Below are positions 1 through 64,000 of a DNA stretch of 64,000 nucleotides, one piece after another; the stretch's first letter is position 1, and each line of letters starts with the position of its first letter. Position numbers and translations under genes: made by a program. The DNA is from Betaproteobacteria bacterium (GTDB lineage Bacteria; Pseudomonadota; Gammaproteobacteria; Burkholderiales; SG8-39). The notes beneath the pieces are model-generated. The model ran no database searches, was not told the DNA's origin, and saw nothing but the letters and a program-made list of their open reading frames with translations. The DNA lies in NCBI GenBank assembly GCA_947476535.1, contig CANJRC010000003.1, positions 28,034 through 92,033 of the forward strand, written 5' to 3'.

Positions 1-210
1 ATCCTGTCCATTACTGCAGGAGACCGGCCCGGCCTTCTGTATGGAATTTCCCGGACATTGGGTGAATATCATCTGAATCTTCATACGGCAAAAATTGCAA
101 CGCTGGGAGATCGTGCCGAAGACACCTTTCTGGTCTCGGGCGATGCGCTGCATCACCCGCAAACGGTCTTGTTGCTCGAGCAAGCCCTGCTGAAGGTTCT
201 ACAGGCCTGA
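1..210 (+). CDS. glnD: [Protein-PII] uridylyltransferase GlnD, C-terminal ACT domain (5' truncated by window edge)
   Basis: Frame 1 from base 1 reads ILSITAGDRPGLLYGISRTLGEYHLNLHTAKIATLGDRAEDTFLVSGDAL...LLKVLQA*, a typical C-terminal ACT domain of GlnD. Confidence 0.85.
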   Translation: MLSITAGDRPGLLYGISRTLGEYHLNLHTAKIATLGDRAEDTFLVSGDALHHPQTVLLLEQALLKVLQA

Positions 211-215
211 ATACG

Positions 216-746
216 TTATTCGCTCTCCGCGACACGAGTCGGGGTTAGCTCGTCGACAAATCCGAACCGTTGCAAGTCGCGAATCCGCGTCGGGTAAAGA
301 ATTCCATCCAGATGATCGCATTCGTGTTGCACAACCCGAGCGTGAAAGTCGGTCACGTCGCGGCAGATGCCATTTCCGTTCGCATCATACCCTTCATAAC
401 GCAGCCGCCTCCATCGGGAAACTTCACCCCTCAAGCCAGGAACGGACAGGCAACCTTCCCATCCTGAATCCTGCTCCAACCCCATTGGCGTGAGTACGGG
501 ATTGATCAGCACCGTCTCTGGTATTTCCCCTGCATCGGGGTATCGGGAGTTGAACTTGAATCCAAATACGACGACCCGTAAGCCGACCCCGATTTGTGGA
601 GCAGCAAGGCCGGCGCCATTCAAGTGCAGCATGGTGTCGAGCAAATCTCTCACCAAAGCATCCAGCTCAGAAGTGCCAAATTGAGCGATTGGGCTGGAAG
701 TTTCCAGCAGTCTGGGATCCCCCATTTTCAGGACATTTCGAATCAT
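216..746 (-). CDS. def: Peptide deformylase
   Basis: GAGLAAPQIG, EGCLSVPG and QHECDHLDG motifs. Confidence 0.95.
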   Translation of the reverse strand: MIRNVLKMGDPRLLETSSPIAQFGTSELDALVRDLLDTMLHLNGAGLAAPQIGVGLRVVVFGFKFNSRYPDAGEIPETVLINPVLTPMGLEQDSGWEGCLSVPGLRGEVSRWRRLRYEGYDANGNGICRDVTDFHARVVQHECDHLDGILYPTRIRDLQRFGFVDELTPTRVAESE

Positions 747-1493
747 TGCGAAACAAGTTCCTTCAAAATCGCCTCGACTTTACACATGGCCATGTCTGCC
801 ACGACAGCCAAATCAGCGAACAGTATTCCCTCCGCGCTCTCGCCTCTTCCAGCAGCGCTGTTTACCACCACTGCCAGCATGGCATATTCGAGGCCACATT
901 CGCGAGCCAGCACAGCCTCTGGCATTCCCGTCATTCCAACCACATTTCCTCCGTCCCTCTCAATTCGGTTAATTTCAGCCGCGGTCTCAAGACGAGGGCC
1001 CTGGGTTGCAGCATAAACTCCCCCGTCTGCCACCGGTAAATTGCATCGTTTTGCCGCCCGCAAGAGTTCGTCGCGGAGAGTATTGGAAAAGGGGTTCGTA
1101 AAGTCAATGTGCTTGACGGGCACGCCCTCTCCAAAAAAAGTGCTCGCGCGTCCCCACGTGTAGTCGATGATTTGCTCTGGAACAAGCAGCGTTCCCGGCT
1201 CATAGTAGGCTGGAATACCACCTACGGACGCGACGGAAACCAACTTGGTGGCACCAATGTCCTTCAATGCCCAAATGTTTGCGCGGTAGTTTATTAGGTG
1301 AGGCGCGATCGTGTGACCGACACCATGACGAGGAATGAAAAAGGCGCGATGCTTGCCGATGAGGACGCTACTGATTGGACCCGACGTTTTTCCAAAGGGC
1401 GTATCCGGCAAGTGCTGAGCTTCAGTTGCGACTCCCTTCAACGCCTGAAGTCCACTCCCACCAATAATCGCGTAGTCGCCGGAAGTAGATATG

Positions 1494-1504
<11 letters not shown>
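743..1504 (-). CDS. S-methyl-5'-thioadenosine / S-methyl-5'-thioinosine phosphorylase
   Basis: IIGGSGL...[26 protein letters not shown] and [31 protein letters not shown] family. Confidence 0.88.
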
Positions 1505-4438
<2,934 letters not shown>

Positions 4439-5551
4439 TCACGAAAATAGGCGGAGTGCCAGCGACTCGCCAGCGGAAAACCCGTGTTCCTGCATCTTTC
4501 TATAGGTTTCATCGAGCTGCACTCGTATTGATGACAATGCTTTCTCTCCAATGGCCAGATGATTGTCATCAACGACTTGCCCCCCCACTTCCGCTGCAAA
4601 TTTCACAGCGGTTCCAAACAGGTTAGACACCAGCTCAGGAGAGGGCTTTGCACGCGGAACATCGACCTCAAAGGTGACGGCTCTGGTGCTCAATGTTTCC
4701 AAGGTAGCCTCCGAGAACGCCACGTCGCCCAGGTTGGTCAGGCAATATTGTGAGCGTGCCGACTCATCACGCTTGTGAAACCCGCCATCGGCTCCCAACT
4801 CCATACCGGCAGTTGCAGCTGCTGCAAGTAGCTGCCTTCCAGAGAAAGGTCTGTCTGTTGAGATGACGTTCAATCCCACTTTGATATCCACATCCGTAGA
4901 GAACTGGTCAAGATCCTTGGCCCGTATTAGAGCTTCGGAAATCCCCTCTTCCGAGGCTAGCGCATCCAATCGCACGGCCAGTCCACGCATTGCCCCGTCA
5001 AATCGAGCTAGTTGGGCTGCATCGATACAGCCTCTGCGATCCACCAATTGCACACAACCTCGAATGATTCTGCAGATGTCACCATGCTCGATGCTTCGCC
5101 ACGCACTCGATTCCGAGTCGAACATGTCCACATGAACCCATTTATTGAAATCGGATAGCAATTTGACAGCAGTCTCGATAACTTTGCTGCTGTCCGTTTC
5201 CGATTGCAAATACAAGGTCACGCAATAATCGATGGGCGTGATTGAAGTGGGCACCTCCATCCGAGGTTGGCGCTCCGCTTCACTTTCGGCTTCGCGTGAC
5301 AAGCCAGGTCCCGGTTCCTCATATTGAGGCTCGATGCGCGCGGCTCCTGCCGCTGTGGTTACAGCGACGTTGTGATCGGCGGGGGGCTCGCCTTGCAAGG
5401 GGCGCACATCAACCAGTACATCGTCATGCTTTGGCGCGAAGCTGCGCTCAGCGGATTTTTGGTATCTTTTTTCTTGCCACTTGTTGTAGAGAAAAACCGT
5501 CACAATAATTACCGCACCCAGCGCGAGGAGTGCGGTTTGGAGGTCGCTCAT
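4439..5551 (-). CDS. zipA: ZipA-like cell division protein
   Basis: N-terminal TM helix and C-terminal ZipA-like domain; 4-nt overlap with smc and next to ligA, the usual smc-zipA-ligA order. Confidence 0.82.
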   Translation of the reverse strand: MSDLQTALLALGAVIIVTVFLYNKWQEKRYQKSAERSFAPKHDDVLVDVRPLQGEPPADHNVAVTTAAGAARIEPQYEEPGPGLSREAESEAERQPRMEVPTSITPIDYCVTLYLQSETDSSKVIETAVKLLSDFNKWVHVDMFDSESSAWRSIEHGDICRIIRGCVQLVDRRGCIDAAQLARFDGAMRGLAVRLDALASEEGISEALIRAKDLDQFSTDVDIKVGLNVISTDRPFSGRQLLAAAATAGMELGADGGFHKRDESARSQYCLTNLGDVAFSEATLETLSTRAVTFEVDVPRAKPSPELVSNLFGTAVKFAAEVGGQVVDDNHLAIGEKALSSIRVQLDETYRKMQEHGFSAGESLALRLFS

Positions 5552-8500
5552 GCCGCAACTGGTTCCCGTAGCTGCAAAGCTTCATCGATATCAACTGCGA
5601 CCACACGTGATACTCCTTGCTCTTGCATCGTGACGCCAACAAGGTGCGACGCCATTTCCATAGTGAGCTTGTTGTGGCTTATGTAGAGAAACTGTGTGCT
5701 CTGCGACATCTTCTTCACCAACTCACAGAATCGGCCGGTATTGGCATCATCCAAGGGCGCATCTACTTCGTCGAGGAGGCAGAACGGAGCGGGATTGAGC
5801 TGAAAGAACGAGAACACGAGGGATATCGCGGTCATGGCCTTTTCTCCCCCTGACAGAAGGTGGATGGTAGAGTTTTTCTTTCCTGGGGGACGCGCCACGA
5901 CTTGCACGCCAGAGTCAAGAATCTCCTCCCCCGTCATGACGAGGCGGGCCTCCCCCCCTCCAAACAGCAACGGGAACAACTTCCCGAACTGTTCGTTTAC
6001 CGCGTCGAAAGTCTGCTGCATCAGTTCGCGCGTCTCACGGTCGATGCGACGGATTGCATTTTCAAGCGTATCAAGTGCCGAGGAAAGGTCATTCGCCTGG
6101 GAGTCGAGGAAGGCCTTTCGTTCAGTACTTGTCTCCAGCTCATCCAAAGCTGCCATATTGATTGCGCCCAAGGCAGCAATTTCCGAAGTCAGGCGCGCGA
6201 TCTCCGCCTGTATTGGCCCTGCTTTCTGCTTTTCCGGGACAGACTGCAACAGTTGCTGAATGGTTGCATCGTCAAGACCGGCCTCTTCAAGAAATGCGGA
6301 AAATTGCTGGACGTTAATTCGTGCCGCCTGCTCCTTGAGTCTAAGTTCCGCCAGTCGGTCGCGCAACGGCTCCAATTTCTGATCCTCGACTACTCGTCCC
6401 TCTTCGCTGGCGCGAAGCTGGGATGCCGCGAACTCCTGACGATTTCGGCTTTCGCCAAGAACCTGCTCCCGCAATAAGCGACTCTCTAGGGCGACCTGGA
6501 GAAACGAGTGCAATTCAGTGTCGTCAAGCCCGAGTAAGTCTTTTGAAATCTTTTCAATATTTTGTTGGGCCGAGAGCAACTGCTCCGAGACATTCTCTAT
6601 GGAGCGCTGGACTTCATCGATCTTGGCCCGCGATTCTTTCTCTGAAAACCCCGCGTCTTGTGCCTCACGTTCCGCCAGTGTCAATACCTGGCGCTGCCTC
6701 GCAAGCGCGCTCTCCGCGTCACCCAGTACTCCCTTGGTCTGCTCTACATGGACTCGCCCGGCAGAGAGCGCTTGCGACAACGACTCCAGCTTCTCGGTGA
6801 TTGCCTCGCCGCTGGCGGCCTCGGCCTCAGAGACCGATTTCAGCTCCGAACGTTCTCTTCCAATTTGATAAATGCGTGAATCGATTCTTTCCTTTTCCTG
6901 GGTCGCCTTCAGCAGTTGAACTTGCTTCTCATGAATCAGGCGGGACAATCCTGCAATATCTGTTCGCAAGGATGCCAGGCTCTCCGTATGCTCGGACATC
7001 TGTTGCTTGAGACTGGCCACTCGAGACTGTGAGAGATTGACTTCGTCTTGCTGAAGCTGGACCTCCCTCTGCAAGACCTCGATATCGCGTTGGCGCGCAA
7101 GCATTCCGGAGTCGGGGGCGTCAGGGGCGCAAAAAGAAATTGCAAACTTACTAAACTGGTGTCCATCGCGATTGACCAGAACCACCCCGGTAGGCAGTTG
7201 GGCGCGCGTTTCGACGCCCGGGACTCCATCCACTGCGTAGTAAGAGTGCAACCAATCATTCAGTGCGGGTTCAACGAGGGGGTCTGTTATGGTTATCAAG
7301 TCGCAGAGCGGTCGCAGCCCAGGAAAATATGCCGTCGCGCCAGACGTTCCGGCACAGAACAATGTCAGGGTAGACGGCGGGGAAAACCCTGCCATTGCCT
7401 GAAGGCTTTCCGCATCGTTTGCTTTCAGCGCATGTAGTCGATCGCGCAATACGGCTTCGACAGCGGACTCCCATCCGCTCTCCACTTGCAGGCCCTGCCA
7501 GAGTCGCGAAGACTTGTCCAACCTGTGCTCATTAATCCACCCTTGAATCGCCCCGTTGTTGTCGAGGCGTTGCTGGACTTGTTGTAGTACATCCAATTTC
7601 GCCGTTTGCGCAGCCAGACCTTGCTGTAGCGATTGGAGTTGGTCCATTGAAACCTGCAGTTGGACATCCAACTCCATGCGAATGGCTTCGAGCTCAGTCA
7701 GCCTTTGCTGTTTTTCCAGCTCAGTTTCGCGGCTCCTTCCAATTTCGGCTTCTGCCTGCGCGATCGCCCCGTTGTCAGGCGCATTCAGCTCATCTTGTTC
7801 CCGGCTCAGACGCTGGTCGCGTTCCAGTAGTCCCTGAAGTACTTTTCCCGAATGAGCAAGGTGGGTCTGTTCCAAGCGATAGGCGTGTTCACTCGCCGTA
7901 AATGCATCGCGTGCGGCTGCAGACTCTGCTTGTGCCGATTTGAATGCCTGTTCAACCTCAGGAAATCTTGCATGCTCTTCCTGGGCGCGAGCCCGTGCGG
8001 CATCTCCGCGCGCTTTCATCTCCTCCAGACGTCTGGACCAAAGTTGCTTTGCTTCCTCAAGTTCACTGGACCGCTTGGTATTTATCGCGAACTGCGCAGA
8101 ATACTGGGCAAGATCAGACTCAAGTCTTTGGCGCAACTCGCTGACGTGCCGAATTTCGCCTTCCAATCGAGCGACTTCGGAGTTGGTCGCAAAGAGTTCT
8201 CCTTGCGCGACGGTCAACGCATCCCCCGCTGCATAATGCTCGTCACGGGCGGACTCCAACGTGCTCTCTATCTCGCGAATCCTTGCCGTCACTTCCTCCA
8301 GTTGCACTCCCAACCGGTCGATTTCACGAACATGACGCTGGGCCTCCACGTCAGACTCTTCGCGCTTCAATGCCCAGAGCAAGTGTTGCTTCTGCTGCCT
8401 GAGCGCCGACAGCTCATTGAATTGCCTAGCGACTTCCGCCTGTCGCTCAAGTTTTTCTATCTGCGTGCCAAGCTCTTCCCGAATGTCGCTCACTCGCGCC

Positions 8501-9072
8501 AGGTTCTCTCGCGTGTCCGCCAGTCGGTTTTCCGTTTCACGGCGGCGCTCCTTATATTTTGAAACGCCGGCGGCTTCTTCGAGAAACACCCGCAGCTCCT
8601 CGGGTTTCGCCTCAATGATCCTGGAAATCATCCCCTGCTCGATGATTGCATACGCCCTGGGCCCCAACCCAGTCCCGAGAAAAATGTCGTGGATGTCCTT
8701 GCGACGAACCTGTGTATTGTTGATCAGATACGAAGAGTCGCCGTCTCGTGTCAGAACACGTTTCACTGAAATCTCAGCGTACTGTGACCACTGCCCTGCG
8801 GCCCTCCCAAGACTGTTGTCAAAAATCAATTCGACACTCGCCCTCGCAACGGGCTTGCGCAGCGTGGATCCGTTGAATATAACGTCTTGCATCGAATCAC
8901 CGCGAAGTGCGGACGCCCTTGATTCCCCAAGCACCCACCGAACCGCATCTATGATGTTGGACTTGCCGCAACCGTTAGGGCCTACGATTCCGACTAGGTC
9001 TCCTGGCACGGTAAGATTCGTCGGGTCCACGAAGGACTTGAAACCTGCGAGTTTTATTTGATTTAAGCGCAC
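5548..9072 (-). CDS. smc: Chromosome segregation protein SMC
   Basis: N-terminal GPNGCGKSNIIDAVRWVLGE Walker A, long coiled coils, C-terminal LLSGGEKAMTAISLVFS and LLDEVDAPLDDANT. Confidence 0.97.
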   Translation of the reverse strand: MRLNQIKLAGFKSFVDPTNLTVPGDLVGIVGPNGCGKSNIIDAVRWVLGESRASALRGDSMQDVIFNGSTLRKPVARASVELIFDNSLGRAAGQWSQYAEISVKRVLTRDGDSSYLINNTQVRRKDIHDIFLGTGLGPRAYAIIEQGMISRIIEAKPEELRVFLEEAAGVSKYKERRRETENRLADTRENLARVSDIREELGTQIEKLERQAEVARQFNELSALRQQKQHLLWALKREESDVEAQRHVREIDRLGVQLEEVTARIREIESTLESARDEHYAAGDALTVAQGELFATNSEVARLEGEIRHVSELRQRLESDLAQYSAQFAINTKRSSELEEAKQLWSRRLEEMKARGDAARARAQEEHARFPEVEQAFKSAQAESAAARDAFTASEHAYRLEQTHLAHSGKVLQGLLERDQRLSREQDELNAPDNGAIAQAEAEIGRSRETELEKQQRLTELEAIRMELDVQLQVSMDQLQSLQQGLAAQTAKLDVLQQVQQRLDNNGAIQGWINEHRLDKSSRLWQGLQVESGWESAVEAVLRDRLHALKANDAESLQAMAGFSPPSTLTLFCAGTSGATAYFPGLRPLCDLITITDPLVEPALNDWLHSYYAVDGVPGVETRAQLPTGVVLVNRDGHQFSKFAISFCAPDAPDSGMLARQRDIEVLQREVQLQQDEVNLSQSRVASLKQQMSEHTESLASLRTDIAGLSRLIHEKQVQLLKATQEKERIDSRIYQIGRERSELKSVSEAEAASGEAITEKLESLSQALSAGRVHVEQTKGVLGDAESALARQRQVLTLAEREAQDAGFSEKESRAKIDEVQRSIENVSEQLLSAQQNIEKISKDLLGLDDTELHSFLQVALESRLLREQVLGESRNRQEFAASQLRASEEGRVVEDQKLEPLRDRLAELRLKEQAARINVQQFSAFLEEAGLDDATIQQLLQSVPEKQKAGPIQAEIARLTSEIAALGAINMAALDELETSTERKAFLDSQANDLSSALDTLENAIRRIDRETRELMQQTFDAVNEQFGKLFPLLFGGGEARLVMTGEEILDSGVQVVARPPGKKNSTIHLLSGGEKAMTAISLVFSFFQLNPAPFCLLDEVDAPLDDANTGRFCELVKKMSQSTQFLYISHNKLTMEMASHLVGVTMQEQGVSRVVAVDIDEALQLREPVAA

Positions 9073-9252
9073 AAATCTCTAATTCAGAATGACCAGGACG
9101 GGCCTTGGGGGGGGATTGCCGAGTCGGGGATCGCATCCACAATGGAACATGACAAACTCAGAATATAATACCACCGACGATCAAGATTTAATTTCGACAC
9201 ACATTCTGCTAGCCTGCAATTCATCCCTCACGAATGCCTGAAAATTGATGAT

Positions 9253-9669
9253 TTGATGCTGAAAAAACCGATAAAACGCCTAGCGACATTCCCGAATCCG
9301 TGCCCGAGCAGGGACTACGTGATCCGGATGCGGATCCCGGAGTTTACGTGCCTATGCCCAATGACGGGACAGCCCGACTTTGCGGAGTTGCGCCTTGACT
9401 ACGTGGCAAATCTGCAATGCCTCGAATTGAAGTCCTTAAAGCAATATGTCTGGTCTTACAGAAATGAGGGCGCATTCCACGAGGCGGTCACGAACCGAAT
9501 TCTCGACGACTTGGTCACAGCCATACTCCCGCGTTATGCACGGATTACTGCGAGGTTTTTTGTGCGAGGAGGAATATTTACCACAGTAATTGCCGAGCAT
9601 CGCAAGCGAGGATGGAAAGGTAGGCCACCCGAGCTGGAGGCGGCCATTGCCCCCCCTTCCATCTATTGA
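9253..9669 (+). CDS. queF: NADPH-dependent 7-cyano-7-deazaguanine (preQ0) reductase, short form
   Basis: [20 protein letters not shown]...[22 protein letters not shown]. Confidence 0.93.
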
Positions 9670-9773
9670 CCAATGCGCGTGCGCCAGAAAAGTATCAGAA
9701 TGATGCCAACCCGTAGCTCGTTACTGGGGACCACGCGGACCAGCTTGGCGCTTGCCCTTAGATTCCTCATCGC

Positions 9774-10970
9774 ATGAACCCGGACCTGTCACTGCTGCAG
9801 CCGTACCCCTTTGAAAGGATGCGAAACCTTTTCAACGGAGTCGTTCCTTCATCCTCGCACCGTCCAATACAGATGCATATCGGGGAGCCCAAGCACCCGA
9901 CGCCAGAGTTGCTACTGAAGGCCGTTCGCGATAGCACCACAGGTTTGGCGCGGTATCCTGCCACTTCGGGATCCGAGGATCTGCGATCTGCAATTCGCGA
10001 TTGGCTTGTACGGCGCCACGGCCTTGCGGACATCGATCCGACAACCGAGATATTACCGGTCAACGGCTCACGTGAGGCATTGTTTGCCATTGCCCAAGTG
10101 GTAGTCCGCAGGAGCGTAAATCCTCCTCCGATCGTCGTATGCCCGAACCCCTTCTATCAGATCTATGAAGGAGCTGCGATTCTTGCAGGCGCTGTTCCGC
10201 ATTTCGTGAATATGACTGCGGCGAATGATTTCGCCGGGGATTACGAGGCTATACCGGAGAAGATCTGGCAAGCGACGCAATTGCTGTATGTCTGCTCGCC
10301 CGCCAACCCTACCGGGCGTGTCACCACGTCAAAACAGTGGGAAGCACTCTTTAGACTGTCGGACCAGTACAACTTTGTTATAGCGTCCGACGAGTGTTAC
10401 TCGGAGTTGTACTTTGATGGAAATGACCCGCCAATCGGTGCCCTGGAGGTGGCCAGTAACATTGGCCGACTCAATTTTGAGCGGCTCATAGTCTTTTCCA
10501 GCCTCTCGAAGCGTTCGAATGTTCCAGGAATGCGCTCCGGATTTGTCGCCGGCGACAAACGCATACTCAAGGATTTCCTCCTGTACCGGACCTATCACGG
10601 TAGTGCCATGAGCCCGACATTTCAAGTTGCCAGTGCCGTTGCATGGCGCGACGAGTCTCATGTGAGGCTGAATCGGCAGCAGTATTCGGGAAAATTCGCC
10701 TGTGTCGTCCCTTTGCTGCAGGGCGCCCTGCCCATCAGCATGCCGGACGCAAGTTTTTACCTCTGGATCAAGACCCCCATCGAGGATACTGAGTTCGCTA
10801 GAGAGCTATACCGTCGCTATAATCTGACCGTCTTGCCAGGCAGCTTCTTGGGTCGGGAGCATGATGGGGAAAACCCAGGCGCGGGATACGTCCGCATGGC
10901 ATTGGTTGCGACACTTGAAGAATGCGTGGAGGCTGCTCGACGCTTTGCCGAATTCGCAAAATTTGCGTAA
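9774..10970 (+). CDS. dapC: Succinyldiaminopimelate transaminase
   Basis: PLP class I/II aminotransferase ([37 protein letters not shown]) directly upstream of dapD. Confidence 0.88.
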
Positions 10971-11011
10971 CTCTTGACCAACGAAAGAAGATCTTGAACT
11001 CTTTGAATAGC

Positions 11012-11821
11012 ATGAAGAACACTATTGAAGCGGGCTGGGAGGCAAGGAGCACCGTCGGGCCCAATAATTCGCCGGCACCTTTGCGAGAAGCCGTTGCCGA
11101 AGTGCTGGCTAAATTAGATGTCGGTGCACTGCGCGTTGCAGAAAAAATCAACGGCGCATGGGTAACGCATGAGTGGATCAAGAAGGCAGTCCTGCTGTCG
11201 TTTCGTCTCAAAGACAATGAAGTCATGCCTGGCGGGGAGACGCAATATTTTGACAAGGTACCGACCAAATTCAGCAATTACTCGAAAGATGATTTTGCGA
11301 ATGGTGGGTTTCGGGTTGTTCCTCCGGCAATGGCACGCTTCGGGGCATTTATCGCGAAAAATGTCGTGCTTATGCCTTCATATGTGAATATCGGAGCCTA
11401 TGTCGATGAAGGAACGATGGTAGACACTTGGGCAACGGTCGGCTCCTGCGCGCAGATTGGGCGCAATGTTCATCTGTCGGGCGGAGTTGGCATAGGCGGC
11501 GTCCTGGAGCCTCTTCAGGCCAATCCAACCATCATTGAAGATAACTGCTTCATCGGGGCGCGTTCCGAAATCGTGGAAGGCGTGATCGTGGAAGAGAATT
11601 CAGTGCTTTCAATGGGTGTATTCATCGGGCAAAGCACAAAGATATTCGACCGTTCCACCGGCGCGATTCACTATGGTCGTGTTCCCTCGGGCTCCGTAGT
11701 CGTTCCAGGGTCCTTGCCGTCAAAAGACGGAACGTACAGCCTTGCCTGTGCAGTAATCGTAAAGCGCGTTGACGCGCAAACGCGCAGTAAAACGAGCATT
11801 AACGACTTGCTGCGGGACTGA
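11012..11821 (+). CDS. dapD: 2,3,4,5-tetrahydropyridine-2,6-dicarboxylate N-succinyltransferase
   Basis: [43 protein letters not shown] left-handed beta-helix; start chosen at [10 protein letters not shown]. Confidence 0.95.
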
Positions 11822-11846
11822 AAGAGACTGCACCAGGGAGGTTGAC

Positions 11847-13016
11847 ATGTCGGCGATGAAGCGCCTGTTTCAGCTGATGGCCGAGAAGAAAGCCTCGGAT
11901 ATTTTCATTTCGGTTGCTGCCCCCATCAATATCAAGATCAACGGGGTAGCCATACCAGTGAATCAGCAGGTAATGGACAGTACGACAATCACTACGCTGT
12001 TGTACGAAGTGATCACCGATAAGCAGAAAAAAGAGTACGAGGACACCCTGGAACTGAACACTGCATACACCCTACCTGGGGTAGGCAGCTTTCGGATCAG
12101 CGCTTTCCGGCAGAAGGGATCCCCTGCCATCGTGGTGCGCTATATCCCAGGGACGATACCGCCGTTTGATTCACTGAATCTGCCTTCGATCCTGAAAGAA
12201 ATCATCATGGAGAAGCGCGGCCTCATCCTGATGGTTGGTGCTACAGGATCAGGTAAGTCGACATCGCTATCGGCCATGCTTGACTACCGCAACGAACAAA
12301 AGCCCGGCCACATACTTACGCTCGAAGACCCCGTTGAGTTCATTTTCCAGAATAAGAAGTGCATCGTAAACCAGAGGGAAGTCGGAACAGATACGCTCGA
12401 CTTCAAGGTCGCACTCAAAAATGCCCTCCGCCAGGCCCCTGATTGCATTCTTATCGGGGAAATTCGCGACAAGGATACGATGGCATCAGCGATTGCGTAT
12501 GCGCAGTCTGGGCACTTGTGCCTGGCAACGCTTCACGCTAACAACAGTTACCACGCAATGAATCGGATCATCAGTTTCTACCCGCTCGAAAACCGGCCTG
12601 CATTGCTGGAAGACCTTTCGGCCACGCTAAAGTCCGTCATCTCTCAGCGCCTCGTCAGAAACAAGCAAGGCGGAAGAAGCGCCGCCGTCGAGGTCATGCT
12701 GAATACACGACATATGGCCGAATTGATTGCGAAAGGCGAGATCAATGAAATGAAGGAAGCAATGGAGAAAAGCCTGTCTCCGGGCTCCCAAACCTTTGAG
12801 CAAGCGCTATTCAAAATGCTTCAAGAAGGCCTGGTGACCCAGGAAGAGGCTCTGACAAATGCAGACTCCGCAACGAATCTCCTATGGCTTATCAACAACA
12901 CGGAGGCCGGCCTGTCCGCCCAGAATCAAGAGGGCGCGGAGAAAAAACCACCCCCGCCACCGGCCGGAGGGACCTCTTTCAGCGAGTTCAAGCTCGACAT
13001 GACTGGTACGTCCTGA
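11847..13016 (+). CDS. pilU: PilT/PilU-type twitching motility ATPase, PilU-like
   Basis: VGATGSGKSTSLSAMLDYRN Walker A, LIGEIRDKDTM, SGHLCLATLHANN; start at MSAMKRLFQLMAEKKASDIFIS. Confidence 0.87.
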   Translation: MSAMKRLFQLMAEKKASDIFISVAAPINIKINGVAIPVNQQVMDSTTITTLLYEVITDKQKKEYEDTLELNTAYTLPGVGSFRISAFRQKGSPAIVVRYIPGTIPPFDSLNLPSILKEIIMEKRGLILMVGATGSGKSTSLSAMLDYRNEQKPGHILTLEDPVEFIFQNKKCIVNQREVGTDTLDFKVALKNALRQAPDCILIGEIRDKDTMASAIAYAQSGHLCLATLHANNSYHAMNRIISFYPLENRPALLEDLSATLKSVISQRLVRNKQGGRSAAVEVMLNTRHMAELIAKGEINEMKEAMEKSLSPGSQTFEQALFKMLQEGLVTQEEALTNADSATNLLWLINNTEAGLSAQNQEGAEKKPPPPPAGGTSFSEFKLDMTGTS

Positions 13017-13139
13017 ATATCACTGTGCGGAAGTGTCCTATCTGCCACGCTAGTAGCATCGGCTAGCCACGCGATAGTCCGCAAAAGCTGCATGTGCTCG
13101 GATGCCCGGGCCGAAGATGAATGGGCTGGGCGATCAGAA

Positions 13140-14090
13140 ATGAAAAATCCAAGACGTGCGTCAAAACAATCAGTGGAACGTCAAACTCTGTCGGCCTGGG
13201 CGGCTCGTTCTGCCCGACGTTTGGCTGCAGCAAAGGTGCATTTTGGGCATGGGGCGCCAGATGCCGTGTCAGAAGCGGTCTGGATTGTTTCCCATGCCTG
13301 CAGGCTTTCGCCAATGCATATTAAAAAGCATCATTCAAGACTCCTCACTTCTAGCCAGATCGATCGCGCAGATCGCATCCTGGATGCCCGCATAAAAAGC
13401 AGGACCCCGCTTGCATATCTGCTGAATGAGGCCTGGCTCGGTCGGCACCGCTTCTTTGTAGATCAGCGCGTGATCATTCCGCGCTCATTCATCGCGGAAT
13501 TCATTGAAACTGGACTTGCCCAGTGGCTCCCCGCTAGGCGCAAGAAGCTTCGTGCGCTGGACTTGTGCACCGGCTCAGGTTGTTTGGCCATCGTGTTGGC
13601 CAAGACCTTTCGCGGGATGCATGTGGATGCAGTCGATGTTTCCGGTCCCGCACTGGAGGTCGCTCACGTCAATATCAAGCGTCACCATCTGCAGTCAAGG
13701 ACTCGAGCAATCCTTAGCGACCTGCTCACGGGGATACCAGAGTCGGTTCGATACGACCTGATCGTCTCGAATCCACCCTATGTCAGAACGTCATCAATGC
13801 GCGCACTGCCAATGGAGTATCGTCACGAGCCGACGCTGGCACTTGCAGGCGGTACCGATGGCCTGGAACTGGTGTCGCGCATACTCGATAGCGCTCGACA
13901 ATATCTCACCCCGAAGGGCGTGCTGGTCTTGGAAGTTGGTCACAACAAGAAGGCAATGGAAAAGACTTTTCCCCGCCTGCCCATCCTCTGGCTTGACACC
14001 CTGAGCAGTGAAGGAATGCTGGCGCTCATTGAGGCCAAGGACATCCCTGAACGGTCGAAACCTCGCGGCCAGAAGCGCGGAAAGACCTAA
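13140..14090 (+). CDS. prmB: 50S ribosomal protein L3 N(5)-glutamine methyltransferase
   Basis: RALDLCTGSGCLAIVLAKTF and DLIVSNPPYV (NPPY) motifs; start at MKNPRRASK. Confidence 0.9.
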   Translation: MKNPRRASKQSVERQTLSAWAARSARRLAAAKVHFGHGAPDAVSEAVWIVSHACRLSPMHIKKHHSRLLTSSQIDRADRILDARIKSRTPLAYLLNEAWLGRHRFFVDQRVIIPRSFIAEFIETGLAQWLPARRKKLRALDLCTGSGCLAIVLAKTFRGMHVDAVDVSGPALEVAHVNIKRHHLQSRTRAILSDLLTGIPESVRYDLIVSNPPYVRTSSMRALPMEYRHEPTLALAGGTDGLELVSRILDSARQYLTPKGVLVLEVGHNKKAMEKTFPRLPILWLDTLSSEGMLALIEAKDIPERSKPRGQKRGKT

Positions 14091-15105
14091 GGAAACACTG
14101 AATAAGTCTGCGAATCGGAATACCAATGATGACGCTGAGGCGTTAAGCGTGAATCAGTTGACCGAACGGGATAATAGCGACGATGAAGCCAATGACACAG
14201 GCTGCGACGAAGGGATTCGAGGTGCACGGTAGAGACACCGCGCAAGGCGGGGTTTCTTGCGCGCATGGAGGCGCTGGTTCCTTGGGCTGAGTTCTGTACG
14301 TTGATCGAACCGTACTACCCGAAAGCCGGCGGCGGTCGCCCGCCCACAGGGCATGGGGCGGATGCTGCGGATGTACTGCATTGCCATCTGATTCAACCTG
14401 TCTGACGAGCCCTGCGAGGATGCGCTCTACGATATCGCTGCATTTCGTGATTTCTGTGGAATTGACCTGGGCTGCGGCAAGCGCGACCCGGAAATGCACC
14501 AGCGCAAGAAGGGCAACCAATGGCACTTTGGCATAAAGCTGCACATCGGCGCGGATGGCCAGGGCGGCCTGATCCACAGCGCGAGCGTCACCGCCGGCAA
14601 CATGCAGAACAGCCAAGAGTTGCCCAACCTGCTGCATGGTGGTGAGACCCGGCTCTACGGCGACAGTGCCTACCGGGGAGAGAAGCAGCGCAAACAGCTC
14701 AAGGGTATCGCGCCCAGCGCGAAGGACTACACCAACAAGTGGGCCTACCGGAACCGGTCCTTGACCGATGCGGACAAAGAACCCAACCGGCGCTAGTCGA
14801 GTGTGCGTTCCAAGGTTGAGCACCTGTTCCTGGCGCTCAAGCGCATCTGGGGCTTCACCAAGGTCCGCTATCGGGGGCTGGCCAAGAATTCCAACCACGC
14901 GTTCGCGATGCTCGCTCTGATCAATCTGAGCAAATGGGGAAGGCCACTCACAGGACAGGTGCATCCAGCGTGATCGAAATACCCGGGAAGAGCCCACTGC
15001 CCCTCAAAAAACCATCTTCAGATCGAAGAAAAATTCGTTCAATTCACAATTTCAACTGAGTCGCGTTCATCTGTCGCTCGCGACAGCTACTTGATCAGCG
15101 ATTCC
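14091..15105. mobile_element. Degenerate IS5-family insertion sequence
   Basis: Left end GGAAACACTGAATAAGTCTGCG resembles IS5-type ends. A partially matching inverted copy (ACTTGATCAGCGATTCC) lies at about 15089-15105. Both ends are flanked by TAA (14088-14090 and 15106-15108). Exact right boundary uncertain. Confidence 0.6.
14230..14973 (+). pseudogene. IS5-family transposase remnant (frameshift, nonsense codons, internal deletion)
   Basis: FLARMEALVPWAEFCTLIEPYYPKAGGGRPP, then a frame change to RMLRMYCIAI*FNLSDEPCEDALYDIAAFRDFCGIDLG, then a deletion to KRDPEMHQRKKGNQWHFGIKLHIGADGQGG...GDSAYRG; in-frame TAG at 14794-14796; C-terminal SKVEHLFLALKRIWGFTKVRYRGLAKNSNHAFAMLALINL. Confidence 0.9.
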
Positions 15106-15233
15106 TAAACTGTAACGGTTGTTCTTTTTCATGGGCGCCATTGGGTGATGACCAGAATGCCTTTTTTCTTGGTGAACGCAATGCGAGAAGGAATTGCGTA
15201 AAATCCCCCCAACTCATTTCCGGGAAGAAACCT

Positions 15234-15788
15234 ATGTCAGGTGGTCATGGACACGTCGACCCGTCCAACAAGGGCGTGGCGCTGCTGATTTCGGTGCTGG
15301 CGCTGGTGCTCGCGTTTTCGGAAACGCTGGGGAAGAGCGCACAGACCGAAGCGCTGAACGCCAACATCGAGGCCAATAACCTGTGGGCCTTCTTCCAGGC
15401 CAAAACCATCCGCCAGACCACGGTGCGAGCAGTAGCCGAGTCGCTGGAGGCGGCGCTGGGCAACAAGGCGGGAGAGCTCGCCAAGTCGCGCATCCAGAAA
15501 TGGAAGGAAGCAGCCGACCGCTACCAGTCGGAGCCGGAAACCGGCGAGGGCCGCAAGGAGCTGGCCGATCGCGCCAAGAAAGCCGAAGCGAGGCGCGACC
15601 TGCGGCTTGCCGCCTACCACCATTATGAACTGGCCTCGGGCGCTGTCCAGATCGCTATCGTGCTCGCCTCGGCGTCCATCATCACCACCATGATCGCCCT
15701 GACCTGGACCAGCGGTTTATTGGGCGTGGTGGGGGTCGCCTTCTGCCTGATCGGGTTTTTCGCTCCCAACTCGGTTCACCTGTTCTAG
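15234..15788 (+). CDS. DUF4337-like membrane protein
   Basis: NKGVALLISVLALVLAFSETLGKSAQTEALNANIEANNLWAFFQAKTIRQT and two C-terminal TM helices. Confidence 0.75.
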   Translation: MSGGHGHVDPSNKGVALLISVLALVLAFSETLGKSAQTEALNANIEANNLWAFFQAKTIRQTTVRAVAESLEAALGNKAGELAKSRIQKWKEAADRYQSEPETGEGRKELADRAKKAEARRDLRLAAYHHYELASGAVQIAIVLASASIITTMIALTWTSGLLGVVGVAFCLIGFFAPNSVHLF

Positions 15789-15999
15789 CCGGACGCCTGC
15801 AGGCGAACCCGCGGCTCATCCGCCAGCGTGGGTGCGCCCGCTACAAGCCGAGTCCATTCGATCGCTCCTCCGGTATACTCCGCCCCGCAGTCTGAGTACT
15901 GCTTTGAGTCACCTCGCGGCGCAGTGAAGCCTTTTCTGCGCCATCCGTAAGCCCTTGCGATTCCCCGCAATGGTGGATACCACACATTGGGAGCCATGC

Positions 16000-17100
16000 A
16001 TGAAACGCAGATCTTTTCTGAAAACGGCCGCCGCATTGCCGGCGCTATCCACCGTCGGAACTTATGGACTTGGCCGTTCCGCATACGCCGCCGCCGAGCC
16101 CTGGGCCAACGGCACCGAGTGGAAACTGTTCGAGGTCACCACGCGGGTCGAACTGACCGCCGCCGACAGCGCGGGGCGCGCCTGGATTCCGTTGCCTTCG
16201 GTGCTGAGCGATTATTCGCGCCCCTTGAGCAATGACTGGACGAGCAACGTCAAGACGCAACAGCTGCATGATGCGCATTACGGCTCTACTGCCATGCTGT
16301 ATGCGGAGTGGAACCAGGGGGGGGAGCGCCCCTTTGTGGAGGTCAGTAGCCGCATCCTGACACGTGATCGCGCCGTGGACCTCTCCAGACCAAGGCGCTT
16401 CGAGAAGGAAAGCGCCGTGGACCTTGCCGAATACCTCAAGGCCACCGAACTCCTGCCGACAGACGGCATCGTCAAGTCAACCGCGCTCAAAGCCGTAGGC
16501 AAGGCGAACACAGACGTGGCCAAGTCGCGCGCCATCTACGAATGGATCGTCGACAACACCTTTCGCGACCCTAAGACGCGCGGCTGCGGCCAGGGCGACA
16601 TCAAGGCGATGCTCCAGACCGGGAACCTCAGCGGCAAGTGCGCGGACCTCAATGCCTTGTTCGTCGGCATGGCGCGTTCCGTCGGCATCCCGGCGCGCGA
16701 TGTCTACGGCCTGCGGATAAATCCCTCGCAGTGGGGCTATCGCAGCATGAGCGCTTCGGGCAACGTGACGCGCGCCCAGCATTGCCGGGCCGAGTTCTAC
16801 AGCGCATCGCACGGCTGGGTGCCGGTAGATCCGGCCGACGTACGCAAAGTCATCCTCGAGGAGCCGCCGGGCAACCTCCAAGTGACCGACGCCAAGGTGA
16901 AGCTCGCACGCGAAAAACTCTTTGGCGCCTGGGAAATGAACTGGCTGCCGTACAACACATCGCACGACATCAAGCTGCCCAACAGCAAGGGTGCCCCGCT
17001 TGGCTTCCTGATGTATCCGCAGGTCGAAACAGCGTCCGCGCGCAAGGACCCCTACGACCCGGACAACTTCAAGTACACCATCACGGCCAAGGCGGCCTGA
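16000..17100 (+). CDS. Exported transglutaminase-like protein with Tat-type signal
   Basis: MKRRSFLKTAAALPAL twin-arginine-type leader; GKCADLNALFVGMARSVGIPARDVYGLRI (Cys), HCRAEFYSASHGWVPVDPADV (His/Asp). Confidence 0.85.
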   Translation: MKRRSFLKTAAALPALSTVGTYGLGRSAYAAAEPWANGTEWKLFEVTTRVELTAADSAGRAWIPLPSVLSDYSRPLSNDWTSNVKTQQLHDAHYGSTAMLYAEWNQGGERPFVEVSSRILTRDRAVDLSRPRRFEKESAVDLAEYLKATELLPTDGIVKSTALKAVGKANTDVAKSRAIYEWIVDNTFRDPKTRGCGQGDIKAMLQTGNLSGKCADLNALFVGMARSVGIPARDVYGLRINPSQWGYRSMSASGNVTRAQHCRAEFYSASHGWVPVDPADVRKVILEEPPGNLQVTDAKVKLAREKLFGAWEMNWLPYNTSHDIKLPNSKGAPLGFLMYPQVETASARKDPYDPDNFKYTITAKAA

Positions 17101-17102
17101 AC

Positions 17103-17684
17103 ATGCCGCCCGCCCCCCTCGGTGCGCCAGTCGGTGCGCGCCGCAGGGCGCTCGCCCGCCTCGGCGCAGCGGGGCTCTCGCTGCTGCTTCCCTGCGGCGC
17201 TGCCTTTGCAAAGGCAGCGCCAGCAAGGTTTGCGAAGTGGAAGGGAGGCGCAACGCCGCCCCTCGTGCTCAATGATCGCAAAGGCAGGGATTACGACCTG
17301 GCGAGTTACCGCGGCAAGCTCGTGCTGGTGAATTTCTGGGCCACCTGGTGCGAGCCCTGTCGCGAGGAAATGCCCTCGCTGGAAGAGTTGCAGGAACGCT
17401 ACAAGGGCCGCCCGCTGGTGGTCCTGACCGTGAACATGGAGGAGTCGGATGCCAAGGTCGCGCGCTTCATGGAGTCCACCTTGCTACAGGCCGACAGCCT
17501 GATCGTTCTTTACGACCGATTCGGCACCGTCGCCAAAGCCTGGAAGGCGCGCCTCTTGCCAGTGACTTTTCTTGTGGGTGCCGATGGGCGCATGCGCGCG
17601 AGCCTCCTAGGCACTGCCGACTGGACCTCGCCTGAAGTGCTTGCGCAGATCGACAGTTTCATGCCCGGGAAAGCGGCCCGATAA
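17103..17684 (+). CDS. TlpA/ResA-like thioredoxin-fold protein
   Basis: KLVLVNFWATWCEPCREEMPSLEEL (WCEPC motif) with N-terminal signal; starts 2 nt after the preceding stop. Confidence 0.88.
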   Translation: MPPAPLGAPVGARRRALARLGAAGLSLLLPCGAAFAKAAPARFAKWKGGATPPLVLNDRKGRDYDLASYRGKLVLVNFWATWCEPCREEMPSLEELQERYKGRPLVVLTVNMEESDAKVARFMESTLLQADSLIVLYDRFGTVAKAWKARLLPVTFLVGADGRMRASLLGTADWTSPEVLAQIDSFMPGKAAR

Positions 17685-17790
17685 TCGCCGACCGTCGCAC
17701 CGGACCGGCGCTGCCAAGCACAGCAGCCCCCAACACCGTTACAGCGCACCGTAGAATGTCGCCAACCAACCGGTTCGGGGAAAGCAGGCC

Positions 17791-18867
17791 GTGAAGCATG
17801 ACAATGTGGTGAACGTAGCGCAAATCGATGATTTCGACGAGATCATCGACGTGCGCTCACCCGCGGAGTACGCGCTGGATCGCGTGCCCGGAGCGGTCAA
17901 CTATCCTGTTCTCAACAACGAGCAGCGCGTGCGCATCGGCACCCTCTACAAACAGGTTTCGCCCTTCGAGGCGCGCAAGCTCGGCGCAGCCCTCGTCGCG
18001 CGCAACATCGCGGATCACATCGAGAATACCTTTCTCTCGCGCGGCAGCAACTGGCAGCCGCTCGTGTATTGCTGGCGCGGCGGCAAACGCTCGGGCGCCA
18101 TGGCGCAGGTCATGCGCGACATCGGCTGGCGGGTAGCCATCCTCGATGGCGGTTACCAGGGCTACCGTCGCGACATCCTCGCTCAACTTGACGCCCTGCC
18201 CGCGCGACTCGCGTTTCGTGTCATCTGCGGCCCCACGGGTAGCGGCAAGAGCAGCCTTTTGCGCGCGCTCGCCGCCCAGGGCGCCCAGGTGCTCGACCTG
18301 GAAGCGCTGGCCTGCCATCGCGGGTCGGTGCTGGGCGGGCTGCCCGGCGAACCGCAACCGACCCAGAAATGGTTCGACAGCCAGATCTGGAACGCATTGC
18401 GGCAATTCGATCCCGCCCGCCCGATCTGGGTGGAGGCGGAAAGCCGCAAGATCGGCGTGCTGCAGGTGCCCGAGCAGCTGTTGATCCGCATCCGTGCATC
18501 CCAGGCCACCCTCATCGATGCGCCGATTGCGGCAAGGGTGGAGCTGCTGATCCGAGAATACCCGCACATGCTTGCCGATCCTGCGTGGCTGAAGGCGCGC
18601 CTGGCGCAACTTTCGCGACTGCAATCGCATGAGACGATCGAGCGCTGGATGGCGCAGATCGACGCCAAAGCCTGGGAGCATCTCGTGCTCGACTTGCTGG
18701 TGAATCACTACGACCCGCTCTACCAGCGCTCCATGCACAAGAGTTATCCGTCGATCGACAGCGCTCCCGTCATCCGCCCGACACAGCTCGATATGCAGTC
18801 AGTCGCCGAATGCGCAAGGCAACTGTGCGCAGCCGATGAACCGGTGCTGGCAGGCGCCGGCACGTAA
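17791..18867 (+). CDS. mnmH: tRNA 2-selenouridine synthase MnmH/SelU
   Basis: Rhodanese domain DVRSPAEYALDRVPGAVNYPVL and LVYCWRGGKRSGAM, then P-loop GPTGSGKSSLLRAL. Confidence 0.93.
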   Translation: MKHDNVVNVAQIDDFDEIIDVRSPAEYALDRVPGAVNYPVLNNEQRVRIGTLYKQVSPFEARKLGAALVARNIADHIENTFLSRGSNWQPLVYCWRGGKRSGAMAQVMRDIGWRVAILDGGYQGYRRDILAQLDALPARLAFRVICGPTGSGKSSLLRALAAQGAQVLDLEALACHRGSVLGGLPGEPQPTQKWFDSQIWNALRQFDPARPIWVEAESRKIGVLQVPEQLLIRIRASQATLIDAPIAARVELLIREYPHMLADPAWLKARLAQLSRLQSHETIERWMAQIDAKAWEHLVLDLLVNHYDPLYQRSMHKSYPSIDSAPVIRPTQLDMQSVAECARQLCAADEPVLAGAGT

Positions 18868-18955
18868 GGGCTCATTTCACAATTGAGGGGATACTCCCCT
18901 CCCCCTACTTCAGCGGCCATTTTGGCAATTCTGAAATAGCCTCTAAGAGGCTGAC

Positions 18956-19879
18956 CTAGAACCCGCCCAACGCCCTTAGGTGCGCAACGACGCTGCGGCC
19001 CAGCGCCGACAAGGCATACCCGCCTTCCAGCATAGAAACGATGCGGCCTTGCGCATGGGTGTCGGCAATTCGCTTGATCTCGGTACTGACCCACGCGTAA
19101 TCGGCTTCGGTCAGGCGCAGCATGGCCATGTCGTCCTCACGGTGTGCGTCGAAGCCCGCCGACACGAAAATCATCTCGGGACGAAACGCCTCGAGTCGCG
19201 GCAGGCAGACCTGCTCGAAGGCATCGCGAAAGCCGACGCCATCGGTGCCGGCGCGCAGGGGCACGCTCGCCATGTTGTCTGCCACAGTACCGGTGCCGCT
19301 GTAGGGATAATACGGGTGCTGGAAGGTCCCGGTCATGAGCACGCGCTCATCATAGGAGAAGATGTCTTCCGTACCATTGCCGTGGTGGACATCGAAATCG
19401 ACGATCGCCACGCGCTTGAGTCCGTGCACCTCCAGCGCATGGCGCGCGGCGATCGCGACGTTGTTGAAGAAACAAAAGCCCATGGCGCGCTCGCGGCAGG
19501 CATGGTGGCCGGGCGGACGCACCGCGCAAAAGGCCGCATCCGCCTCGCCACGCATCACCAGGTCGGTCGCAAATACGCCCGCGCCAGCCGCGCGCAGCGC
19601 CGCCTGCAAGGTGCCAGGGCTCATTGCGGTATCGGGATCCAGGTGTACCACACCTTGCGCAGGCGAAGCCGCGCGGACGCTGTCGATGTAGGACTGCGGA
19701 TGCACCCTGGCGATCGAAGCGTCAGTCGCCAACGGCGCCTCGTGCGGATCGAGAAGAACCGAAAGGCCCGATGCGATGAGCTGGTCCTCCACTGCGGCGA
19801 GCCGCTCAGGGCACTCAGGGTGCCCTTCCCCCATGTTGTGCCCGCGGCAATCGGCATGGCTGATGAATGCAAGTGTCAT
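18956..19879 (-). CDS. Histone deacetylase superfamily protein (AcuC/acetylpolyamine amidohydrolase-like)
   Basis: [68 protein letters not shown]. Confidence 0.93.
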
Positions 19880-19958
19880 GAATGGTAGCGAAGAACCGGT
19901 TTTATTCCACGAAAGGCGTCTCAACTGAAAATATTTTCAGTGGCCCAGGAGCCCAATC

Positions 19959-20948
19959 ATGATACGGGAATCCGCTACACTTGCGGCCAGCCAGCAGGCT
20001 CATCTACAGGTCGGATCACGCTCATCAATGGCCCTTTCATCACTGCAAAATGTCATCACTCAGGCCGGCAAGGTCGTACTCGGCAAGGAGCACCAGATCC
20101 GGCTCGCGCTGGCCTGCCTGCTCGCGCGCGGCCACTTGCTCATCGAAGATCTTCCGGGCGTTGGAAAAACCACGCTCGCGCATGTGCTGGCGCGCCTGCT
20201 TGGACTGAACTTCCATCGCATCCAGTTCACCAGCGACATGCTGCCGGCGGACATCATCGGCGTATCGGTGTATGAGCGCGACACGGGCACCTTCAAATTT
20301 CATCCCGGCCCGATCTTCTCCCAGCTGATCCTTGCCGATGAAGTCAATCGCGCCACACCCAAGACGCAGTCGGCGCTGCTCGAAGCCATGGAAGAACACC
20401 AGGTAACGGCAGAAGGCGAGACGCGCCCACTACCCGAGCCGTTCTTCGTCATCGCCACCCAGAACCCGTCGCACCAGGTAGGCACCTTCGCGCTGCCCGA
20501 ATCCCAGCTGGACCGCTTCCTGATGCGCATTGAGCTCGGCTATCCGGATCGTGAGGCCGAGCGTGCGCTGTTGCAGGGCGTCGAACGCCGCGACATGATT
20601 GGCGGCCTCACCCCATGCCTCACACCCGACCAACTCACGAAGCTGCAATCGATGGTGCGCAACGTCCACGCCGCCCCGGCGCTGCTCGACTACATCCAGG
20701 CGCTCATCGAGCAATCGCGCCGCTCGCCCGACTACGCCAACGGGCTCTCGCCCCGCGCGGCGCTCGGGCTGCTGGCATCGTCACGCGCCTGGGCGCTACT
20801 CGAGGGCCGCGACAGCGTGCTGCCGGAAGACATCCAGGCGGTGCTGCCGGGAATTGCCGGCCACCGCCTGCGCCCTGTGCACGACGGCCTGCGGCGCTCG
20901 AGCAGCGACACCGCCGCCGGGCTGATTACCGCAGTTACCATCCCATGA
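19959..20948 (+). CDS. MoxR-family AAA+ ATPase (start may be 20028)
   Basis: HLLIEDLPGVGKTTLAHVLARLLGL, LLADEVNRATPKTQSALLEAMEEHQVT, FFVIATQNPSHQVGTFALPESQLDRF. Confidence 0.93.
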   Translation: MIRESATLAASQQAHLQVGSRSSMALSSLQNVITQAGKVVLGKEHQIRLALACLLARGHLLIEDLPGVGKTTLAHVLARLLGLNFHRIQFTSDMLPADIIGVSVYERDTGTFKFHPGPIFSQLILADEVNRATPKTQSALLEAMEEHQVTAEGETRPLPEPFFVIATQNPSHQVGTFALPESQLDRFLMRIELGYPDREAERALLQGVERRDMIGGLTPCLTPDQLTKLQSMVRNVHAAPALLDYIQALIEQSRRSPDYANGLSPRAALGLLASSRAWALLEGRDSVLPEDIQAVLPGIAGHRLRPVHDGLRRSSSDTAAGLITAVTIP

Positions 20949-21028
20949 ACCGACGGCACTCCTGACACCCGGCAAACGAATCTACGCATACGCCCGCTCG
21001 AGAACACGACAGCCCACAGGCCCCCTCC

Positions 21029-22009
21029 ATGCTGCAGCGCGTCCTGCAACCGTTGCGCAAGTACTCGCGAATTTACGACTTCGCCCAGTGGTTCTACCGG
21101 CGCCATGCGCCAGAACCGGGGACCATCGTGCTTACGCAACGCCGCGTGTATGTGCTGCCGAGCCGCCAGGGTCTGGTATTCGGCACGTCGATGGTGGTGA
21201 TGCTGATCGGTTCCATCAATTACAACCTGAGTCTTGGCTACGTGCTCACCTTCCTCTTGACCGGAATGGGCGTGGTGTCGATCCTGCACACCTTTCGCAA
21301 CCTGGCCCGCCTCGCCGTGAGTCCCGGCCGCGTCGATCCGGTATTCGCGGGCGAAGTAGCGCAGTTTCACGTGCATATCGAGAATCCGGACAGGCACGAC
21401 CGTTTCAGCCTCGTTCTCACCTGTAAGGGCGAGATGGTGAGCTGCGACATCCCCGCGCAACGCGTGGGCGTGGTGGTCATACGGCAGCGCGCGCAAAAGC
21501 GCGGCTGGATGCCACTCGAACGCGTGACCCTGGAGACGCGCTACCCGCTCGGGCTCACGCGCGCCTGGAGCTATGTGCGGCCGGAGATGCGTGCCCTGGT
21601 CTATCCCACGCCGGATGACGCGCTCCTGCCAATGCCGCAAGCACGCCCCGAGGCAGGCGATGCGATTTCGGTGGGCTCGGGGAGCGACGACTTCTTCGGA
21701 CTGCGCACCTACCAGCCCAGCGACTCGCCGCGGCACGTGGCCTGGAAAGCCGCCGCCCGCACCGACACGCCGCTGACCAAGGTGTTCATCGGCCGCGCGG
21801 CCTCGGAGCTGTGGTTCGATTTCGACGACATGCCGCAGGGTTTCGACACCGAAGCAAGGCTGTCGCGGCTCAGCCGCTGGGTGCTGCTCGCGACACAAAG
21901 CGGCGCGCGCTATGGCTTGCGTCTGCCGGGCACGCAGATCCCCCTGGGTGATGGCGAGGGGCATCGCGAGGCGTGCCTGCGGACACTGGCGCTGTTCGAG
22001 CGCGCATAG
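21029..22009 (+). CDS. DUF58 domain-containing protein
   Basis: DDFFGLRTYQPSDSPRHVAWKAAART motif; two N-terminal TM segments; located between moxR and tgpA-like genes. Confidence 0.88.
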   Translation: MLQRVLQPLRKYSRIYDFAQWFYRRHAPEPGTIVLTQRRVYVLPSRQGLVFGTSMVVMLIGSINYNLSLGYVLTFLLTGMGVVSILHTFRNLARLAVSPGRVDPVFAGEVAQFHVHIENPDRHDRFSLVLTCKGEMVSCDIPAQRVGVVVIRQRAQKRGWMPLERVTLETRYPLGLTRAWSYVRPEMRALVYPTPDDALLPMPQARPEAGDAISVGSGSDDFFGLRTYQPSDSPRHVAWKAAARTDTPLTKVFIGRAASELWFDFDDMPQGFDTEARLSRLSRWVLLATQSGARYGLRLPGTQIPLGDGEGHREACLRTLALFERA

Positions 22010-22028
22010 GCGAGTCCACTGCAACGAC

Positions 22029-23978
22029 ATGCAAAAGCCCATTGACCTTCCGATCCATCGCTTCAGCGACATGGCGCTGCTGCTGGCCGGCCTCGCGCTG
22101 TCGGCGGCGCCGCACGCGGCGCGCCTGTCGTGGTGGGTGTCGGGCGCCGCGATGCTGTTTTTTTCCTGGCGACTGTTCATTGCCTGGCGCCATCGCGCCC
22201 TGCCGCCGCGCTGGCTACTGCTAGTGCTCACCGTGGCGGGCATGGTCGGCGTGTACCTCACGTTTCGCACCATCTTCGGCCGCGATGCGGGCGTCACGCT
22301 GCTGGTGTTGCTGTTGTCGCTGAAGCTGATGGAAATGCGCGCCCCGCGCGATGTCTTCGTGGTGGTGTTCCTGTCGTACTTTCTCGCCCTCACCAACTTT
22401 TTCTATTCGCAGACCATTCCGACGGCAACGCTCATGCTCGCCACTGTCCTGCTGGTGACCGCGAGCCTGTCGGGCGCATCAGCACCATCGCGCCCCATGG
22501 CGGCCAACCTTCGCACCGCGGGCAGCCTGCTGCTGCAGGCAAGCCCGGTGATGCTGCTGCTATTCTTTCTGTTCCCCCGCGTGCAAGGGCCATTGTGGGG
22601 CGTGCCGCAGGACGCGTACTCCGGCGTCACGGGCCTCTCGGACAGCATGTCGCCCGGATCGCTCAGCCGCCTGTCCACATCGGACGCCATCGCATTCCGC
22701 GTGAAGTTCCAGGGCGAGGCGCCGCCCCGGGGCACGATGTATTGGCGCGGGCCGGTGTTCTGGGATTTCGACGGCCGGACCTGGCGGCCGGGCGGCGGCA
22801 GGCTGCGACCGTCACTGCGCTTCGAAGCCTTCGGCAAGCCCGTCGATTACGAAGTCACGCTCGAGCCGCACAATTTTTTCTGGCTGTTCGGGCTCGACCT
22901 GCCGGCCAGTTCACCGCCTAATGCCCGATTTACGAGCGATTACCAGATGCTCTCCATACAGGCGGTGCGCACGCGCATCCGATACGACCTGCGCTCCTAT
23001 ACGGAATACCGCACTTCGGACGGTAACGGCGAGGAGGAGATAGCCTCTGCCACGCGACTGCCGGGCAACCTAAATCCGCGCGCCCGCGGCCTGGGGCGCG
23101 AATGGCGCCGCGCGCTCGGCAGCGACGAGGCCATCCTGCGCCAGGCGATCGAGTACATCCGTTCCGGAGGCTTCGAGTACACGCTGCAGCCGCCGCTGTT
23201 GCAGCAGAACACGGTAGACGAGTTCCTCTTCGACACCAAGAAGGGTTTTTGCGAGCATTTTTCCGGCGCATTTACGTTTCTCATGCGCGCGGCTGGCGTT
23301 CCCGCACGCGTGGTGACGGGCTATCAGGGAGGAGACCTGAACCCGGTCGATGATTACCACATCGTTCGACAGTCCGATGCCCACGCCTGGTCGGAAGTCT
23401 ATTTGCAAGGCCGGGGCTGGGTACGTGTCGATCCAACCGCCGTCGTCGTTCCCTCCCGCATCGAATCCGGTCTGGCTTCTTCCGTGCCGCAGAACACCGT
23501 TCCATTGATCATGCGTGAGGAACTCGCGTGGCTGCGTGGCATGCGCTACAACTGGGATGCGCTCGCAAACAAATGGAACCAGTGGGTGCTGGGCTACAAC
23601 CCGGACCGACAGCGCGACATGCTGAGCAAGCTCGGAGTGTCTCAGCCGAACTGGCAGAACCTAGCGCAGCTGATGTTCTGGAGCGTGGCCGTCGTCCTCG
23701 GACTGATGGCGGCATGGCTGCTTTGGAAATTCCGCAACCACGACCCGGTGCAGGCGGCCTGGTTGTCATTCTGCGAGAAGCTCGCGCGCAAGGGCATGGC
23801 CCGGCGCCCGGATGAAGGCCCGATCGATTTCGCCGCTCGCATTGCTCCCGCGCTTCCCGACACGGCAGGTGCCGCGCGGGAGATCGCGAATCTGTATGCC
23901 GCGCTGCGCTACGGTCGCACGCCCTCCGCCGACGGGGTCGCTCGATTGCGCCGCGCAGTGGGCGCATTCAAGATATGA
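22029..23978 (+). CDS. TgpA-type membrane transglutaminase (DUF3488/DUF4129-like)
   Basis: Multiple N-terminal TM helices, then KKGFCEHFSGAFTFLMRAAGVPARVVTGYQGG...DAHAWSEVYLQGRGWVRVDPT. Confidence 0.9.
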   Translation: MQKPIDLPIHRFSDMALLLAGLALSAAPHAARLSWWVSGAAMLFFSWRLFIAWRHRALPPRWLLLVLTVAGMVGVYLTFRTIFGRDAGVTLLVLLLSLKLMEMRAPRDVFVVVFLSYFLALTNFFYSQTIPTATLMLATVLLVTASLSGASAPSRPMAANLRTAGSLLLQASPVMLLLFFLFPRVQGPLWGVPQDAYSGVTGLSDSMSPGSLSRLSTSDAIAFRVKFQGEAPPRGTMYWRGPVFWDFDGRTWRPGGGRLRPSLRFEAFGKPVDYEVTLEPHNFFWLFGLDLPASSPPNARFTSDYQMLSIQAVRTRIRYDLRSYTEYRTSDGNGEEEIASATRLPGNLNPRARGLGREWRRALGSDEAILRQAIEYIRSGGFEYTLQPPLLQQNTVDEFLFDTKKGFCEHFSGAFTFLMRAAGVPARVVTGYQGGDLNPVDDYHIVRQSDAHAWSEVYLQGRGWVRVDPTAVVVPSRIESGLASSVPQNTVPLIMREELAWLRGMRYNWDALANKWNQWVLGYNPDRQRDMLSKLGVSQPNWQNLAQLMFWSVAVVLGLMAAWLLWKFRNHDPVQAAWLSFCEKLARKGMARRPDEGPIDFAARIAPALPDTAGAAREIANLYAALRYGRTPSADGVARLRRAVGAFKI

Positions 23979-24033
23979 CGACGATCGTCAATGCGCGCGG
24001 TAGAATCCGCGCCATGCATGATCGGTACGAGCG

Positions 24034-25137
24034 TTGAAAACACCGAAAGCCTTGGCCCTGGCCGGACTACTCGCCTTCATACAGGCCTATGCGCCGCCGC
24101 TCCTCGCCAGACCCGATCGGCCCCCAACACTCGTCCAACGTTACGCGAACCAACCCGCGGTTCGTCAGTTCATCGAGCAGATGGTCACGCAGCACGGCTT
24201 CGTGCGGCGCGAGTTGGAAGTGCTATTTCGCAAGGCCGTCTATCAACCGGAAATCATGCGCGCCATGACGCCTCCCGCCGAGGCGCCCGCCCGCTCCTGG
24301 CAGGGGTACCGCGCGCTGTTCGTGAACCCCCTGCGCATTGAGGCCGGGCTCAGGTTTCGCGAACGCAACGTAGCCATACTGCGGCGCGCGTCGGCGGAAT
24401 TCGGGGTACCGGAAGAAATCATCCTCGCCATCATCGGTGTGGAAACGGTCTACGGCAGGAACATGGGGCGCTATCGCGTGATCGATGCCTTGGCCACACT
24501 GGCATTCGATTTTCCGCGACGCGCCGAATTCTTTCGCTCGGAGCTTGAGAACTTTCTGCTGTTCGCACGTGAATCGAACCTCAACGTCCTATCCCTGCGC
24601 GGCTCATACGCCGGGGCCATCGGCATGCCGCAGTTCATGCCGGGCAGCTATCGGCGCTATGCCGTCGATTACGATAGCGATGGGCGCACCGACCTGGTTG
24701 CAAGTCCTGCCGATGCCATTGGCAGCGTCGCAAACTTCCTCAAGAGTCATGGTTGGTCGCCCGGTCAACCTGTGGCCTTCCAGGCCAGCGTAGAAGGCGA
24801 TGACTGGAAGAGGTTGCTCGAAACCGGTGTCAAGCCGGCCTGGCGTATCGGTGACCTGCCTTCAATGGGAGTCCAGATCGCACCGCAGGCCCGCTCGAGC
24901 GTGCCTGCCGACACCCTGAGCACCCTGGTCGATCTGGAAACGGGCGGGCAGGCACTCGTTTTCTGGGTAGGCCTGCAAAATTTCTACACTCTAACTCGTT
25001 ATAATCGTTCAACTTTCTACGCTATCGCGGTCCTGGAACTGGCCTCGGCCCTGAGGGACGCTTCTCCTGTTGACCCGGCATCCGTACCGCTTCCCTTAGC
25101 CGCCCCAGCGGCGGTTCCGTCGCAGCCATCCCCCTAG
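24034..25137 (+). CDS. mltB: Lytic murein transglycosylase B (probable TTG start)
   Basis: VPEEIILAIIGVETVYGRNMGRYRVIDALATLAFDFPRRAEFF and SYAGAIGMPQFMPGSYRRYAVDYDSDGRTDL. Confidence 0.92.
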   Translation: MKTPKALALAGLLAFIQAYAPPLLARPDRPPTLVQRYANQPAVRQFIEQMVTQHGFVRRELEVLFRKAVYQPEIMRAMTPPAEAPARSWQGYRALFVNPLRIEAGLRFRERNVAILRRASAEFGVPEEIILAIIGVETVYGRNMGRYRVIDALATLAFDFPRRAEFFRSELENFLLFARESNLNVLSLRGSYAGAIGMPQFMPGSYRRYAVDYDSDGRTDLVASPADAIGSVANFLKSHGWSPGQPVAFQASVEGDDWKRLLETGVKPAWRIGDLPSMGVQIAPQARSSVPADTLSTLVDLETGGQALVFWVGLQNFYTLTRYNRSTFYAIAVLELASALRDASPVDPASVPLPLAAPAAVPSQPSP

Positions 25138-25305
25138 CCAGGGCAGGCTGGCGCGACGCCCCCTTAAAGCGACCAATAAGACACGAAAACAGCAGAATAA
25201 GACTCCCTCTCATTGTGTTGCAAGCGCCTCGGTGGGCACCTAGAATCCGTAGGGAATTCTTGACGGTCAACAAACATCCAACCGAGAAGAACGCCGGGGC
25301 TGCTG

Positions 25306-26235
25306 ATGAACGAGCGCAAAAACGAATTCGACGTCGCGCAGACGGTCAAAACCACTGACCCGGAAGCGGTAAAAGCTGAAGTCGACCGCATTTTCCTCGA
25401 GCTCTACCCTGACTCGAAAACCGAGTCCCTGGACACGGCTTTTAACGATGCAACCGCGATGTATTGCGGACAATTTGCGGGTTTTCACGCATGCGATACC
25501 GCCTACCATGACATCCAGCATGTCCTGGACGTGACACTGGCCATGGCGCGACTGATCGATGGCTATGAGCGAACGCGCGTGGGCACGGAACGCATTGACG
25601 ATCGCATGTTCAAGCTGGGCGTCGTCACGGCCCTGTTCCATGACATAGGGTACTTGCGCCAATTGAACGACAAGCCGGTTTCCAGCGGCGCCGCATTTAC
25701 GATGATCCACGTATCGCGCGGTGCGGAGTTCCTGCGCAACTACCTGCCGAAGCTCGGCATGCCTGATCAGGCCGAGATTGCAGCATCCTTGATCCACTTC
25801 ACCGGATATGAACAGCCTGTCAACAGCATCAAGGTGCCGCGCTTGATCTACCGGCTGCTTGGCAACCTGCTCGGATCGGCCGACATCATCGCCCAGATGG
25901 CAGACCGTTGTTATCTCGAGAAATGCCGGGATCGACTGTATCCCGAATTCGTCGAAGCCGGCATTGCGCATCGCCAGGATGCCGAAGGCAAGCGGATTGT
26001 CGTGTACTCCTCAGGCGAGGACCTAGTACGCAAGACCCCTGGGTTCTATCTGGGTGCAACGAAGCGCCTGGAGCAGGACCTCGGCCATGGCTACCACTAT
26101 GCCGAACCGCATTTTCGCGGCCAGAATCTCTACCTTGAAGAACTATCGAAGAACATCCAGTTCGCCAAGGAAATCAGTGACGACCCCGACATGCTTGCCC
26201 TGCGGCGCCAGCCTCCGGATACCATCGGCAACTGA
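25306..26235 (+). CDS. HD-domain phosphohydrolase/phosphodiesterase-like protein
   Basis: AYHDIQHVLDVTLAMARLIDGYE and VTALFHDIGYL (HD-type metal motifs). Confidence 0.75.
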   Translation: MNERKNEFDVAQTVKTTDPEAVKAEVDRIFLELYPDSKTESLDTAFNDATAMYCGQFAGFHACDTAYHDIQHVLDVTLAMARLIDGYERTRVGTERIDDRMFKLGVVTALFHDIGYLRQLNDKPVSSGAAFTMIHVSRGAEFLRNYLPKLGMPDQAEIAASLIHFTGYEQPVNSIKVPRLIYRLLGNLLGSADIIAQMADRCYLEKCRDRLYPEFVEAGIAHRQDAEGKRIVVYSSGEDLVRKTPGFYLGATKRLEQDLGHGYHYAEPHFRGQNLYLEELSKNIQFAKEISDDPDMLALRRQPPDTIGN

Positions 26236-26318
26236 TTGATCCTCCGCGGCGCGGCGTATGTCACGCACAAGCACATCAACGCAGCATCAGGGAATCCGAG
26301 GTCGCGGGCCCAAGCCGC

Positions 26319-27329
26319 CTAAGGCGCACGTTCCGGCAGGAACTTCGCAGGATCAGTCGGCTTGCCGAGGAGGCGAATCTCGAAGTGCAGTTTCACCTGG
26401 TCAGTGTCGCTGTTGCCCATCTCGGCGATCTTTTGCCCCTTCACCACCCGCTGCGATTCCTTGACCAGGATCTCACTGTTATGCGCATACACCGTCGAAT
26501 AGGTCCGCGAATGGCGAACCACGATGAGCTTGCCGTAGCCGCGAATGCCGCTGCCCACATAGAGCACCGTCCCCGAGGCGCTCGCATTCACGGGCTGCCC
26601 GGCCTTGCCGCCAATGTCCAGGCCCTTGTTAGTATTTTCTGAAAACCCGGCGAGCAGGCGCCCGGCCGTAGGCCACCCCCAGTCGATTTTTTCGTCTTCC
26701 TCGGCCCCCTCTTGCGGCGCGGACGGCTTGGATTCGGCTGCGGCGGGCTTGGGCTCTGTCGCGGCAGGCTTTGCGGGTGGTGTCGCCGGCTGCACTGCGG
26801 CTGCCGCCGGCTTCGGATCGCGCGACAGCAACGCGAGGTTCTCCTCCGTGTAGGGCAGCTTCACCGCCCGGGGCTCACTCTTGATCGGGTCCCGGGCGAC
26901 AGCAGCACCTGCATCGCGTCCCTGGGATTCACGCTCGAGCGGCCGAGACTCTACAGTGCCCCTGCCCTCCACGCCACGTGCCTGAGCCACGCCCTGCGGC
27001 GAGGTCAGTCGCAGCACCTGACCTTCACGAATGAGATTGGGATTGGGCAGGTTGTTCCACTCGGCAATCTCGCGATAACTGTGGCCGCTGTCCAGAGCGA
27101 TGCTGTAGAGCGTGTCCCCGCGCCGCACCGTATAAAACTCGGCGCGCGCATCCAGTCCGCGCCCACTCGGTGTCGGCGTCACAGCCGTCACCGCAGCTAC
27201 CGGAGCAGGTGGAGTGGATGGCCGGCCCGTGGGTGACGTACGATCGATCACTGGTGCGCTACCGCGCGACGCGCATCCGGCCAGCACGATCGCCAACGCC
27301 ACGACCCCGGCCAGAGCACGCAAGCGCAT
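26319..27329 (-). CDS. nlpD: Lipoprotein NlpD: LysM + M23/LytM peptidase domain
   Basis: Lipobox VALAIVLAGCASRG, LysM YTVRRGDTLYSIALDSG, C-terminal GKLIVVRHSRTYSTVYAHNSEILVKESQRVVKGQKIAEMGNS; adjacent to pcm and surE. Confidence 0.92.
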   Translation of the reverse strand: MRLRALAGVVALAIVLAGCASRGSAPVIDRTSPTGRPSTPPAPVAAVTAVTPTPSGRGLDARAEFYTVRRGDTLYSIALDSGHSYREIAEWNNLPNPNLIREGQVLRLTSPQGVAQARGVEGRGTVESRPLERESQGRDAGAAVARDPIKSEPRAVKLPYTEENLALLSRDPKPAAAAVQPATPPAKPAATEPKPAAAESKPSAPQEGAEEDEKIDWGWPTAGRLLAGFSENTNKGLDIGGKAGQPVNASASGTVLYVGSGIRGYGKLIVVRHSRTYSTVYAHNSEILVKESQRVVKGQKIAEMGNSDTDQVKLHFEIRLLGKPTDPAKFLPERAP

Positions 27330-28006
27330 TACTGCTTGCCCACCCGCAAAGGCACGAAGCGTACCGGGTCGAGCCACTGCTCCGACCACCCTGTCGCTGT
27401 GCGCTCGAGCAGAAACAGTGCCTGCTCGCTGCCGCCGGGCTTGACCACGATAGGCGCAATCAGGCGTCCACCGACGGCAAGTTGGGACTTCAGTGCGGTC
27501 GGCACTTCCGGCGAGGCCGCCGCGAGGATGATGGCGTCAAAGGGCGCCGCCTCCGGAATGCCGTTGGCACCATCGCCATAGGCAAGCCGAAGGTTGCGCA
27601 GGCGCATCTCCCTCAGGTTGGCGCGTGCGCGCTCGAGCAGGCCGCTAATCCGTTCGATGGAATACACCTCGGTCGCCACCTGCGCGAGGACGGCCGCCTG
27701 GTAGCCGCAACCCGTCCCTATCTCAAGCACCTTGCCGAGCTTTCCTTCGCGTCCCTTGCGCAGGGCCGCAATCATGAGCGCTACGACCACCGGTTGCGAT
27801 ATGGTCTGCTCGAAGCCGATGGGCAGCGCCGTGTCTTCATAGGCGCGACTGGCGAGGGCCTCATCCACGAACAGGTGACGCGGCACCGCCGCCATGGCCG
27901 CCAGCACGGTTTCATCCTCGACGCCCTGGGCTCGCAACCGCTCGATCATGCGGTCGCGCGTGCGCTGCGAGGTAAACCCAATGCCGCGTACGCGGGACGC
28001 TGTCAT
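27329..28006 (-). CDS. pcm: Protein-L-isoaspartate O-methyltransferase
   Basis: [75 protein letters not shown]. Confidence 0.95.
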
Positions 28007-28016
28007 GGCCACACCC

Positions 28017-28760
28017 TCATTTGGCCAACCATCGCCTGACCAGCGGCATCTGCTGCTGGTGCGTGAGGTCCATCTGCAGCGGCGTAATCGACACGCGATG
28101 GGATGCCACGGCATGAAAGTCAGTCCCCTCGCCGGCATCTGCCGCTTCGCCTGCCGGCCCGACCCAGAACACGGTTTCATTGCGCGGATTGAGTGCGCGC
28201 ACCACCGGTTCGGCCTTGTGGCGCCGGCCCAGTCGCGTGACCTCGGTGCCCGCCAGGTCTGCAAAAGGGACGTCGGGAATGTTCACATTGAGCAGGATGG
28301 GTACGCTCTGCGGGTAGTCACGAAACCGCGTCACGAGATCATAGGCAACGCGCGCGGCCGTATCGAAATGGTTCCCCGATCGGCTCGCCAGCGAAAAGGC
28401 GATGGACGGTATGCCGAGCAGGTAGCCCTCGGTGGCCGCTGCCACGGTTCCGGAATAAATGGTGTCGTCGCCCATGTTGGCGCCGTGATTGATTCCCGAG
28501 ACCACGATGTCGGGCAACTCGTCGAGCAGCCCGGTAACGGCGAGGTGCACGCAATCGGTGGGCGTGCCGTTGACAAAGCGAAAGCCGCTGGCTGCCGTGC
28601 GCACGGCGAGCGGCCTATCCAGCGTCAGCGAATTGGATGCCCCGCTGCGATCGCGCTCCGGCGCCACCACGGTGACCGTGCCGAGCGCCGCGAGCGCTTG
28701 CGCGAGGGCGGCGATCCCTGGGGCAAAGTAGCCGTCGTCGTTGCTGATGAGGATGCGCAT
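28017..28760 (-). CDS. surE: 5'/3'-nucleotidase SurE
   Basis: [47 protein letters not shown]. Confidence 0.96.
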
Positions 28761-28991
28761 GGGTGGGGGCAGATTATATCAATTGCACCTCCCCCGGCCG
28801 GCACAATCGCGCCGGGGCCCGCCATCGCCTGCAACCCGGCCTACTTCCGGTCCAACAAACCACTTTCCAGTGCCCCGCTGCGCCGGCGCCCGGGCGCAGC
28901 AGGCCCCAAAAACCGGTTGCAGCATGAGGTTTGCCACCGCTGGGTATAGGCGAGCATGAGGGGAAGCCTCCCCTCATATCGTGACGAACGT

Positions 28992-30473
28992 TTAAAGCGA
29001 AGCCTCCAACCGCTCCACGACAGTGCGGATCACCTTCAGCCGTGCAAAGTACTTGTCCTCGGCCTCGACCAGCGTCCAGGGCGCAATTTCGGTGCTGGTG
29101 CGGTCGACCATGTCCGCCACCGCACCTTCGTATAAGTCCCACTTCTTGCGATTGCGCCAGTCCTCTTCGGTGATCTTGAAGCGCTTGAAACTGGTCTTCT
29201 CGCGCTCCTTGAAGCGTCGCAACTGCATCTGATTGCTGATCTGCAGCCAGAACTTGCACACGATGGCGCCGCGCTCGGTCATCTGCTCCTCGAAATCATT
29301 GATCTCGCTGTAGGCGCGCATCCAGTCGGCCTCAGCGCAAAAACCTTCGACCCGCTCAACCAGCACGCGTCCGTACCAAGAGCGATCGAATATAGTGACA
29401 CGCCCCAGGCGCGGCACATATCGCCAAAAGCGCCATAGGTAGGGCTGGGCGCGCTCTTCCTGGGTGGGTGCCGCCACCGGGGTCACCGAGTACTGCCGCG
29501 CATCGAGCGCGCCGGTGATGCGGCGAATCGCGCCACCCTTGCCAGCGGCGTCCGACCCCTCGAAGACCAGGATCAGCGAGCGCTTCTTGAACTTCTTGTC
29601 GCGGATGATCAGGTTGAGGCTGCCCTGCAGTTTCTCCAGCTTTTTCTCGTACTCCGGCTTGGCGACCTTCTGCGTCATGTCAAGGTCGCGCACCAGCTTG
29701 AGATTGTCCATCACCGGCACCAGCGGCGCGGCTTTTACCGGCTCGCGCGGCGCGGAGCGTTCGGCCAGGCGCTTCTTCATCGACTCCAGCAGAACCTTGC
29801 CCACGGTGAGGCTGCGATACCGCGCGTCAGCCCCCTCGACCACGATCCACGGCGCATTGCTGGTGCTCGTTTCGCGCAAGGTATGCTCTGAAATCGCCCG
29901 GAAGCGGTCGTAGATCTTGAATCGCTCCCAATCGAGCTTGGTGACGCGCCAGCGCGTGTCGGAGTCCTTCTCCAACTCCTTGAGGCGCTTCTTTTGCTGC
30001 TCCTTGGACAGGTGGAACCAGAACTTGAGGATCAGCACGCCCTCGTTGAAGAGCATATTCTCGAAACGCACGATGCGATCCACCGCATGCTCGAGGGCGA
30101 CGTCATCGGTCTTGCCCATCACCCGGTCGACGATGGGCGACGTGTACCAGGAGCCGAACACGATGCCCACGTTGCCCTTGGGCGGTAGCGCGCGCCAGAA
30201 GCGCCACATGTCGGGCCGCTCCGCCTCCTCGTCCGATGGAGCGCCGAAGGCCACGGTGCGGATGTGCCGCGGATCCATCCACTCATTCAGCAGGTTCACC
30301 GTCTCGCCCTTACCGGCCCCGTCGACACCGCCAATCAGGATGAGCACCGGAAACTTGCCGTGCTCGGAAAGATCGAACTGGGCGTTGAGCAGCGCCTCGC
30401 GCAGTTTCGGTTCCTCGCGTGCATATTTGGCCTTGTCGACCTTGTGTCCTACTTCAGCGGATTCAAACATCAT
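28992..30473 (-). CDS. pap: Polyphosphate:AMP phosphotransferase (two-domain PPK2 family)
   Basis: Two PPK2-like domains: VLILIGGVDGAGKGETVNLLNEWMDPR and LILVFEGSDAAGKGGAIRRITGALDAR. Confidence 0.9.
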   Translation of the reverse strand: MMFESAEVGHKVDKAKYAREEPKLREALLNAQFDLSEHGKFPVLILIGGVDGAGKGETVNLLNEWMDPRHIRTVAFGAPSDEEAERPDMWRFWRALPPKGNVGIVFGSWYTSPIVDRVMGKTDDVALEHAVDRIVRFENMLFNEGVLILKFWFHLSKEQQKKRLKELEKDSDTRWRVTKLDWERFKIYDRFRAISEHTLRETSTSNAPWIVVEGADARYRSLTVGKVLLESMKKRLAERSAPREPVKAAPLVPVMDNLKLVRDLDMTQKVAKPEYEKKLEKLQGSLNLIIRDKKFKKRSLILVFEGSDAAGKGGAIRRITGALDARQYSVTPVAAPTQEERAQPYLWRFWRYVPRLGRVTIFDRSWYGRVLVERVEGFCAEADWMRAYSEINDFEEQMTERGAIVCKFWLQISNQMQLRRFKEREKTSFKRFKITEEDWRNRKKWDLYEGAVADMVDRTSTEIAPWTLVEAEDKYFARLKVIRTVVERLEASL

Positions 30474-30509
30474 GTCCTCCCATGCTGGTCAATTCAGAAT
30501 TCATCAACA

Positions 30510-32210
30510 TCAATCCGTCGCATTCCCGGCGAGTGCACCATCGGGTGCCGGCAACACTACCGATGCCGCCGTGTGGCTGGAAGGGGCGGCCGGCGCAGGC
30601 GCGGGCAGCTGCCGCTTCCAGAAGCGTTCCTGGCCGTGGAAGTTCCGCCAGGCGTCCGGCAAGATATCCAAGTGCCGCTGGCGCATGGCGGCCAACCAAC
30701 CGCGCAATATGCCCGTGGTTGCGTCATCGGGTTGCGCAGGCTTGCACAACTCGCCGACCATGAGTTCGGCGTTTGCAGCGTCATTGAGTCCGCCCAGCGC
30801 GTCCTGCAGCCTCGACAAGGCGCGAATGTACGACTGCGTTCGACGCCCCGGAAACAACGCATGAAAAAACTCTGCCGCGTAGCGAAGCTTCTTGGCATTG
30901 ATGCGGAATCGATGCAGTTCCTCACTGGTGAATTCCGCCATCCGTACGCCCAGCTTTCGCAGGCGACGGTGTCTTTTTTGCAGAATGAGCGCGGCGAAGA
31001 CCGGTAGCGGCTGCTCCGCGGCGACGATATGTGCCTCAGCCGTCGGCAACAATTGGCCCAGTTGCAACATTCCTCGCGTGTATTGGGGCGAGAACACCGC
31101 CTCGCGCCCCGAGCGGTCATGCAGACGGCGAATACGGTTCGCCTTGCGGGAACAATTGGCCAGACCGGTTACCTCGGGTAACGCCCGCGCAATGACCCCG
31201 ATTGTCCCGGCACAGAACACGTCCCAGTCACGCGCCACGCCAAGGGCCTGTGCCAGTGAACGCATCTGGGCCGCCTGCGCCGACAACCGGTTGCCATCCG
31301 AGGGCTGGCGAAAAATGGCGAAGGCAGATCGCAACCGACGGATAGCCACGCGCATCTGGTGCAGGTACTCATCGTCGCGCCCTGCCAGGAGGCCGGCCTC
31401 ATTTGCCTGCATCTGCGCCATGCACGCCCCAACGATGGTCCTGAAGGCATCAGCGCAGCCCATCGCCTTGTCCAGGGGCACCGCAAGGGCCTTGGCCGGT
31501 TTGCGGGCAGGCCTGAGCAACAAGGCACTGCCGCGCGCTGCTTTGCTCAAATAACCCAGCCGCACCGGCAGGCTCTCAGCCAAAGCCAGACCCAGCTCAT
31601 AGAGCGCTGACAAATCGGCGCCAGCGTCACGGTCACCACGCAATTCGATTTCCGCCTCGCAGATGGGCTCTACCCGCTTCTGCGAACGAACGTACGCGCG
31701 AACCTCACCCAGGTCCAGACACAGCTCCGCTTCCGAGCCATCGGCAAAGCGCAGCGAATGGATGGTCCGCTTGAATTCGGTTTCGAAAGCCGGCGCCAGG
31801 GACGCCACCGCCCTGGCGAGGTTCTTCTTGCCGCCCAGCGCTTTGCTCGCAGGCGTGTTGGCAAGCACACCACCCGCAACCGCGGACGAGGGCACCGGCC
31901 ACTCCCACTCGGGTCGCTCGTAAAGCCCTGCCGAACCTTTGCCTTCACCCTTGAGGGTCTGCACCCAGCCGCGCGGCGTGCTGCGAACTCGCAACGCAAG
32001 ACCGGCGGCGCGCAACTTGCCGTCCGGGGTATCGAAGTAGCGGCTGATCAGGTGCTCGGAGTGCGCCCGCCCAAGCTTGGCGGCTCGCACTGCCGGATGG
32101 CGGGCGATCCGCCCCAGTACCGCCGGCTCGCAGACGAGCTTGAGTTCGGTTTCCAGAATCATCGGGCCATTCTGAACGCCGCGATTCACCAAGTCTTTGA
32201 TCTTGGACAA
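30510..32210 (-). CDS. CYTH-CHAD domain protein (start may be 32162)
   Basis: N-terminal CYTH (ETELKLVCEP...SRYFDTPDGKLRAAGLALRVR), C-terminal CHAD with His/Arg-rich helices (HQMRVAIRRLRSAF, HRFRINAKKLRYAAEFF). Confidence 0.9.
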   Translation of the reverse strand: MSKIKDLVNRGVQNGPMILETELKLVCEPAVLGRIARHPAVRAAKLGRAHSEHLISRYFDTPDGKLRAAGLALRVRSTPRGWVQTLKGEGKGSAGLYERPEWEWPVPSSAVAGGVLANTPASKALGGKKNLARAVASLAPAFETEFKRTIHSLRFADGSEAELCLDLGEVRAYVRSQKRVEPICEAEIELRGDRDAGADLSALYELGLALAESLPVRLGYLSKAARGSALLLRPARKPAKALAVPLDKAMGCADAFRTIVGACMAQMQANEAGLLAGRDDEYLHQMRVAIRRLRSAFAIFRQPSDGNRLSAQAAQMRSLAQALGVARDWDVFCAGTIGVIARALPEVTGLANCSRKANRIRRLHDRSGREAVFSPQYTRGMLQLGQLLPTAEAHIVAAEQPLPVFAALILQKRHRRLRKLGVRMAEFTSEELHRFRINAKKLRYAAEFFHALFPGRRTQSYIRALSRLQDALGGLNDAANAELMVGELCKPAQPDDATTGILRGWLAAMRQRHLDILPDAWRNFHGQERFWKRQLPAPAPAAPSSHTAASVVLPAPDGALAGNATD

Positions 32211-32262
32211 CCATGGCTCCCGCAGTTACAGGAGTGCAGCGCCCCCGCCTCGAACCCACCGA

Positions 32263-33351
32263 CTACTTGAAAGTCGCCCCCCAGTAATCGCGATACTTCT
32301 TGACCACCTCGGGCGTATAGGCAGCTGGGTCGTAAGACGAAACGCTGGAGGCATCCAGCGAACCGGGGATATTGGGCAAGGGACTGGCCGTCTCGCCGCG
32401 GCTGTGCCAGACGCCCTGCCCCTCACGTGAGAGGACGTAATCGGCCAGCACCAGCGCGGCATTGGGCCGCTTGCTCCAGCCAAGCACCGCCATCATCCAC
32501 TCGACGCCAAGGGCTGGGCTCGGCACCACGAAGTCGACCGGCGCGCCCTTGTCCATCATGGCCTTGGTGGCCGATGTGTTCCCGAATGCTGCAACACCCA
32601 CCTCGCCCGAGGCGATCGCCTGCGCGGTCGGCGTCGCCCCGACGTAGAGCCTCGGGTTCTGCGCGCGCAGTTTTTTCAGGTAGTCCGGGCCGTTGTTCTT
32701 CTCCAGCCATTCATACCAGGCAATGAGGAAGGTGGATGCCAGTTCGGTGGTGCCCAGCTTGCCCTTGAACTCGGGCTTGAGCAGATCCAGGTAACTCCTG
32801 GGCGGCACCGGGACGAGGTTTTTGTTGTAGGGAATGACCACCGGCTGGTAGCCGATCGTGATCGCCGTCCCCTGGTGAATGTACTTGGGCTGCCATCCGG
32901 CCAGCGCCGGGCCCGCGGGCTTGAGTAGCCGGCCTTCCTTGGCGCGGTCGATGAACCAGGCGAGTTCCGTGGAAATGAGCACGTCCGCGCCATCCACGCC
33001 GGAAGCGCGTTCCTGCTCCACCTTGGTCAACTGCTCGCCACTCGGGCCACGCAGAAACTCCAGACGAATGTCAGGATATGCCTTTCTGAATCCCGTGGCT
33101 ATGCGTTCAATCTCAGGATTTGTCAGTGCTGAATACAGCGTGACCTGGCCTTCTTTCTTCGCCGCATCGAGCACCGCATTCCAATTCGTGCCCGCCGAGG
33201 GCGGTTTTCCCGGCACCTGGGCATGGGTCGGGTGCCAGAGAGATATCGTAAGCATCGCGCCCGCGGCGACCAGCCGGCTCAGGCGGATGCGGGGCGCTGC
33301 GTTCGTTGCGGCTCGTCGTGCCGCCAATCCGGTCTTCATAGCAATACGCAT
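32263..33351 (-). CDS. Extracellular solute-binding protein (Fe3+/thiamine-type ABC SBP fold)
   Basis: Signal peptide; VTLYSALTNPEIERIATGFRKAYPDIRLEFLRGPSGEQLTKVEQERASGVDGADVLIST. Confidence 0.8.
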   Translation of the reverse strand: MRIAMKTGLAARRAATNAAPRIRLSRLVAAGAMLTISLWHPTHAQVPGKPPSAGTNWNAVLDAAKKEGQVTLYSALTNPEIERIATGFRKAYPDIRLEFLRGPSGEQLTKVEQERASGVDGADVLISTELAWFIDRAKEGRLLKPAGPALAGWQPKYIHQGTAITIGYQPVVIPYNKNLVPVPPRSYLDLLKPEFKGKLGTTELASTFLIAWYEWLEKNNGPDYLKKLRAQNPRLYVGATPTAQAIASGEVGVAAFGNTSATKAMMDKGAPVDFVVPSPALGVEWMMAVLGWSKRPNAALVLADYVLSREGQGVWHSRGETASPLPNIPGSLDASSVSSYDPAAYTPEVVKKYRDYWGATFK

Positions 33352-33400
33352 TCGGGTCTCCTCTGAAATTTGTCGCGAATCTGTGGTCCGAGCCACTGGG

Positions 33401-34201
33401 TCATGTTCGGTAGGAGGTGCCGCGATCGCGTTCCAGCTTGCGGATCAACCCCGGCCATTCCAGCTTGCCACACTCGGCCGGGCCACCCGGCATGAACAGC
33501 TTGCGACCCTGCTCCTTGGTGAGCTCGATGACTTCCTTCGACAGCAACTGCAGTTCGCGATGCGCGGACAGGCCATCGAGCTGGTGCTGGCAGGCCATCT
33601 CCAACTTGTACATCCAGCAGAATGCCTCGCCGACCGACGTGCCCACGGTCAGCGCGCCGTGGTTGCGCAGGATCATGCAGCGCCCGTCCTCGCCCATGTC
33701 GGCGACGATGCGCTCGCGCTCGCCCAGGTTGAGCGCCGCCCCCTCGAAGTCGTGGTAGCGGATGTAGTGGTACATGAGGAGCGCCTTCTGCGACAGCGGC
33801 AGCAACCCTTCCTTGAGCATCGCCACACCGTTGTTGGCCCGCGTGTGGGCGTGCATGACGCAAATGAGCTCCGGCTTAGCCATGTGGATGGCACTGTGGA
33901 TCACGAACCCGGCGAAATTCATCTGCTTGCTGGTGCCGCCGGAAACCACGTTGCCTTCGACATCGACCTTGATCAACGAGGACGCCGTGATTTCGTCGAA
34001 CAGCATGCCGAAGGGATTGAGCAGGAAATGCTCCTCGGGGCCGGGCACCCGGGCCGAGATATGCGTCGCCGCCATGTCCGACATGCCATACAAGTCGGTG
34101 AGCTGGTAGCAGGCGGCCAGCTCGCAGCGCACCTGCCACTCCGCGGCGGACATGCCTGCCGGCGCTTCGCCGGCAGCGATCGATCTTACGGATGCATTCA
34201 T
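33401..34201 (-). CDS. Class II aldolase/adducin family protein
   Basis: AACYQLTDLYGMSDMAATHISARVPG, CVMHAHTRANNGVAML, MILRNHGALTVGTSVGEAF. Confidence 0.88.
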   Translation of the reverse strand: MNASVRSIAAGEAPAGMSAAEWQVRCELAACYQLTDLYGMSDMAATHISARVPGPEEHFLLNPFGMLFDEITASSLIKVDVEGNVVSGGTSKQMNFAGFVIHSAIHMAKPELICVMHAHTRANNGVAMLKEGLLPLSQKALLMYHYIRYHDFEGAALNLGERERIVADMGEDGRCMILRNHGALTVGTSVGEAFCWMYKLEMACQHQLDGLSAHRELQLLSKEVIELTKEQGRKLFMPGGPAECGKLEWPGLIRKLERDRGTSYRT

Positions 34202-34367
34202 GCGACTTTCCTTTCCAGTGGGTAGGCCTGCGGCCGAACCAGGGACATCATCCCCCCCTAGGCCCTCGACACCTGAACCCCGCACCGATGCACGGGACCG
34301 AGCACGACGACTAGGCAGCGACGCCGGTCACAGGATTATGCTCGGGTTCGCGCCCCGGCACTGGCGC

Positions 34368-35078
34368 TCACCCGGCGTAACCGAGATAGGACTGCTGCAG
34401 CAGCTCGGCGCGGCGCAGCTCGGCGCTGCGCCCCTCGGTGACGATGCGACCGCCTTCGATCACATAGCCGCGATCGGCAATCTCGAGCGCAAGGATGGCA
34501 TTCTGCTCGACTAGCAGGATGGAGCGTCCGCCGGTGCGCAGGCGCTCGATCAGCGCAAACACTTCATCGGTCATGCGCGGGCTCAGGCCCAGCGACGGCT
34601 CATCGAGCAGCATCAATTTTGGATTGGAGACGAATCCGCGCGCCAGGGCGAGCATCTGCTGCTCGCCTCCGCTCAGCGTGCCGGCCAACTGCTCGAGGCG
34701 CGACTTGAGCGCGGGAAACACCTCGGTGGCATTGGCCACCGCTTCGGCCGTCTTGGCGTGATCGTCGAGGACGAAGGCTCCAAGCGCGATATTGTCGCGC
34801 ACCGTCAGGCGCGGAAATACCCGCCGCCCCTCGGGCACATGCGCCACGCCCAGCGCAACCACCTGGTGGCCGGTGTGCCGCATGATGTCCTCGCCGTTCA
34901 GGCTGATGGCGCCCCGGCTCTGCGGCAGCGTGCGCGAGATGGCACGCAGGACCGAGGTCTTGCCGGCACCGTTGGGCCCGATCAATGCGACGATTTCGCC
35001 CGCGCCCACCGACAGCGACACGTCGAACAGCACCGAGCCGCCCCGATAGCCTCCGGAAAGACGATCAATGGCCAGCAT
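34368..35078 (-). CDS. livF: Branched-chain amino-acid-type ABC transporter ATP-binding protein (LivF family)
   Basis: LIGPNGAGKTSVLRAISRTL, LSGGEQQMLALARGFVSNPKLMLLDEPSLGLSPRM. Confidence 0.9.
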   Translation of the reverse strand: MLAIDRLSGGYRGGSVLFDVSLSVGAGEIVALIGPNGAGKTSVLRAISRTLPQSRGAISLNGEDIMRHTGHQVVALGVAHVPEGRRVFPRLTVRDNIALGAFVLDDHAKTAEAVANATEVFPALKSRLEQLAGTLSGGEQQMLALARGFVSNPKLMLLDEPSLGLSPRMTDEVFALIERLRTGGRSILLVEQNAILALEIADRGYVIEGGRIVTEGRSAELRRAELLQQSYLGYAG

Positions 35079-35820
35079 GGCTGCCCTTTGCTTCCTGCTG
35101 CGCTTTCAGCGCCGCTTTGCCGAGGTAGACACGCGCCACCTCTGGATTGGCCTGGATCTGCGCCGGCGGGCCGTCATCGATCAGCTGACCAGCATCCAGG
35201 ACCAGGATGCGCTGGCACAGCCCCATCACCAGGCGCATGTCGTGCTCCACCACCACCAGCGTCAAGCCTCCGGCCCAAAGCGCGCGCAGCAGCGACACCA
35301 GTTCCTGGCGCTCGCCCTGGTTCAGGCCCGCGGCAGGCTCGTCCAGCAACAGCAGTTTCGGTTCGATGGTCAGCGCCAGCGCAATGCCGAGGCGCCGCTT
35401 CACGCCGTACGGCAGGTTGCCCGGCTTTTGCGCCAGGTAGGCGGCCAGCCCGCAAGTGTCGATCAGACGCTCGGCCAGGCCCGCCGGCGGATCATCGGAA
35501 CGGGCGCTGCGCGCAATCATCAGGTTGTCTTCGACGGTGACGTTTTCGAAGACCATGGGGTTCTGGAAGGTCCGCACCAGCCCGCGACGCGCGATCAGGT
35601 TCGGCGCGAAACCCTCGATATGCTCGCCGCGCCAGGTGATACGTCCCGTGTCCGGCTTGTCGTGCCCGGTGATGAGATTGAACAGGGTTGTCTTGCCGGC
35701 ACCATTCGGACCGATCAGGCCCACCAGTTCTCCCTGGCCGATCGTGAAGCTGACCTCGCTCACGGCTCGCAGCCCGCCGAACGTCTTGCTGACACCCGCG
35801 ATGTCCAGCAGCGCGTTCAT
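35065..35820 (-). CDS. livG: Branched-chain amino-acid-type ABC transporter ATP-binding protein (LivG family)
   Basis: LIGPNGAGKTTLFNLITGHDKPDTGRITWRGEHIEG..LIARRGLVRTFQNPMVFENVTVEDNLM. Confidence 0.9.
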   Translation of the reverse strand: MNALLDIAGVSKTFGGLRAVSEVSFTIGQGELVGLIGPNGAGKTTLFNLITGHDKPDTGRITWRGEHIEGFAPNLIARRGLVRTFQNPMVFENVTVEDNLMIARSARSDDPPAGLAERLIDTCGLAAYLAQKPGNLPYGVKRRLGIALALTIEPKLLLLDEPAAGLNQGERQELVSLLRALWAGGLTLVVVEHDMRLVMGLCQRILVLDAGQLIDDGPPAQIQANPEVARVYLGKAALKAQQEAKGSHAGH

Positions 35821-36797
35821 GCCGCCCCCTTTCGCGCAGCCTGCACCTTGGCGCGGCGCGCCTTCAGCCAGTCCTCGATCGTTCCGACGACTCCCCGCGG
35901 CAACAGCACCACCACCAGGATCAGCACCACCCCGATCAGTACCGGCTGCACCGTTGGCGGCAGGCGCAGCACTTCGGGCAACGCAAGGAACACCGCCGCG
36001 CCGACGATGGGACCCGCCATGGTTCCGACCCCGCCGATCATCACGATCAGGATCAGCAGGATGCTTTCCCAGACCGAGAACGCCTCGGGAGAGATATGGC
36101 GGAAATTGTAGAGATACAGCACCCCCGCCACGCCGGCCAGGCCCGCGCTAAGGATGAAAGCGATGGTCTTGGCCCGGTGCACGTTGATGCCCAACGACTG
36201 TGCCAGCACCGGGTTCTCGCGCAGCGCGACGAACCACCAGCCGAGCTTGCTCTTCATCAGCTTGCGCATCCCGAGATAGGACAGCACAAGGATCGCAGCA
36301 ACGATGTAGTAGAACGAGCCGCGCGTGGTGAAGTCGAGGCCAAATATCGACTCGGGCCGGCGCTGAAACGACAGTCCCTGCGGCCCGCCAGTGACCTGCC
36401 ACCAGTTGACGAACACCAGCCTGATCATCTCCCCTACCGCGTAAGTGCCAAGGGAGAACACGATGCCGTCCATGCGCGTCACCACGATACTGAGCACCGC
36501 GGCAATCAGCATTGCCGCCAGCGCCGCGATCGGCAGGCACCACCAGAAGGACACGCCCCACTTCAGCGCAATGTTTGCCGCCGTGTAGGCGCCCACGCCG
36601 TAGAACGCCGCGTGCGCCAGCGACATCTGGCCGGCGTAGCCGAACAGCAGGCCGAGCGACAAGGCAAGGATGGCGTTGATGGCGATGACGACGGCGATGT
36701 TGATCAGCGCACCATCGAACCCGACGACCGACGGCACGGCAAAAAGCAGCGCCAGAACGACGATCCAAAGGGCAAGACCCTGGGCGCGCGCGCTCAC
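35817..36797 (-). CDS. livM: Branched-chain amino-acid-type ABC transporter permease (LivM family), GTG start
   Basis: LGLLFGYAGQMSLAHAAFYGVGAYTAA, MIGGVGTMAGPIVGAAVFLALPEVL; GTG start overlaps the livH stop (GTGA). The listed ORF extends too far upstream. Confidence 0.88.
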   Translation of the reverse strand: MSARAQGLALWIVVLALLFAVPSVVGFDGALINIAVVIAINAILALSLGLLFGYAGQMSLAHAAFYGVGAYTAANIALKWGVSFWWCLPIAALAAMLIAAVLSIVVTRMDGIVFSLGTYAVGEMIRLVFVNWWQVTGGPQGLSFQRRPESIFGLDFTTRGSFYYIVAAILVLSYLGMRKLMKSKLGWWFVALRENPVLAQSLGINVHRAKTIAFILSAGLAGVAGVLYLYNFRHISPEAFSVWESILLILIVMIGGVGTMAGPIVGAAVFLALPEVLRLPPTVQPVLIGVVLILVVVLLPRGVVGTIEDWLKARRAKVQAARKGAA

Positions 36798-37663
36798 AGC
36801 TTCACCCGACCCGACACACCGAACAGCCCGGCCGGCTTGAAGCTCAGCACCAGCAGGAAAAGCAGCAGGCCGTAGGCATCGGTGAATGCCGCGCTGATGT
36901 AGCCAGCACCAAGCGCCTCCATGATGCCCAGCAGCAGCCCGCCGGCAATGGTACCCGCGGCGCTGCCCAGCCCGCCCAGGGCGACGACGATGAAACCCTT
37001 GGCGGTGAGCGATGTGCCAACGAAGGGCGTGATGGAAAACAGCGCGGCGAACATGGCGCCTGCCGCAGCGGCCAGCCCCGTGCCAATCGCCATGCTGAGC
37101 GCGATGTAGCGCTCGACCGGTATGCCGACGTAGACCGCCGCCTCGGGCTCCTGCGCCAGCGCGCGCAGCGCGCGCCCGGCGCGGCTCTTGACGAGAAACA
37201 GCCCGAACCCCGCGATCAGCACCGCCGTGACCACCAGCGTGACCGCCTTCTGGATCGACAGCGACAGCCCCCACTGGTGCAGGGCCCCGGGAAACACAAC
37301 GTCCATGGTGAGCGGCTCGGTGCCCCAGATGGTCATCGCCAGACTTTGGAAGATCATGATGAGGCCGAGCGAAATCACTAGCCCGTTCATGGGCGTGCCG
37401 CGCGTGTACTTGAAGGTACTGCGATCCATGGCCAGTCCCAGCACCGCTCCAGCGAGCAATGCGGCCACCAGCGACCCGAGAAACGGGATCCCGGCCTTTT
37501 GCGTCAGCGTGAACGTGAGGTAACCACCCAGCATCACGACTTCGCCGTGCGCGAAATTCACCATGCCGGTCAGGCCGAAGACGAGCGAGATCCCCAGGGC
37601 GACCAGCGCATACAAGCCGCCGATCAGCAGGCCATTGATGAGTTGCTGAAGGAAATCAGTCAT
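36794..37663 (-). CDS. livH: Branched-chain amino-acid-type ABC transporter permease (LivH family)
   Basis: LINGLLIGGLYALVALGISLVFGLTGMVNFAHGEVVMLGGYL, GLGSAAGTIAGGLLLGIMEALG. Confidence 0.92.
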   Translation of the reverse strand: MTDFLQQLINGLLIGGLYALVALGISLVFGLTGMVNFAHGEVVMLGGYLTFTLTQKAGIPFLGSLVAALLAGAVLGLAMDRSTFKYTRGTPMNGLVISLGLIMIFQSLAMTIWGTEPLTMDVVFPGALHQWGLSLSIQKAVTLVVTAVLIAGFGLFLVKSRAGRALRALAQEPEAAVYVGIPVERYIALSMAIGTGLAAAAGAMFAALFSITPFVGTSLTAKGFIVVALGGLGSAAGTIAGGLLLGIMEALGAGYISAAFTDAYGLLLFLLVLSFKPAGLFGVSGRVKL

Positions 37664-37732
37664 GAAACACCAGGACCAGGCCAGCCGAAAACAGGCTGAG
37701 CCCGGTCGCAGGCATCATTTCAGGAAATAGCT

Positions 37733-38905
37733 TTACTTGATGACGTTGACGTGCTGCCACGACAGCTTGCCGCCGCGGACGATGCCCACGTCGTAGTCAT
37801 GATCAGCCTGGCCGCGGTTGTCGATCTTGATATTGAGTACGCCCTTGTAGTTGGTGCCTCGAATCTTCTCGATCACCTTGTCCGCGTCGGTGAACGTCCC
37901 GGCCTGCTGCACCGCGCGCGCCCACATGAACACGTAGTCGTACATCGAGAAGGCCCAGTCAGTCGTTCCCGTGGGTTCCTTGTTGTACTTCGCCTTGTAA
38001 GCGGCGATCCACTTGGTCACGTCGTCATGCAGCGGCTGCAACAGGTTCTCGTTGGCCACCATGCCGATGAAGGAGTCGACCGGCTTGCCTAGCGCCTGCT
38101 GCATGGGCACCATGAGCGAAGTTCCGGCAAAGGCACTGTAGTGCGGCGCAACGTTCAGCTCCACGCCCTGGCGCAGGATCGACACCGCGAAATTGTCACC
38201 ATAGCCGAAGAAAAGCATGTCCGGCTTCTGGCTGCGGATGCGCGTGAGGAAGGGCGAGAAATCGGTCGTGGTGCGTTCGAAATACTCCTCGGCAACCACC
38301 TTGACGCCTTCCTTCTGCATCAGCGCCGCAACCTTCGGCATGATGGATCGCGCGGTGGCATCGTTCACGCCCAACAGCGCAATCGACTTGATCTTGGTTT
38401 CTCGCACCAACATCGGCACGAAAGCGCCGTACCGAAGGTCATCATCGACCTGCGTGTGCACCAGGTACTTCTTGTCGGGGCGGCCCATCAGCGCATTCCA
38501 CTGCACCGCCGGCCCGAAGTGGATGGTTTTCGCCGCCTGCGTGACTTCCTGGCCAGGCGTGGACAGAACGCCGACAATGGGGCCGAACACGGCAGCGACC
38601 TTCTGTTCGCGCGTCAGTCGCTCCATGATGGACACGGTATCGGCCACCTGCGAGCGCGTGTCCTCCGAGATCATCTGGACGGTGTACTTCGTATTACCCA
38701 CCGTGATGCCGCCGCGGCGATTGAGTTCCTCGACTGCCATCTCGACACCAGCCGACCCCGCCTGGCCGAAGGCCGCGAACGGACCGCTCAGCGAAAACGG
38801 CGCTCCGATCTTGATGACGTTTTGCGCCTGGGCGCCTGTGGAGCAGATGCCCAGCGCCAAGGCTGCCAGGGCAACTCCGATAGAACGTTGTACGACGCGA
38901 TGCAT
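37733..38905 (-). CDS. ABC transporter substrate-binding protein, LivK/periplasmic-binding type 1
   Basis: IKIGAPFSLSGPFAAFGQAGSAGVEMAVEELNRRGGITVG; upstream of livHMGF on the same strand. Confidence 0.9.
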   Translation of the reverse strand: MHRVVQRSIGVALAALALGICSTGAQAQNVIKIGAPFSLSGPFAAFGQAGSAGVEMAVEELNRRGGITVGNTKYTVQMISEDTRSQVADTVSIMERLTREQKVAAVFGPIVGVLSTPGQEVTQAAKTIHFGPAVQWNALMGRPDKKYLVHTQVDDDLRYGAFVPMLVRETKIKSIALLGVNDATARSIMPKVAALMQKEGVKVVAEEYFERTTTDFSPFLTRIRSQKPDMLFFGYGDNFAVSILRQGVELNVAPHYSAFAGTSLMVPMQQALGKPVDSFIGMVANENLLQPLHDDVTKWIAAYKAKYNKEPTGTTDWAFSMYDYVFMWARAVQQAGTFTDADKVIEKIRGTNYKGVLNIKIDNRGQADHDYDVGIVRGGKLSWQHVNVIK

Positions 38906-39132
38906 GAAAAATCCTCCTTTAATGTTTGCGTGGCCGGCATCTTAACAGCCGCGGCGACATTCAGCGAACCCGGTGCCTGCGGCCGTCCAGCAAAGGTACA
39001 CCAACCATTCCGCGTTGACGCCCAAATTCACATCTGCATAGAATGCACCCCACAGGCTGCGCATGTCATATTCCTGCCGGCCGACTGTCGCGCGGCCACA
39101 GCCACGCCCCATCATTCCCCACAGGTCGAACA

Positions 39133-39963
39133 ATGAACCGCGACAGTCTTCTTTGCAGCATCGACGGGCCGGTTGCGACCCTGACGCTGAATCGCCCGGA
39201 GAAACTCAATGCCATCAATGACGCCCTTCGCGGCGACCTTGAATCCGCCCTGGCAGGACTCGATCGGGACGATGCCGTCCGTGTCATCGTGATCAAGGGC
39301 GCCGGACGCGCCTTCTGCACCGGGTACGACATCGATGGCTACGGATCCATTGCCGACCGGGGAACGAGCGCGGCGCCCTCAATCGCCCAGGATCGCGACC
39401 GCCTGCGCAAGAGCATCGAACGGTGGCTTGCAATGTGGAACTACCGCAAGCCCATCATTGCCCAGGTGCACGGCTATTGCCTGGCCGGAGGCAACGACCT
39501 CGCCGGCATGTGCGACCTCATCTTCTGCTCCCACGACGCACAGTTCGGCCACCCTGCCGGGCGCGCCCTGGGCATACCGCAGACACTGGGCATGTGGCCG
39601 ATGCGCGTCGGCATGCTCAAGGCCAAGGAACTCCTCTTCACTGGCGACATGATCGACGGTCGCGAGGCCGAGAAAATCGGCATGGTCAACCGTTCCCTCC
39701 CTCCCGAAGCGCTTGACGATTACGTCCGCGCATTCGCGCAGCGCATCGCCAATGTCCCCATGGACGCGCTGACCATCCACAAGCACGTCGTCAATCGCTG
39801 GTTCGAGGTCATGGGTCTTCGCACTGGCGTCGCGGAAGGCGCCGAATTCGATGCGATCTACCACGAGACACCCGCAGCCGCCGAGTTTTCACGCATCGTC
39901 CGCGAGCAAGGCCTGAAGGAGGCGCTCGAATGGCGGGACAAGCCTTTCCGAAAGGCCGACTGA
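39133..39963 (+). CDS. Enoyl-CoA hydratase/isomerase family protein
   Basis: ATLTLNRPEKLNAINDALRGDLESAL, VIVIKGAGRAFCTGYDIDGYG, QVHGYCLAGGNDLAGMCDLIFCS. Confidence 0.9.
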   Translation: MNRDSLLCSIDGPVATLTLNRPEKLNAINDALRGDLESALAGLDRDDAVRVIVIKGAGRAFCTGYDIDGYGSIADRGTSAAPSIAQDRDRLRKSIERWLAMWNYRKPIIAQVHGYCLAGGNDLAGMCDLIFCSHDAQFGHPAGRALGIPQTLGMWPMRVGMLKAKELLFTGDMIDGREAEKIGMVNRSLPPEALDDYVRAFAQRIANVPMDALTIHKHVVNRWFEVMGLRTGVAEGAEFDAIYHETPAAAEFSRIVREQGLKEALEWRDKPFRKAD

Positions 39964-39983
39964 ACCGCCGGCGTGTCGGCGAC

Positions 39984-42281
39984 TCAGCGACGCGCCGCTG
40001 ACAAGACGCCGGGAACTTCCCCCAGCAGCGCCAGCGTGCGCCCCAACTGCGCCATGTCCTTCACCTCCACAGAAAGTTGCGTCGTCACGGGGACCTTTCG
40101 TGAAAGCGTGCTCACCCCAGTCAGGTTGATGCGCTCACGCGCCAGCGCCTCCGACACCTCGCGCAGGACCCCGACACGCTCGCCGGTCTGGATGATGATG
40201 TCCACGGCATAGGCGTCCTCACGCCCACCACCGACAGCCGTAGAAGAGGCGCCCCACTCCGCACTGATGGCGCGCTCAGGGTCCTTCTCGATCAGTCGCG
40301 CCAGGCTCTGGCAGGCTGCGCGGTGGATGGACACGCCCCGCCCGCGCGTCACGTAGCCGGTGATGCGCTCCGGGCGCACCGGCCGGCAGCACTTGGCCAG
40401 CTGCGTCATCAGGCGATCCACGCCCACCACCAGCACGCCCGTCCCGTGGCGATCGGCGCGCCCGGGCCGGGCGCGCGCCGGCTCGCGCTCGATCTCCGTC
40501 GGCACCTCGTCCGCTTTTTCCCCAGCCACAGCACGGATGCCTTCTTGCAGCTTTCGCGTGCCCACTTCCTCGCGCCCGACCGCCGCAAACAGCTCGTCTG
40601 CGGATTCGAATCCGAGGGCATCGGCCAGCGCCTCCAGCTTGAGCCCAGTCTTCCCCTCGCGCTGCAGTCCGCGCTCGACGATGGCACGCCCGTCGGCAAT
40701 GGTCTGCTCCAGTGCCAGGGTGTTGAAGTACTGGCGCACCTTGTTGCGGGCGCGCGAGCTGCGGATGAATCCGAGCGCGGAGTTAAGCCAGTCGCGCGAG
40801 GGCCCGCCTGACTTGGTGGTGACAATCTCCACCCGCTCGCCGTTCTTCAGTGCGCGGTCGAGCGGCACCATGTGGCCATCGACGCGCGCGCCGCGGCAGC
40901 GATGCCCGAGCTCCGAGTGCAGCGCGTAGGCAAAATCCACCGGCGTGGAACCGGCCGGCAGGTCGAGCACGCGGCCCTGCGGCGTGAGCACGTACACGGT
41001 CTCGTCGAGGGCCGCATGCTTGAACTGCTCCACCCAGTCGGCCGAATCCACGACCTCGTCGCGCCAGGCAAGCACCTGGCGCAGGAAGGCGATCTTGTCA
41101 TCGAAGGGGTCGCCGCCCGCGGTCTTCTTCGACGGGCCGCCGCCTTCCTTATAGCGCCAATGCGCCGCCACCCCGAGCTCGGCATGGCGATGCATCTCGT
41201 GGGTGCGAATCTGCACTTCCAGCGCGCGCCCGTCAGGGCCGATCACCGCCGTGTGCAGCGAGCGGTAGAAATTGCCCTTGGGTCGCGTGATGTAATCGTC
41301 GAACTCCTTCGGGATCGGCTGCCACAGGTTGTGCACGATGCCGAGCACCGCGTAGCAATCCTTCACGTCCTCGACCAGCACCCGCAGCGCGCGCACATCG
41401 TAGATCTGCGCGAAGTCGAGCGACTTGGCGCGCATCTTGTTCCAGATGCTGTAAATGTGTTTGGGCCGCCCGCTGATCTCGGCGCGGATGCCAGCCGCCT
41501 CCACCTCCCGCCGCAGGCTATCCATGCCCTCCAGGATCATCTGTTCGCGCTCAATGCGCCGCTCGTCGAGCTGCGAGGCGATGCGCTTGTAGGTTGCGGG
41601 CTCGAGGAAGCGGAACGACAGGTCTTCCAGCTCCCACTTCAACTGCCACACGCCCAGCCGGTTGGCGAGCGGCGCATAGACGTCGAGCGTCTCGCGCGCC
41701 ACCGGCTGTCGAACCTCGTCAGGCGCGCGGGTCAGGTAGCGCAGGGTCTGGGTGCGGCTGGCAAGCCGCAGCAGCACCACCCGGATATCCTCCACCATGG
41801 CGAGCAGCATCTTGCGCAGGATCTCGACCTGCGATTCGCCGCCGGCTGTGCTCTTGTTCCCCTTGCCACCCTTGGCGGCTGCAGCTTCGAGAGCCACGCT
41901 GCGCGTCACCACCCGCAGGGCATTCAGGCGCGTGATGCCGCCGACCAGCGCGGCGATCGACGGACCGAAGGACGCCTCCAACTTGTCCTGGCCATGCTCG
42001 GCATAGGTCGGAATGGCAAACAGCAGCCCGGCAGCGATGGTGTCCGCGTCCAGCTTGAGTGCGGCGATGTTGCCGGCAAGTCCCAGCGCGTGCGCCATGG
42101 CCGGCTCGCCCGTGCCCAGCAACTTGTCCGCGTAGGCCTGCATCGCGAAGTGGTGTGCGCGCTCGACCAGCGATCGATCTGCCTCGGAGAGGTCTACCGT
42201 AAGCGCCGCCGGCAGCGGCGGGATCGCTTCGTCAGCGTGCCCCTTTCCTCCCCCTTCCACCAGTGATGTCCCCGCCTTCAT
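39984..42281 (-). CDS. relA: RelA-type (p)ppGpp synthetase (degenerate HD domain)
   Basis: GRPKHIYSIWNKMRAKSLDFAQIYDVRALRVLV, YITRPKGNFYRSLHTAVIGPDGRALEVQIRT, TGS (DLPAGSTPVDFAYALHSELGHRC) and ACT domains; HD motif replaced by FAIPTY. Confidence 0.93.
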   Translation of the reverse strand: MKAGTSLVEGGGKGHADEAIPPLPAALTVDLSEADRSLVERAHHFAMQAYADKLLGTGEPAMAHALGLAGNIAALKLDADTIAAGLLFAIPTYAEHGQDKLEASFGPSIAALVGGITRLNALRVVTRSVALEAAAAKGGKGNKSTAGGESQVEILRKMLLAMVEDIRVVLLRLASRTQTLRYLTRAPDEVRQPVARETLDVYAPLANRLGVWQLKWELEDLSFRFLEPATYKRIASQLDERRIEREQMILEGMDSLRREVEAAGIRAEISGRPKHIYSIWNKMRAKSLDFAQIYDVRALRVLVEDVKDCYAVLGIVHNLWQPIPKEFDDYITRPKGNFYRSLHTAVIGPDGRALEVQIRTHEMHRHAELGVAAHWRYKEGGGPSKKTAGGDPFDDKIAFLRQVLAWRDEVVDSADWVEQFKHAALDETVYVLTPQGRVLDLPAGSTPVDFAYALHSELGHRCRGARVDGHMVPLDRALKNGERVEIVTTKSGGPSRDWLNSALGFIRSSRARNKVRQYFNTLALEQTIADGRAIVERGLQREGKTGLKLEALADALGFESADELFAAVGREEVGTRKLQEGIRAVAGEKADEVPTEIEREPARARPGRADRHGTGVLVVGVDRLMTQLAKCCRPVRPERITGYVTRGRGVSIHRAACQSLARLIEKDPERAISAEWGASSTAVGGGREDAYAVDIIIQTGERVGVLREVSEALARERINLTGVSTLSRKVPVTTQLSVEVKDMAQLGRTLALLGEVPGVLSAARR

Positions 42282-42525
42282 CCGATGCGCGCCCTGTCCG
42301 AACCCTATCGCCGTACTATGGCATGCCTGCCAGGCAACAGCAGCAACCCGATGGCTTCATTATGTCACCGGGTGGCGGCAGCACCGACGATCCTGCTCCG
42401 GCAAAGTGCGGATTCTGGTATGGTTTCTGCCGCACGCTGCGATCGGAAGGGCCCGAGTGAGCCCGCTACGCGCCGCAGCCTTGCTTCAACCAGCACTTTC
42501 CCACCACCATGAGGAGAACCTCCCG

Positions 42526-43269
42526 ATGAGCCGCGAGAAAATAGAAATCAAAACCAAGGACGGCGTCTGCCCCGCCACCGTATTCCGTCCAGACGACAAC
42601 AAGACCTACCCCGCTGTGATCTTCTTCATGGACGGCCTGGGCATCCGCCCCGCCATCCTCGACATGGCCGAGCGCCTGGCGAAATACGGCTACGTAGTGC
42701 TGATGCCCGACACGTTCTACCGCTACGGAAAATATGACCCCCTGGTCCCCAAGGACGTATTTGCCTCGGGCGACGTAATGAAGGCGATCGGCCACCTGTT
42801 CAGCACCACTAACAACGAGAAGGCCGGACGCGACACCGAGGCGTTCATCAGCTACCTCGACACGCGCAAGGACATCCTGGGCAAGAAGATCGGCACCACC
42901 GGCTACTGCATGGGCGGGGGCATGGCACTAACGGCCGCGGGCCTTTACCCGGACCGCATCGCTGCAGCAGCGAGCTTCCACGGCGGCAAGATCGCTGACG
43001 CGACCTCGCCCACAAGCCCGCACCTGCTCGCGCCGAAGATGAAGGGCTTCATCTATGTCGCCGGCGCGGTCAACGACAACTCCTACCCGCCGGAGATGGC
43101 CGTGCTGATGGAAAAGGCCCTCACCGACGCCAAGGTTGCGCACAAGTGCGAGATCTACGAAGGCGCCCTGCACGGCTGGACACAGACCGACTTCCCCATC
43201 TACAACAAGGATGCGGCAGAGCGGCACTGGACGGAACTGACGGCGCTGTATGCGCGCGCGCTGAACTAG
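42526..43269 (+). CDS. Dienelactone hydrolase family protein
   Basis: KTYPAVIFFMDGLGIRPAILDMAERLAKYGYVVLMPD, GTTGYCMGGGMALTAAG (nucleophile Cys), HGWT near C-terminus. Confidence 0.88.
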   Translation: MSREKIEIKTKDGVCPATVFRPDDNKTYPAVIFFMDGLGIRPAILDMAERLAKYGYVVLMPDTFYRYGKYDPLVPKDVFASGDVMKAIGHLFSTTNNEKAGRDTEAFISYLDTRKDILGKKIGTTGYCMGGGMALTAAGLYPDRIAAAASFHGGKIADATSPTSPHLLAPKMKGFIYVAGAVNDNSYPPEMAVLMEKALTDAKVAHKCEIYEGALHGWTQTDFPIYNKDAAERHWTELTALYARALN

Positions 43270-43291
43270 GACGCTGCAAGCGCTGGCAAGG

Positions 43292-43323
43292 GCCGCTCCG
43301 GTGTAAACCGGGGCGGCTTTTTT
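43292..43323 (+). terminator. Rho-independent terminator downstream of the dienelactone hydrolase gene
   Basis: GCCGCTCCGG-TGTAAA-CCGGGGCGGC stem (one G:U) followed by TTTTTT. Confidence 0.85.
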
Positions 43324-43378
43324 ATGTCAGTATTTATTACGTTTGAATCAGTGAGGCTTTGACTCTAGTGTAAAGATG

Positions 43379-44254
43379 TCAGGATTTCCTGAACTGCCTG
43401 AAGTTCGGCTTGCGCTTCTCCATGAAGGCGCTCGCCCCTTCGGTCATCTCCGGTCCGCCCGCAAGCCGGATCAGCACTTGCTTGGCATGCTCGTTGGCCG
43501 ACTGCAGCATGTCCCACCAGACGTTTGAGTTGATCTTGGTGATCTCGAGATAGGCCGGGCTGCGATCGAGCAGTTCTTCCGCCCACGCGGTCACCTCCTT
43601 CTTGAGTTCCTTCAGTGGCACCACCTTGTTCACCCAGCCCATGTCGTAGGCCTGCTGGGCCGTATAGAGGCGGTTCAGGTAGCAGACCTCCCGCGCCCGC
43701 TTCTCGCCGATGGTCATGGCGAGCAGGTTGTTGGCGCCGAAGATGGGGGAGCTGCCGATGCGTGGGCCGGTCTGGCCGAACTTGGCGTTGTCGGCGGCGA
43801 TGGCCAGGTCACAGGCGATCACCAGCTCGTTGCCTCCACCGACGGCATAGCCATTGACCGCGCCGATGATGGGCTGCGGGATGCGGCGCATGGTGTTGAT
43901 GAGGTCCTCAGCATGGTTGAAGAGCTTGCGGCCCATGCCGATGTCGAAGTTGGCGAGGTCCTTGAGGAAGCCGCCCGAGCAAAAGGCCTTGTCGCCGGCC
44001 CCGGTGAGCACCACCACGCCGATCCCGCCGTCTTCTCCGCACTCCTTGAACGCGAGATTGAGCTCACGAAAGGAGTTGGCATCCACCGCGTTGTAGCGAT
44101 CCGGCCGGTTGAGCGTGATCCAGGCAATCTGGCCCTTTTTCTCGACGATGACGTCGCTGTACTTGCTTTTTGCGACCTTCGATTTTCCCGTTGATGTCTT
44201 TTTCGGTGCGGCTCGTTCTGCATCAACCTTCTTTGCCTTTTCCTTCTTTGCCAT
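43379..44254 (-). CDS. Enoyl-CoA hydratase/isomerase family protein, MenB/BadI-like, with basic N-terminal extension
   Basis: IAWITLNRPDRYNAVDANSFREL, GDKAFCSGGFLKDL, GAVNGYAVGGGNELVIACDLAIAADNAKFGQTGPRIGS, C-terminal EKRKPNFRQF. Confidence 0.85.
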   Translation of the reverse strand: MAKKEKAKKVDAERAAPKKTSTGKSKVAKSKYSDVIVEKKGQIAWITLNRPDRYNAVDANSFRELNLAFKECGEDGGIGVVVLTGAGDKAFCSGGFLKDLANFDIGMGRKLFNHAEDLINTMRRIPQPIIGAVNGYAVGGGNELVIACDLAIAADNAKFGQTGPRIGSSPIFGANNLLAMTIGEKRAREVCYLNRLYTAQQAYDMGWVNKVVPLKELKKEVTAWAEELLDRSPAYLEITKINSNVWWDMLQSANEHAKQVLIRLAGGPEMTEGASAFMEKRKPNFRQFRKS

Positions 44255-44366
44255 GGTGTTCTCCCTGTTGAGTGATTGTTCGACTTGACGCTTTGACGCA
44301 ATGCCCCCCATGCCACGGCACTTTCTTCTCGATCAATGCCGGCAATGTCCTTGGGGAAGTACCTGT

Positions 44367-45479
44367 TCAACCATCCGAGATGATTCCCTGCAGTCGATCC
44401 ATGGCATCACTGTACTCGGTCAGCATGTCCGTGATGACCTGCCGCACCGTCGTCTCAGCGGACATCGAATGCACGATCTGCCCGACGGGCGGGCTCATGA
44501 AATCCTTGGCGTGGCCGCGCGCAATGCGAAGGCGGGCCTCCATGGTTGCGATCGTTTGCAACGGCATCGGCAGTACGGGAGGCGCCCCTGGCTGCTCCCA
44601 CGCCTCGGTCAGCTTGCTGCGCAGCACGCGGCACTGCTTTCCGGTACGGCTCAGGGTCTGGACGGCGTCCTCCGCCCTCGCCGCGAACAGCGCCCGCTTC
44701 TCCTCGGGCAGCAGGTCGCTTTCCCTTGTCCCCAGCCAGATGGACCCGCACCAGATACCACTCGCCCCCATGGCCAGTGCCGCCGCCATCTGCCTGCCGC
44801 TGCCGATGCCGCCCGCCGCGAGCACGGGCGTGGGAGAAACGGCATCCACGACTTGCGGCCAGAGAATCATGGAACTGATGTTCCCGGTATGCCCGCCCGC
44901 CTCGGCGCCCTGGGCCACGATGACGTCCACGCCCGCCTCGCGCTGTTTGCGCGCGTGCTCGACCCTGCCGACCAGCGCGCCCACACGGATACCCAGCGCA
45001 TGCACCCGCTCCACCTGCTCGCGTGAGGGCACCCCGAGCGCATTCACCACCATCTTGATCGGGTGCTTGAGCGCGACATCGAGCAACGCTTCACTCTCTT
45101 CGCGCGTCATGTTGACCTTCGCAATCTCCGCCTCGATCATTGCATCCGCTTCGGTGCGCGGAAGCGGCGGCACATGCGCCGCATCAAGCAGCTCGCGCAG
45201 GAAGCGCACCTGCTGTTGCGGAACGGAATGGACGTCGAGTTTTACGCTGCCGAGGTCCGCGTGGCGGTTGGGCATCAGGAGGTCCACGCCATAGGGTTTG
45301 CCGTCGACGTGATCGTCGATCCAGCGCAACTCCTCCTCGAGCTGATCCTTGGTGAAGTAGCCGGCGCCCAGGCAGCCGAATCCCCCAGCACGCGATACCG
45401 CCGCAACCACGTCCCTGCAGTGGGAAAAGGCGAATATCGGCAGCGCTATGTCCAGCATTTCGGTGACTGCAGTTTTCAT
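44367..45479 (-). CDS. Nitronate monooxygenase family flavoprotein
   Basis: LPIFAFSHCRDVVAAVSRAGGFGCLGAGYFT, DVIVAQGAEAGGHTGNISSM, PVLAAGGIGSGRQMAAALAMGASGIWCGS. Confidence 0.88.
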   Translation of the reverse strand: MKTAVTEMLDIALPIFAFSHCRDVVAAVSRAGGFGCLGAGYFTKDQLEEELRWIDDHVDGKPYGVDLLMPNRHADLGSVKLDVHSVPQQQVRFLRELLDAAHVPPLPRTEADAMIEAEIAKVNMTREESEALLDVALKHPIKMVVNALGVPSREQVERVHALGIRVGALVGRVEHARKQREAGVDVIVAQGAEAGGHTGNISSMILWPQVVDAVSPTPVLAAGGIGSGRQMAAALAMGASGIWCGSIWLGTRESDLLPEEKRALFAARAEDAVQTLSRTGKQCRVLRSKLTEAWEQPGAPPVLPMPLQTIATMEARLRIARGHAKDFMSPPVGQIVHSMSAETTVRQVITDMLTEYSDAMDRLQGIISDG

Positions 45480-45519
45480 TGCGCTCCTGTCCGGACAATA
45501 TGTTCGGGTTATGACCGGG

Positions 45520-46725
45520 CTAGGCGCCGTGCTGCCCGAGAATGGTGATCGAGCACACGTTCTGGTTCGGAAAGCCGCCCAGGTTGTGTACCAATCCGCG
45601 CACCGGATTCTTGGCGCGCTGGCGCGCGCCGGCGCGCCCGAGCAGTTGGAGATACAGCTCATAGGTCATGCGCAGGCCGGACGCCCCGATGGGGTGCCCG
45701 AAGCACTTCAATCCGCCGTCGATCTGGCACGGCAGCTTGCCATCGCGATCGTAGAACCCGTCCATGATATCGCGCACCGCCCCGCCCTCGGGCGAGAGCT
45801 GCAGGTCCTCCATGGTCACCAGCTCGGTGATGGAAAAACAGTCGTGCGCCTCGACCAGTGAAATCTCGTCGCGCGGACGCTTCACGCCGGCCTCCGCGTA
45901 AGCGCGCCCGGCGGCGATGCGCGCGGTCATGAAGTACGAGCCGTCCCAGGAATTGTGCTGCGCCTCGGTGCCGTTGGACACCGACAGCTGCATGGCCTTG
46001 ATCGAGACGAGGTCCTTCTTTCCCAAGGAGCGGGCAATCTCCGGAGTAGTGACGATAGCGCATGCGGCCCCATCGGACACCCCGCAGCAGTCGAACAGCC
46101 CCAGCGGTTCGGACACCATGGGCGCATTGAGCACCTGATCTTCGGTCACCTTGTTGCGCAGGTGCGCCTTGGGGTTGAGGCTGGCGTTGTCATGGCTCTT
46201 GACTGAAATGTGCGCCATGGCCCGCTTGAGGTCCTCCTTGCCCACGCCGTGCTTGGCGCGGTAGGCCGAGGCGATCTGCGCAAAGTTTCCCGGGGCGGAA
46301 ACGTTGGCCCAGTACATGGAATTGAGCGCACCGCGACTGCGCTGCGGCAGCCCCCCGTAGCCGGTGTCCTTGAGCTTTTCCACGCCCAGCGCCAGCGCAA
46401 TGTCGCAGGCGCCGCTGGCCACCGCGTAGGTCGCGCCGCGCAAGGCCTCCGAGCCACTGGCGCAGAAGTTCTCCACCCGTGTCACGGGGATGTAGGGCAG
46501 GCGCAGCGCCATGGCGAGCGGCACACCCGACTTGCCGACGTGGATGTCCTCGAAGGCCGTGGACAGCCAGGCCGCTTCGATCTGCTTGGTCTCGATGCCG
46601 GCGTCCGACAGCGCCTCCGTATAGGCCTCGACCATGAGATCCTCGGCGTTAGACTCCCAGCGCTCCCCGAACTTCGAGCACCCCATGCCGAGGATTGCTA
46701 CCTTGTCACGAATACCTGTTGCCAT
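45520..46725 (-). CDS. Thiolase family protein (SCP2/archaeal acetoacetyl-CoA thiolase type)
   Basis: RDKVAILGMGCSKFGERWE, RVENFCASGSEALRGA (nucleophile Cys), GGLKCFGHPIGASGLRM (catalytic His). Confidence 0.9.
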   Translation of the reverse strand: MATGIRDKVAILGMGCSKFGERWESNAEDLMVEAYTEALSDAGIETKQIEAAWLSTAFEDIHVGKSGVPLAMALRLPYIPVTRVENFCASGSEALRGATYAVASGACDIALALGVEKLKDTGYGGLPQRSRGALNSMYWANVSAPGNFAQIASAYRAKHGVGKEDLKRAMAHISVKSHDNASLNPKAHLRNKVTEDQVLNAPMVSEPLGLFDCCGVSDGAACAIVTTPEIARSLGKKDLVSIKAMQLSVSNGTEAQHNSWDGSYFMTARIAAGRAYAEAGVKRPRDEISLVEAHDCFSITELVTMEDLQLSPEGGAVRDIMDGFYDRDGKLPCQIDGGLKCFGHPIGASGLRMTYELYLQLLGRAGARQRAKNPVRGLVHNLGGFPNQNVCSITILGQHGA

Positions 46726-46743
46726 TGTCTTCTCCCTGAGCCT

Positions 46744-48201
46744 TCAGGCAGCAATCGCTGCAGAAACCGGCGCCGCTTTCCAGAAATAGCGCACGAAGCC
46801 GCGCTGCGAATCCACTTCCTTGATGCGAAACACCATGCGCATGGGCATGCCGACGTCCACCGCACCGACATCCACGTCGGTGAAATCGACCGTCATCCGC
46901 CCCCCCTCGTCGAACTGCACCATGCCGTAATGCGCCGGCGGATCCGGGCAATAGGTGAGCTGGTCCGCCGACCACGTCTGGATGCGCCCGTGAAAATCGG
47001 CGAACGGCTGATCCACCTGGCTGCCACTTGCGCCACACGCCGGGTTGACGCAGATCGCCGCCTTGGGAAACTGGATGGTTCCGCAACGCTCGCAGCGCCC
47101 GCCGACCAGCCCCAGGATCATGTCGCGGTTGCGGTACAGCGTGGTGAGCGGCGTCTGCTTGTCGGCCTCGGCGCGCAGGCCGCGCTCCAGTTTCACCAAG
47201 TCATTGAAGGCGAGAAAGCGCGAATAGCTCGCCAACTCCTTGCGCGCAGCCAGCGATGAAGCCACGGTGTCGGGTCGCGCCTTGTCGATACCCGCTGTCA
47301 CCTCGAACAACAGCGCATCGACCCCCTGCCCGAAGCCGATCACGAGGATGCGCTCGCCCGGCTTGGCGGTTTCGAGCACCTGCGCGAGCATCAGCAGCGC
47401 GTGCGCAGCGCCGGTGTCACCGCAAACCCCGTCCAGGTTGCCGCGCACGCGATCATCGGCAATGCCGGCCTTCTTGGCCACGGCCTGCGGCACGCGCGAC
47501 AGCGTGCAAGGCATGCAGAAGTGGTGAATGGCATCGGCCGAGACCCCGGCATCGACCAGCACGCCGGCAATCACTGGCGGAACGAGCTTGAGGTAACCCT
47601 CCTCGCGAATCCAGCGCTCCTCCCAGCCGTAGTCGAACTCGCGCCCCTGTGCACGGTAATGATCGACGAAATCCACCGAGGTCGAGCGCTGCGCCACGAG
47701 GCGGGCGATGCCGTCGCCTTCCTCGACTAGGACGGCGACAGCCGCATCGCCCGAGGTCATTTCCTGTACGCTGCCCGCCGGGCTGTGTCGCTTCTCGCCG
47801 GCAAGCACCAGCACTCTTTGCTTGCGCGCCAATGCGGTATCGAACGCGGCCAGCAGCGCCGTGGTGCCAGCGCGCTGCGAGGCGCCCACGTCCATGGTGC
47901 GCAATGCACCCGCAGCACCCAAGGCCTCGGCCACGATACCTGCGTTCTGGCGCACGGCGAACGGCGCCGTGGTGCTGGCAAGATAGATGGCACCCGGGCC
48001 GGTCCCCGCCGTCTTGCCCAGCACGCCCCGCGCCACCTCCACCGCCATGGTGACGACGTCCTCGTCCCAATTGGCGACTGCACGCTCGCCTTTCCCGTAG
48101 GGCTTCAGCCCCGGATTGAACCAGGCGTTGGCCTCGGTCATGAGCTTGCGTGATAGTCTCAGGCGCGGTATGTACGCGCCGATTGCAGATATTCCCGCCA
48201 T
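46744..48201 (-). CDS. HMG-CoA synthase-like (thiolase-superfamily) protein fused to C-terminal DUF35 Zn-ribbon/OB-fold domain
   Basis: N-terminal GAYIPRLRLSRKLM...WDEDVVTMAVEVARGVL resembles archaeal HMGS; C-terminal CERCGTIQFPKAAICVNPAC Zn ribbon and OB-fold region; RBS GGAGGGG before ATG at 48201. Confidence 0.85.
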   Translation of the reverse strand: MAGISAIGAYIPRLRLSRKLMTEANAWFNPGLKPYGKGERAVANWDEDVVTMAVEVARGVLGKTAGTGPGAIYLASTTAPFAVRQNAGIVAEALGAAGALRTMDVGASQRAGTTALLAAFDTALARKQRVLVLAGEKRHSPAGSVQEMTSGDAAVAVLVEEGDGIARLVAQRSTSVDFVDHYRAQGREFDYGWEERWIREEGYLKLVPPVIAGVLVDAGVSADAIHHFCMPCTLSRVPQAVAKKAGIADDRVRGNLDGVCGDTGAAHALLMLAQVLETAKPGERILVIGFGQGVDALLFEVTAGIDKARPDTVASSLAARKELASYSRFLAFNDLVKLERGLRAEADKQTPLTTLYRNRDMILGLVGGRCERCGTIQFPKAAICVNPACGASGSQVDQPFADFHGRIQTWSADQLTYCPDPPAHYGMVQFDEGGRMTVDFTDVDVGAVDVGMPMRMVFRIKEVDSQRGFVRYFWKAAPVSAAIAA

Positions 48202-48360
48202 TTCCCCTCCAGAAAAACCACTGGACTTGGCTCCAGTCGCCACCGCAGTTTATCAATGAATGCGCAAGGACCATTCGCCAGCGCCGCGGCGCGCCCGGAG
48301 TCGCGCCTTTGCACCGTCTACCGGTATTCAGAGAACCTCGCCAAGCCTCATAATGCGCGA

Positions 48361-49131
48361 ATGGCCTTCCTGAAATCCTGGCGCCGCAAGCGCGCCCTCG
48401 CCAACACGCAGATCGATGCCGCACTGTGGCTGCGCGTGGTCGGTCGCCTGCGCTTTCTACGCGGACTGACGGCCGATGAACTGTCGCGACTGCGCGAACT
48501 GGCCATCCTCTTCCTCGACGAAAAGGAATTGCACGGCGCGGGGGGACTTGCAATCGACGACGACATCTGCCTTTCCATTGCGGTCCAGGCCTGCCTGCCC
48601 ATCCTTAACCTTGGCATGGATGCCTACGCTGGCTGGGTGGGCGTCGTCGTATACCCTGATGAGTTCATCATCGAACACGAGGAGATGGACGAGAACGGTG
48701 TGGTGCACCGCTTTCAAGAGGGAGTATCCGGCGAGGCATGGGATGGCGGGCCGGTGGTGCTGTCCTGGCGCGACGCCTCCAGCGGCAGTTTCGCCGGTTA
48801 CAACGTGGTCATCCACGAATTCGCGCACAAGCTCGCGATGTCCGGCGCCGACGACGAGGGCTTTCCACTGCCGCGCTCAGACATGGACCGCCCCCAATGG
48901 CAGGACGCATTGCACGCCGCCTTCCAGCGCTTCACCGGCCAGGTCGATCGTGGCGAACCGACCATCGTCGACCCCTATGCATCCGAGCACCCTGCCGAAT
49001 TCTTTGCCGTCATGAGCGAGATGTTCTTCACGTCATCGGCTGTGCTCGCGCGAGACTGGCCCGAGCTGTATGCACAGCTGACCGCCTACTACCGGCAGGA
49101 CCCTGCCGGGACGCTCACCCCCGCCAGCTGA
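48361..49131 (+). CDS. mtfA: MtfA-like zinc-dependent peptidase
   Basis: NVVIHEFAHKLAMSGADDEGFP (HEFAH), ASEHPAEFFAVMSEMFF; start may be 48256. Confidence 0.9.
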   Translation: MAFLKSWRRKRALANTQIDAALWLRVVGRLRFLRGLTADELSRLRELAILFLDEKELHGAGGLAIDDDICLSIAVQACLPILNLGMDAYAGWVGVVVYPDEFIIEHEEMDENGVVHRFQEGVSGEAWDGGPVVLSWRDASSGSFAGYNVVIHEFAHKLAMSGADDEGFPLPRSDMDRPQWQDALHAAFQRFTGQVDRGEPTIVDPYASEHPAEFFAVMSEMFFTSSAVLARDWPELYAQLTAYYRQDPAGTLTPAS

Positions 49132-49152
49132 CTGCTCGCAACCGGGCGCACG

Positions 49153-49608
49153 TTGAAGAAGCTCCTGATCGTGTATCACACCCAGGGTTCGCGCACGACC
49201 GAACTCGCCCAGGCGGCGCTCGACGGCGCGCGCGGGGTCGAGGAAACCGAGACCACGTTGAAGCGCGCCTTCGACACCACTGCAGATGACCTGCTCGCAG
49301 CGGATGCCATCCTCTTCGGCACGCCGGAGAACTTCGGCTATATGTCCGGGGCGCTCAAGGACTTGTTCGACCGGACCTTCTACGCCTGCGAGAACAAGGT
49401 CAACGGCAAGCCCTACGCGGTGTTCGTGTGCGCCGGAAACGACGGCAGCGGCGCGGTGTTCAACATCGATCGCATCTGCACCGGCTTGAAACTGAAGAAG
49501 GCGTGCGAACCGGTGGTCGCGCGCAAGGTCAACACGCCCGAGCAGGTGGAGGCCGCGCGGGAGCTTGGCGCAACGCTCGCGGCGGGCATTGCATTCGGGA
49601 TTTTCTGA
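49153..49608 (+). CDS. Flavodoxin-like / NAD(P)H-dependent FMN reductase family protein (TTG start)
   Basis: MKKLLIVYHTQGSRTTELAQAA, AILFGTPENFGYMSGALKDLFDRTFY. Confidence 0.8.
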   Translation: MKKLLIVYHTQGSRTTELAQAALDGARGVEETETTLKRAFDTTADDLLAADAILFGTPENFGYMSGALKDLFDRTFYACENKVNGKPYAVFVCAGNDGSGAVFNIDRICTGLKLKKACEPVVARKVNTPEQVEAARELGATLAAGIAFGIF

Positions 49609-49687
49609 CTTGGCAGCCGGATCGGGTAAGGCCATATAATTATTATCGAATTGACAATTTGATACCGGTATGACTTGAGCTAATCAC

Positions 49688-50551
49688 CTATTTGTTATCA
49701 ATAAGAAACTCATTTACTGCAGCGACCTGGTCCTCTTGCATCAGCGTTGGCGCATGACCCACGCCGGAAAATTCAACCAGTTTCGCTTTCGGCCCGCGAT
49801 GGGTCATCGCCATCGCCGTGTCACGGGTCAAGAGGTCCGATACCGCACCCCGCACGAGCAGCGTGGGGCAGCCGATGGCATCGTAATACGGCCACAACAC
49901 GATGTCCTTGCCAGGGACTGAGGCAGCGTCGGGCGCCGCAATGGCCGGGTCGTAATGCATGCGGAACTGCCCGTCCGGATCGCGCCGAACGACGTTTCCG
50001 GTCAACGTTCTCCACTGCGCGTCGCTGTGCGGCCCGAACGGCGCGCTGACAGCGCGAACGTACCGCTCAGCCGCAGCCATATCCGTGAAGCGTGGCGCTT
50101 TCCCGATATATTCCCGAATGCGCGCGAGCGACACCGCAGTCACCACTGGGCCGACATCGTTGAGCACCAGGCGCGTGATCGGTGTGCCCGGCATGGCGGC
50201 CAGCATCATGCCGATGATGCCGCCCATCGACGTGCCGACCCAGTGAACTTCCTCCACCCCGAGCCGCGCAATCAGCGTAACCATGTCGGCGGCGTAGGTC
50301 GGCACCACGTATTCCATGGGATTGCGCAACCACTCGGACTCACCACGACCCGCCACATCCGGGCAAACCACCCGATACTGCGACGAAAGTGCCCGCGCCA
50401 GCGTGTCGAAATCGCGACCGGTGCGCGACAGGCCATGCGCACAGATCAGCACCCTCGGGTTGGCTGCATCGCCCCACTCCACGTACGCCATGCGGTGAAA
50501 TCCGCTGGGGGTAATGCAATTGACACTGGACTGGCGCGGGACTCCGGTCAT
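49688..50551 (-). CDS. Alpha/beta hydrolase
   Basis: VLICAHGLSRTGRDFDTLARAL, VHWVGTSMGGIIGMMLA (GxSxG), GVGHAP. Confidence 0.9.
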   Translation of the reverse strand: MTGVPRQSSVNCITPSGFHRMAYVEWGDAANPRVLICAHGLSRTGRDFDTLARALSSQYRVVCPDVAGRGESEWLRNPMEYVVPTYAADMVTLIARLGVEEVHWVGTSMGGIIGMMLAAMPGTPITRLVLNDVGPVVTAVSLARIREYIGKAPRFTDMAAAERYVRAVSAPFGPHSDAQWRTLTGNVVRRDPDGQFRMHYDPAIAAPDAASVPGKDIVLWPYYDAIGCPTLLVRGAVSDLLTRDTAMAMTHRGPKAKLVEFSGVGHAPTLMQEDQVAAVNEFLIDNK

Positions 50552-50880
50552 GGCAATCTTTCCGAATGTTGAAGGCCGCGAGTATATCCAGAACACATTG
50601 CCACGACAGCCAGCGACACCCGCCCGATCCGACGCACCAAACTGCGGCAGACAGCACCACCGAGGTGCGCCCCTCATCGCGAACTTCACCGATGAGGTGC
50701 ACGATGGACGGGACTGCAGCAGTGGCGGCATCGAAAATCTGAAAAGCCATGCCAAAGCCTGCTCCGGCACGGGCGTTGCTTTAGTTACCGGCAGGGTGGT
50801 CGTATCCAAGCTCCAGACCATGGAACGGCCCCCACAATTTGAGAAAACGCGAAGTTAAAGCAAACACCCCTTGCAGCAGG

Positions 50881-52317
50881 ATGGCCGGACGAATGAGCAG
50901 AACCATCTATGACGAAATGCGCGGCCTCAATGGCTCGGGCGGCAATGTCCTGCCGCACTACCGCAGCTATTGCGACTGGCTGAACGCCATGCCGCCGGAC
51001 CGGCTGGCGCAAAAGCGCAACGAAGCCGAGGTGATGTTCCATCGCCTGGGCATCACCTTCGCGGTGTATGGCGAGGAGGCCGGCGGCGAGCGGCTGATCC
51101 CCTTCGACATCATCCCGCGCATCATCCCCGCCGCCGACTGGCAACTTCTCGAGCGCGGCCTCGTGCAGCGCGTAAAGGCACTCAATCACTTCCTGCACGA
51201 CATCTATCACGGCCAGGCCATTCTCAAGCAGGGATTGATCCCCTCGGCCAAGGTGTTGGATAACGCCCAGTACCGCCCCCTCATGCAGGGCCTCAACGTG
51301 CCCGGGGATACCTATGCGCATGTCACCGGCGTGGACATCGTGTTCACCGGCCCCGGCGAGTTCTATGTGCTGGAGGACAACCTGCGGGTTCCCTCCGGCG
51401 TGTCCTACATGCTCGAGAACCGCAGGATGTTGATGCGGCTCTTCCCAGAACTGTTTTCGCGCCAGCAGATCCAGCCGGTGGAACACTATCCTGACATCCT
51501 GCTCGAGACGCTTCGCGGGGTGGCCCCGCTCGGGGTGGTCGATCCAACGGTGGCGCTGCTGACGCCGGGCGCGTTCAATTCAGCCTACTTCGAGCACACC
51601 TTCCTCGCCCAGCAGATGGGCATCGAACTGGTGGAAGGACAGGACCTGTTCGTGCGCGACAGCGCCGTGTACATGCGCACCACGCGCGGCCCGAAACGCG
51701 TCGATGTCATTTACCGGCGCATCGATGACGATTTCCTCGACCCGCGCGCCTTCCGTCCCGACTCCATGCTAGGCGTGCCCGGCCTCATGGAAGCCTACCG
51801 CGCCGGGCGCGTGACACTCGCCAACGCCGTGGGCACGGGCATCGCCGACGACAAGTCAATGTACGTGCATGTCCCCGACATGATCAAGTTCTACCTGGAC
51901 GAAGAGCCCATCCTCAAGAACGTGCCAACCTGGGAGCTGCGCAAGGCCGAAGACCGCCACTACGTGCTCGATCACCTGCCCGAATTGGTTGTAAAGGAAG
52001 TCCACGGATCCGGCGGCTACGGCATGCTCGTGGGGCCTGCCGCCACCGCCAGCCAGCGCGCGGAATTTCGCGATCGCATCATTGCCAGCCCGGAGAAATA
52101 CATCGCCCAGCCCACGCTGGCGCTGTCCACCTGCCCCACCTACGTCGACAGCGGCATTGCCCCGCGACACGTGGACCTGCGACCCTTTGTACTCTCGGGC
52201 AAGGAAACCCGCATCGTCCCCGGCGGCCTCACGCGCGTGGCGTTGAAGGAAGGCTCGCTGGTGGTCAATTCATCGCAGGGCGGCGGCACCAAGGACACAT
52301 GGGTACTGGAAGCATGA
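50881..52317 (+). CDS. Circularly permuted type-2 ATP-grasp protein
   Basis: YDEMRGLNGSGGNVLPHYRSY, GEFYVLEDNLRVPSGVSYMLENR, VVKEVHGSGGYGMLVGP, C-terminal GGGTKDTWVLE. Confidence 0.93.
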   Translation: MAGRMSRTIYDEMRGLNGSGGNVLPHYRSYCDWLNAMPPDRLAQKRNEAEVMFHRLGITFAVYGEEAGGERLIPFDIIPRIIPAADWQLLERGLVQRVKALNHFLHDIYHGQAILKQGLIPSAKVLDNAQYRPLMQGLNVPGDTYAHVTGVDIVFTGPGEFYVLEDNLRVPSGVSYMLENRRMLMRLFPELFSRQQIQPVEHYPDILLETLRGVAPLGVVDPTVALLTPGAFNSAYFEHTFLAQQMGIELVEGQDLFVRDSAVYMRTTRGPKRVDVIYRRIDDDFLDPRAFRPDSMLGVPGLMEAYRAGRVTLANAVGTGIADDKSMYVHVPDMIKFYLDEEPILKNVPTWELRKAEDRHYVLDHLPELVVKEVHGSGGYGMLVGPAATASQRAEFRDRIIASPEKYIAQPTLALSTCPTYVDSGIAPRHVDLRPFVLSGKETRIVPGGLTRVALKEGSLVVNSSQGGGTKDTWVLEA

Positions 52318-52345
52318 ATACTCAATCGACCATGCAGGGTGCGAC

Positions 52346-53305
52346 ATGCTGAGCCGCACCGCCAACGACCTGTTCTGGATGTCACGCCACATTGAGCGCG
52401 CCGAGAATACCGCGCGCATGCTGGATGTCACCTACCGCCTCGCGCTCCTGCCATACCGCGTCATCGAGGCCGGCGAAAAATGGGCCGAACCCTGGGCGGT
52501 GCCCCTGGTCATCACCGGGCTTGCCAGCCAGTATTACGCCAAGCACAACGAGCTCAACGCCGAGCGCGTGATGCAGTTCATGGTGTTCGACCAGAGCAAT
52601 CCGACCTCCATCCACTCTTCGCTGCAGCGCGCCCGCGAGAACGCGCGCGGCCAGCGCGGGGCCACCACCTCGGAAATGTGGGAGAGCCTGAACGCCACCT
52701 GGCTGGAGATGCGCACCCTAGACTACGCGACCATCGACGCGCGCGGGGTCAGCAATTTCTTCGATTGGGTCAAGAACCGGTCCCATCTGTTTCGCGGCGT
52801 CACCTTCGGCACCATGCTGCGCGATGAGGCCTTCAGCTTCATACGACTGGGCACCTTCCTCGAGCGCGCCGACAACACGGCGCGCATCCTCGACGTGAAA
52901 TACCACACGCTGCTGCCGTCCATCGACGACGTCGGCGGCGCGGTGGACTACTACCAGTGGGGCTCCCTGCTGCGCTCCCTGGGCACCTTCGAGTCCTACC
53001 GCAAGGTCTATCGCGACGTCATCACGCCATTCCGGATTGGAGAGCTGCTGATCCTTCGCGAGGACGTGCCGCGCAGCCTGCACGCCTGCATGAACGACAT
53101 CTACGAAATACTGCAGGGGCTATCCGAGGCCGAGCGACGCGAGCCAGAGCGCCTCGCCGGCGAAATCCATGCGCGACTCCACTATGAACGTCCGCAGCAG
53201 ATCTTCGACCTGGGCCTGCATCAATACCTGATGGACTTCCTCGACAAGATCGACGCACTCAATACCGAAATCAACAAGCACTTCCTCGCTCCCGACTACA
53301 GTTGA
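52346..53305 (+). CDS. Alpha-E domain (DUF403) protein
   Basis: MLSRTANDLFWMSRHIERAENTARMLDVTYRLAL, FIRLGTFLERADNTARILDVKYHTLLP. Confidence 0.93.
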   Translation: MLSRTANDLFWMSRHIERAENTARMLDVTYRLALLPYRVIEAGEKWAEPWAVPLVITGLASQYYAKHNELNAERVMQFMVFDQSNPTSIHSSLQRARENARGQRGATTSEMWESLNATWLEMRTLDYATIDARGVSNFFDWVKNRSHLFRGVTFGTMLRDEAFSFIRLGTFLERADNTARILDVKYHTLLPSIDDVGGAVDYYQWGSLLRSLGTFESYRKVYRDVITPFRIGELLILREDVPRSLHACMNDIYEILQGLSEAERREPERLAGEIHARLHYERPQQIFDLGLHQYLMDFLDKIDALNTEINKHFLAPDYS

Positions 53306-53443
53306 CACAGTCCACGCGCATGAAGGAACGACCGACGCATTGCGACGAACCCGCGTCGCTTTCGCCAAAACACCCGCGTGTCGATTGCGGCAACCGGGAC
53401 TTTCCTCTATGCTTTAAGCTTCACGTTCAGGAATCTCCAGTAG

Positions 53444-54220
53444 ATGACCTATTGCGTCGGCATCCTCCTGGAATCGGGCATGGTATTCGCCTCCGATTCA
53501 CGCACCAACGCCGGCGTCGATCACGTGTCGACCTTCCGCAAGATGAAAGTCTTCGAGCGACCGGGCGATCGCTCCATCGCCATCATGACCTCGGGCAACC
53601 TGTCGGTCACGCAGAATGCGCTGAACCTGCTCGAACTGCAGAGCCGTCACGACGATCCGCACGGCAACATCTGGGCCACGCAGTCACTCTTCGACGTGGC
53701 GTCGCTGCTCGGGGAGAACCTGCGCGAGGTAAGGAAACGCGATGGCGCCTACTTGCAGCAAAACAATATCGACTCCAATGCCTCGTTCATCATCGGCGGG
53801 CAGATCAAGGGCGAGCGCATGCGGCTCTTCCTCCTCTACTCGGAAGGCAACTTCATCGAGGCGACGCCCGAGACCCCCTTCTTCCAGATCGGCGAGACCA
53901 AGTACGGTCGCCCGATCATCGACAGGGTGATCAAGCCCAACTCGACCCTGATGGAGGCGGCCAAGTGCGTACTGGTGTCCTTCGACTCGACCATGCGCTC
54001 CAACGTATCGGTGGGCCTGCCCATCGACATGGCCATGTACGCGCGGGACCAGCTCCGCTTCAGCCTGCAACGACGCATTACCGAGTCCGACGCCTACTTC
54101 TCCATGATCCACACGCAATGGGGAGAAGGCCTGCGCCGCGTTTTCTCGCAACTTCCCGATCCGCAATGGAACGAGGATGGCAGCACGTCGCAGCAGTTCC
54201 AGGGCCAGATCTTCAAATAG
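53444..54220 (+). CDS. Anbu (bacterial proteasome/HslV-like Ntn-hydrolase)
   Basis: MTYCVGILLESGMVFASDSRTNAGVDHVSTFRKMKVFE: Thr after Met, Asp in SDSRTN, Lys in RKM; gene neighbourhood matches Anbu operons. Confidence 0.92.
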   Translation: MTYCVGILLESGMVFASDSRTNAGVDHVSTFRKMKVFERPGDRSIAIMTSGNLSVTQNALNLLELQSRHDDPHGNIWATQSLFDVASLLGENLREVRKRDGAYLQQNNIDSNASFIIGGQIKGERMRLFLLYSEGNFIEATPETPFFQIGETKYGRPIIDRVIKPNSTLMEAAKCVLVSFDSTMRSNVSVGLPIDMAMYARDQLRFSLQRRITESDAYFSMIHTQWGEGLRRVFSQLPDPQWNEDGSTSQQFQGQIFK

Positions 54221-54269
54221 CCCTCCCGGCGCGCGGCTCCCGCCCGCAGCAGAGCCATAGGGCTATGCC

Positions 54270-57200
54270 ATGACCATTCGCGTCGCCCTGCACCATGTCA
54301 CGCGCTACCAGTTCGACCGCGCCGTTGCGCTGTCACCCCACGAAGTGCGGCTGCGCCCGGCGCCACACTGCCGCACGCCCATACACAGTTACTCGTTGCA
54401 GGTGAAGCCCGAGGCACACTTCATCAACTGGCAGCAGGACGCCTACGGCAACTACATCGCACGACTGGTGTTCCCGGAGCCTTCCAGGGTGCTGGAGATC
54501 GCCGTCGACGTCGTCGCCGACATGACGGTGATCAATCCCTTCGATTTCTTCGTCGACGCCTGGGCGGAGACGTTCCCCTTTCCGTATCCGGAGCAGATGG
54601 CGACTGAACTGGCGCCTTACCTCGTGCGGGAGGCCGCGGGTCCGTTATTCGCGAAATGGCTAGAGGGCTTTCGCAAAAGCGGCTTCAAGCCGGGGATGCA
54701 GATTGTCGATTTCCTGGTGCTGATCAACCAGCGCCTGCAGTCGGAGATAAGGTACCTCGTGCGGATGGAGCCAGGCATCCAGACCCCGGACAAGACGCTC
54801 GAGGTCGGCCAGGGCTCCTGCCGCGACACCGGCTGGCTGCTGGTGCAGATCCTGCGCCACATGGGACTCGCCGCGCGCTTCGTCTCCGGATACCTCGTCC
54901 AGCTTACCGCTGATGTGAAACCTCTGGAGGGCCCCTCAGGCCCGTCTGCCGACTTCACCGACCTGCATGCATGGGCCGAGGTCTATATTCCCGGTGCCGG
55001 CTGGGTCGGACTCGATCCCACGTCCGGGTTGCTCGCGGGAGAAGGTCATATTCCGCTGGCCTCCACCGCGTTTCCGTCCAGCGCCGCACCAGTCACCGGC
55101 TTCACCGACCCCTGCGAGTCGGAACTCCAATTTGAAATGACGGTGACGCGCATCCACGAGGACCCGCGCGTCACGCGACCTTACACCGACATCCAGTGGC
55201 AGGCCATCGATGCGCTCGGCCACCAGATCGACTCGGAGCTCGATGCCGGCAATGTACGCCTGACGCACGGTGGCGAACCCACCTTCGTGTCGGTGGACAA
55301 CATGGACGGGCCGGAATGGAGCATCACCGCGCTTTCCCCCGAAAAGTGGAAGCTGGCCGAGGAGCTGGCGTGGCGGCTGTGCAATCGCTTCGCGCCGGGC
55401 GGCCTGCTCATGTACACGCAGGGCAAATGGTACCCGGGCGAGCCCGTGCCGCGATGGGCGCTGCCCATCGTCTGGCGCGCCGATGGCGCGCCGCTCTGGA
55501 AGGACACCTCGCGCATCGCGCGTGAATCTGACCGATCCGTGATCGCCAACACGGATGCCACGCGCTTTGCAGCCGCGCTGGCTGCGAGGCTTGGCCTCGC
55601 ACCGGAACACGTCATTCCCGCCTTTGAGGACCCGCTGCCGGTCCTGTACGGAGAGCACAACCTGCCCATCAACATCGACCCTGTCACGGCGAAACTTTCT
55701 GAACATGAAGAGCGCGGTCGCGTGCTGCGCGTGCTCGAGCGCGGACTGGAGCAAATGGCGGGCTACGTGCTGCCGCTACGGGCGCGCGCACAGGAATCGG
55801 GCGCGTCAAAAAGTACCGGGGACGACACGGAGACGACATGGGAGAGCTCCGCGTGGCCGCTCAAGCGCGAGCGCTTGTTCCTGCTCGCCAGCACCCTGCC
55901 CCTGGGGGTACGGCTGCCCTTGACGTCCCTTCCCGAGGTCCAGCCCGGCGATGCCGAAGCCGAGCACGACCGCGATCCGTTTTCCGAACGCAGCGACCTG
56001 CACAATGCCCATGAACAGGTCGAGAAAAAACGCCACACGCGCGGACCGCTTGCGCCACGCAAGGGGCAGCCCGCTCCCCGCGATGTGATCCGCACGGCGC
56101 TCTGCATCGAGGTCCGCCAGGGCCGGCTGTACGTATTCATGCCGCCACTCAAGCGTGCCGAGGACTTCATCAATCTTGTCGCTGCCATTGAAGTCACCGC
56201 GGCAGAACTGGGGTTTTCTCTGCGGCTGGAGGGTTACACGCCCCCCGTCGATCCACGCCTAAAGGTGCTCGCGGTTACCCCCGACCCGGGCGTGATCGAA
56301 GTCAACATCCACCCGGCGCACAGCTGGGCGGAGATGGTGGAGAACACAAACGCCATCTACGCCGATGCGCGCCAGTGCCGACTGGGCACCGAGAAGTTCA
56401 TGCTCGATGGGCGCCACACCGGCACCGGTGGCGGCAACCATGTCACGCTGGGCGGCAAGACGACGGCCGACAGCCCTTTCCTGCGCCGCCCCGATTTGCT
56501 CAAGAGCCTCATCACCTACTGGCAGAACCATCCCGCGCTGTCCTACATCTTTTCCGGACAATTCGTCGGGCCGACCAGCCAGGCACCGCGGGTCGATGAG
56601 GCGCGCGACGACAATCTCTACGAACTGGAGATCGCCTTCCAGCAGATGGACCTCATGCTGAAGTCGGGCGAGGAAAGCGCCAAACCCTGGCTGGTGGACC
56701 GGCTGTTGCGCAACCTGTTGGTGGACCTAACCGGCAACACCCATCGCGCCGAGTTTTCCATCGACAAGCTCTACTCGCCCGATGGCGCCACCGGACGACT
56801 GGGCCTGCTGGAATTTCGCGCCTTCGAGATGCCGCCGCACCCGCAGATGAGCCTCGCCCAGATGCTGCTCCTGCGAGCGCTGGTGGCGCGCTTTTGGAGG
56901 ACCCCCTATCAGGGCCGCCTCGTGTATTGGGACACCGCGCTGCATGATCGGTGGATGTTGCCGCATTTCATCGAGAACGACCTGCGCGATGTGCTGCGTG
57001 AACTGCGCTCGGCTGGCTATGCCATCGACGATGCGTGGTACGCGCCCTTTCTCGAATTCCGTTTTCCTCGCTACGGCTCGGTCGTCTATGAAGGGGTTCA
57101 ACTGGAGCTGCGCCAGGCGATCGAACCCTGGCATGTCATGGGCGAGGAGATATCAGCCGGAGGCACGGCGCGCTATGTCGACTCATCGGTCGAGCGCCTG

Positions 57201-57605
57201 CAGATCAAAGTTTCGGGCATGATCGGCACACGCCACATCGTCACGTGCAACGGCCGTGCCGCACCGCTTGCACCCAGCGGCATTCAAGGCGAATTCGTAG
57301 CCGGCATCCGCTATCGCGCCTGGAATCCGCCCTCGGCCCTGCACCCGAGCATCGGCATCCATTCACCGCTGGTGTTCGACATCGTCGACACCTGGAACAA
57401 GCACTCCATCGGCGGTTGCACCTATCACGTGGTGCACCCGGGTGGGAGAAATTACGACACCTATCCCGTCAATGCCAATGAAGCCGAAGCACGCCGTTTC
57501 GCCCGTTTCTGGGAGCACGGGCATACGCCTGGGCCCATGGAAGTCGCCCGGGAGCCCGTGAATCATGCCTTTCCGATGACCCTGGACCTGCGTCGTCTTC
57601 CATAA
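54270..57605 (+). CDS. Large transglutaminase + DUF2126 protein
   Basis: N-terminal TRYQFDRAVALSPHEVRLRPAPHCRTPI, EVGQGSCRDTGWLLVQILRHMGLAARFVSGYL, HAWAEVYIPGAGWVGLDPTSG; 1111 aa; LTHGGEPTFVSVDN and GGGNHVTLGGKT. Confidence 0.92.
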   Translation: MTIRVALHHVTRYQFDRAVALSPHEVRLRPAPHCRTPIHSYSLQVKPEAHFINWQQDAYGNYIARLVFPEPSRVLEIAVDVVADMTVINPFDFFVDAWAETFPFPYPEQMATELAPYLVREAAGPLFAKWLEGFRKSGFKPGMQIVDFLVLINQRLQSEIRYLVRMEPGIQTPDKTLEVGQGSCRDTGWLLVQILRHMGLAARFVSGYLVQLTADVKPLEGPSGPSADFTDLHAWAEVYIPGAGWVGLDPTSGLLAGEGHIPLASTAFPSSAAPVTGFTDPCESELQFEMTVTRIHEDPRVTRPYTDIQWQAIDALGHQIDSELDAGNVRLTHGGEPTFVSVDNMDGPEWSITALSPEKWKLAEELAWRLCNRFAPGGLLMYTQGKWYPGEPVPRWALPIVWRADGAPLWKDTSRIARESDRSVIANTDATRFAAALAARLGLAPEHVIPAFEDPLPVLYGEHNLPINIDPVTAKLSEHEERGRVLRVLERGLEQMAGYVLPLRARAQESGASKSTGDDTETTWESSAWPLKRERLFLLASTLPLGVRLPLTSLPEVQPGDAEAEHDRDPFSERSDLHNAHEQVEKKRHTRGPLAPRKGQPAPRDVIRTALCIEVRQGRLYVFMPPLKRAEDFINLVAAIEVTAAELGFSLRLEGYTPPVDPRLKVLAVTPDPGVIEVNIHPAHSWAEMVENTNAIYADARQCRLGTEKFMLDGRHTGTGGGNHVTLGGKTTADSPFLRRPDLLKSLITYWQNHPALSYIFSGQFVGPTSQAPRVDEARDDNLYELEIAFQQMDLMLKSGEESAKPWLVDRLLRNLLVDLTGNTHRAEFSIDKLYSPDGATGRLGLLEFRAFEMPPHPQMSLAQMLLLRALVARFWRTPYQGRLVYWDTALHDRWMLPHFIENDLRDVLRELRSAGYAIDDAWYAPFLEFRFPRYGSVVYEGVQLELRQAIEPWHVMGEEISAGGTARYVDSSVERLQIKVSGMIGTRHIVTCNGRAAPLAPSGIQGEFVAGIRYRAWNPPSALHPSIGIHSPLVFDIVDTWNKHSIGGCTYHVVHPGGRNYDTYPVNANEAEARRFARFWEHGHTPGPMEVAREPVNHAFPMTLDLRRLP

Positions 57606-57843
57606 TAACCCTAGTTTTTTCATGTGGTTGCGCATAAATGCGGGCCGCAATCTGGGCGCCAGCCCGGATTAGTTAGCTCCCCGACCAATTCCGCGCTCGA
57701 CCGTAGGACCGACTTCCGGATATCCTAATCGCGTACGGTCGTGCGATTGTGCAACCTATGACCTCACGGGGTTGCACCCTCGGCCATGACGGTGGACAAT
57801 CCGCATCCCCGCAAGTCAGTCCTGTCCTGGGAGGGAACTGAAG

Positions 57844-58287
57844 ATGGCGGCAAGCACGCTCGAAGCAGGCCAAGTTGAATCGGCAAGAATCGTAGCCGGC
57901 ATGGCTACTCTCGGGACACTCATCAGCGTCTATGGCAGCCTGGTCATCATCGATGCCTTGGTCGCGGCCATGGGTTTCAGCAGTGTGCCGTTCGACGTGG
58001 GTCCACCCATGCCGCGCAACTGGTTCCCCAATGTTCTGGTCGGCTTGTCCATCACCGGTTGCGGCTTCATCGCGCGTTTGAGTGCGTGCAAGAAAAACCT
58101 CTCGTGGGCAGCCATGCTGGGCCTGTTCCTGGCCCTTGGTGCAGTCTATGAAATCGTGCTGCTCGACAAGCTGTACGCATACGAAGGGCGTCCAGCCCTG
58201 AGCGCAACCGACGGTGTGAGCTCGCTCCAGGACCGCCTCGATCGCGCCTATAGCAGCACGCTCCGCGTTCAAATCCCGGCCCGCTAG
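57844..58287 (+). CDS. Hypothetical membrane protein (147 aa)
   Basis: About three hydrophobic stretches; GGGAGGGAACTGAAG RBS-like sequence upstream of ATG; no family recognised. Confidence 0.6.
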   Translation: MAASTLEAGQVESARIVAGMATLGTLISVYGSLVIIDALVAAMGFSSVPFDVGPPMPRNWFPNVLVGLSITGCGFIARLSACKKNLSWAAMLGLFLALGAVYEIVLLDKLYAYEGRPALSATDGVSSLQDRLDRAYSSTLRVQIPAR

Positions 58288-58473
58288 ACCTCTGCATCGG
58301 CGGCCTCGCCGGGCACGCCTCCGCCCACGGCCAAGTGCCCCAGCTGATCAATCGAGGCGCTAGGTGACGCAATTGATCACCCAGCCAGCCACGTCACGTA
58401 TAAATACGCCTGCTTGTGTTGCTGTATCTATTTGATTTTTAATATATAAATGTATTACTCGCATCAGACCCCC

Positions 58474-58490
58474 CCGGCCCGATCCTTGCT
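58474..58490 (+). promoter_or_regulatory. Sigma-54 (-24/-12) promoter upstream of pilA
   Basis: CCGGCCCGATCCTTGCT: GG (58476-58477) and GC (58488-58489) separated by 10 nt, about 45 nt before the pilA start. Confidence 0.72.
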
Positions 58491-58533
58491 CAAACTATAA
58501 GTGCGCAATCGCGCAATCATATAAAGGGAGTTC

Positions 58534-58947
58534 ATGAAGACAATCCATAAGGGCTTTACGCTGATCGAGCTGATGATCGTCGTTGCGATCATTGGCATCT
58601 TGGCTGCAGTCGCATTGCCGGCCTATCAGGACTACACGATCCGCGCCAAAGCGTCCGAGCTGATCCTCGCCGCCTCCGGTTTCCGTACCTCGATCTCGGA
58701 GAAGTACCAGACGGATCCGGGCGGCTCGGCATCCATGGGCGTTGGACTCACCGTCAACGTTGTCGGCAAGATCTCTGGCGGTAGCGTCACCGACGCCGGC
58801 ACGATCACCATCTTGGGCAGCTCGGCCAGCACGTCCACTGGCGCGGCCATCACCATCACCATGACGCCCGCCACGGCAACCGGTGGCGCACTGACCTGGT
58901 CCTGCGTCGGCACGCCTTCGAAGTACCTGCCTGCAACCTGCCGCTAA
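58534..58947 (+). CDS. pilA: Type IV pilin (PilA family)
   Basis: [34 protein letters not shown] class III signal peptide; C-terminal Cys pair [14 protein letters not shown]. Confidence 0.95.
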
Positions 58948-58966
58948 TCCGGCCAGTTGCTGCAAC

Positions 58967-58993
58967 AGCCCCTCTTCGGAGGGGCTTTTTTTT
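58967..58993 (+). terminator. Rho-independent terminator after pilA
   Basis: AGCCCCTC-TTCG-GAGGGGCT perfect stem with UUCG loop followed by a T-run. Confidence 0.92.
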
Positions 58994-59035
58994 GCCCCCG
59001 CTAGACTACGCCTGGGACTGCAATGCGTGCCCGAC

Positions 59036-61150
59036 CTACGGCAATGGCTGGCCCACCAAGAATGACTCTGCTGCCTCCCCGGCCAGGTAACGCTGCCACA
59101 GGGTCTCGAATGCCCGTTCAATGTCGCGGGTGAATCGAGGCGTATCGAACAGCGGCAGTCGCTCACGTGGAACCAGCACGGCGCGCATGCGCGAAAGCTC
59201 ATCAGGGTTGCAAGCCAGGCGCACGGCCAGTGCCTCATAGGCCAGCTCGCTGGTACACACCAGTTCGGGAAGACCAACCGCCGATACCAGGCTTGCCCCC
59301 ACCCGCGCAGGAAAAGCGTCCCCCGGCCTCGTGACGACCGGCACGCCAGCCCACAAGGCATCGGATGCGCTGGTATGCGCGTTGTAGGAAAAGGTGTCTA
59401 GAAACAAATCAGCCCGCGACAGTCGTGCCAGGTGCGCGGGCTTGGCCATGGTCGCGCCAAAGATAATGCGCTCGCCACCGACGCCCAGGCGAACCGCCTC
59501 GCGCCTGAGGTTGTCGCAGGCCGTCGCATTGCTGCCATACAGCCACAGGACACTGCCCGGAACCCGGAACAGGATGCGCATCCACAGGCCGAATACGTCG
59601 GGTTCGATCTTTCGTACATGGTTGAAACACGCGAAGACGAAACCGGACACAGGCAACCCGAGTTCACCCCGGGATGGAACGTCCGCTGCAATCGCCTGCC
59701 GGTGATCGTTGACCTGGTAGGCATGCGGCATCCACACCAGCTTCTCGAAGAACTGGCCGGCCGACTCCTTCGGCGCCACCACGCGATCGACGATCGCGTA
59801 GTCGTTCAGGCCGGGTCCGGTCGATGCCGGGTAACCCAGCCACGCCACCTGAATCGGCGCGGGCCTTAGCGCAAGAATCTCCGGCCGCGCATCGAAGGTA
59901 AAACCCATCAGGTCGATGAGTATATCGATCCCGTCCTCTCGTATTCGCGCCGCGGCATCGCGAGTGGACAGGCGGCGCAGGTCGACGAAGCGATCTATCG
60001 ATGCCACGGCTCGCCGGTGATACTCGCTGCCATCAGCGTTGCCGATGGAGTAGCCGAAGACCTCGAAACGACTCCGGTCGTGCAATCCGAAAAAACTTCC
60101 CAGCAGGTGCATCATCGGATGACTGTTGAAATTGGCCGAGAGATAACCCAGGCGCAGCCGTACACCGCCGGCAGGTCCCCGGCGGTTCGCGGCGGGAAGC
60201 GCGACACCGACGCTGCGACGAATGTCCTCCGCGTAGCGCCGCGTAAATGTGTCGCGCAGCGCCTGCGGCAGCGGATATTCGTAAGTGGTCAGGGGGCTGA
60301 GCCCCGCAGGGATCGCATGGCCGGGACCGCCGGCGCGCAGCTCGCCCGACGTTGCGCCCGATGTTGCGCCCGATGTTGCGCCCGATGTTGCGCCCGATGT
60401 TGCGCCCGATGTTGCGCCCGATGTAGGCCCCGATGGATCGTCCGCTCGCACGGCGCAACGCTCAAGAATTCCTCGCAGTAAAAGCACATCCTCATCGCGA
60501 TGACGCCAGTCACAGGCCCAGGTCCTGATGAGCAGCAGCTTGATGCGCAACGCGACGTCAGCCGGGGCGAGCGCCGAGGCGCGCTCAGCCAATGGCAGGG
60601 CGTCGTCCAAACGCCCGGCTTCGAAGCAAGTGTCGGCCTTCAGCGCCAGCGCGTCGACGCGATCCGGATGGGACGCCAGCACGGCATCCAGCGCCTCGAT
60701 CGTTTCCTCGTGGCGCTGGCGCGATGCGAGGACGAGCGCCAGATTGAATCGGAAGTCGGCTTGCTCGGGCGCCAGCCGGACGGCATTTCGCGCATGACGC
60801 TCCGCACCTTCAGCGTCGCCACCGGCACGCAGCACTTCCGCGTAATTGGCATGAAGAAACGCGACCTCGGGCGCCAGCGCCACCGCACGGGCGAGCAGCC
60901 GAGCCGCTTCGTCATTGCGCGCACTCTGATGGCAGACCAGCCCAAGGAACTGCAGCGCTTCGACGGCATCCGGGTCCAGGCTCAGGCGTCGGCGCAAGCG
61001 CTGCTCGGCTTCATCGCCGCGACCGGACTGAACGAGCAGCGGTATGTCGCTCAGATCCGCTTCGTCGGGACTGCGTGCCCCTTCGCCCGCTGACACATCG
61101 GATTTCCCGCGCCGGGCCCACTTCGACAACCAAGCACCGAAGTTCAGCAA
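59036..61150 (-). CDS. TPR protein with GT41 O-GlcNAc transferase (SPINDLY/OGT-like) domain
   Basis: N-terminal TPR repeats; GYLSANFNSHPMMHLLGSFF, IQVAWLGYPASTGPGLNDYAIVDRVVAP, FACFNHVRKIEPDVFGLWMRIL, LFLDTFSYNAHTSASDALWAGVPVVTRPG. Confidence 0.9.
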   Translation of the reverse strand: MLNFGAWLSKWARRGKSDVSAGEGARSPDEADLSDIPLLVQSGRGDEAEQRLRRRLSLDPDAVEALQFLGLVCHQSARNDEAARLLARAVALAPEVAFLHANYAEVLRAGGDAEGAERHARNAVRLAPEQADFRFNLALVLASRQRHEETIEALDAVLASHPDRVDALALKADTCFEAGRLDDALPLAERASALAPADVALRIKLLLIRTWACDWRHRDEDVLLLRGILERCAVRADDPSGPTSGATSGATSGATSGATSGATSGATSGELRAGGPGHAIPAGLSPLTTYEYPLPQALRDTFTRRYAEDIRRSVGVALPAANRRGPAGGVRLRLGYLSANFNSHPMMHLLGSFFGLHDRSRFEVFGYSIGNADGSEYHRRAVASIDRFVDLRRLSTRDAAARIREDGIDILIDLMGFTFDARPEILALRPAPIQVAWLGYPASTGPGLNDYAIVDRVVAPKESAGQFFEKLVWMPHAYQVNDHRQAIAADVPSRGELGLPVSGFVFACFNHVRKIEPDVFGLWMRILFRVPGSVLWLYGSNATACDNLRREAVRLGVGGERIIFGATMAKPAHLARLSRADLFLDTFSYNAHTSASDALWAGVPVVTRPGDAFPARVGASLVSAVGLPELVCTSELAYEALAVRLACNPDELSRMRAVLVPRERLPLFDTPRFTRDIERAFETLWQRYLAGEAAESFLVGQPLP
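60345..60440. repeat. 12-bp in-frame tandem repeat (CCCGATGTTGCG), 6 near-identical plus 2 degenerate copies
   Basis: Variant copy at 60345-60356, five perfect copies 60357-60416, degenerate copies 60417-60440; encodes (SGAT)n in the minus-strand OGT ORF. Confidence 0.93.
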
Positions 61151-61198
61151 ACCGATCGCTCGCCGGCACGACGCATGGGGAGGTGTCCGGGGAGAATG

Positions 61199-61762
61199 CT
61201 AACGATAAAATGCATCCTTCAATGGCACCGCCGGCGGGAACACCACGTCGCGCCCGTCCTGGGTGCGATCGTTGCCTTCAATGGCAAGCATGCGGTTGCC
61301 TGTATGCGGCGCCCCGACACGAAGCAGCACGAGCGGAGTATTGCCGCTCGACTGAAACGAATAGTAGGCACCGCGCGGAACCAGCAGGCCCTGGTTTCTC
61401 CCGAAGGAGCCGATGCGCCCCTTGGGCCCGAAGAACGTCGCCTCTCCGTCCAGGATGACGAAGGAGTGGTCTTCCTCGGTATGTGTGTGCAGGTAGTTCT
61501 CGCCACCCGCCGCATAGCACTTGATCACGACCTGCAGCCGGTCGGTCGCCGCCAGCACAAAGTCGCTGCGCCCCTGTGCCAGCAGCGCCGTGGCCACCGT
61601 GAAGGCCTGCGGCATCGGATCGCCCTCACACTGGTCGCTATAAATGGGCAGGTTGCCGAGGCCGAAATGCTGCGGCTCGGGCACGGCATGCGTGCCATCC
61701 GCACTCAAGGGCATCCTGCGGCCGAATTGCAGGACCTTGCGGTTATCTCCCGATTCACTCAT
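61199..61762 (-). CDS. Cupin domain protein
   Basis: GGENYLHTHTEEDHSFVILDGEATFFGPKG...LLVPRGAYYSFQSSGNTPLVLLRVGAP. Confidence 0.82.
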   Translation of the reverse strand: MSESGDNRKVLQFGRRMPLSADGTHAVPEPQHFGLGNLPIYSDQCEGDPMPQAFTVATALLAQGRSDFVLAATDRLQVVIKCYAAGGENYLHTHTEEDHSFVILDGEATFFGPKGRIGSFGRNQGLLVPRGAYYSFQSSGNTPLVLLRVGAPHTGNRMLAIEGNDRTQDGRDVVFPPAVPLKDAFYR

Positions 61763-61890
61763 GTTCCCTCCTTGCCGGTATCGAAGCGCTGCGTACACAA
61801 AGCCTAGCAGAATTGTCCGTATTTCACCGCAGTCCGGGAAACACGCGAGCATTGCTAGAATGCCCGTACCCTATCGCAAGGAGCACAAGC

Positions 61891-62733
61891 ATGCTCGACC
61901 TACCCGCAGAGCAGGTCCAGATGTACGCAAGCCCGCATGGCCGCATCATGGCCATGGACTCGGCCTATTATGCGGATGAACGCAATCGCGGCACCGATGT
62001 TGTCGTCAATGCGTCCTACTGCGGCGTGCTGCCGGCGCGCTTCATCGCCGAGCATCGCCCGCGTGGCGTGGTCAGCATCGACTGCGGCATCGGCCCCGAG
62101 GGTGCCGCCATCGCCGGCCTGTGGTACCTGGAGGCCCTCAATATTCCGGCCGCGACTGCCGATGCAATGACAGTGTTCCTCAGCGACGGCGTCGATCTTT
62201 ACCAATGCGGCATCATCAGCAGGGTCAACCGGCCCGCGCACGACTGCGGCGTGCGAACGGGGATGACGACGCGAGAAGCGTCCCTCACGATGTTGCAAAA
62301 CGTCCCAGAACAACCGAACGCCGCCGAAGTCACCAATCGAACCGTTGTGGATACCGGCCCCGATGGCCGCCTGATCGTGTGCACCGATTCCATCGCGTTC
62401 GGCATGCCCGAAGACCGGCGCAACGTGCTCGTCACCGCAGGCATCACAGGAAAGAGCGCCCTGCCCTACATGCGCCAGGTACTTCCCTTTGGAATGATCT
62501 GCTCCGACGGCGGCATGGGGCGCGAGAACAGCGGCGTGTGGGCGCTGCAACACATCGTTGCGGACAACATTGCAGGGGCTGCCGTGGATGCTCGAGGCGC
62601 CCGCATGGGCGACGGCCTCAGCACCTACCACGAGGGCATCATCAGCGCGGCGAACTCACTGGCCGAAGCAGCTGGAGTAAGACTGGGCATGCCAGCGAAA
62701 GAAGCCGCACACCTGCTCCTGAATAGGCGCTGA
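61891..62733 (+). CDS. Conserved-looking protein of unknown function (280 aa)
   Basis: Long high-GC ORF with Gly/Cys-rich motifs (VVSIDCGIGPEGAAIAGLWYLEALNIPAATADAM, CGVRTGMTTREAS, GMICSDGGMGRENSG); family not recognised. Confidence 0.65.
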   Translation: MLDLPAEQVQMYASPHGRIMAMDSAYYADERNRGTDVVVNASYCGVLPARFIAEHRPRGVVSIDCGIGPEGAAIAGLWYLEALNIPAATADAMTVFLSDGVDLYQCGIISRVNRPAHDCGVRTGMTTREASLTMLQNVPEQPNAAEVTNRTVVDTGPDGRLIVCTDSIAFGMPEDRRNVLVTAGITGKSALPYMRQVLPFGMICSDGGMGRENSGVWALQHIVADNIAGAAVDARGARMGDGLSTYHEGIISAANSLAEAAGVRLGMPAKEAAHLLLNRR

Positions 62734-62739
62734 AAGCCT

Positions 62740-63909
62740 TCAAGTCCCGAACAGTTTGGCAATCTCATCGCGGCGGGAAAATATCCCCGCCTTCGGTGGC
62801 TGGTAGCCCTTGGGCAAGCCAGCCGTGTCATACACGGTCACCCCACCCGGATCGTCATTAAATACCTTGTTGCCCTCCTGCGACAGGATGTAGTTGGCAA
62901 ACAGGCGCGCCGCATTCGGGTGTTTGGCTTTGGCGCGCGAGGTCAGCAACACCTGCATCTCGATGCCGGTCGTGTTGTCCAACGTGTAGAGCTTGAGCGG
63001 CGCGCCCTTGGCGATCATGTCCTGGACGAAGGCTGCCAGCGTCGGGACCATGAGGCTGCCCTCGCCCGCAGCCAAAGCATTGAGCGACGGCGCAATGCCG
63101 TTGTAGAGGCGCGGCCCCTGGCTGCGCAGCTGCGTGAAATACTGGTCGCCTAGTTTGTCGAGGTGCAACGCCCAGAAGGCAATATAGGCGTCAGAAGAGC
63201 GCGGCGCAGGCACCACGAGTTGCCCCTTGAATCGCTGACTGAGCAGCTCGTTCCAGTCCTTGGGCAGATCCGCCGGCTTGAGCTTGTCCGTGTTGTAGGC
63301 CAGGATCCAGGGAGCAATCTGCACCACGGCCGTCGGCCCGCGGTTCAGGCGCGCGGGATACTCGCCACTGACGAGCACCGGCAGACCGGCTTGCGAGATG
63401 GATTCATGCCAGCCTTTTTTGATTCCCTCTTCGGTAAAGTTCACGACGTCGCCGGAGTTGAGCACGAGGTCGGCGGCAAAAGTGCCCGCCTCCGCCTCAG
63501 TCGCGAATCGCTGCAGGATCTGGGTGCCACCGATGCGGATGAACGAGGACTTGATGCCGTATTTTGCGAAGAAGGCGTCGCCCGTGCGTTTCGCCGTGCT
63601 GTCCACTGCAGCCGAATAGAAGAAAACTTCCCCCTCAGCCTTGGCTGCGCGTATCAATGCCTCGAGCGCCTGCGAAGGCGACGCTGTGGGCGAAGCCGCG
63701 GGCGATGCCTTCGCCGCCTGCGCCATGATCAGCGGCCGGGACATCAGTCTGGACGAGGTCGCATCGACACCACCTTGTTCTGCCAATGCGGGGAACGATG
63801 CGCTGGCAAGCGTAGCCAAGGCGGCGACAACCCGCCACGCACCCGGGCTCGGGCCAAGTCGCACGCTGCCATTACTCACCGACACGCGATGAACACCTGC
63901 TGTACCCAT
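62740..63909 (-). CDS. Extracellular solute-binding protein (Fe3+-type ABC SBP fold)
   Basis: GEVFFYSAAVDSTAKRTGDAFFAKYGIKSSFIRIGGTQILQRFATEAEAGTFAADLVLNSGD; similar architecture to the ORF at 32263-33351. Confidence 0.78.
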   Translation of the reverse strand: MGTAGVHRVSVSNGSVRLGPSPGAWRVVAALATLASASFPALAEQGGVDATSSRLMSRPLIMAQAAKASPAASPTASPSQALEALIRAAKAEGEVFFYSAAVDSTAKRTGDAFFAKYGIKSSFIRIGGTQILQRFATEAEAGTFAADLVLNSGDVVNFTEEGIKKGWHESISQAGLPVLVSGEYPARLNRGPTAVVQIAPWILAYNTDKLKPADLPKDWNELLSQRFKGQLVVPAPRSSDAYIAFWALHLDKLGDQYFTQLRSQGPRLYNGIAPSLNALAAGEGSLMVPTLAAFVQDMIAKGAPLKLYTLDNTTGIEMQVLLTSRAKAKHPNAARLFANYILSQEGNKVFNDDPGGVTVYDTAGLPKGYQPPKAGIFSRRDEIAKLFGT

Positions 63910-64000
63910 GTATTCTCCCTTGGTTGTTCTGGCGCCTGCATGCGCGGAGTGGCGCTATCATAGCCGCTCGCTCGGCGATGCGCAGGCCATGCCTCGGAGA

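Follow-up and report, generated by a model that had tools for sequence, protein, structure and literature searches.

An HMG-CoA-synthase-like/DUF35 fusion with replaced catalytic residues as the probable non-catalytic partner of a neighbouring SCP2-type thiolase

The window analysed here, a stretch of 64,000 nucleotides from a betaproteobacterial assembly (GCA_947476535.1, contig CANJRC010000003.1), contains a same-strand run of genes in which a fusion of a 3-hydroxy-3-methylglutaryl-CoA synthase (HMGS)-like and a DUF35 part is followed by an SCP2-type thiolase, an FMN oxidoreductase and, as the last gene, a crotonase (Table 1). All four genes are common only to one other locus, the 94%-identical L027 of a betaproteobacterial MAG. 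The fusion may start at an ATG (48201; 485 aa) or at a GTG (48243; 499 aa), and we took the former because homologues begin at this ATG. An initial annotation made from the sequence had described the product as an HMGS-like/DUF35 fusion, a description with which the open reading frame and its NCBIfam, Pfam and Foldseek matches agree.

Table 1. Coordinates of the genes, domains and residues discussed in the text (positions within the window).
Feature	Coordinates	Strand	Basis and remarks
Pseudo-HMG-CoA-synthase/DUF35 fusion protein	46744..48201	minus	485 aa; ORF, Pfam, NCBIfam, AlphaFold2 (pLDDT 89.6, pTM 0.91)
HMGS-like (thiolase-fold) domain, residues 1-335	47197..48201	minus	PhlA and archaeal HMGS matches, Foldseek
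Thr77 at catalytic Glu position	47971..47973	minus	Alignment; T in 102/104 homologues
Gln109 at nucleophile (Cys) position	47875..47877	minus	Alignment; Q/L/R/M/S/P/A in 104 homologues, Cys never
Pro231 at catalytic His position	47509..47511	minus	phmmer alignment and homologues; initially given as Cys229, 47515-47517
Asp262 at Asn position of GNT motif	47416..47418	minus	Alignment; family mostly E or D
DUF35 rubredoxin-like zinc ribbon, residues 365-392 (C370, C373, C384, C389)	47026..47109	minus	PF12172
DUF35 OB-fold region, residues 393-480	46762..47025	minus	PF01796 matched at 419-459; 6esq_E alignment to residues 361-480
SCP2-type thiolase (NCBIfam PRK06157)	45520..46725	minus	18 bp downstream of fusion; Cys88, HDCF 294-297 and GHP with His344 intact
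FabK/nitronate-monooxygenase-like FMN oxidoreductase	44367..45479	minus	Pfam; same strand as fusion
MenB/BadI-like crotonase	43379..44311	minus	Last gene of same-strand run

Pfam recognises the ACP-synthase-III fold (its C-terminal part) and both halves of DUF35 in the fusion, the latter as zf-ChsH2 (PF12172, 26.7 bits versus 23.2) and OB_ChsH2_C (PF01796, 38.1 versus 27.1), each above the Pfam gathering score. The N-terminal half finds its best NCBIfam match among archaeal HMGS models (NF003274, E 6.7e-49) but misses their curated cut-offs (NF003274: 166.8 versus 244 bits; TIGR00748: 118.5 versus 353 bits), and since the match is significant yet scores below these cut-offs we regard this half as a homologue of HMGS rather than a member. 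Its best sequence matches among solved structures are PhlA proteins (9skh, 5m3k), followed by archaeal HMGS from 6esq; the DUF35 half resembles 6esq_E. A Foldseek comparison places the AlphaFold2 model nearest to PhlA, archaeal HMGS (6esq/6et9) and a MucABC subunit, all of which come from multicomponent complexes. The zinc ribbon (C370, C373, C384, C389) is present as first described, with each ligand conserved as Cys in 101 or more of the 104 homologues. Three relatives (L014, L017, L021) have lost most of these zinc-binding Cys residues and kept both the fusion and its thiolase partner, and so the role of DUF35 may vary.

Aligned without gaps to the HMGS of M. thermolithotrophicus (DLEFACKAGT against DVGASQRAGT), the fusion has Gln109 where the synthase has its catalytic Cys and Thr77 where it has the Glu of GSESHPY, in line with the initial annotation on both counts. 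For the catalytic His of VFHQP, that annotation had named Cys229, which is two residues off: the gapless phmmer alignment gives Pro231, and two relatives that retain the His, L108 (VHQPN) and L021 (VHEP), carry it in the Pro231 column, where 94 of the 104 homologues have Pro. In L108, from a haloarchaeal plasmid (Haladaptatus), VHQPN still occupies the His column though the Cys is lost. With the GNT Asn, too, exchanged (Asp262), all four catalytic positions of the synthase (Glu, Cys, His, Asn) are replaced. The AlphaFold2 model places Gln109 at the junction of strand 101-105 with helix 111-126, where thiolase-fold enzymes carry their nucleophile. As counter-evidence to look for, the initial annotation had pointed to a conserved active-site Cys or to homologues with an intact triad and HMGS activity; neither Cys109 nor Glu77 occurs in any of the 104 aligned homologues, nor do these share an alternative conserved Cys near the old active site.

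Residue counts given here rest on 104 aligned fusion proteins, and the family was surveyed in plasmid records, in 369 genomes of the class and by a scan of a genome collection with a closer-relative subset. The scan of the genome collection yielded at least 534 confirmed relatives; the family is spread over Pseudomonadota, Acidobacteriota, Rokuibacteriota, Actinomycetota and haloarchaea, and plasmids of Actinomycetota and haloarchaea also carry it. A search of PHROGs gave no match. Database labels of the relatives often read HMG-CoA synthase, 3-oxoacyl-ACP synthase III or OB-fold protein.

The thiolase gene accompanies the fusion with great regularity: wherever both ORFs are complete (92 loci), the fusion is followed on the same strand by a PRK06157-type thiolase, at a distance of no more than 130 bp in 89 cases. 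A complete thiolase ORF is missing from 11 loci, of which 10 stop at a contig edge and the exception (L020) shows a partial thiolase match with no annotated thiolase gene. Haloarchaea have the reverse order, thiolase then fusion, as on the plasmids L107-L109 where the fusion is kept with the thiolase upstream, and Halomarina has separate genes for the pseudo-HMGS, DUF35 and thiolase components. Cys88, HDCF and GHP of the thiolase are invariant (93/93 sequences), and the median identity to the window proteins is 74% for the thiolase versus 54% for the fusion, as expected if the thiolase carries the chemistry. Pairwise distances of fusion and thiolase correlate (r = 0.92, species history uncontrolled). 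The best PDB sequence match of the window thiolase is the thiolase of the archaeal thiolase/HMGS/DUF35 complex. A read-through AlphaFold2 model of fusion plus thiolase, in which the stop read as Gly makes an artificial linker, reached a pTM of 0.72 with the thiolase poorly modelled.

Among known systems, PhlABC (PDB 5m3k, 5mg5; relative 9skh) comes closest in that it, too, combines an HMGS-like subunit devoid of Cys and Glu, a DUF35 protein and a thiolase-fold subunit in which the Cys is retained. In PhlA, Gly115 takes the place of Cys and Cys83 that of Glu; the substrate is contacted only by PhlC, and PhlA and PhlB were judged necessary for the complex and not for acyl transfer (PMC6392133). 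PhlA had already been called inactive in the DUF35 literature, which also noted fusions of DUF35 with domains of the thiolase superfamily (PMC2954200). The window encodes the same set of components together, and the division of residues seems to match as well, the HMGS-like part being without its triad and the thiolase with its Cys and His. Differences are that PhlA and PhlB are separate proteins whereas the window has a single chain, that PhlA has Gly rather than Gln at the Cys position, and that PhlC works in antibiotic synthesis, where it moves acetyl groups onto phenols (a CoA-independent C-acylation), while the operon of the window looks catabolic. The archaeal thiolase/HMGS/DUF35 complex (6esq) has all three components in common with the window, its DUF35 chain 6esq_E being similar, but its components are separate chains and its HMGS, with Cys114 and Glu82 intact, functions as an active enzyme of the mevalonate pathway, whereas the window protein is without both and fused to DUF35. 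In MucABC (PDB 9vbo, 9vbt), an acyltransferase from Streptococcus, the KAS III-like subunit of a multicomponent enzyme is among the top fold matches and aligns a Glu with the catalytic Cys (9vbo_A), albeit at only ~20% identity. The steroid aldolases ChsH2-Ltp2 and Shy-Sal and the BbsAB thiolase pair a thiolase fold with a DUF35 part that shapes the substrate pocket (PMC12329534); they resemble the window in this and differ from it in having no HMGS-like domain. Where Sal has YDCY and Ltp2 YDHF, the window thiolase has HDCF, the SCP-2 thiolase type (PMC12329534).

The synthase residues are lost, a thiolase with intact residues is constantly present and the fold is like that of complex subunits. 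On this basis we consider it likely that the fusion is a non-catalytic partner, equivalent to PhlA and PhlB in one chain, of a putative complex with the adjacent catabolic SCP2-type thiolase. We read it so because PhlA is dead in PhlABC, because PhlA and PhlB are needed for assembly and because in MucABC, too, another residue takes the Cys position (Glu in 9vbo_A). The fusion would assemble with the thiolase encoded directly downstream; its DUF35 part would bind this thiolase and shape the acyl-CoA site, and a dimer of the dead synthase domain would close and support the complex. Chemistry would then reside wholly at Cys88, His294/Cys296 and His344 of the thiolase, the reaction presumably being a CoA-dependent cleavage of a beta-ketoacyl-CoA and, given the MenB/BadI-like and FabK-like genes, its substrate perhaps a ring-derived acyl-CoA. 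The family, to our minds, is a widespread and under-described fused form of the PhlABC-like type of complex.

The old active site may nonetheless still bind something, as Thr77 and Arg110 are strongly conserved; indeed Thr77, Asp104, Ser108, Arg110 and a DED motif (46-48) are near-invariant even though catalysis is lost. This raises the option of a pseudoenzyme whose dead site binds acyl-CoA or CoA, either as a CoA site shared with the thiolase or as an allosteric one, and the archaeal complex does have a CoA site common to thiolase and HMGS where the two meet (PMC12329534). However, these residues may be conserved for folding or for the interface alone, and PhlABC is without the corresponding CoA-binding residues (PMC6392133), so that we deem such a role possible but rather unlikely. 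We are equally hesitant about an extended form of this scenario in which the dead domain, having bound acyl-CoA or CoA, controls the passage of substrate to the thiolase by gating or channelling, which would make the family one of pseudoenzyme-regulated catabolic thiolases; here Thr77, Arg110 and DED may form the predicted site and a bulky residue may plug the old nucleophile position.

Position 109 also bears on a comparison drawn in the initial annotation, namely that with KS-Q domains, according to which the Gln109 domain would decarboxylate a malonyl- or carboxyacyl-CoA and pass the product on to the thiolase. Gln does occupy precisely the Cys position, and no other residue is as frequent there (83 of 104 homologues, and 76 of the 83 relatives with at least 50% identity). 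Its conservation, which had been proposed as a check, is incomplete, however: the remaining 21 homologues have Leu (9), Arg (6), Met (2), Ser (2), Pro (1) or Ala (1), and a quick tree has 8 changes between Gln and non-Gln, 7 of which are required by branches with good support. At least seven exchanges, for Leu, Arg or Met, are thus seen, once even inside Sneathiella, where one MAG has Arg and its sisters Gln. In terms of entropy, position 109 is moderately conserved (percentile 35 versus 6 to 8 for T77, D104 and R110). Swaps of Gln for Leu or Arg argue against a catalytic Gln, while a filler of a vacated pocket could well vary in this manner. The enolate-stabilising His and Asn, moreover, are replaced by Pro231 and Asp/Glu262, no PKS or ACP genes adjoin the fusion, its constant neighbour is a thiolase and the structural precedent is PhlA. 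With position 109 variable and His and Asn lost, we reject KS-Q-like decarboxylation as very improbable. That the fusion instead works as an HMG-CoA synthase, or as a thiolase domain whose active nucleophile has escaped recognition, is hardly credible despite clear HMGS homology and a relative annotated as HMG-CoA synthase, for which other activity such as thiolase was suggested (PMC7793797): the catalytic residues are all replaced with no conserved Cys nearby to stand in, both archaeal HMGS cut-offs are missed, and the host genome (87% complete) gave no match to HMG-CoA reductase and has IspG of the MEP pathway. The initial view that HMG-CoA is an unlikely product thus holds, and from its residues the fusion is predicted not to be a normal HMG-CoA synthase.

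Returning to the fusion as a non-catalytic thiolase partner, its neighbours at other loci include acyl-CoA dehydrogenases, CoA transferases, MaoC hydratases, SDRs and ring-hydroxylating dioxygenases, and the use of the pair therefore looks catabolic, with substrates that vary. The crotonase of the window has SSP where MenB has SFD (Asp position), and contig C61 carries a paralogue (65% identity) that also has SSP, beside two acyl-CoA ligases (L123); a substrate search by way of this paralogue and the ligases yielded no specific pathway.

A more defined setting is the edc estrogen cluster of Novosphingobium tardaugens, with an 'HMG-CoA synthase' (EGO55_13555) to which its authors could not assign a step (PMC7793797). 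The gene order around the fusion of Novosphingobium ES2-1 (L022; fusion at 7995-9398) is that of the published edc cluster, EGO55_13555 being matched by gene order only. As in the window, the L022 fusion is followed by a thiolase and a BadI-like crotonase, and a BadI-like hydrolase also adjoins in the edc cluster; L022 differs in that its fusion shares 34% identity with that of the window and carries Leu at position 109 (the Cys likewise gone), in an estrogen pathway. Reading these proteins as fused, non-catalytic thiolase partners would offer a testable answer for the unplaced 'HMG-CoA synthase' of estrogen degradation and would correct a misleading annotation in a family of at least 534 loci, in an arrangement that is widespread in bacteria and archaea and whose solved relatives show the same catalytic loss.

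At the other end of the window (1-15000), the core genes ligA, smc, zipA and dapD have a third-position GC of ~0.54-0.64 versus ~0.70-0.87 in nearly all of the remaining window, which may reflect a boundary in composition or a chimeric contig; the genome has a single copy of ligA.
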